Notes under the pieces: model-generated
What the model saw: only the letters and a program-made list of their open reading frames with translations
What the model was told of the DNA's origin: nothing
Databases searched by the model: none
Program-made: the position numbers and the translations under genes
DNA from: Lactobacillus sp.
GTDB lineage: Bacteria; Bacillota; Bacilli; Lactobacillales; Lactobacillaceae
DNA: 27,755 nt
NCBI RefSeq assembly: GCF_014803895.1
Contig: NZ_JAAVAU010000034.1
Location: 1 to 27,755 of the forward strand
Direction of reading: 5' to 3'
In this document: piece by piece, positions 1-27,755 of the stretch
Layout: each line of letters opens with the position of its first letter
Position numbering within the stretch: the stretch's first letter is position 1

Positions 1-2
1 AC

Positions 3-227
3 AAAATCTATAATACTTTTACACTCTTTTTATCAGCCACAACAACTACCATAGTGACTTATATCTATGATTTTTTTAAAAATGGTTATAATCAATATCC
101 CCTCTATAAGATGGTTATTTACTTTGGTGTACGCTGGATTTCAATGATTATCTTTTGTTGTATTTTAGTCAAATTAATTATCAATTTATTAGAAAAAGCT
201 CATATAATCAAAAATGATCAAAATTAA
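3..227 (+). CDS. ECF transporter membrane protein, probable S component (3' end only)
   Basis: An open frame runs in from the window edge and ends with TAA at 225-227, giving about 74 residues of a protein C-terminus. Two hydrophobic stretches are visible: a Thr/Ile/Leu-rich one at the start and one around the residues FGVRWISMIIFCCILVKL, followed by a short charged tail (EKAHIIKNDQN). Its stop codon overlaps the start of the ECF ATPase by 14 bases, so the two are almost certainly translationally coupled. In operons of the type S component, fused ATPase, T component, the gene at this place is the substrate-binding S component. That identity is inferred from position; the fragment itself carries no diagnostic motif and the substrate cannot be read from it. 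Confidence 0.6.
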   Translation, partial: KIYNTFTLFLSATTTTIVTYIYDFFKNGYNQYPLYKMVIYFGVRWISMIIFCCILVKLIINLLEKAHIIKNDQN

Positions 228-1593
228 TCAACTTACCTTTAATTATCAAAAACATAAAAATATTTTTGAAAAACTCTCCCTTCAAATTAAGTCGGAGAGT
301 TTTTCTCTACTAGCCGGACCTACTGGCTGTGGCAAATCTACTTTATTGAAAATCATCGCTGGTCTATATCCTCAATTTGGTGGTCATATTAGTCATGGAA
401 AAATAGAAAACTCATTCAACCACTGGGGAATGGTATTCCAAGACCCTGATAAACAATTCACAATGAAAACACCTTATCAGGAATTTATTTTTTCTTTAGA
501 AAATTTGCAACTAACATCACAGCAAGCACAAATACGTATTGCTTTGGCTACTAAAGAGACGAATACTCAAGATTTACTTCACCGTGATTTTTTAACTTTG
601 TCTGGAGGAGAAAAACAACGTATTGCTTTGGCCATTATTATCGCAATGGACTCTGACCTAATTTTATTAGACGAGCCATTTGCAAACTGTGATCCACTTA
701 ACAGAAAATTTTTACTTAATTACTTAGCAAAGCTTAAAAAAGCTGGTAAAACTATTATCATTACCGACCATAATTTAAACGGCTATGAAAAAATATGTGA
801 TCAAGTATTTTTATTTAAAACGGATAAAAAAATTATCTCCTTAAGTAGTGACCAAAAACGAGCTTTCTTTCAACAACAAATTTTTCCAAAGCTTACCTTT
901 ACATTACCTCAAAATGAGAAAGCAATTTTAAACTTTAAAGATTTCTCTTTGAGTCAGGGCAATAAAATATTAATTACTAAACAAGACTTAAAAATCTTTG
1001 AGGGTCACTGCACTCTTTTAAGCGGAGTAAATGGGGCTGGAAAAACTTCTTTATTTAAAGCACTTACCAAATTAATTCCTTATAAAGGTAAAATATTTTT
1101 TAAGGGAACTGATATAACCACACTTAAACGGAAAAATTATCTTACTCATGTAGCACAAGCTTTTCAAAATCCTAATGATCAGTTTTTAATGATTACTGTT
1201 AAAGAAGAAATTGAACTCAGTCAAAAATTGAGTAAAAAATTTACTCCTGTTCAAATTCAAAAATTTTTAGCCGAATTAAAACTTGATAATCTAACAGATG
1301 AAAGTGTCTATTCTCTTTCGGGTGGTCAAAAGAAAAAATTACAAATATTACTGATGATTTTAGCTAATCCTGATATTTTATTGCTTGACGAGCCATTTGC
1401 TGGTTTAGATACTCAAAGTATTACTAAAATCAGTGATTTATTAAGAACACAATTTCTTACAAAAGATAAAACTTTAATTATAATTAGTCATCAAAGTGAC
1501 CAATTAGACTTATTATGTGACTATCATCTTGTCCTTGAAAATCAACATCTTCAATATACTACCGGAGGGTTAAAGAATGAATCCCAGTCTTAA
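214..1593 (+). CDS. Energy-coupling factor (ECF) transporter ATPase, two fused ABC domains
   Basis: Cytoplasmic ATPase that drives an ECF-type vitamin or cation importer. The 459-residue protein holds two complete ABC domains. Domain 1 has a Walker A at residues 35-43 (GPTGCGKST), an LSGGE signature at 129-133, Walker B with catalytic Glu154 (LILLDEP) and an H-loop (TDHN). Domain 2 has Walker A at 271-279 (GVNGAGKTS), LSGGQ at 368-372 and Walker B with Glu393 (LLLDEPFAGLD). Both catalytic glutamates and both signatures are intact, so both sites look active. A fused ATPase placed between an S-like and a T protein is the YkoD-type arrangement (YkoEDC), different from the shared EcfA1/EcfA2 module. 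It overlaps the genes on both sides (14 and 17 bases), indicating one operon. The start ATG at 214 fits the domain boundary. Confidence 0.9.
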   Translation: MIKINQLTFNYQKHKNIFEKLSLQIKSESFSLLAGPTGCGKSTLLKIIAGLYPQFGGHISHGKIENSFNHWGMVFQDPDKQFTMKTPYQEFIFSLENLQLTSQQAQIRIALATKETNTQDLLHRDFLTLSGGEKQRIALAIIIAMDSDLILLDEPFANCDPLNRKFLLNYLAKLKKAGKTIIITDHNLNGYEKICDQVFLFKTDKKIISLSSDQKRAFFQQQIFPKLTFTLPQNEKAILNFKDFSLSQGNKILITKQDLKIFEGHCTLLSGVNGAGKTSLFKALTKLIPYKGKIFFKGTDITTLKRKNYLTHVAQAFQNPNDQFLMITVKEEIELSQKLSKKFTPVQIQKFLAELKLDNLTDESVYSLSGGQKKKLQILLMILANPDILLLDEPFAGLDTQSITKISDLLRTQFLTKDKTLIIISHQSDQLDLLCDYHLVLENQHLQYTTGGLKNESQS

Positions 1594-2227
1594 ATTATTT
1601 CTTGCCTTAATTATTTCCTTGGAAATATCTCTCAAGGCCAATCTTTTGGCAAACTTAATTGTGATTATCTTTTGTATAGCCTATTTATTATTTCACCATA
1701 TTAAGTTTAAAACTTTTCTATTATTGCTCTTTGTACCACTGTTAGCAGCTTTTGCAATGTTTAGTAGTATTTATTGGTTTTCTCCTAATAAAAATACTAC
1801 TTATGCTTGGGTACTTTTTACTCGAATTTACGTATTTACTTTTGCTGGAGGATGTATTAGCCAAACCACAAATATTAATGAATTAATTCGTTCCTTAGAA
1901 CAAAATTTTAAACTTCCTAGCAAATTTGCATATGGTCTTTTGGCAGCTTTCAATGTTATTCCTAGAATTAAAGAAGAAGTACACCGTATTCAAGTGGCAG
2001 GAGAAATGCGTGGCTTACACCTTTCATTTTGGTCACCTAGATTATATTTTAAAGCTATCCTTATGGCTCTTAATTGGGCAGATGGACTTACTCAAGGTAT
2101 GATTTCACATGGTTTCCGTGAAAATAAGCCACGTAGTATTATTAAACCCATTACTTTAACAAAAAAAGATTGGTTATCTTTTTTAACAATTTTGCTAATC
2201 TTTCAACCAATCTTATTTTTAAAATAA
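1577..2227 (+). CDS. ECF transporter transmembrane (T) component
   Basis: Membrane scaffold that couples the ATPase to the S component. It has 216 residues with about four to six hydrophobic segments, including ones near the N-terminus (LFLALIISLEISL and on to residue 60), around residues 75-90 and at the extreme C-terminus (LSFLTILLIFQPILFL). The cytoplasmic coupling region carries AGEMRGL, which matches the first Arg-containing coupling motif of EcfT proteins. A second, weaker counterpart reads HGFREN, where the family usually has an Ala-Arg-Gly type triplet. The start ATG has a GGAGGG ribosome site 8 bases upstream, inside the end of the ATPase gene. Its stop codon directly abuts the stop codon of rlmH on the other strand. 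Confidence 0.82.
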   Translation: MNPSLKLFLALIISLEISLKANLLANLIVIIFCIAYLLFHHIKFKTFLLLLFVPLLAAFAMFSSIYWFSPNKNTTYAWVLFTRIYVFTFAGGCISQTTNINELIRSLEQNFKLPSKFAYGLLAAFNVIPRIKEEVHRIQVAGEMRGLHLSFWSPRLYFKAILMALNWADGLTQGMISHGFRENKPRSIIKPITLTKKDWLSFLTILLIFQPILFLK

Positions 2228-2707
2228 TTATTTATGATAAGGACTACCATTATTAATCATAAATGCTCGATATATTTGTTCTGTTAAAACTAAGCGCATT
2301 AGTTGATGGGGCATAGTAAATTTACCAAAACTAATCAAATCATCAGCTCGTTTATTCACAGCATCACTAGTACCTAAACTCCCACCAATTACAAAGGTAA
2401 TATCTGAATGTCCATAAGTTCCTAAATTTTGAATTTCTTTAGCAAATTCCTCGCTAGTTCTTTCTTTACCTTTAATTGCAGTTACGTAAACATATTCTTT
2501 GTCTTTAATTTTACTTAAAATTCTTTCTCCTTCAATCTCCTTTACCTTTTTCATTTCAGCTGGACTTAACTTTTCAGGAGCTTTTTCATCAGGAACTTGA
2601 ATTATTTTCATCTTGGCATAGCGATCCATTCTCTTCATATATTCTGCAATACCATCTTTAAAGTATTTTTCTTTTAATTTGCCTACACATACAATTTTTA
2701 TATTCAT
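2228..2707 (-). CDS. rlmH: 23S rRNA (pseudouridine1915-N3)-methyltransferase RlmH
   Basis: SPOUT-class methyltransferase that methylates pseudouridine 1915 in helix 69 of 23S rRNA on assembled 70S ribosomes, using S-adenosylmethionine. The 159-residue length equals the family norm. The trefoil-knot SAM site is seen as [15 protein letters not shown], and the C-terminus [23 protein letters not shown]...GSPYHK is the highly conserved family tail. GAGGGA lies just upstream of the ATG. In staphylococci this gene (orfX) is the integration site of SCC elements, and its last codons, TAT CAT AAA TAA, resemble that attachment core; here an ECF transporter gene, not a cassette, abuts them. It lies downstream of htrA on the same strand but is separated by a terminator and a 451-bp gap. 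Confidence 0.95.
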
Positions 2708-3027
2708 GATTCCCTCACTTAATTTTATTTATTTTCCATTTTAACTTGGTGAGCTGTGAAACGTCCAGACAATAAACCGAATTTTATACCCACAATATTT
2801 AGTTACAAAATTTAGTTACATACTATAAATTGTGGTTTAACTTGTGATTTATGTATTTTTTTATTAATTAATAAAAATCACAAAAATATCATTTGTGTTT
2901 TTGTGATTACTAACCATAAATAGCCTTTATACAAATAATTTACAGACAGATCTTTATATAATAAATAACATTATAGTCATATAAAGATAGATTTATCTTC
3001 ATTTTTGTAAAAGGCTTTCTTTACTAG

Positions 3028-3055
3028 TTATACACAATCCACAGAGTTATCCACA
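3028..3055 (+). promoter_or_regulatory. Pair of consensus DnaA boxes
   Basis: TTATACACA (3028-3036) and TTATCCACA (3047-3055) both match the TTATNCACA DnaA-box consensus, in the same orientation, 19 bp apart. Two single-mismatch candidates lie further left: TTATACCCA at 2784-2792 and TTATACAAA at 2927-2935. Binding by DnaA is inferred. Confidence 0.6.
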
Positions 3056-3123
3056 GAACTTTCTGCATTTGTATTCAATCAAAACACGAACTTTTATCTG
3101 TTTCACAAATTTAATATACAGAA

Positions 3124-3154
3124 AAAGGACTCATTTTATTTCAGTGAGTCCTTT
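3124..3154. terminator. Intrinsic terminator of htrA
   Basis: Perfect 10-bp stem AAAGGACTCA (3124-3133) and TGAGTCCTTT (3145-3154) with an 11-nt loop, starting 5 bases beyond the htrA stop codon. On the minus strand the stem runs into a T tract, as expected for a rho-independent terminator. Confidence 0.85.
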
Positions 3155-3158
3155 ATTT

Positions 3159-4373
3159 TTATTTACTCAATGTTACACTCAAATTCTTAGTTTTACCATC
3201 ACGAACTACTTGAACAGTTACATGATCTCCAATCTTATGAGCATATAAGACGGTATGTAATGACGCAAGATCTTTAATAGTCTTACCATCCACCTTAGTG
3301 ATGATATCTCCACTCTTCATGCCTGCTTTAGAAGCACTACTATTCTTAGTTACAGAAGCAACGTAAACACCAGATTTTACACTAGATGGCACATTCAATT
3401 GCTTCTTACTATAGTCAGTTAATTCACTAACTGAAGCTACACGAACACCTAATTGTGGTCGAGTAATTTTACCATTTTTCACTAACTCATTGATAATTGT
3501 TACAACTTCATCACTAGGAATAGCAAAACCCATTCCTTCAACACTAGTACCATCACTAGATTGTGAAAGCTTCATAGAGTTGATACCAATAACTTGTCCT
3601 GATTCATTTACCAATGGACCACCAGAGTTACCTGGGTTAATAGCCGCATCAGTTTGAATAACAGTAGCCTGGTTAGTTACTTGTCCTGAGGAATTTGTTA
3701 CATCAATCGTTCTACTCTTAGCAGAAATGATACCTTGAGTAACACTAGTAGCATATTGACTACCTAATGGTGAACCAACAGCAATTACTGATTGACCTGG
3801 TTCTACATTTTTAGAATTACCAAATTGTGCAGTTTGGGTTACATATTTACCATCAATAGTTAAAACAGCTAAGTCAGTTTCCGAGTCACTACCAACTTTT
3901 GTAGCTGTGACTTTTTTACCATTGCTTAGAATAACTTGAATTTCATCACTACCAGAAACAACGTGATTATTGGTTACAATATAGCCTTTACCATTAGATT
4001 TCATATAAATAACTCCAGAACCTTCACTATAAGTTTCTAGATTTGACTTAGAGTTACTTGATGAACTTGAAGAACTTTCATCAGAGTCACCAAAAATACC
4101 AAATAAATCACTTGATGAACTAGAGCTACTTTGTCTTTTTAAATTTACTACAGAAACAACAGAATTCTTAACCGCATTGAAAGCAGCAGTCATTTGACCA
4201 GAGCTTTTACTAGTATTTTTAACTGTTGTCACAGTTGGTGCAGCAGTTTGAGCACTATTTTGGCTTACTTGACTCATCCCAGCATAAGCAATTCCACCAC
4301 CTAAAAGTCCAGCAACAACACCAACAATTCCAGTCTTCAATAGAGTATTATTTTTCTTTTTGTTTTCAGTCAT
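3159..4373 (-). CDS. htrA: HtrA/DegP-type surface serine protease
   Basis: Membrane-anchored quality-control protease that degrades misfolded proteins at the cell surface. It has 404 residues: a short cytoplasmic N-terminus, one membrane segment (about 13-32, GIVGVVAGLLGGGIAYAG), a flexible linker with two seven-serine runs (near residues 82-88 and 100-106), an S1C trypsin-like domain and one C-terminal PDZ domain (from about residue 305). The catalytic triad is complete: His137 (TNNHVV), Asp167 (ETDLAV) and Ser250 (GNSGGP). It lies 108 bp downstream of walJ on the same strand, and that gap has a TGAAGA direct repeat, so it may have its own promoter as well as readthrough from the wal operon. 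The start ATG at 4373 follows GGGAAGAG. A terminator follows the gene. Confidence 0.95.
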   Translation of the reverse strand: MTENKKKNNTLLKTGIVGVVAGLLGGGIAYAGMSQVSQNSAQTAAPTVTTVKNTSKSSGQMTAAFNAVKNSVVSVVNLKRQSSSSSSSDLFGIFGDSDESSSSSSSNSKSNLETYSEGSGVIYMKSNGKGYIVTNNHVVSGSDEIQVILSNGKKVTATKVGSDSETDLAVLTIDGKYVTQTAQFGNSKNVEPGQSVIAVGSPLGSQYATSVTQGIISAKSRTIDVTNSSGQVTNQATVIQTDAAINPGNSGGPLVNESGQVIGINSMKLSQSSDGTSVEGMGFAIPSDEVVTIINELVKNGKITRPQLGVRVASVSELTDYSKKQLNVPSSVKSGVYVASVTKNSSASKAGMKSGDIITKVDGKTIKDLASLHTVLYAHKIGDHVTVQVVRDGKTKNLSVTLSK

Positions 4374-4449
4374 TTCTCTTCCCTTTCTTGCATTGGTCTA
4401 TATATATAAATGCATTATTTCTCACAATATCTATCATAAAAAGCAAATT

Positions 4450-4466
4450 TGAAGAAATTATGAAGA
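4450..4466. promoter_or_regulatory. TGAAGA direct repeat upstream of htrA, possible regulator site
   Basis: TGAAGA occurs at 4450-4455 and again at 4461-4466, an 11-bp period suited to tandem binding of an OmpR-family regulator on one face of the helix. The repeat is about 80 bp upstream of the htrA start. The same hexamer forms the arms of the palindromes at 17403 and 18127 in front of the two PepSY genes. A role is inferred only. Confidence 0.3.
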
Positions 4467-4481
4467 TTTATTTTTAAATTA

Positions 4482-5279
4482 CTAAATTTCCACCAAGTCG
4501 GTTGGCTTACTTGGAGCGGTATCATGAATTTGAACATCTCCTGGTAATTCTGCATCCCCATTAACCAAAATATCCCAAGCAGCTTCATGAGCTTTGTACT
4601 GGGTATTATTGTGCTGAGAACGATGAGCCAAAAAGATATTCTTGGTATTAGATTTCACTACGTCAAGTAAAGTCTCACCCGCTTGCTCATTCGATAAATG
4701 ACCTACATCAGACATAATCCGCTGCTTAAGTGACCACGAGTAGGGACCACGCCGCAACATCATATCATCATAATTAAACTCTATTAAATATCCATCTGCA
4801 GCTTCAATTTGGCTTTTAACATTATTTGAAACATAACCTGTATCAGTTAAACAAGCAAATCTCTTTCCTCCACTAGCAAAAACATAATATTGTGGTTCAG
4901 CTGCATCATGACTAGTAGCAAAGCTTGTTACTTCCAAATCACCAAAAATTTTTGTCTTTCCCGATTCAAAAGTATTAATTTGATCTATTGGCAATTGTCC
5001 AATTTTATTACTATCAATCAAATATTGCCAAGTCCCTGCATTTGCAAAGGCATTAATTTGAGAATAACGTCGCATCAAAACTCCTAAGCCACCTGAATGA
5101 TCTGTATGATCATGACTTAAAAAAACCATATCAATATCTTTGATATCCACACCAACATTGGATAAAAGAGTTTTAGTTTTTTTACCAGATATTCCAGCAT
5201 CCATTAATACATTATGTTGCGGAGTTTGAATTAAAGTTATATTCCCCGAGGATCCACTCGCTAATACAGATACTTTCAC
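4482..5279 (-). CDS. walJ: WalJ (YycJ) metallo-beta-lactamase-fold nuclease
   Basis: Metallo-beta-lactamase-fold hydrolase of the YycJ/WalJ group, a cytoplasmic DNA exonuclease-like protein encoded in WalRK operons. The metal site His56-x-His58-x-Asp60-His61 (SHDHTDHSGG) is intact, and further His/Asp ligands follow (TSHDAAE, LTDTGYVS, VGHLSNEQ). I place the start at GTG 5279, giving KVSVLASGSSGN at the N-terminus as in homologues; its AAGGGG ribosome site overlaps the yycI stop codon. A GTG three codons further upstream (5288) is in frame but would lie inside that ribosome site. About 265 residues, the family's usual size. Last gene of the walR-walK-yycH-yycI-walJ operon. Confidence 0.9.
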   Translation of the reverse strand: MKVSVLASGSSGNITLIQTPQHNVLMDAGISGKKTKTLLSNVGVDIKDIDMVFLSHDHTDHSGGLGVLMRRYSQINAFANAGTWQYLIDSNKIGQLPIDQINTFESGKTKIFGDLEVTSFATSHDAAEPQYYVFASGGKRFACLTDTGYVSNNVKSQIEAADGYLIEFNYDDMMLRRGPYSWSLKQRIMSDVGHLSNEQAGETLLDVVKSNTKNIFLAHRSQHNNTQYKAHEAAWDILVNGDAELPGDVQIHDTAPSKPTDLVEI

Positions 5280-5291
5280 AAAAATCACCCC

Positions 5292-6137
5292 TTAATCCTT
5301 AACTTCATCATCATTTTTTTCTTCAGAGGTAGTCTGTGGTTGAATAATTGTACTAGTAAAAGCATTTACACGTTTTACAGTCACTGTCTTTGAAGTATTA
5401 TTTTCTATAGCTACTAACCATGACGGTAAAAAAATCACGCTTCCTCGAACTTGAGTTAGTTTAGTATAACCATATTTGATCCAAATCACTTTAGAATTAT
5501 TCGGCAATTCACTGTAAGTATAAAGAGAATTAATTGCTTCTTTAGCACTAATAGTCGTTTGACGTTCTCTTACTGTAGAAACTTTATCAGTATAACGCTG
5601 GTAATAAGAGACAATTTTATTATCCTTTACCGTAATATGTAATCGTGCTCTCGTTGAATAAATTAAGCCATACGGCGTTTTTTGTAAGAAAATATAATCA
5701 TTATTTTCAGATAACTCTGGTGAATAAACATATTCATCACCTTTATAAACATTTTTAGCATTGTTTTTAAAATTATTTAAATCTTTGATAGCTTTTTTCT
5801 TATCTGAACTAATTGCTACTGGATTATTAAGTGTTGCACTTACACTACTTTCGGTACTTGATGTTGTCACCGTCATCTGATCACCAACTTGACTTTGGGC
5901 TTTATTAATCCAAGTTTTATCAACTTTTGCAGCTAAATAATAACCATCCGATTCTTTATTACTAACATGAGGAATTTTAATATTATCCGCAGCCATTTCT
6001 TGTTGTAAATTATCTCCACTCGTAGTAGTCGTATTACTAGAAAGTAACGTAGGAATTTGGATAATTTCTATTCCTAGAAAAATATTAATTCCAATAAAAA
6101 CAATTAGAAATATCCATTGGATTCGTTTAAAGTCCAT
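5292..6137 (-). CDS. yycI: WalK regulatory protein YycI
   Basis: Single-pass membrane protein that, with YycH, binds WalK near the membrane and modulates its activity. The 281 residues show a short cytoplasmic N-terminus, one membrane helix (about residues 8-28, IQWIFLIVFIGINIFLGIEII), a poorly conserved extracellular part and the YycH/YycI fold in the C-terminal half (QKTPYGLIYSTRARLHITVKDNKIVSYYQRY). The tail is acidic (EEKNDDEVKD). The start ATG lies 11 bases inside the end of yycH, showing translational coupling. Sequence conservation in this family is low; the call relies on operon position together with topology and size. Confidence 0.88.
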   Translation of the reverse strand: MDFKRIQWIFLIVFIGINIFLGIEIIQIPTLLSSNTTTTSGDNLQQEMAADNIKIPHVSNKESDGYYLAAKVDKTWINKAQSQVGDQMTVTTSSTESSVSATLNNPVAISSDKKKAIKDLNNFKNNAKNVYKGDEYVYSPELSENNDYIFLQKTPYGLIYSTRARLHITVKDNKIVSYYQRYTDKVSTVRERQTTISAKEAINSLYTYSELPNNSKVIWIKYGYTKLTQVRGSVIFLPSWLVAIENNTSKTVTVKRVNAFTSTIIQPQTTSEEKNDDEVKD

Positions 6138-7479
6138 CCTCTAATCCCTCCTTAGACTCTGATTTAGCCTGAGCACTTGAACCATTAAGAGGTGAAGCAT
6201 CAATCCACTCTTTTAGTGACCGCCACTTTCCTTTAATTTTGGCATAATACGTTGGTTTTAAGTCCACTAATCGAGAACTGCTGTCACTATCAGCTTTTAC
6301 AGTATAACCAACAATTATTCGACTGATATCTTTTTTGGCATAGCCGCTTTCAATCAAACTATTAAGCGCAACTTTAGTTGCTGGTAATGTAGTTTTTGAA
6401 CCATTACTTGGAATTGGAATTTGCAAGTTTAAACTATTGAAGTTAATTTTCAAGCCACTTTTAGCAAACTTAATTTGGGCTCGTGTATTATAATTTCCTG
6501 GGAAAAAGACAGGATATTCTTCCACAAAGCTTTGATAAATCATTGTGTTGTTATCTGCATCAAAAAAGTGCAAATCTGGTTCACTTAAGCCAATTTTTCT
6601 AATATAAGATAAACTACTGCTTAGTTTTTTAGTAACTGATGTTGGTAGTTTATTTTCATTATAATTTACGTATTCATAATTATGACTCTTTTTAGCCGCA
6701 ATTAATCGTTCATAAACTCCATTAGAATAAGTTATTGATGCTGAACTATTACGTTGATTAATTGAACCTGTTCCAAGTAAACGATAAACAAAGTATGAAT
6801 CCGATTCTTGATCAGTCAAATAGCTATAATTAGGTAATTGTGTTTCTTTTTCATAAAAAGGTAAATAAGCATCACTTAATCGATGTAAGGCAACTGGAAC
6901 TTGAGATTTAGCTTTCCTAATCTGCTTATAAAATTTATCAAATTTAACTTTACCTATTGCTACTTTATATACTGTATAATCTTTGTCATTTCCTAAGTAA
7001 AGGTATTTCTCAGTGGTATCGACCGGCACAAAAATACGATTGAACTCACCATTATTCGCTTTTTTTAGCTTAGTAAGAAAAAGCGAAATAGTAATTTGAT
7101 CTGGGTAAGTAAGCTGAATATAACTTTGATTTTTAAGTAAATTATTATAATAAGTTTTATCTTTAGTTACTTTAATAGGTGTATTTTTTTCTAATGGTTG
7201 AGTCATCTTAGAAAACTGCAAGGGCAAATTTACTTGGCCTGCATAAACTTGATACAGTTGACTATTACGATAGTAAAAAAGTTTTGTAGGTATATAAATT
7301 TCACGTAAAGATTTTTGCCCTACATCTTTTTTGGTGGGAGACTGATTAGATGTTTGTTCAATTCGAGAAAAACGCGAATCAGATCCCCAAATATATGCTG
7401 ATAATCCTATTGAAGTAAGTACCATTAGAATCAAACCAACAGTAAGACAAATATTACCTAGCTTATGTTTAAATTTCAT
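6127..7479 (-). CDS. yycH: WalK regulatory protein YycH
   Basis: Membrane-anchored partner of YycI and WalK in control of cell-wall turnover. I start it at ATG 7479, preceded by an AAGGAG ribosome site, giving 450 residues beginning MKFKHKLGN. The frame stays open upstream to 7575, but those 32 codons lie within walK in another frame and do not resemble a signal. One membrane helix is visible (about residues 10-28, CLTVGLILMVLTSIGLSAYIW); the rest is extracellular. The gene overlaps walK by 11 bases and yycI by 11 bases, so the operon is translated in a coupled manner. The C-terminal tail is charged (KSESKEGLEDGL). Confidence 0.88.
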   Translation of the reverse strand: MKFKHKLGNICLTVGLILMVLTSIGLSAYIWGSDSRFSRIEQTSNQSPTKKDVGQKSLREIYIPTKLFYYRNSQLYQVYAGQVNLPLQFSKMTQPLEKNTPIKVTKDKTYYNNLLKNQSYIQLTYPDQITISLFLTKLKKANNGEFNRIFVPVDTTEKYLYLGNDKDYTVYKVAIGKVKFDKFYKQIRKAKSQVPVALHRLSDAYLPFYEKETQLPNYSYLTDQESDSYFVYRLLGTGSINQRNSSASITYSNGVYERLIAAKKSHNYEYVNYNENKLPTSVTKKLSSSLSYIRKIGLSEPDLHFFDADNNTMIYQSFVEEYPVFFPGNYNTRAQIKFAKSGLKINFNSLNLQIPIPSNGSKTTLPATKVALNSLIESGYAKKDISRIIVGYTVKADSDSSSRLVDLKPTYYAKIKGKWRSLKEWIDASPLNGSSAQAKSESKEGLEDGL

Positions 7480-9325
7480 CCCAACTAGCTCCTTCCTCAG
7501 ATATTGGTTCAAACGGTAAGGAAATATAGAAGGTTGACCCCTTACCCTCTGCACTATCAGCCCAGATTCGACCATGGTGTTCTTCTACAATTTCTTTAGA
7601 AATTGCTAACCCTAATCCAGTTCCTCCTTGCTTACGAGAACGGGCTTTATCAACACGGTAGAAGCGATCAAAAATTTTATTTAAATCTTTTCTTGGGATA
7701 CCTAATCCCTGATCGGAAATACTTAAAATGATGTGCTTATGTGATTGTAATAAGCGTACTGTAATCACTCCACCATCTGGTGAATACTTGATAGCATTAT
7801 TCATAATATTATCAATTACTTGCATCATCTTATCAGTATCTATTTCTACCCATAGATCCTGCTTCGTAAATTCTCGCTTAATAGAATACTTCTTTACCTT
7901 ATTTTTATTCTTTTCAGCATCATTTTTAATCATCATGTCAAAACGATTTAGAATATGATTAACAAAGTCAGTAATATTAACCCATTCAAGATCCATTTTA
8001 GCTACACCACGATCCATTCGTGATAAATTTAATAAATCATTGATCATTCGAATCATACGTTCTGTTTCATCCTGAACAACCCCTAAAAATTGAGGTGCAA
8101 TATTGGGATCCTGCCAAGCCCCATCATTTAAGGCTTCCACATAAGCTCGCATACTTGTGAGTGGCGTTCTCAATTCGTGTGACACATTAGAAACAAATTG
8201 TTGCTGCTCACGTTCATTTTTCTGTTGTTCAGTAATATCATGTAACACACACACAAGCCCAGATACAAAGCCAGTAATTCTTTGAATCAACGAAAAGTTA
8301 GCATGTAAAATCATCTCGTCATGCGTACCGACATTCACCGGTACAATTAATTCTTGTTGAGTACTCATTAAGTCTTGAATCGTTACATCTTCTAGACCTA
8401 ATAACTTCGTTATTGGACGGCCAATAACCTCATCTTCTTTTTTACCTAAAAAATCTAAGGCCGTTTCATTGATAATTGTAATATTACCGTGACGATCAGT
8501 AGCAATAACACCATCAGTCATGTGTGTTAATACATTATCTAATCGTCGCCTCTCACCATCAGAAATTTCTTGAGTACGTTCTATTCTTACTGATAACGTA
8601 TTAAATGCTTTAGCCAACTGCCCTAACTCATCATCAGCATAAATATTCACGTGTCCTGAGTAATCCCCATCCGAAATCCTAATCGCTTGCCCAGTCATTT
8701 CCTCAATTGGTCTCGTTATTGCCCGAGAAATAAATATCGAAACAACAGCTCCTAAAAGCGCAGCAATCAATGAAGCAGTTAAAAACATTATCGATATATT
8801 ACGAATATTGTTAAAAACACTCTGCATACTAGCACGAATAGAAATTGCACCAATGGTAGTATTAGTTCCATTTCCTAAAGTAAGTGGCGTTACCTGTACC
8901 ATGTAATTACCATTATCATTAACAACTTTAGAAACTTGGCGCCCACTAGAAATTACTTTTTTAATATCAGAACTTGTATCGCGTTGACCTACTCGAGCTT
9001 GATCATTAACATTTGAAACTGCTCGAATAACACCTTTATTATCAACAATTGTAATTTGATTAATTGCATCATTACTGTAATTAGCCACAATTTTATTTAA
9101 TTGTCGATTAGCACTTTGGGTGTTTGTTCGACTTAATTGCTCAGAAATTTGATTAGTAATAATATTTGGTATCTGAATAGATGTTTCAAAATTTCGAATC
9201 GAACTTTGTTCTAATTGCCTTGTAAAATAAGCACCAACAATTTCAATTGTTGCTAACAAAAGCAACATAAAGATCAATGCAATTTTAAAATTAATTGATG
9301 TAAAAATTCTCTTTATCTTTTTCAC
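7469..9325 (-). CDS. walK: Sensor histidine kinase WalK (YycG/VicK)
   Basis: Essential sensor kinase of cell-wall homeostasis; it phosphorylates WalR. With the start at GTG 9325 it has 618 residues: membrane helix 1 (about 14-34), an extracellular sensor domain, helix 2 (about 175-197), HAMP, a PAS domain (about 255-365, DGVIATDRHGNITIINETALDFLG), a HisKA domain with phospho-acceptor His383 (NVSHELRTP) and an HATPase domain with N box (NIMNNAIKYS) and glycine boxes (DQGLGI, GGTGLGLAI). An in-frame GTG at 9358 would extend it by 11 codons, but these sit in a perfect hairpin with no ribosome site, so I prefer 9325. Its own ribosome site (GGGTAAG) is weak, suggesting modest translation relative to walR. 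Confidence 0.93.
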   Translation of the reverse strand: MKKIKRIFTSINFKIALIFMLLLLATIEIVGAYFTRQLEQSSIRNFETSIQIPNIITNQISEQLSRTNTQSANRQLNKIVANYSNDAINQITIVDNKGVIRAVSNVNDQARVGQRDTSSDIKKVISSGRQVSKVVNDNGNYMVQVTPLTLGNGTNTTIGAISIRASMQSVFNNIRNISIMFLTASLIAALLGAVVSIFISRAITRPIEEMTGQAIRISDGDYSGHVNIYADDELGQLAKAFNTLSVRIERTQEISDGERRRLDNVLTHMTDGVIATDRHGNITIINETALDFLGKKEDEVIGRPITKLLGLEDVTIQDLMSTQQELIVPVNVGTHDEMILHANFSLIQRITGFVSGLVCVLHDITEQQKNEREQQQFVSNVSHELRTPLTSMRAYVEALNDGAWQDPNIAPQFLGVVQDETERMIRMINDLLNLSRMDRGVAKMDLEWVNITDFVNHILNRFDMMIKNDAEKNKNKVKKYSIKREFTKQDLWVEIDTDKMMQVIDNIMNNAIKYSPDGGVITVRLLQSHKHIILSISDQGLGIPRKDLNKIFDRFYRVDKARSRKQGGTGLGLAISKEIVEEHHGRIWADSAEGKGSTFYISLPFEPISEEGASWDEI

Positions 9326-9345
9326 ATTACTTACCCATACAAAAT

Positions 9346-9367
9346 AAGGCCACTTCACGGTGGCCTT
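9346..9367. promoter_or_regulatory. Hairpin between walR and walK, possible attenuator
   Basis: Perfect 8-bp stem AAGGCCAC (9346-9353) / GTGGCCTT (9360-9367) with a 6-nt loop lies between the walR stop and the likely walK start. On the mRNA it is followed by ATTTTGT, too short a U run for a strong terminator. It could stabilise walR mRNA or partly terminate transcription to favour regulator over kinase. Confidence 0.55.
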
Positions 9368-9371
9368 TCAT

Positions 9372-10079
9372 TTACTCATCAGATGGATCTTTGACGTAGT
9401 ATCCAACACCACGTCTCGTTACCAAAATAGTTGGTGAAGATGGATTATCTTCAATCTTTTCGCGTAAACGTCTCACTGTCACATCAACAGTTCTTACGTC
9501 ACCAAAATAATCATAACCCCAAACAGTTTGAAGCAAGTGCTCACGAGTCATCACTTGTCCCATATGCTGGGCCAAATAATGTAGCAATTCAAATTCACGG
9601 TGTGTTAATTCAATTTTTTCACCATTCTTTTCTACAATATAAGCCTCTGGCATAATAACTAAATTACCAATTGAGATATTTTTATTTTCTTCATCATCAT
9701 TAGCTTTTTGGCTAATATCACGACGACGTAAATTAGCTTTTACACGTGCTACCAATTCTCGATTAGAAAAAGGCTTAGTTACATAATCATCGGCACCCAT
9801 CTCAAGCCCTAAAACTTTATCGATTTCAGTGTCTTTAGCTGTCACCATAATAATTGGCATATCGTGAGTTTTTCGTACCTCACGTGCTACTTCCAAGCCA
9901 TCTTTTTTGGGTAGCATCAAATCTAAAATCATTAAATCTGGATTATATTCGTCTACTTTTTCAACAGCCTCTTCACCATCATAAGCTGTCTCAACATCAT
10001 ATCCTTCTTTAGTAAGGTTAAACTTAATGATATCCGAGATTGGTTTCTCATCATCTACCACTAAAATCTTTTTCGGCAT
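9372..10079 (-). CDS. walR: Response regulator WalR (YycF/VicR)
   Basis: Essential OmpR/PhoB-family regulator controlling peptidoglycan hydrolases and wall metabolism. The 235 residues comprise an N-terminal receiver domain (acidic pocket Asp9/Asp10, phospho-acceptor Asp53 in MILDLMLP, conserved Thr in VTAKD, Lys in VTKPF) and a C-terminal winged-helix domain ([16 protein letters not shown] ... [12 protein letters not shown] ... RRGVGYYV). The recognition-helix region matches the WalR type. The ATG follows a strong GAGGAGG ribosome site. It is the first gene of the operon and is preceded by a good promoter on the minus strand. Length and motifs are fully typical. Confidence 0.96.
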
Positions 10080-10107
10080 AGGGTTTCCTCCTCATAATAA
10101 TATCTTT

Positions 10108-10136
10108 ATTATACTGTTTTTCAGGCTTGTTTTAAA
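10108..10136 (-). promoter_or_regulatory. Promoter of the walR operon
   Basis: On the minus strand a perfect -10 TATAAT (10108-10113) is separated by 17 bp from a 4/6 -35 TTTAAA (10131-10136). Upstream is an A/T tract that could act as an UP element. The start point would give a leader of about 20-25 nt containing the GAGGAGG ribosome site. Confidence 0.65.
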
Positions 10137-10140
10137 TTAT

Positions 10141-10157
10141 TGCAAAAAAATTGTAAA
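10141..10157 (+). promoter_or_regulatory. WalR-box-like site between walR and tRNA-Lys
   Basis: TGCAAA-N5-TGTAAA agrees with the WalR consensus TGTWAH-N5-TGTWAH except for one base (C in place of the second T of the first half). It lies just upstream of the walR -35 box and overlaps the upstream part of the tRNA promoter. Binding is inferred from the consensus. Confidence 0.35.
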
Positions 10158-10181
10158 AAAACTCTTGCATTTTTTATACTT
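10152..10181 (+). promoter_or_regulatory. Probable promoter of tRNA-Lys
   Basis: TTGTAA and TATACT are 18 bp apart, ahead of the tRNA. A second choice, TTGCAT with CATAAT 17 bp downstream, lies about 20 bp closer to the gene. I cannot decide between them. Confidence 0.4.
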
Positions 10182-10214
10182 AGCTGGCATAATATTATTT
10201 GTTGGTTGTCCAAT

Positions 10215-10287
10215 GGGTGGTTAGCTCAGCTGGCAGAGCAACGGACTCTTAATCCGTGGGTCCAGGGTTCGATCCCCTGACCACCCA
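10215..10287 (+). tRNA. tRNA-Lys (anticodon CTT)
   Basis: A complete 73-nt cloverleaf: acceptor stem GGGTGGT / ACCACCC, D arm GCTC...GAGC, anticodon stem ACGGA / TCCGT with loop CTCTTAA (anticodon CTT at 10248-10250, reading AAG), T arm CAGGG TTCGATC CCCTG and discriminator A. The 3' CCA is not encoded, so it must be added after transcription. The gene stands alone between the divergent walR operon and the LCP gene, with its own terminator. Confidence 0.97.
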
Positions 10288-10294
10288 TAATTAT

Positions 10295-10322
10295 AAAGCA
10301 TCGCTTCTGCGGTGCTTTTTTT
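10295..10322 (+). terminator. Terminator of tRNA-Lys
   Basis: A 10-bp stem AAAGCATCGC / GCGGTGCTTT (one T-G wobble) with loop TTCT, followed by an unbroken T run, starting 7 nt after the tRNA. Confidence 0.9.
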
Positions 10323-10467
10323 GTGCTTTCATATACCTATTTTTAATACCTTATAAAGAATTTTTATATCAACGTAAAAAATTTTCAAAGTCTTTTATAT
10401 CTATCTAGAAATTATTACTCCTACTATTTAAGCTAGAGTGCGAATAAAAAATTTGGAGGAAATAATT

Positions 10468-11496
10468 TTGAAAAAGAAAACTTTATTTGGTGTCCTAGGA
10501 ATTTTGGTAGTTTTATTTATACTTGGCATCTCCGGATTTAGTTATATTCGTAGTACTACCAATAATATTTCTAGCAACCACTCTGCCCAAGATGAAAAAA
10601 GAATCGCAGAGGGTAAACCAATCTCAATCCTTTTACTAGGTACGGACGATGGAGCTCTTGGTCGTAAAGCAAGTACTACTGGCAATACTGATACTATGGA
10701 ATTAATGACAGTTAATCCACAAACCAAAAAAGTGACGATTACTGCTATTCCTCGTGATACTTTAGTAAAAGTTAGTACCAATGAAGGACCCGACTATGTA
10801 AAAATCAACGCTGCTTATGCCCTAGGTGGTGCAAAATTAGCTGAAAAACAAGTGAGCGAATTATTGGATGTTCCTGTCCAATATTATGCCTTAGTAAATA
10901 TGGGCATGCTGGAAAAAGTCGTTAATGCAGTTAATGGCGTTGAAGTAAATAATCCCTTTAAATTTACCTTTGAAGGTCATACCTACCCTAAAGGAAAGCA
11001 ATATTTAAATGGTACGCAAGCTTTAGGCTATGCTCGCATGCGCTACGACGATCCGGATAATGATTATGGTCGGCAAAAACGTGGTCAACAAATCTTAATG
11101 AATGCTTTTGAAAAATTCCAAAAAACAGGCAATTTAATTACTGCTACCAAACTTGTCAACGCAGTCAAAGGTAATATCAAAACTGACATTCCTTTAGATA
11201 ATTTTGCAGCTTTATACAATAATTATGTTAAAAATCTCACTACTATCCAAAACTATGGCCTTCGTGGTAAAAATGCCAAAATTAGCGGGCTAGATTTTCA
11301 AATTGCTACTAGCGAGCAAATTAACCAAGCTTCAAAAAATATTCGTGAAGCTCTAGGTCTAAAACCAGTTAATGTGGTTAATAATGAAACTAAATTAGTC
11401 AATATGCAAACCAGTTGGAACGGTACTACTAACATAGATTTCACTTTACCCAATACAGATGCTTACCAAACAGTCGAAAAAACGATCACTAAATAA
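10468..11496 (+). CDS. LytR-CpsA-Psr (LCP) family glycopolymer transferase
   Basis: Membrane enzyme that transfers lipid-linked glycopolymers (teichoic acid, capsule) to peptidoglycan. I start it at TTG 10468, which has GGAGG 8 bases upstream, giving MKKKTLFGVLGI as N-terminus and 342 residues; a GTG 10 codons upstream lacks a ribosome site. One membrane helix (about residues 5-26) is followed by the extracellular LCP domain, recognised by SILLLGTDD...TDTMELMTVNPQTKKVTITAIPRDT, then INAAYALGG and ALGYARMRYDDPDNDYGRQKRGQQ, which hold the conserved Asp and Arg residues that bind metal and pyrophosphate lipid. Monocistronic in appearance, with nox 83 bp downstream behind its own ribosome site. 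Confidence 0.93.
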   Translation: MKKKTLFGVLGILVVLFILGISGFSYIRSTTNNISSNHSAQDEKRIAEGKPISILLLGTDDGALGRKASTTGNTDTMELMTVNPQTKKVTITAIPRDTLVKVSTNEGPDYVKINAAYALGGAKLAEKQVSELLDVPVQYYALVNMGMLEKVVNAVNGVEVNNPFKFTFEGHTYPKGKQYLNGTQALGYARMRYDDPDNDYGRQKRGQQILMNAFEKFQKTGNLITATKLVNAVKGNIKTDIPLDNFAALYNNYVKNLTTIQNYGLRGKNAKISGLDFQIATSEQINQASKNIREALGLKPVNVVNNETKLVNMQTSWNGTTNIDFTLPNTDAYQTVEKTITK

Positions 11497-11578
11497 TTTT
11501 TAGGTTAATATTCATAGTTTTTTCAACCTAATTAGTTATACTGAAAGAGAATACAAAATTGTAATTAGGAGGTTTATT

Positions 11579-12919
11579 GTGAAAGTTATTATTATCGGTT
11601 GTACTCACGCAGGCACGATTACTGCAAATCAAATTTTAAGTACTCATCCAGATACCGAAGTTACTATCTATGAAAAGAACGACAACGTATCTTTCTTATC
11701 ATGTGGGATTGCAACTTACTTGGGTGGCGAAACTAAGAATATTGACGACATGTTTTACTCAAGCCCTGAACTTTTAAGTAAAATTGGCGCTAGTGTAAAA
11801 CTTGAACACGAAGTAACAAGTGTTGACTTAGCTAACAAATCCATTAAAGTTAAAGATTTAACCTCAGGTAAAGAAACTGAAGACCACTACGACAAGTTAG
11901 TTGTAACTACCGGTTCATGGCCTATCATACCTAATTTACCAGGTATCCATAGTAAGAATGTTTACTTGTGTAAAAACTATAATCACGCTAAAAAACTCTT
12001 TGAAGTTGCTAAAGATGCCAAAAATATCGTTGTTATCGGTGGGGGCTACATTGGTATAGAATTAGTTGAAGCTTACAGCAAAAATGGCAAGAACGTTACT
12101 TTAATCGATGCTCAAGATAGAATGCTCAGCAAATATTATGACAAACGCTATACCGATGAAGTAAGCAAAGATTTTGAAAAACATGGCGTAACAATGGCCT
12201 TTAACGAAATGGTAGCTAGTTTTGAAGAAAACGAAAACGGCATTACCATTAAAACTGATAAAAATACCTATAATGCTGATATCGCCATTTTATGTATTGG
12301 TTTCAGACCAAATACTGCTCTCTTCAAAGATCAACTTGAATTTAATAAAGATGGCTCAATCAAGACTAATGCCTATATGCAAACTTCTAATCCAGATGTT
12401 TATGGTGCAGGGGATGCAGTTGCAGTTCACTTTAACCCTACGAATAAAGAAGCCTATGTACCACTTGCAACTAATGCAATTAGACAAGGTACTTTAGTAG
12501 GAATTAATATTTTTGGTAATCATCAAGCTTATATGGGAACTCAATCAACTTCTGGTCTTAAACTTTATGACACTACACTCTCTTCAACAGGAATGACTTT
12601 AGATGCCGCATTAAAGGCTGGTTTTGATGCCGATAGTGTAACTTTTGAAGATAATTATCGTCCTGAATTTATGCCTAACGATACACCAATTTTAGGTACA
12701 GTAGTATGGAATAAGAGTAACAACGAGATCCTCGGTGCACAATTTATGAGCAAATACGACATTTCTATGTATGCCAATGCAGTGTCTGTAATGATCCAAA
12801 ATCATAATACCATTAACTTTATGGCGATGGTTGATATGCTCTTTCAGCCTAACTTTGACCGTCCTTTTAACTTCATTAACTTACTTGGTCAACAAGCTGT
12901 AGCACAAGCTACTAAATAA
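11579..12919 (+). CDS. nox: NADH oxidase (FAD-dependent, Nox-2/CoADR type)
   Basis: Cytoplasmic flavoenzyme that oxidises NADH with oxygen, most likely to water, regenerating NAD+ and removing oxygen. The 446 residues show an N-terminal FAD motif with GCTHAG (Gly7, His10, Gly12), the single redox cysteine Cys42 in SFLSCGI, a second dinucleotide fold for NADH (IVVIGGGYIGIELVEAY, about 150-167), the FAD-contacting VYGAGDAV and a C-terminal dimerisation domain. The Cys42/His10 pair is the hallmark of the water-forming Nox and CoA-disulfide reductase group; water formation is inferred. The start is GTG 11579, with AGGAGG 7 bases upstream. A strong terminator follows. Confidence 0.93.
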   Translation: MKVIIIGCTHAGTITANQILSTHPDTEVTIYEKNDNVSFLSCGIATYLGGETKNIDDMFYSSPELLSKIGASVKLEHEVTSVDLANKSIKVKDLTSGKETEDHYDKLVVTTGSWPIIPNLPGIHSKNVYLCKNYNHAKKLFEVAKDAKNIVVIGGGYIGIELVEAYSKNGKNVTLIDAQDRMLSKYYDKRYTDEVSKDFEKHGVTMAFNEMVASFEENENGITIKTDKNTYNADIAILCIGFRPNTALFKDQLEFNKDGSIKTNAYMQTSNPDVYGAGDAVAVHFNPTNKEAYVPLATNAIRQGTLVGINIFGNHQAYMGTQSTSGLKLYDTTLSSTGMTLDAALKAGFDADSVTFEDNYRPEFMPNDTPILGTVVWNKSNNEILGAQFMSKYDISMYANAVSVMIQNHNTINFMAMVDMLFQPNFDRPFNFINLLGQQAVAQATK

Positions 12920-12936
12920 CATTTCTATGATTACTC

Positions 12937-12966
12937 AAGCGTTGTTTTATTAACAACGCTTTTTTC
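12937..12966 (+). terminator. Terminator of NADH oxidase gene
   Basis: Perfect 10-bp stem AAGCGTTGTT (12937-12946) / AACAACGCTT (12952-12961), 5-nt loop, then a run of Ts. Confidence 0.93.
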
Positions 12967-12998
12967 TTTTTGTACTATGTTTAGCTTAAGAATTCCTT

Positions 12999-13004
12999 TA
13001 TAAT
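12999..13004 (+). promoter_or_regulatory. -10 box (TATAAT) directly ahead of acyltransferase start
   Basis: A perfect TATAAT lies only 9 bases before the ATG at 13014. No good -35 is seen at 16-18 bp. Transcription would begin about 13010-13012, which would leave practically no leader. Confidence 0.4.
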
Positions 13005-13013
13005 TATGATATT

Positions 13014-13766
13014 ATGCATAAACAAAAAATATATTATTACCACAAATTGACCGATGATTTGGTAGAAAGTGATAATCAAAATTTTTCACTGAATGATAAC
13101 TATCAAATTATTAATCAAAATTTCCCTAATAAAATTGTTCGCACATTAGCAGGTAGTTTTGCTTATCTTTTAAGTTATGGAATATTACACGTTAAAGTAG
13201 TTGGAAAAGAAAAATTAGTACCTTATAAACACAAGGGATATTTTGTTTTTGCTAACCATACCCAACCAATTAATGACGCTTTTATGCCATTAACGCTTTT
13301 AGGAATTCAAGATTATTATGCTCTCGCTAGCCAATCTAACTGGGGAATCCCTTTTATTGGAAAATATTTACTTCCATACGGTGGTCTGCCAGTTGGCAAA
13401 GACCTAAAACAAAACGTTAGTCTACTTAAAGCTATTAAATTGCTTATTAAGCAAAATAAACACATCGTCATCTACCCAGAAGCACACGTTTGGCCATACT
13501 ACACTAAAATTCGTCCTTTTCCCACAACAAGTATGAATTTTCCAGTTACTTTCAAGACTCCTTCTTTTACAATGACTACTACTTATCAAAAAAGAAAGCA
13601 TTCCACAAAGCCTAAAATTATTGTTTATATCGATGGTCCCTTTTTCACCGATGAAAAATTACCTAAAAAGCAACAACAAATGCAGTTACATGAAAAAATC
13701 TACCAACAACTAAAACAAAGAGCTGCTACCAGCAACTGCAGCTTGTATCACTATCAGAAAAAATAA
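13014..13766 (+). CDS. PlsC-like acyltransferase (lysophospholipid acyltransferase family)
   Basis: Probable membrane-associated enzyme that moves a fatty acyl chain to a hydroxyl of a lipid or sugar acceptor. Of 250 residues, the N-terminal 45 form a variable part with a tyrosine-rich start; then come the acyltransferase block I FANHTQPINDAF (His82, Asp88), block II around GIPFIGKYLLPYGGLPVGKD and block III VIYPEAHVWPYY (Pro155-Glu156). Block I has five residues between His and Asp, not the usual four (HX4D). No clear ribosome site precedes ATG 13014, but a perfect -10 box does. First gene of a four-gene operon (17 bp to the next gene) that also encodes two GT8 enzymes and a second acyltransferase. 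The acceptor is unknown. Confidence 0.82.
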   Translation: MHKQKIYYYHKLTDDLVESDNQNFSLNDNYQIINQNFPNKIVRTLAGSFAYLLSYGILHVKVVGKEKLVPYKHKGYFVFANHTQPINDAFMPLTLLGIQDYYALASQSNWGIPFIGKYLLPYGGLPVGKDLKQNVSLLKAIKLLIKQNKHIVIYPEAHVWPYYTKIRPFPTTSMNFPVTFKTPSFTMTTTYQKRKHSTKPKIIVYIDGPFFTDEKLPKKQQQMQLHEKIYQQLKQRAATSNCSLYHYQKK

Positions 13767-13782
13767 TGGGAAGTTATTTATC

Positions 13783-14613
13783 ATGAATATTTTATTTTGT
13801 GGCGATTCACACGCTGAAGATGGTGTCTTAATTACAACACTTTCACTCTTAAAACATGTTAAAGAGATACATATCTACGTTTTAACTATGGTTACAGCTA
13901 ACGATAATAAGCAGTTTTATCCTTTTAGCTCTCAAGCAATTAACCTCATTGAAAAAATCATTCAAAGAAAAAATCCTAAAAATACAATTAAACTTTTTGA
14001 TATCACTGACCTTTATGAAGCGCAAGCTCCTAAGGTTAATCAAAATACCCGCTTCACGCCTTATGCAATGCTGCGCCTTTTTGCAGATCAGATTCCAGAA
14101 ATACCTGACCGAATTCTTTACCTAGATGATGATATTATTATAAGGAAGAATATCGATTCTTTTTATAATCAAAATCTTCATGATACAGAATTAGTAGGAA
14201 TATTGGATTATTATGGCCGTTGGTTCTTCCACAATCGTTTAAGACCATTTGATTATATTAATTCTGGGGTCTTACTCTTAAATATGAAAGAGATAAAAAA
14301 GACAAACCTTTTTGCTCGTGTCCGTAAGCTAATGCAAACCAAAAAAATGTTTTTACCAGATCAAACAGCTATTAATAAATTAGCTAAAAAGAAGAAATAT
14401 GCTCCTCGTAAGTATAATGAGCAAAGAAAACTTCATTCTAATACTGTAATCCAGCACTTCACTACAAGCTTTAGATTTTTTCCAATTATTCATACCTTAA
14501 CTGTAAAACCTTGGCAAGTTGATAAAATTCATAGTATCTTAAAGATTCACGATTATGATGATATTTTAAATGAATACTTGAAGTTACAACCTTTATTAAA
14601 AAAGAAAGATTAA
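13783..14613 (+). CDS. Glycosyltransferase family 8
   Basis: Retaining, metal-dependent sugar transferase using a UDP-sugar in the cytoplasm. The 276 residues show the GT8 layout: N-terminal nucleotide fold (MNILFCGDSHAEDGVLITTLSLL), conserved YAMLRLFADQIPEIPDRILYLDDD with the metal-binding DxD at Asp115-Asp117, DYINSGVLLLNM, DQTAINKL and the C-terminal His237-x4-Lys242-Pro-Trp (HTLTVKPW), which is the metal and diphosphate ligand motif. The N-terminal membrane helix found in some GT8 enzymes is absent. Ribosome site GGGAAG. It precedes a second GT8 by 2 bases; the two are clearly different in sequence, so they probably add successive sugars. Confidence 0.88.
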   Translation: MNILFCGDSHAEDGVLITTLSLLKHVKEIHIYVLTMVTANDNKQFYPFSSQAINLIEKIIQRKNPKNTIKLFDITDLYEAQAPKVNQNTRFTPYAMLRLFADQIPEIPDRILYLDDDIIIRKNIDSFYNQNLHDTELVGILDYYGRWFFHNRLRPFDYINSGVLLLNMKEIKKTNLFARVRKLMQTKKMFLPDQTAINKLAKKKKYAPRKYNEQRKLHSNTVIQHFTTSFRFFPIIHTLTVKPWQVDKIHSILKIHDYDDILNEYLKLQPLLKKKD

Positions 14614-14615
14614 AT

Positions 14616-15572
14616 ATGCAAACTATTCCAGTATTTTATACCATTAGTGACAACTTCACTCAATATGCGGCAGTATCATTAAATTCTCTTGTTAAAAGAG
14701 TCAGTTCTAAAAATAATTATATTATTACCTTTTTGCATCAAGATTTAACTTCTGATAGCATGGCAAATTTAAAAACATTTGAAAAAGAAAATGTAAAAAT
14801 TGAATTCAAGCATATCGATGATAAATTAGTTAAACCTATAAAGAATACCGAAGGCAATTATCTTAGAGCTGACTTTTTTACAATGTCAATTTTTTACCGT
14901 TTATTTATCCCAGATTTATTCCCTCAATATGACAAGGGGATCTATCTTGATGCTGATACGGTTGTTAATGATGATATTGCTAACTTGTACAACATTGACC
15001 TAGAAGAAAATTATTTTGGTGCGTGTGCTGATTTATCAGTCCGCTTTATACCAATCATGCAAAAGTATATTAAAGAGTGTCAAGGTATTTTTCCACCAGA
15101 AAAATATATTAATTCCGGTGTTCTTTTGCTTGATATGAAAGCTTTTAGAGATAAAAAGTTTTCTGATAGATTCTACTATTTAATTAACAAATATAATGTC
15201 CCAACAATTGAACCAGATCAATCATATCTAAACGAGATATGTGAAGACAAAATTAAATATCTTGATCCCAGTTGGGATGCAATGCCTAATGAAAATATGG
15301 AACCCATTAAAAATCCACACTTAGTGCACTACAATCTTTTCTTCAAGCCTTGGCATTTTCCAGATGTTCAATATCAGGAATACTTCTGGAACAGTGCAAA
15401 AGAAACGATGTACTATCAACAATTAAAAGATGAACTTAATAATTTCACCGACAAAGATCGAGCTAATGCCCGTAAAGGACTAAAACATATGCTTGGTAAA
15501 ATTGATAGCATCAGAAACAGCCCTAACAGTTGGTTCCATATTAAAGAACAAGGAGAGCGGGTTAAACTATGA
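14616..15572 (+). CDS. Glycosyltransferase family 8, second copy
   Basis: Second retaining GT8 enzyme, 318 residues. It begins with IPVFYTISDNFTQYAAVSLNSL, typical of bacterial GT8 proteins, and carries FTMSIFYRLFIPDLFPQYDKGIYL with the DxD motif Asp112-Ala-Asp114, KYINSGVLLLDM, EPDQSYLNEI and the metal ligand motif His238 ... Lys244-Pro-Trp (HYNLFFKPWHF). A C-terminal extension of about 60 mostly polar residues follows. It starts 2 bases after the first GT8, without a clear ribosome site (probably re-initiation), and overlaps the next gene by 4 bases (ATGA). The donor and acceptor sugars cannot be predicted from sequence alone. Confidence 0.9.
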   Translation: MQTIPVFYTISDNFTQYAAVSLNSLVKRVSSKNNYIITFLHQDLTSDSMANLKTFEKENVKIEFKHIDDKLVKPIKNTEGNYLRADFFTMSIFYRLFIPDLFPQYDKGIYLDADTVVNDDIANLYNIDLEENYFGACADLSVRFIPIMQKYIKECQGIFPPEKYINSGVLLLDMKAFRDKKFSDRFYYLINKYNVPTIEPDQSYLNEICEDKIKYLDPSWDAMPNENMEPIKNPHLVHYNLFFKPWHFPDVQYQEYFWNSAKETMYYQQLKDELNNFTDKDRANARKGLKHMLGKIDSIRNSPNSWFHIKEQGERVKL

Positions 15573-16432
15573 TAATTGGTGGAGACAGATTTAAAGTAAT
15601 TGAAAATATTAAAAAAAATATTCAAAATAAAGCTTTTCATGCTAAAGCCGAAATTGGCGATCCCATTTTAAGCCAAGAAAAAAGCAAACAATTAGTAGAA
15701 CATTTTTGGAAAGATAGTAAAAAATATTCCCATAAACTAGTAAATCTTTTTACTCGCGGGGCTTTTGACTTAGGAGCTCTTATCCTTACTTTAGGAGATA
15801 AGATTGATTCTACAAAGAACATTAAACATATCCCTAGTGCGATTATAACCTCCAACCATTATAATCAATTTGATAGCTTACCAATTAAAAAATTAGCCCT
15901 AAAAGCACATAAGCGTCTTTTTATTATCGTAGAAGATACTAATCTACTTTTACCAGGATGGATTGGGTTCATGATGAAAAATATCGATAGTATTCCCTTA
16001 AGTAATAGCGTACGATATCTAGGACGTGAATTTCCAAAACATTTATCAAATGCTTTTGCCAAAAAAAGCTGGGTTCTTATTTATCCTGAACAAGAGATGT
16101 GGTTCAATTATCGTAAACCACGCCCTGTTCAAAAGGGAGCCTACTACTACGCTGCAAAATTAAATGTACCTATTATTTCCTGCTTTGTGGAACTTCAAGA
16201 TAAATCAAGTTATGAAAAAAATCATCCTGAATTCCATAAAACTCGTCGTATTCTCCACGTTTTGCCTACAATTTATCCAGACCCTAATTTAAGTGTTGAC
16301 GAAAATGCACGTAGAATGCGCGATATTGATTATTCACAAAAGAAAAAAGCTTATGAACAAGCATACAATAAAAAGCTTGACTATACTTTTTCTTACGATG
16401 ATATCGCTGGATTTATTCCTAAAAACAGATAA
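15569..16432 (+). CDS. PlsC-like acyltransferase, second copy
   Basis: Second acyltransferase of the operon, 287 residues. It has the canonical block I NHYNQFD (His97-x4-Asp102), block III LIYPEQEMWFNYRKPRPVQ and the acceptor-lining KGAYYYAAKLNVPII. The N-terminal 80 residues are charged with one moderately hydrophobic stretch (LVNLFTRGAFDLGALILTLG). Start ATG 15569 overlaps the GT8 stop as ATGA and has AAGGAG upstream. A strong terminator begins in its stop codon. Two acyltransferases flanking two GT8 enzymes suggest assembly of a diacylated glycolipid or an acyl-decorated glycan; this is inference. Confidence 0.86.
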   Translation: MIIGGDRFKVIENIKKNIQNKAFHAKAEIGDPILSQEKSKQLVEHFWKDSKKYSHKLVNLFTRGAFDLGALILTLGDKIDSTKNIKHIPSAIITSNHYNQFDSLPIKKLALKAHKRLFIIVEDTNLLLPGWIGFMMKNIDSIPLSNSVRYLGREFPKHLSNAFAKKSWVLIYPEQEMWFNYRKPRPVQKGAYYYAAKLNVPIISCFVELQDKSSYEKNHPEFHKTRRILHVLPTIYPDPNLSVDENARRMRDIDYSQKKKAYEQAYNKKLDYTFSYDDIAGFIPKNR

Positions 16433-16466
16433 AAAGTGTATCCCTAAAATTGGGATACACTTTTTT
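16431..16466. terminator. Bidirectional terminator between acyltransferase and PepSY gene
   Basis: A 14-bp perfect stem AAAAAGTGTATCCC (16431-16444) / GGGATACACTTTTT (16452-16465) with a 7-nt loop. It has T tracts on both strands and overlaps both stop codons, so it can serve both convergent genes. Confidence 0.95.
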
Positions 16467-17304
16467 AGTCCTTATCATTATTTGTATCTTTTTCTACCTT
16501 AATTACTTCTTTAGTTATAGCATTAATTTCTACTTCAGTTTCAGTAGAGTTATTCAATAATTCTACTGACCAAATCCATTTTCCATCTTCTTTTTCTAAT
16601 TTACTTTCTACCACCGTTCCACTAGCATTCTTTTGTGCAATTTCAATTGCTTCTGTTGCCTTAATTACATTGCTAGAAACACTAGTATATCTTTCTTTTT
16701 TACTTTTATCACCATGTCTTGAATCTTTATCTTTTAATTTATCCTTTTTAGTACTTAAAACTTTCTTACTTGCGGCATCAATCTCTACCTTAGTTTTATT
16801 AGAACCATCTACTAATTCTACATTCCAAATAGCTTTGCCATCTTCAGTTTCTAAAGTCCATTCAACTGCAGTTCCACTAGCATTTTTTTGTGCAATTTCA
16901 CTAGCTTCATCGCGACTGATTAACTTACTTAAATCTAAGGCCACATTTTTATCATCTTTATCTAAATTTTCACTTCTTGAAGTTAAAACCTTACCCGTTT
17001 CTGCATCTACATCTACACGGTATTCTTTACTTGAGTCAAATCCTTCAATAGTATAAACATAAGTACCACGGTGAGCTTCTAATTCAATTGACTCAATTGA
17101 TTTATTACCATATTTTTCAGTAAACTTTTCAATAGCTTGTTGTTGAGTAATTTTAATCTTAGAAGTACTTACTTTACTTTTAGTAACTTGAGTAGAACTA
17201 TCTGATGCATTAACATAGTTATTCGCTACTACAGTTGTACCTCCAACAGCTAATCCTAAAACTGCAGCGGCAAGTGATAGTTTCTTTAAATTAATAGTTT
17301 TCAT
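16465..17304 (-). CDS. Secreted PepSY-domain protein with three repeats
   Basis: Exported protein of unknown job, 279 residues. A Sec signal peptide is clear (MKTINLKKLSLAAAVLGLAVGG, cleavage probably after the Ala in NYVNA). Three PepSY-like units follow, at about residues 52-117, 131-197 and 217-275. Each pairs a helix (AIEIAQKNASG) with a beta hairpin (GKAIWNVELV) and a VEIDA..KKV-type last strand. Units 2 and 3 are very similar and spaced 85 codons apart, pointing to an internal duplication. The linker between them is rich in Lys and Asp. AAGGA precedes the ATG. PepSY domains are proposed to inhibit or modulate peptidases in the envelope; no partner is shown here. The neighbouring two-component system and shared operator suggest co-regulation with the next gene. 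Confidence 0.85.
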   Translation of the reverse strand: MKTINLKKLSLAAAVLGLAVGGTTVVANNYVNASDSSTQVTKSKVSTSKIKITQQQAIEKFTEKYGNKSIESIELEAHRGTYVYTIEGFDSSKEYRVDVDAETGKVLTSRSENLDKDDKNVALDLSKLISRDEASEIAQKNASGTAVEWTLETEDGKAIWNVELVDGSNKTKVEIDAASKKVLSTKKDKLKDKDSRHGDKSKKERYTSVSSNVIKATEAIEIAQKNASGTVVESKLEKEDGKWIWSVELLNNSTETEVEINAITKEVIKVEKDTNNDKD

Positions 17305-17355
17305 AAATTAATCCTTCTTTCGTCTAAACATTTATCTCGTTCAATTTATATATTT

Positions 17356-17361
17356 AGTTTA
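17356..17361 (-). promoter_or_regulatory. Putative -10 box of the three-repeat PepSY gene
   Basis: TAAACT on the minus strand occupies the same place, 42 bp from the palindrome, as the perfect TATAAT before the second PepSY gene. No good -35 box is present, in keeping with an activator-dependent promoter. Confidence 0.4.
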
Positions 17362-17402
17362 CGAAAAAAGTAGCTTTTAAAAACCAAAATTAGATGTAAA
17401 TC

Positions 17403-17422
17403 AAATGAAGATTTCTTCATTT
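17403..17422. promoter_or_regulatory. 20-bp palindromic operator, copy 1
   Basis: AAATGAAGATTTCTTCATTT is a perfect inverted repeat (9-bp arms, TT centre) 98 bp upstream of the PepSY start at 17304. A second identical copy lies at 18127-18146 in front of the paralogous gene. It is probably the site of an OmpR-family regulator; the regulator encoded at 19495-20196 is the obvious candidate. Confidence 0.6.
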
Positions 17423-17434
17423 TTAATCTCTAAA

Positions 17435-17468
17435 AAAATAACACCCTCTAACTCAAGGGTGTTATTTT
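17435..17468 (-). terminator. Terminator of the two-repeat PepSY gene
   Basis: A 13-bp stem AAAATAACACCCT (17435-17447) / AGGGTGTTATTTT (17456-17468) with an 8-nt loop, followed on the minus strand by a T run, directly after the stop codon of the gene at 17471. Confidence 0.9.
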
Positions 17469-17470
17469 GT

Positions 17471-18025
17471 CTAGTTATCTTTCTCTACACTAATTACCTT
17501 TTTGGTTAATGTATTAATTTCTACTTCAGTACCGTTAACAAATTCTACTACCCAAACAGATTTACCATTTTCTTTTTCTAAAGTCCATTTCACAGCCTTA
17601 CCACTTGCATGCTTTTTTGCAATCTTAGTCGCACTAGACCGACTAATTGCCTTCTTTAAATTAACCGCACTCTTGTGATCGGTAGTATCTAATTTTTCAC
17701 TCTTTGAGCTAATAATTTTACCCGTTTTAGCATTAATCTTAACTTCATATTCTTTAGTTTTATCAAAGCCATCAACGATATAAACATATTTATTTCCACT
17801 TGGCTTCAAACTAATTGATTCAATAGATTTATTACCAAACTTTTGAGTAAATTTCTTTACAGCCTGAGTTCTAGTAAGTTTTATTTGGGAAGTACTTGTG
17901 GCTGCTTGGACAATTGTAGTTCCAGACGTACTTTTTAAACTTCCAATTGTAATTGCACTTCCACCTACTGCTAAACCTAAAATTGCTACAGTTGCAGATA
18001 ATTTCTTGTTAATATTCTTGAACAT
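17471..18025 (-). CDS. Secreted PepSY-domain protein with two repeats
   Basis: Exported protein of 184 residues, paralogue of the neighbour at 16465. The signal peptide (NKKLSATVAILGLAVGGSA, cleavage probably at VQA-A) shares the core LGLAVGG with it. Two PepSY units follow, about residues 48-113 (TQKFGNKSIESISLK...YVYIVDGFDKTKEYEVKINAKTGKII) and 125-183 (ISRSSATKIAKKHASGKAVKWTLEKENGKSVWVVEFVNGTEVEINTLTKKVISVE, given here as the extent only). It is strongly basic in charge. A GAGG ribosome site precedes the ATG. Its promoter region matches that of the neighbour at 45 of 52 positions by hand count. Function unknown; an envelope role as sensor accessory or peptidase modulator is inference. Confidence 0.85.
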   Translation of the reverse strand: MFKNINKKLSATVAILGLAVGGSAITIGSLKSTSGTTIVQAATSTSQIKLTRTQAVKKFTQKFGNKSIESISLKPSGNKYVYIVDGFDKTKEYEVKINAKTGKIISSKSEKLDTTDHKSAVNLKKAISRSSATKIAKKHASGKAVKWTLEKENGKSVWVVEFVNGTEVEINTLTKKVISVEKDN

Positions 18026-18079
18026 AATTCTTTATACCTCTTTTTATATTCTAATTCGTCTCACTTAATTTCTATATTT

Positions 18080-18085
18080 ATTATA
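18080..18085 (-). promoter_or_regulatory. -10 box of the two-repeat PepSY gene
   Basis: A perfect TATAAT on the minus strand, 42 bp downstream of the palindrome and about 55 bp ahead of the start codon. No matching -35 box at 17 bp; the place is taken by a conserved CTTTTAAAA block shared with the paralogue. Confidence 0.5.
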
Positions 18086-18126
18086 CGAGGAAACTAACTT
18101 TTAAAAGTCAAAATTATATATAGATT

Positions 18127-18146
18127 AAATGAAGATTTCTTCATTT
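18127..18146. promoter_or_regulatory. 20-bp palindromic operator, copy 2
   Basis: Identical to copy 1 at 17403-17422. It lies 101 bp upstream of the PepSY start at 18025 and overlaps the last codons and stop of the sensor kinase gene (TGA at 18141-18143). It is centred about 63 bp before the predicted transcription start. Confidence 0.6.
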
Positions 18147-19502
18147 TTCGTAAGGAAGATAAATAGTAAAGATCATGCCGTTAGGGTGATTGGCGCTAAG
18201 TTTGATTTGTCCATGATATTCATCTACTACTTTTTTTACAATTGCTAACCCTAAACCAGTACCCGAAATTTTATTAGAATGTGCTTGATCCTCACGGAAA
18301 AAACGATCAAAAATTTTATTATAATTTTCTTTTTTAATACCTTGCCCTTCGTCTTTTACCTTCAAGACTAAACCTTTATTTTTAGATTTTAAACTTAAAA
18401 ATATTGGTGTACCTTTTTGAGAATATTTTGCTGCATTTTCTAATAAATTATGGATTAAATGACGAAAATCAGTTAATTTAATTGCATAAAATAACTCATT
18501 AGGCGACTTCAATTGGACGTGACGATGAAATTCTTGCCATATTAATTCACATTCATTCTTTATTACTCCTACTAAATCAATTTTTTCAATTGCTGCAGAT
18601 TTCCCTTGTCCTCGCCCTAACTCAAGCAATTCATTAACTAATTCCTGCATTCTCAAGGATTCTGAATCAATATACTCAAGTGACTTATCTATAATTTCAG
18701 GATTACTTTTTCCTCGCCTTTTAATAAGACCTACATGGCCTCGAATAGCTGCTATAGGTGTTTTTAATTCATGCGAAGCATCTGTTACAAATTGATGTTC
18801 TCTTTGCATTGCTTGGTATTGCGAATCCAGCAAACTATTAAAAGATTGAGCCAGATGTTTAATTTCTACTGGTTGCTGAGGAACTGAAATAGTTTTATTT
18901 TGACTTTTATTATTATTTTGAATTTGAAGAATTTCATGATCCATTTTTTCTAAAGAAAAACTCCACTTTTTAGCAAATCTTCTTATCAGAGGAATACAAA
19001 GCAAAATGGCTCCTAAATTCAAAACAATCATTGTAATGAGTAACTGAATAACAAGCTGAAAGAGACCATCAACATTTAAGGCAACTGTTACCTTATATCC
19101 CCATACATTAGACTGTTCTAAATAATAAACACTCCTTGAGGCAAAAAAAACATTATTGTAATGACGACTGGTATCTACTTTTTTAAAAAGTTTGTCCCCA
19201 TCCTCAGAATAAAAAGTTTTTTCTTTGGGCGTCACAATTTTAATTGCATCATCATCCTGACGGGCAATATAGGCATCTAACAAAGTATCCCATTTAATAT
19301 TATCGTGATCGTGATGTCCACGCTCTTCAACATTATCTTTAACATTTTCAATTAATTCATGAGCTTGCTTTTGGGCAGTTTGATAAACAAAAATCGTTGA
19401 AATAATAACAAATGCTAAATTTACAATAAACAAAATTGCGATAAATAATTTTAAAAACAAACTTGTTAATTGCTGAGCAGTGGTCCTAGTTTTTTTAGTC
19501 AT
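18141..19502 (-). CDS. Sensor histidine kinase of the PepSY-linked two-component system
   Basis: Membrane kinase of 453 residues from ATG 19502 (a TTG three codons upstream is possible but badly placed). Domains: helix 1 (about 12-35), an extracellular loop of about 110 residues rich in His and Asp (ERGHHDHDNIKW), helix 2 (about 149-171), a HAMP-like linker, HisKA with phospho-acceptor His244 (DASHELKTPIAAIRGHV) and HATPase with LLENAAKYSQ, DEGQGI and GTGLGLAIVKK. It overlaps the regulator gene by 8 bases. There is no PAS domain, unlike WalK. The HHDHD cluster could bind a metal; this is speculation. The general type is ArlS/YkoH-like by resemblance. The signal is unknown; flanking PepSY proteins suggest an envelope cue. 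Confidence 0.9.
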   Translation of the reverse strand: MTKKTRTTAQQLTSLFLKLFIAILFIVNLAFVIISTIFVYQTAQKQAHELIENVKDNVEERGHHDHDNIKWDTLLDAYIARQDDDAIKIVTPKEKTFYSEDGDKLFKKVDTSRHYNNVFFASRSVYYLEQSNVWGYKVTVALNVDGLFQLVIQLLITMIVLNLGAILLCIPLIRRFAKKWSFSLEKMDHEILQIQNNNKSQNKTISVPQQPVEIKHLAQSFNSLLDSQYQAMQREHQFVTDASHELKTPIAAIRGHVGLIKRRGKSNPEIIDKSLEYIDSESLRMQELVNELLELGRGQGKSAAIEKIDLVGVIKNECELIWQEFHRHVQLKSPNELFYAIKLTDFRHLIHNLLENAAKYSQKGTPIFLSLKSKNKGLVLKVKDEGQGIKKENYNKIFDRFFREDQAHSNKISGTGLGLAIVKKVVDEYHGQIKLSANHPNGMIFTIYLPYEK

Positions 19503-20196
19503 CCAAATCAAGCTTTCTTAGACAATAACCGTAGCCACGAATAGTTTTTATTAAATCACGGTATAATCCGAGTTTATTTCTTAAGGTTCTAATATAAACA
19601 TCAACAGTATTAGTTTGTCCCACAAAGTCATACCCCCAGACTACATCTAACAATTCATCCCTACTTTTAACTTTTTCTGGATCTTTCATCAACTCTGCCA
19701 TTAAAGCAAACTCTTTGGGAGTAAGATAGATATTTTCCTCCCCACATTCAAACTTATGATTAACCAAATCAAGCTTTAATACACTAAACCTCAAAACATT
19801 TGTAACCGTATTTTCACGTTTCTTCTCTTTTTCAAGACGACGCAAAACTACTCGAATTCGTGCAAATAATTCCTCTATTTCAAAAGGCTTAGTCATATAA
19901 TCATCTAATCCTTGATCAAGCGCATTACTGATATCACTCGCCTGATTTTTAGCCGTCAACATGATAATCGGTACATCACTTTTTTTACGAATTCTTCTCA
20001 ATACCGTTAAACCATCGTATACAGGTAACATCCAGTCAAGTAAGATAAGAGTTGGTTTGTCTTTCTCAAACATTTCTAAAGCTTCTTGACCATTTTGGGC
20101 CCAAATTACTTGATAACCTTCTAATTCCAATTCAGTTTGTATAAAACTTGCTAAGCTTTCTTCATCTTCTACTAATAAAATCTTGATATTATCCAT
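19495..20196 (-). CDS. OmpR-family response regulator of the PepSY-linked system
   Basis: Cytoplasmic DNA-binding regulator, 233 residues. The receiver domain has acidic residues at 10-12, phospho-acceptor Asp54 (LILLDWMLP), conserved Thr (MLTAKN) and Lys (MTKPFE). The winged-helix domain is seen as YLTPKEFALMAELMKDPEKVKSRDELL and DVYIRTLRNKLG...TIRGYGYCL. The receiver resembles ArlR and YkoG types. It is the first gene of a regulator-kinase pair and has a purine-rich AAAGGA ribosome site (as minus strand) close to the ATG. A terminator separates it from the PepSY lipoprotein gene upstream; some readthrough may occur. Its likely targets include the two palindrome-bearing PepSY promoters downstream. 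Confidence 0.93.
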   Translation of the reverse strand: MDNIKILLVEDEESLASFIQTELELEGYQVIWAQNGQEALEMFEKDKPTLILLDWMLPVYDGLTVLRRIRKKSDVPIIMLTAKNQASDISNALDQGLDDYMTKPFEIEELFARIRVVLRRLEKEKKRENTVTNVLRFSVLKLDLVNHKFECGEENIYLTPKEFALMAELMKDPEKVKSRDELLDVVWGYDFVGQTNTVDVYIRTLRNKLGLYRDLIKTIRGYGYCLRKLDLDD

Positions 20197-20235
20197 AAGT
20201 TAGTCCTTTAGTAATTATTATTATCTTAACTATAC

Positions 20236-20262
20236 TAAAAAAGCAGCCCGAAGGGACTGCTA
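20236..20262 (-). terminator. Terminator of the PepSY lipoprotein gene
   Basis: On the minus strand AGCAG-T-CCC / GGG-CTGCT pairs with one bulged T and a TTC loop, followed by TTTTTT. It separates the PepSY lipoprotein gene from the regulator gene. Confidence 0.8.
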
Positions 20263-20274
20263 ATTATTTAACTT

Positions 20275-20931
20275 TTAATTATCATGCTCGCTAGTAAGGA
20301 CCTTCTTATTAATTGCATCAATCTTAACCTCAGTCCTGTGGATGCCAGATTCAACAGTAATATCCCACTCTGGACGACCAGTATTTTCATCCATTTCAAG
20401 ATCCCATTCAATAGCACTACCACTGCCAACATGCTTTTCAGCAAGTTTACCCGCTTCAGAACGGCTAATTACTTTAGAAAGATCCAAGCCTTTTTGATTA
20501 TGTTCATCTGAATCTAAGGCTTCAGACTTAGAATTAATTTCCTTACCAGTTACAGCGTCAATTGTTAGTTCATGTTCCTTCTTGGAATCAAAACCATCGA
20601 TTGAATAGACATAAGCTGAACCACTAAGTTTTAAATCAATGCTCTTTATTTTACTATCGGCAAACTTCTTATTAAACATATCAACTGCCTCAGATTGGCT
20701 CACTTTAATAGTAGCACTTTCTTTTTTAGCAGTTGATTCATTTACTGAAGAGGACGAGGAGGAACTTGAACTACTACTTTCTGAACTAGATTTACTTGAG
20801 TTAGATTTTGTAGATGATTGGCTAGAAGTTGAATTAGTGTTATTAGAACTACATGCCACAGTTCCCATAACCAAAGCAGCCCCAAGAGCTACCCCACTTA
20901 AAAGTTTTACCCACTTTGTATTTTTAGACAT
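20275..20931 (-). CDS. PepSY-domain lipoprotein
   Basis: Probable surface lipoprotein, 218 residues. The signal peptide ends in GTVAC, so Cys27 is the likely lipidated residue (the -3 residue is Thr, not the preferred Leu). A serine-rich tether occupies about residues 28-62, followed by two PepSY units (about 70-137, with YVYSIDGFDSKKEHELTIDA, and 150-217, with EAGKLAEKHVGSGSAIEWDL). AAAGGAA precedes the ATG. It stands directly before the two-component genes and faces a small membrane protein gene on the other strand. Unlike its two secreted paralogues it lacks the 20-bp palindrome upstream, so it may be expressed differently, perhaps acting as the constitutive sensor partner. That role is inference. 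Confidence 0.87.
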   Translation of the reverse strand: MSKNTKWVKLLSGVALGAALVMGTVACSSNNTNSTSSQSSTKSNSSKSSSESSSSSSSSSSSVNESTAKKESATIKVSQSEAVDMFNKKFADSKIKSIDLKLSGSAYVYSIDGFDSKKEHELTIDAVTGKEINSKSEALDSDEHNQKGLDLSKVISRSEAGKLAEKHVGSGSAIEWDLEMDENTGRPEWDITVESGIHRTEVKIDAINKKVLTSEHDN

Positions 20932-20983
20932 TATATTTCCTTTCTAAAACACTTTTATGCAGCATTTAACCGCTTTCGTAAGT

Positions 20984-20989
20984 TATAAT
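20984..20989 (+). promoter_or_regulatory. -10 box of the small membrane protein gene
   Basis: TATAAT about 55 bp before the ATG at 21045; no convincing -35. The surrounding AT-rich block (TAATATTA repeats on both sides) must also contain the divergent PepSY lipoprotein promoter, so the two probably overlap. Confidence 0.35.
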
Positions 20990-21044
20990 ATTATTGTAAT
21001 ATTAATTATTAGCAGGTGCTATTTTTAAGATTCTGGAGGAAAAT

Positions 21045-21380
21045 ATGAATACACCACAACAAAGAAATACTTTTTGGATAATCGCATTAATTTTAATCAT
21101 TCTGAGTATTTTTGTACCTAACTACTCATCTTGGTATTTTCCAGTTAATTTAGTAACTCTTGTAGTTATCTACATTTACTACTTTATAATGATTAAAAGT
21201 CAGCAATATGGTTGGGCAATCTTTGAAGCTGCAATATCTGCTATTTGGTTTGATAGCTATTTCAAAGCACCATTTGGTTCACCAAAAACTATTGCTATGT
21301 TCTTTGGTATCGTAGGAGTTATCTTAATGGTCATTGCCATTATTTTAGATATTCAACAACATCGCCAAGAAAAAATGTAA
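21045..21380 (+). CDS. Small integral membrane protein of unknown function
   Basis: A 111-residue protein with a clear GGAGG ribosome site 7 bases before the ATG. It has about four hydrophobic segments: residues 9-26 (FWIIALILIILSIFVPN), 31-50 (FPVNLVTLVVIYIYYFIM), 55-70 and 84-104 (TIAMFFGIVGVILMVIAIIL), with a charged C-terminal tail (DIQQHRQEKM). I do not recognise the family. It is transcribed divergently from the PepSY lipoprotein, and its terminator is shared with the convergent peptidase gene. A link to the PepSY/two-component system is possible by position only. Confidence 0.75.
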   Translation: MNTPQQRNTFWIIALILIILSIFVPNYSSWYFPVNLVTLVVIYIYYFIMIKSQQYGWAIFEAAISAIWFDSYFKAPFGSPKTIAMFFGIVGVILMVIAIILDIQQHRQEKM

Positions 21381-21383
21381 AAG

Positions 21384-21426
21384 AAAAACTACTACTAAAC
21401 AGTTAAAATGTTCGGTAGTAGTTTTT
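21384..21426. terminator. Bidirectional terminator between small membrane protein and pip
   Basis: A 12-bp stem AAAAACTACTAC (21384-21395) / GTAGTAGTTTTT (21415-21426), with an inner AACA / TGTT pairing in the loop and T tracts on both strands. It lies 3 bp after one stop and 4 bp before the other. Confidence 0.88.
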
Positions 21427-21430
21427 TAGT

Positions 21431-22345
21431 TTATTCGCCTTTAAATTTTCCGTCTTCAACTTCACGAATAAAATCAGCCAAGTGCTTATAATACACATCC
21501 GGGTTATCAACCATATGGTGGTGACCACCATCAGGAGTAGTAACTAAACGTGAATTTGGAATTTCTTTCTGCATAGTCTTTGCAGTAGAAATTGGCATAG
21601 TTTCATTTTCACCAAAAGTAAGTAAAGTTGGAACCTTAATGTTCTTTAATTTGTCTCTAAAATGCCAATCCTTCAATTTACCGGTAATTACAAATTCGTT
21701 ATCACCTTGGAAAGCATTATAAACTGCACTACCACCAATATCCTTTAAGTGGTAAAGCTTAGAAGGTTGTTTTCTATCAACAAAGTTAATATTCAAAATT
21801 TGAACATCATCCTGATAGCGTTGATTATCATAGTCGCCTTTTTCTTCACATTCGTGCATAAAATCAATTTCAGTTTGAGGAAGCACCTCTTGTCTTCTTC
21901 TATTAACTGCATCAACATATTCATCAATTTCATCGACCATTGAAGAAATAATAGCACCCTTAAGATGTTGCCCATACTTAACAGCATATTCTTGAACCAA
22001 AAGTCCACCCCAGCTTTGACCAATTAAATATATATTATCTAAGCCAAGCTTTTCACGAACTTCATCAACTTCATCTAAGAAATATTCATAAGTTAAGTAC
22101 TTTTTGGCCACTTCAGGATCAGAATAATCAGGTTGATCAGAATATAACGAACCAAGTTGATCATACATTGTAACCTGTACATTCAAACCTTGCTTCTTCA
22201 ATTGCTCAGCAGCATCTTCCCAGTATTCGTGATTACCACCTGGTCCACCATGAAGAGCTAATAAATGAATATCACCTTCACCTTGAGTATTAGTCCATAA
22301 GTGATAGCCATTGTCTAAAGTAATAATTTTACTACCTGTCTTCAT
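21431..22345 (-). CDS. pepI: Proline iminopeptidase (alpha/beta hydrolase, S33)
   Basis: Cytoplasmic peptidase that removes N-terminal proline from peptides, useful for casein-type peptide use. The 304-residue length fits lactobacillar PepI. Visible motifs are the oxyanion-hole HGGPGG (about 32-37), the nucleophile elbow GQSWGG with Ser111, and a C-terminal histidine in DGGHHHMVDNP (275-277). The acid-residue position, usually Asp in a G-x-x-D context, reads FGENETMP here, so Glu248 may serve or the acid lies elsewhere. An AAGGAG ribosome site precedes the ATG. Monocistronic by its surroundings. Other alpha/beta hydrolases of this family cleave other substrates, so specificity is likely and not proven. 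Confidence 0.85.
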   Translation of the reverse strand: MKTGSKIITLDNGYHLWTNTQGEGDIHLLALHGGPGGNHEYWEDAAEQLKKQGLNVQVTMYDQLGSLYSDQPDYSDPEVAKKYLTYEYFLDEVDEVREKLGLDNIYLIGQSWGGLLVQEYAVKYGQHLKGAIISSMVDEIDEYVDAVNRRRQEVLPQTEIDFMHECEEKGDYDNQRYQDDVQILNINFVDRKQPSKLYHLKDIGGSAVYNAFQGDNEFVITGKLKDWHFRDKLKNIKVPTLLTFGENETMPISTAKTMQKEIPNSRLVTTPDGGHHHMVDNPDVYYKHLADFIREVEDGKFKGE

Positions 22346-22408
22346 TAAAAAACTCCTTTATAATTGTTAGATATTAATATTCTATCTCAAATATATCTAA
22401 AAGAAAAA

Positions 22409-22431
22409 AGTCCGAGCTTTTAACTCGAACT
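22409..22431 (-). terminator. Terminator of the nitroreductase gene
   Basis: AGTCCGAG (22409-22416) pairs with CTCGAACT (22424-22431) with one mismatch; the minus-strand product ends in TTTTTTC. It starts 12 bp after the nitroreductase stop. Confidence 0.8.
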
Positions 22432-22442
22432 AATTTTCATAA

Positions 22443-23090
22443 CTAATCGCTAAATTTTACGAATTTATTAATATCCATTCTACCAAGCTTAAATTGGTTA
22501 ACACGATCATCATCTGGATAGCCTAAAGCAATTCCCATAAAAATCTTTTCATTTTTAGGAATATCAATATGTTTTCTAATTGTATCAGGAAAACGAACAA
22601 TTTCATAAGCCGGAACTGTACCAATTCCCTTATCAGTTGCTGCTAAAATCAAGTTTTGAGCAAACGAACCAATGTCATAGTACTTGTAAGGAGTTGCTTT
22701 TTCATCACTGGTGAAGTAAATCAAAGCTTGAGCATTATATAAGTATCTTTGTTTCTCAGCAAAAAAGCTAAAGTCTCCCTTAGTAAAGTCAGCTAATTCT
22801 TTAGTAAAATTAGCAACATTTTCATCTTCTTGTTTAGTCCAGTCATCTTCAACAGTTGGCTTAACATCAGTCCAGGAAATAGTTCCCTTATCAGCTAACT
22901 CCAAATGGTCCTTCTTAATTCCTTCAAGGGTCTTACCTGTTGCAACATAAACCTTCCAAGGTTGAGAATTTTCCCAAGATGGGGCATGACTAGCAGTCTT
23001 CAAAATATCTTCTAAATCTTCTTTAGAAATTTGTTTATCTGAAAATTCACGTGTAGAATGACGCTTTTCAATTAAATCTTTAAATTCCAT
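22443..23090 (-). CDS. Nitroreductase-family FMN oxidoreductase
   Basis: Cytoplasmic, probably homodimeric flavoenzyme that uses NAD(P)H to reduce nitro compounds, quinones or similar acceptors. The 215 residues begin with the family FMN motif RHSTREFSDKQI, followed by ASHAPSWENSQPWKVYVATG (FMN isoalloxazine contacts), DIGSFAQNLILAATDKGIGTVPAYE and a C-terminal GIALGYPDDD. It is full length. The promoter is good: TTGCTT, 18 bp, TATAAT. Its natural substrate cannot be deduced. Confidence 0.9.
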   Translation of the reverse strand: MEFKDLIEKRHSTREFSDKQISKEDLEDILKTASHAPSWENSQPWKVYVATGKTLEGIKKDHLELADKGTISWTDVKPTVEDDWTKQEDENVANFTKELADFTKGDFSFFAEKQRYLYNAQALIYFTSDEKATPYKYYDIGSFAQNLILAATDKGIGTVPAYEIVRFPDTIRKHIDIPKNEKIFMGIALGYPDDDRVNQFKLGRMDINKFVKFSD

Positions 23091-23126
23091 AATCTACCTT
23101 CTTTGTTATTACTTAAACTCAAGCTT

Positions 23127-23156
23127 ATTATAGTTGTTTCCAGATATTGAAAGCAA
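23127..23156 (-). promoter_or_regulatory. Promoter of the nitroreductase gene
   Basis: On the minus strand, -35 TTGCTT (23151-23156) and a perfect -10 TATAAT (23127-23132), 18 bp apart, ending 36 bp before the ATG. No terminator is visible after brnQ, so readthrough from brnQ may add to expression. Confidence 0.6.
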
Positions 23157-23165
23157 ATTTTGAAA

Positions 23166-24530
23166 TCATATTTTTCCAGCTTTTCTTCGCCAAATATGCA
23201 GAATAACACTAATTCCTAAACCAATTAATGCTGGAACAATCCACGACAGACCTAAATCCGACATTGGCAAAAAACTACTTCTAATTTTATTCATCCATAC
23301 TACAAAACTTGTCTGATTAAGCGGTGCTGGCAAACTATTCACCAAATCAAAAAAACTTGGTATTAAAGTTAACCCAACTGTTATGCGATAAACTACAGGA
23401 TCTTTTTTAATATATGGTGAGAGTAGTGACAATACAATTAAAACAATTACTAAGGGGTATAAGAACATTAGCATTGGTAGAGACCACTTAATAATTTGAT
23501 CAAGTCCGCATGATCCTACTAAACAAGAGGCTACGCAGGCAATGGTAAGCCATACTCGATAAGAAAAAATTGGAAAATGTTGATGAAAATCTTCCGCAAA
23601 TGCTGCTACTAAACCTACTGCAGTTGTTAAACAAGTCAAGACAATTAAGAATGCTAAGAATGCTTGACCAAACGTTCCAGCATAATAAGTTACAATTTGA
23701 GAAAATGCAGTTCCGCCATCAGCAGATAACTTAAATTGGCCTAGTGACATTGCTCCCATCACAATTAAAAGCAAATATATCACCCCAATTGCTAGAATTC
23801 CAATCATCCCTGATTTGGCAGTAACCTTAGCAATTTCACTTTCTTTTTTTATTCCCATTGAACGAATAGCAGATACAACTGCTACACCAAAAGCTAATCC
23901 AGCTAAGGCATCCATCGTATTATATCCTTGAAGAAATCCTTTTACGAATGCTCCAGAAGTATATTCACTAGAAATTGGCATAGCAGAAGGATTTCCCATT
24001 GGCTTAGCAAAAGCAACTACAAATACTAAAAATAAGGCTACTAAAAAAATTGGATTTAAGATTTTCCCCAGACTAGATAAAATATCACTCTGATTAAAGG
24101 CAATTGCATAAACTACCCCAAAGAAAATAACTGTAAAAATTATCAGCCCAATTCCTTGATACTGTTTAGGAAGTAATGGGGCAACACCAACTGTATAAGA
24201 TACGGTTGCAGTTCTTGGTGTAGCAAAGAAAGGTCCTATTGTTAGATGAATTAAGGTCATAAAAATAATAGCAAATTTTCCCCCAATTGGGCGGGCCAAA
24301 TCATACATTCCATCACTACGTGTAATTGCAATCGCTAGTAATGAAAATAGAGGGAGAGCAACTCCCGTTACTAAGAATCCAAGTGCTGCAGGGAGCCAAG
24401 CTTTTCCCGCTAACTGTCCTAAATGAAGTGGAAAAATTAAGTTACCGGCTCCAAAGAAAAGTGCAAAAATCATGGAAGCAACGACTAAATATTGTTTCGT
24501 ACTTAGTTTTTTATTGGACGTTTCTTTCAT
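23166..24530 (-). CDS. brnQ: Branched-chain amino acid:cation symporter BrnQ
   Basis: Polytopic carrier (LIVCS family) that imports leucine, isoleucine and valine with Na+ or H+. The 454 residues contain about 12 hydrophobic segments and the family start SMIFALFFGAGNLIFPLHLGQLAG. Further marks are FFATPRTATVSYTVGVAP, GYNTMDALAGLAFGVAVVSAI and the C-terminal LGLSWIVPALIGLGISVILHIW. The start ATG has a GAGGAG site. It sits downstream of the flavoprotein gene but behind that gene's strong terminator. Lactobacilli of this group are usually auxotrophic for these amino acids, so the role is nutritional. Confidence 0.93.
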   Translation of the reverse strand: MKETSNKKLSTKQYLVVASMIFALFFGAGNLIFPLHLGQLAGKAWLPAALGFLVTGVALPLFSLLAIAITRSDGMYDLARPIGGKFAIIFMTLIHLTIGPFFATPRTATVSYTVGVAPLLPKQYQGIGLIIFTVIFFGVVYAIAFNQSDILSSLGKILNPIFLVALFLVFVVAFAKPMGNPSAMPISSEYTSGAFVKGFLQGYNTMDALAGLAFGVAVVSAIRSMGIKKESEIAKVTAKSGMIGILAIGVIYLLLIVMGAMSLGQFKLSADGGTAFSQIVTYYAGTFGQAFLAFLIVLTCLTTAVGLVAAFAEDFHQHFPIFSYRVWLTIACVASCLVGSCGLDQIIKWSLPMLMFLYPLVIVLIVLSLLSPYIKKDPVVYRITVGLTLIPSFFDLVNSLPAPLNQTSFVVWMNKIRSSFLPMSDLGLSWIVPALIGLGISVILHIWRRKAGKI

Positions 24531-24581
24531 ATTCTTCTCCTCATTAAATAATCATTTTATTTTAAATATTCTACCAAAAAA

Positions 24582-24609
24582 GCATTACTAGCAACAGGGC
24601 TAGTAATGC
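24582..24609 (-). terminator. Terminator of the flavoprotein reductase gene
   Basis: Perfect 11-bp stem GCATTACTAGC (24582-24592) / GCTAGTAATGC (24599-24609), 6-nt loop, followed on the minus strand by TTTTTT. Confidence 0.93.
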
Positions 24610-24631
24610 AATTATTAAGGATTATTTAATT

Positions 24632-26479
24632 TCACAAAATTTCTTTAGCAGCAGTATCAGCCGCAATTCTCCCAAAAGTAAAGATATCAGCCAATGAGTT
24701 ACCACCTAACCGGTTACCTGCATGGATACCACCTGCTACTTCACCTGCAGCATACAAACCTGGAATCACCTTACCATCAGTGTTAATAACATGAGTAGCA
24801 GTATCAATCTTTACACCACCCATTGTGTGGTGGATAGCTGGCTTTCTAGGAGTAGCATAGAATGGAGCAACTTCACACTTCAAGTTAAAAGCAGACTTAT
24901 GAAAATCTGGGTCATTATCCGCATCAACGTACGAATTATATTTTTTAATAGTTTCTTCCAAAACTTCAGGTTTCATACCAATTTGCTTAGCCAAATCGGC
25001 CAAAGTATCAGCCCTAAATAAAGTGCCAGCTTCAACTTGAGCATCAATCTTTTCTTGGCTAGTATTATAAGCTGTTTCCTTAATCTTTTCATCAGCAATT
25101 AAATAGAATAAACTGCCGTTATCAATTGCAGCCTTGGTTAAAGTATCCCGTTCCGCGAATTCATTTACAAAACGTTTACCTTCTTGGTTGACCATAATAA
25201 AGTTTTCTGGTGGAGTTTGTAAACCAGTAAATAACTCACCAGTCTTAGGATCAGACACTGGCATCATTTGAATAAAGCCCATACCAACAAAGTCAGCACC
25301 AGCTTCTTCACCCAAGTCAATGCCATCACCAGTAATTGCTGGAGAGTTAGTAGTCGCAATATCATCATCAATATGTTTCCAGTAAGTATTGTATTTTTGA
25401 ACTTTCTTAGTATCTGCACCAAAACCACCCGAGGTTAAGATGACATCTTTAGCATGAACAGTAATTTTAGAACCGTCAGCCTTTTCAGCCACAACACCAA
25501 CTACACGATTATCTTCAATTAATAAATGTTTAGCTCGTGTTTCAGTCAAAATATTACCACCATGAGCCTTAACCCAATCACCAAGAATATGGATAAAGGC
25601 ATAACCCATTGGTTCAACGGGCTTGTGACCTCGACGCCACAAGGCACCAACCGGCATCGTAACTTGGGTTTGATCAAAATCTACACCCAAGTCAGCTAAC
25701 CATTTTACAGAGGCCAAAGTATTAGTAACTAACTCATGAACTAAAGCATAATTACCGTGGATTTCGTTACCATTCAAGTCAACGCGTTTCCCACCTAAAT
25801 AAGTTTGAATTTCATGAAGAAGAGTTGAATCAAATAAATAATCTGCACCAGAATCAATATAATCTTTAATTTGTTTTTTTAATTCTTTAAAGTCATCATG
25901 ATATTCGGCATCAATCTTTTCAATTGGAATTGCTGCTAGCTTTTTTAAAGTTTCCTTTTCGCCAGATAAAGCCTTAAATTGTTTTTGCCAATCGGGTTCC
26001 GCTGCATTCATTGGGCCACCAGCACGAGTAGTATTACCACCAATTTGTGGGAATTTTTCTAAAACTATTACCTGACGATGGTGTTGAATTGAACGCGCTG
26101 CTGCTGCAAGCCCTGCACCACCGGCCCCAATAACGACTACATCTGTAGTATATTCTTTATCTTTAGCACTAACTTTAACAGGCTTAGCACGCTTTTTCCA
26201 TTCTTCAGCATCTCCGCCAGCACTTGTGATTGCTTGAGCTACCCCATCGATCACCCCATGACTAGAAATCGTAGCTCCAGAAACTGTATCTACATTTAGT
26301 GTTTGATTATCTACAATTTCTTTGGGTAATCTATGAAACACTTCATCTGCTACACCTTTAGTTTCACCTTTAGAATCAACTTTAATATCTTCAATTTTAT
26401 CTTCTGATAAGGTCACTTCCATAGGCATATAGCTCGAACCGTGACCTTGTGCTTTGACATCATATTTTCCAGGTTTCAT
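24632..26479 (-). CDS. Fumarate-reductase-like flavoprotein with FMN-binding domain
   Basis: Reductase of alpha,beta-unsaturated acids, 615 residues, without a signal peptide or haem motifs and so cytoplasmic. An FMN_bind domain (about 1-90) holds DTVSGATIS with Thr70 as the likely ApbE-type covalent FMN site. An FAD domain follows from Asp113 ([15 protein letters not shown], Gly118/120/123) and ends with [23 protein letters not shown]. By hand alignment to flavocytochrome c3, the proton-donor Arg (Arg444, FAERDT), His551 (HHTMGG) and Arg590 (GNRLGG) are kept. The carboxylate-binding His and Glu of fumarate reductases appear as Met406 (IQMMP) and Gly419. It is therefore an active-looking reductase whose substrate may not be fumarate. 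AAAGGAAG precedes the ATG; an upstream Rex-like site suggests NADH/NAD+ control. Confidence 0.88.
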
Positions 26480-26548
26480 AGATATTGCTTCCTTTCAATA
26501 TGCAAAAATCCATATGTAAATAATATCTACGATAATCATAACACAACT

Positions 26549-26566
26549 TTGTGAAAAAAATAACAA
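26549..26566. promoter_or_regulatory. Rex-like operator upstream of the flavoprotein gene
   Basis: TTGTGAAAAAAATAACAA agrees with a Rex palindrome TTGTGAAATATTTCACAA at 14 of 18 positions; the left half is perfect, the right half imperfect. It overlaps a possible minus-strand -35 (TTGTTA, 26561-26566). Regulation by Rex is inferred. Confidence 0.35.
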
Positions 26567-26580
26567 AATTAAAATTCATA

Positions 26581-26605
26581 AAAAAAGACGGTCCCTTAGA
26601 CCGTC
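26581..26605 (-). terminator. Terminator of the amino acid permease gene
   Basis: GACGGTC (26587-26593) / GACCGTC (26599-26605) with a 5-nt loop; on the minus strand it is followed by TTTTTT. It begins 6 bp after the permease stop. Confidence 0.92.
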
Positions 26606-26611
26606 AAACAA

Positions 26612-27755
26612 TTATTTTTCTTTGGCATTACCAAAATTATAATGATAATGATAAATAATCAATGGTAATACTGTAACCACAATACAAATTCCAATCATAA
26701 TAGCCACATAAGGTACACGTAAATTATCTGGCGTACCAGTAGCTGGAATAAAGCTAACAAAGAAAGCAATTACAGTAATAAATAAAGCAATAAAAGCTAC
26801 AACTATACTCCACGTATTATTTTTAGTCATGTAATAACTACGCTCTAAGTTAGTATGTTTAAGCTTCAAAGCAATAAACGCAATTAACATAATGATATAA
26901 ACGATTAAGTATTGAGCTGTAGTTGAAGCAAGAGAAACATTGAAAGCAAAATCAGAATTATTACCACTAGTGAAATTCAAAATCACAGAAGAGGCTGTTA
27001 CAACTAAAGATTGCACTACAATTAAACGCATTGGAACATCACGTTTAGTAGAATGAGCAAAATACTTAGGCATGTAGCCTTCCTTGGCGGCTTCAAACAT
27101 CCCTTGACTAGGACCCGAAAGCCAGTTACCAAGTTCACCAATTATTCCGCAAGCCAACATAACACCAATAATTTTTTCTAAAAGTTCACCCGGTAACCCA
27201 ATTGAATCAAGTAAATGTCCAAAAGCAAACACAAAACCACTACTATTAGAAATTTCTCCCTTAGGAACAGTCATTCCAATTGCCATACTACCAAGTAAGT
27301 CAAAAGACATTGCTGTAATAGCTAAAGCCCACATCACGTTCGAATACTTTTTGGGATGCTCTAGATACTTAACATGTGGTGCAGAAGCTTCCCCACCACA
27401 GAAGGCTAAGATAAACGGTACAAAAGCAACCAAAGTAGTCCCATTTAATTGATGTGGAAAAATTGTTGACCAGTTTAAAGTATAATGCAACGGTCTTCCT
27501 TGAGCTAAATAGACAAAAAAGGCAATAATAAGCAAAATAACCGGCAAAGCAATCCCAATTGCAAAGAGCCATTCTGCAATCTTACCAATCTTTTTCACAC
27601 CAACTAATTCACAGAGAGTAATTCCCCACAAAATAATCATCATCATGATGAATCTAATCCAAGGATTACTGTTTAATTGTGGCATATTAAACGTTAAAGA
27701 TAATGAACCAATAATAACCAGCATCATAGTGTTCATACCAATTGTGATATGAATC
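26612..27755 (-). CDS. APC-family amino acid permease (5' end outside window)
   Basis: Integral membrane carrier; about 380 residues are visible and the frame is still open at the window edge, so the N-terminus is missing. An internal Met codon at 27736 is not the true start: the frame continues upstream as ...IHITIG. Nine or ten hydrophobic segments are seen. FILAFCGGEASAPHVKYLEHPKKY corresponds to the APC family's central motif and looks most like the glutamate:GABA antiporter (GadC/YjeM-like) branch; GNWLSGPSQGMFEAAKEGYMPKYF is also typical of that branch. Substrate not determinable. A strong terminator follows, isolating it from the flavoprotein gene. Confidence 0.87.
   Translation of the reverse strand, partial: IHITIGMNTMMLVIIGSLSLTFNMPQLNSNPWIRFIMMMIILWGITLCELVGVKKIGKIAEWLFAIGIALPVILLIIAFFVYLAQGRPLHYTLNWSTIFPHQLNGTTLVAFVPFILAFCGGEASAPHVKYLEHPKKYSNVMWALAITAMSFDLLGSMAIGMTVPKGEISNSSGFVFAFGHLLDSIGLPGELLEKIIGVMLACGIIGELGNWLSGPSQGMFEAAKEGYMPKYFAHSTKRDVPMRLIVVQSLVVTASSVILNFTSGNNSDFAFNVSLASTTAQYLIVYIIMLIAFIALKLKHTNLERSYYMTKNNTWSIVVAFIALFITVIAFFVSFIPATGTPDNLRVPYVAIMIGICIVVTVLPLIIYHYHYNFGNAKEK

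Follow-up and report, generated by a model that had tools for sequence, protein, structure and literature searches.

A conserved operator accompanies a two-component system with secreted PepSY genes in Lactobacillus

A stretch of 27,755 nucleotides from Lactobacillus sp. (contig NZ_JAAVAU010000034.1), referred to here as the window, is best explained as holding a compact signalling module: a response regulator (RR) gene, the gene of a sensor histidine kinase (HK), and two genes for secreted PepSY proteins, both with an operator of their own. Comparison of genomes shows a conserved operator that goes with the kinase–regulator pair, and we think it quite likely that the regulator activates the secreted PepSY genes as its main conserved output, with feedback on the kinase as a further possibility. 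Modules that join a two-component system (TCS) to PepSY genes are a known type and are widespread in bacteria, but it is understood in few cases why a PepSY gene accompanies the kinase. The DNA studied here offers a testable answer, namely that the PepSY gene would be the regulator's most conserved target and, in Lactobacillus, nearly its only strong one. Among the open-licence papers listed on PepSY proteins with TCSs, lactobacilli, enterococci, YkoGHI, DbfQ or UipA, we found no description of the operator. The circuit is small, consisting of an operator, a regulator and one or two secreted proteins, and in it PepSY proteins acting as feedback can be distinguished from PepSY proteins acting as effectors.

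The module and its operator-promoters

The original prediction of a regulator–kinase pair flanked by three PepSY genes, one for a lipoprotein and two for secreted proteins, was borne out by the open reading frames and Pfam domains (Table 1). The regulator has the receiver and winged-helix domains of an OmpR/PhoB response regulator, a gene for a PepSY-only protein lies within four genes of an HK or RR gene, as in DbfQRS-like modules, and the PepSY proteins have signal-like N-termini (read by eye only). Rfam yields one match in the window, to a tRNA (10215-10287), and a known RNA element was rejected as an explanation.

Table 1. Features of the TCS-PepSY locus in the window
Feature	Position	Strand	Basis
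OmpR/PhoB-type response regulator (RR) gene	19495..20196	-	Pfam Response_reg + Trans_reg_C
Sensor histidine kinase (HK) gene, outer domain ~115 residues	18141..19511	-	Pfam HisKA + HATPase_c
Secreted PepSY gene, 184 aa, 2 PepSY stretches, operator upstream	17471..18025	-	Pfam
Secreted PepSY paralogue, 279 aa, 3 PepSY stretches, operator upstream	16465..17304	-	Pfam
PepSY lipoprotein gene, 2 PepSY stretches, without operator	20275..20931	-	Pfam; operator model
Operator core, 279-aa PepSY gene; 9-bp arms around TT	17403..17422	-	Motif search
Operator core, 184-aa PepSY gene; overlaps kinase stop codon	18127..18146	-	Motif search
Operator-promoter, 279-aa PepSY gene	17348..17423	-	Model R1, 64.3 bits; site is an R1 training row
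Direct half-sites and -10 box, 279-aa PepSY gene	17405-17411, 17394-17400, 17383-17389; -10 box 17356-17361	-	Half-site register; coordinates read from sequence
Operator-promoter, 184-aa PepSY gene	18072..18147	-	Model R1, 55.2 bits (18073-18147); site is an R1 training row
Direct half-sites and -10 box, 184-aa PepSY gene	18129-18135, 18118-18124, 18107-18113; -10 box 18080-18085	-	Half-site register; coordinates read from sequence
Likely terminator of 184-aa PepSY gene, between both secreted genes	17434..17470	-	Read from sequence; absent from hairpin scan
Terminator-like hairpin behind 279-aa PepSY gene	16431..16465	-	Hairpin scan
Terminator-like hairpin between lipoprotein and regulator genes	20242..20261	-	Hairpin scan

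The 20-mer core, AAATGAAGATTTCTTCATTT, occurs at the two places given in Table 1 and, as had been claimed, solely before the two secreted PepSY genes, no third site being found in the whole window with up to 3 mismatches; shuffled controls gave a mean of 0.05 matches, and none of 100 reached 4. It had been described as a perfect palindrome lying 42 bp from the -10 box, and both statements need correction: the 9-bp arms are perfect around a central TT, which leaves 2 mismatches against its own reverse complement, and the distance is 41 bp at both genes. The count of 45 identical positions in the paired 52-bp promoter block was correct, and outside the block identity is 9/25 upstream and 17/23, then 18/30, downstream.

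The operator exceeds the palindrome, in that an inverted half-site is followed by direct half-sites (TYTTCAT-like) at 11-bp spacing, the last of which extends to the -35 position. Direct half-sites with this period, upstream of the -10 box and replacing a consensus -35, are the mark of an OmpR/PhoB-type activator operator, and neither window promoter was listed by a consensus promoter scan. Half-site identity is 0.60 at offset 11 and 0.54 at offset 22, against 0.37, and offset 28 likewise scores 0.55, which we counted against the main explanation. The strict core retrieved 46 promoters of PepSY genes (39 unique) and 24 of regulator genes (21 unique), and the core lies 43 bp from the -10 box in 31 of 39 promoters and 42 bp in 4. 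The operator has a PhoB-type activator layout. In the pho box of PhoB, 7-bp direct half-sites with 4-bp spacers give an 11-bp period and replace the -35; the layout is alike, whereas the half-site sequence differs and the operator described here has an extra inverted half.

Distribution of the operator across genomes

Kinase relatives were found through an alignment, an earlier contig scan with the kinase alone having given none, and the kinase is present in 15 of 75 Lactobacillus genomes, in 16 copies. Model R1 of the operator-promoter, which has 16 training rows, 9 of them from Lactobacillus genomes then searched, gave 17 strong matches (48.9-66 bits; 8 of them not training rows, and just two of these, that of G018 and the one at the kinase of G029, clearly unlike a training row), all within the 15 kinase genomes. 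There is one for each kinase copy and one before a broken PepSY gene; in each genome, nearly the only strong match is at the PepSY gene behind the kinase. The next best match scores 19.3 bits, in a kinase genome, and the best among the other 60 genomes 18.3 bits, with 64 first-look candidates scored per genome under filters stricter than those of the corresponding scan with model R2. Two kinase genomes (G004 and G018) escape a strict core search with one mismatch. G006 and G029 have a broken secreted gene behind an intact operator, which was counted against the main explanation.

In one Enterococcus genus the kinase is found in 14 of 22 genomes, with a PepSY gene behind it in all 14, and the core occurs twice at every one of the 14 kinase loci, before the regulator gene and before the PepSY gene, the copy before the regulator gene being a second, diverged operator. 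R2 (13 rows, all from genomes searched, as are most rows of the two models together; 150 first-look candidates per genome) has its strongest match behind the kinase in 14/14 kinase genomes (32.6-58.5 bits; 13 of the 14 kinase sites are training sites and G706 was held out), and its best in the 8 others is 20.8 bits. On the enterococcal regulator-gene sites R2 gives at most about 18 bits, like background; because of this, and because a limited number of candidates was scored per genome, weak or diverged targets would escape detection. For E. ureilyticus, the 16-mer core with one mismatch is at chance level (14 versus 14 control sites per strand), and the only two exact matches are both TCS sites. 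Two enterococci have an extra site before a VTC-domain gene cluster, at 23.9 bits in one, and this too was counted against the main explanation.

A third genus has the kinase in 8 of 50 genomes and the core behind it in 6 of the 8. A search for conserved TCS-PepSY clusters in relatives had been suggested, and the layout does recur outside Lactobacillus, with a PepSY gene within 2.5 kb of the kinase in 23 of 79 loci and not in 56. Even at kinases of only about 50% identity, and in other genera, the core is retained; around more distant relatives in the kinase family (31-38% identity), neither PepSY nor core lay within 1.5 kb at any of the 21 loci viewed. One genome, G464, keeps kinase and PepSY with the operator absent, a further point against the main explanation. 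Of the compared loci, most in one set and 13 of 20 in another were picked for carrying the motif, and the unbiased counts are those of the kinase searches.

An order scan found 71 matches, spread over 46 of 395 genomes, and its reversed control 8. With G044, G155 and G183 excluded from the 46, the match lies at a TCS-PepSY locus in 33 of 43 genomes examined and away from such loci in 10. In two of these genomes (G703, G595) the core falls within a long reading frame; in G768 it precedes a VTC-domain cluster, and the remaining off-locus matches are those in G643, G485, G668, G634, G597, G601 and G783.

Regulator, output and feedback

The cis evidence for control of the PepSY genes by the cognate regulator is strong, and the phosphorylated regulator would very likely bind the operator and activate transcription. 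There is strong support for the earlier claim that regulator binding is under selection, as the site tracks the kinase, a second copy precedes the enterococcal regulator gene and the half-sites are phased at 11 bp. Since the 279-aa and 184-aa secreted proteins are paralogous (51% identity over 188 residues) and the likeness of their promoters runs beyond the core, the shared block might be a mere trace of recent gene duplication without selection, but retention of the core at about 50% kinase identity and in other genera, together with the nearly fixed spacing to the -10 box, makes this extremely improbable, and cross-genus conservation rules out recent duplication as the source of the likeness. 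Symmetric cores with 9-bp arms are also typical of one-component dimeric regulators, and the core found here could on that ground be the site of a different transcription factor found alongside the module. We regard this as highly unlikely: the site follows the kinase–regulator pair (15/15 versus 0/60 genomes), enterococcal copies precede the regulator gene itself, direct half-sites at 11-bp spacing are as expected for an OmpR/PhoB protein, and the response regulator is the sole regulator family in all 21 loci compared.

The exported PepSY proteins are likely to be the main conserved output of the regulator and not one of many targets. This is suggested by the operator before the PepSY gene being nearly the sole strong genomic match in Lactobacillus, though our confidence is reduced because R2 scores the regulator-gene sites of enterococci no higher than background and would therefore miss diverged targets. 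By analogy with DbfQ acting on DbfS, there is perhaps an even chance that the PepSY proteins also bind the outer domain of the kinase and turn it down. An AlphaFold2 model of the kinase (pLDDT 78, pTM 0.37) has a mixed alpha-beta stretch between two long N-terminal helices, and an outer domain is also supported by a hydropathy segment; the 50 Foldseek matches listed for the model were mostly kinase cytoplasmic cores and not informative on the sensor fold. Opposite charges of kinase sensor and PepSY protein were considered as a clue to binding and rejected, for the charges run in the same direction (r = 0.77 over 23 loci), a trend that is not specific, the kinase cytoplasmic part giving 0.72. 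Our guess for the kinase signal would be envelope damage or a cationic ligand.

It is possible, if doubtful, that the PepSY proteins are purely effectors that bind metal or cationic peptides, or inhibit an extracellular protease, without acting on the kinase. A system with PepSY as its main conserved target needs some PepSY function besides feedback, the PepSY proteins of enterococcal-type loci are acidic, and uranyl is bound by a negatively charged face of UipA, which has tandem PepSY domains and is encoded next to a TCS (PMC8963506). However, at seven Lactobacillus loci the operator-proximal PepSY protein is not acidic (charge -1 to +12 over the last 125 residues), DbfQ is a precedent for direct kinase control (PMC12714742), and no conserved peptidase family was found beside PepSY. 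The proposed envelope peptidase partner is likewise not supported, no peptidase appearing among those families in at least 3 of 21 representative loci that were typed. Kinase, regulator and PepSY are the only families in all 21, and the next commonest, an ABC ATPase typed from one member and found in 13, may represent chance paralogues.

The earlier proposal that lipoprotein, secreted PepSY proteins and kinase form one feedback complex we consider unlikely. It would agree with the L. hamsteri-type lineage, where the lipoprotein gene lies directly after the secreted one and the two proteins are oppositely charged, and with G006 and G029, which keep a whole lipoprotein gene along with the operator despite the broken secreted gene. 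In the window, however, R1 finds no site at the lipoprotein gene, which looks a separate unit with a terminator before the regulator gene, and in 4 genomes that lack the kinase a PepSY lipoprotein gene has the same neighbours on either side. Membership of the operator circuit is thus not supported in the window, and the lipoprotein is probably a resident neighbour there. Both secreted versions in the window look free and not lipid-anchored, which could allow their release from the producing cell; a nearly single-output TCS whose secreted PepSY would be both product and signal, binding the kinases of neighbours for population-level quenching or sensing, is an idea that we hold to be decidedly unlikely.

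Comparison with known systems

In Escherichia coli the exported protein CpxP inhibits the kinase CpxA and is a strong target of the cognate regulator; it differs in not being a PepSY protein, and the Cpx regulon is broad. For Vibrio cholerae, one report describes binding of DbfQ to the DbfS sensor domain, a dbfQRS promoter that responds to pathway state, and PepSY-TCS neighbourhoods across bacterial phyla (PMC12714742). In both DbfQRS and the window, a gene next to an HK-RR pair encodes an exported PepSY protein, putatively so in the window, but in DbfQRS the PepSY gene comes first, has a predicted transcript in common with the TCS and encodes a periplasmic protein with one PepSY domain (PMC12714742), whereas the window has genes for multi-domain secreted PepSY proteins, each with an operator-promoter of its own and located behind the kinase gene, in hosts that lack an outer membrane. 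In DbfQRS, PepSY has been shown to bind the kinase (PMC12714742); in the window module such binding is putative. The UipRS-UipA system of Microbacterium also has a tandem-PepSY protein adjoining a TCS; UipA differs in being single-pass transmembrane and uranyl-binding, and an involvement of the TCS in sensing uranium is described as still putative (PMC8963506).

The order regulator–kinase–PepSY was also found in Bacillales loci, often with an 11-bp direct-repeat site before the PepSY gene. It is the gene order of YkoGHI in Bacillus subtilis, which was compared by gene order alone, and the Lactobacillales operator differs from such loci in its added inverted half-site. YkoGH is described as a TCS regulating LTA glycosylation and was tested as a putative peptidoglycan sensor (PMC8776889). 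Among Bacillales-dominated relatives the 11-bp direct repeat precedes 21 of 28 PepSY genes, the pattern having been written after viewing eight of its promoters and the expected value taken from first-order random sequences; among promoters unseen when the pattern was written, it is found in 14 of 20.

Operators in front of the secreted PepSY genes

Each of the two secreted PepSY genes of the window is preceded by the same 20-mer, and the rest of the window has no further copy, even when up to 3 mismatches are allowed. Described in the original prediction as a perfect palindrome, it is instead a pair of perfect 9-bp arms around TT, and its distance to the -10 box, read off the sequence, is 41 bp in both promoters and not 42 bp. 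The claimed identity of 45 out of 52 positions in the shared promoter block was confirmed, with 9/25 identical positions upstream of the block and 17/23, then 18/30, downstream.

PepSY and two-component system (TCS) features of the window, forward-strand coordinates
Feature	Position	Strand	Remark
PepSY lipoprotein	20275-20931	minus	export signal judged by eye
OmpR/PhoB-type regulator	19495-20196	minus	
Sensor kinase	18141-19511	minus	
Secreted PepSY protein, two-domain	17471-18025	minus	export signal judged by eye
Secreted PepSY protein, three-domain	16465-17304	minus	export signal judged by eye
20-mer	18127-18146		before a secreted PepSY gene
20-mer	17403-17422		before a secreted PepSY gene

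Among 39 unique PepSY promoters, the 7-mer of the right half-site, TYTTCAT, recurs at offsets of 11 (identity 0.60) and 22 (0.54) against a background of 0.37, and a T-rich stretch at offset 28 also reaches 0.55. The spacing between the 16-mer core and the best -10 hexamer is 43 bp in 31 of the 39 promoters and 42 bp in 4, and the third half-site falls approximately where a -35 box would be; a scan for consensus promoters listed neither of the window promoters. The layout is that of a PhoB-type activator, with the difference that the operator here has an extra inverted half-site. In 21 loci, mostly from Bacillales relatives, a direct repeat of the kind TCTCAT-N5-TCTAAT precedes 21 of the 28 PepSY genes and 1 of the 20 regulator genes, where 0.045 would be expected over all 48 genes; eight of these promoters had been inspected when the pattern was drawn up, and the remaining 20 PepSY genes give 14 matches. 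Most likely, the phosphorylated regulator binds the phased half-sites and activates the PepSY promoters.

Distribution of the operator across genomes

The kinase is found in 15 of 75 Lactobacillus genomes, in 16 copies, and a locus related to that of the window was located in Lactobacillus hamsteri (genome G001), with the same core overlapping the kinase stop codon. A strict search for the core (at most 1 mismatch) matched 14 genomes, namely 13 with the kinase and also G035, whose match falls within a reading frame, at a locus with neither kinase nor PepSY; the two kinase genomes it missed, G018 and G004, have more diverged cores. We also applied a 76-position model of the whole operator-promoter (R1, 16 rows), scoring 64 candidates per genome under stricter filters. 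It gave 17 matches of 48.9-66 bits, every one within the 15 kinase genomes. The next match anywhere scores 19.3 bits, and the 60 genomes without the kinase reach 18.3 bits at most. As 9 of the rows come from the genomes searched, matches there are expected, and it is the absence elsewhere that is informative. Applied to the window, R1 picks out the two sites, which score 64.3 and 55.2 bits and are both training rows, along with their own reverse strands, and otherwise nothing above 14.5 bits. Genome G070 has two copies of the module (C1 and C9; L115, L116), and each copy has a separate operator.

In the genus of Enterococcus ureilyticus (locus L002, genome G448) the kinase occurs in 14 of 22 genomes, and all 14 loci, G661 included, carry a PepSY gene and two cores; one core precedes the regulator gene and the other lies between the kinase and PepSY genes. 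A model of the enterococcal PepSY sites (R2) scores highest behind the kinase in each of these 14 genomes (32.6-58.5 bits), compared to at most 20.8 bits in the 8 other genomes; its 13 rows all come from genomes searched, and the held-out G706 scores 32.6 bits. A third genus, to which G417 led, has the kinase in 8 of 50 genomes, and at 6 of these loci the core follows it. The site is missing from G464, whose PepSY gene begins immediately after the kinase stop, and G466 has a shorter kinase, with no site or PepSY gene found. Among relative loci outside Lactobacillus, PepSY lies within 2.5 kb of the kinase in 23 of 79 and not in the other 56. More distant kinases of the same family (31-38% identity) served as a control, and all 21 of their loci viewed lack PepSY and core within 1.5 kb. 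Scanning the order with a pattern yielded 71 matches, spread over 46 of 395 genomes, compared to 8 for the reversed control pattern; a match was at a TCS-PepSY locus in 33 of 43 genomes examined and not in 10.

Since the strongest site in each scanned kinase genome is that of a PepSY gene, the regulator probably has PepSY as its main conserved output. R2, however, scores the enterococcal regulator-gene sites, at which the regulator probably acts on its own promoter as well, no higher than background (about 15-18 bits for those listed), and real but diverged targets can therefore escape such a scan; for this reason we regard PepSY as main output as moderately likely, and hold the explanation as a whole, drawn from sequence comparison, with moderate confidence. 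Some results go against it. One is that the secreted PepSY gene is broken behind an intact operator, with the downstream lipoprotein gene whole, in G006 (L125:6112-6656) and G029 (L122 near 6700-6930). Another is an operator-like site before a VTC-domain gene in two enterococci, G732 and G768 (L197:4882-5702, L219:4858-5678), in a cluster that carries its own regulator; the site is possibly a second target or belongs to a related regulator. Each of the 16 kinase copies is followed by one of the 17 R1 matches; the remaining match, in G029 (L123:6661-7466), is a full operator-promoter at a distance from the kinase, in front of a broken PepSY gene that may be a decayed member of the regulon.

Module membership and the lipoprotein

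Kinase, regulator and PepSY are the sole families present in all 21 representative loci, the next, an ABC ATPase (typed from one member), being in 13. The lipoprotein of the window had been proposed as part of the circuit, which is not borne out: the R1 scan of the window finds no operator at its gene, a terminator-like hairpin stands between it and the regulator gene, and a PepSY lipoprotein occupies this place in four genomes lacking the kinase. Four of 12 further Lactobacillus PepSY loci (L276, L277, L278, L282), all from such genomes, have a PepSY lipoprotein with the flanks that it has in the window, a PlsC-like gene to one side and the genes of a small membrane protein and a hydrolase to the other, but lack the block of regulator, kinase and secreted PepSY genes. 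For this reason the window lipoprotein looks like a resident neighbour. The other 8 have different neighbours, mostly still near the hydrolase gene. The block itself (16433-20274) looks like a cassette, present or absent between the PlsC-like gene and the lipoprotein. In the L. hamsteri-type lineage, the lipoprotein gene comes immediately after the secreted gene, and the two may share one transcript; there the secreted PepSY is basic and the lipoprotein PepSY acidic.

Possible roles of the PepSY proteins

A further result against the explanation is that the net charges of kinase sensor and PepSY run in the same direction (r = 0.77 over 23 loci including the window, uncorrected for kinship); in the 14 loci that belong neither to Lactobacillus nor to the third genus the correlation is 0.70, compared to 0.16 for the kinase cytoplasmic part. 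Over all 23 loci, however, PepSY charge also correlates with the cytoplasmic part (0.72) and the regulator (0.51), so the trend is not specific over all loci. A PepSY protein of Vibrio cholerae, DbfQ, binds the DbfS sensor domain with a Kd of 30 nM, and the authors of that study inferred that binding biases DbfS toward phosphatase activity (PMC12714742). By analogy, the secreted PepSY proteins may turn the kinase down. A loop without other output would be useless, so they probably act outside as well, for example by binding metal or cationic peptides, much as UipA binds uranyl (PMC8963506).

TCS-PepSY modules are already known; within the open-licence literature, judged from listings apart from the papers cited here, we found no description of the operator, its nearly single-target distribution or its reach from Lactobacillus to Enterococcus. 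Elsewhere in the window, the sole Rfam match is a tRNA gene (10215-10287, plus strand), and the stretch 2228-10079 contains a second regulator-kinase pair followed by genes that we take to resemble yycH, yycI, yycJ, htrA and rlmH.
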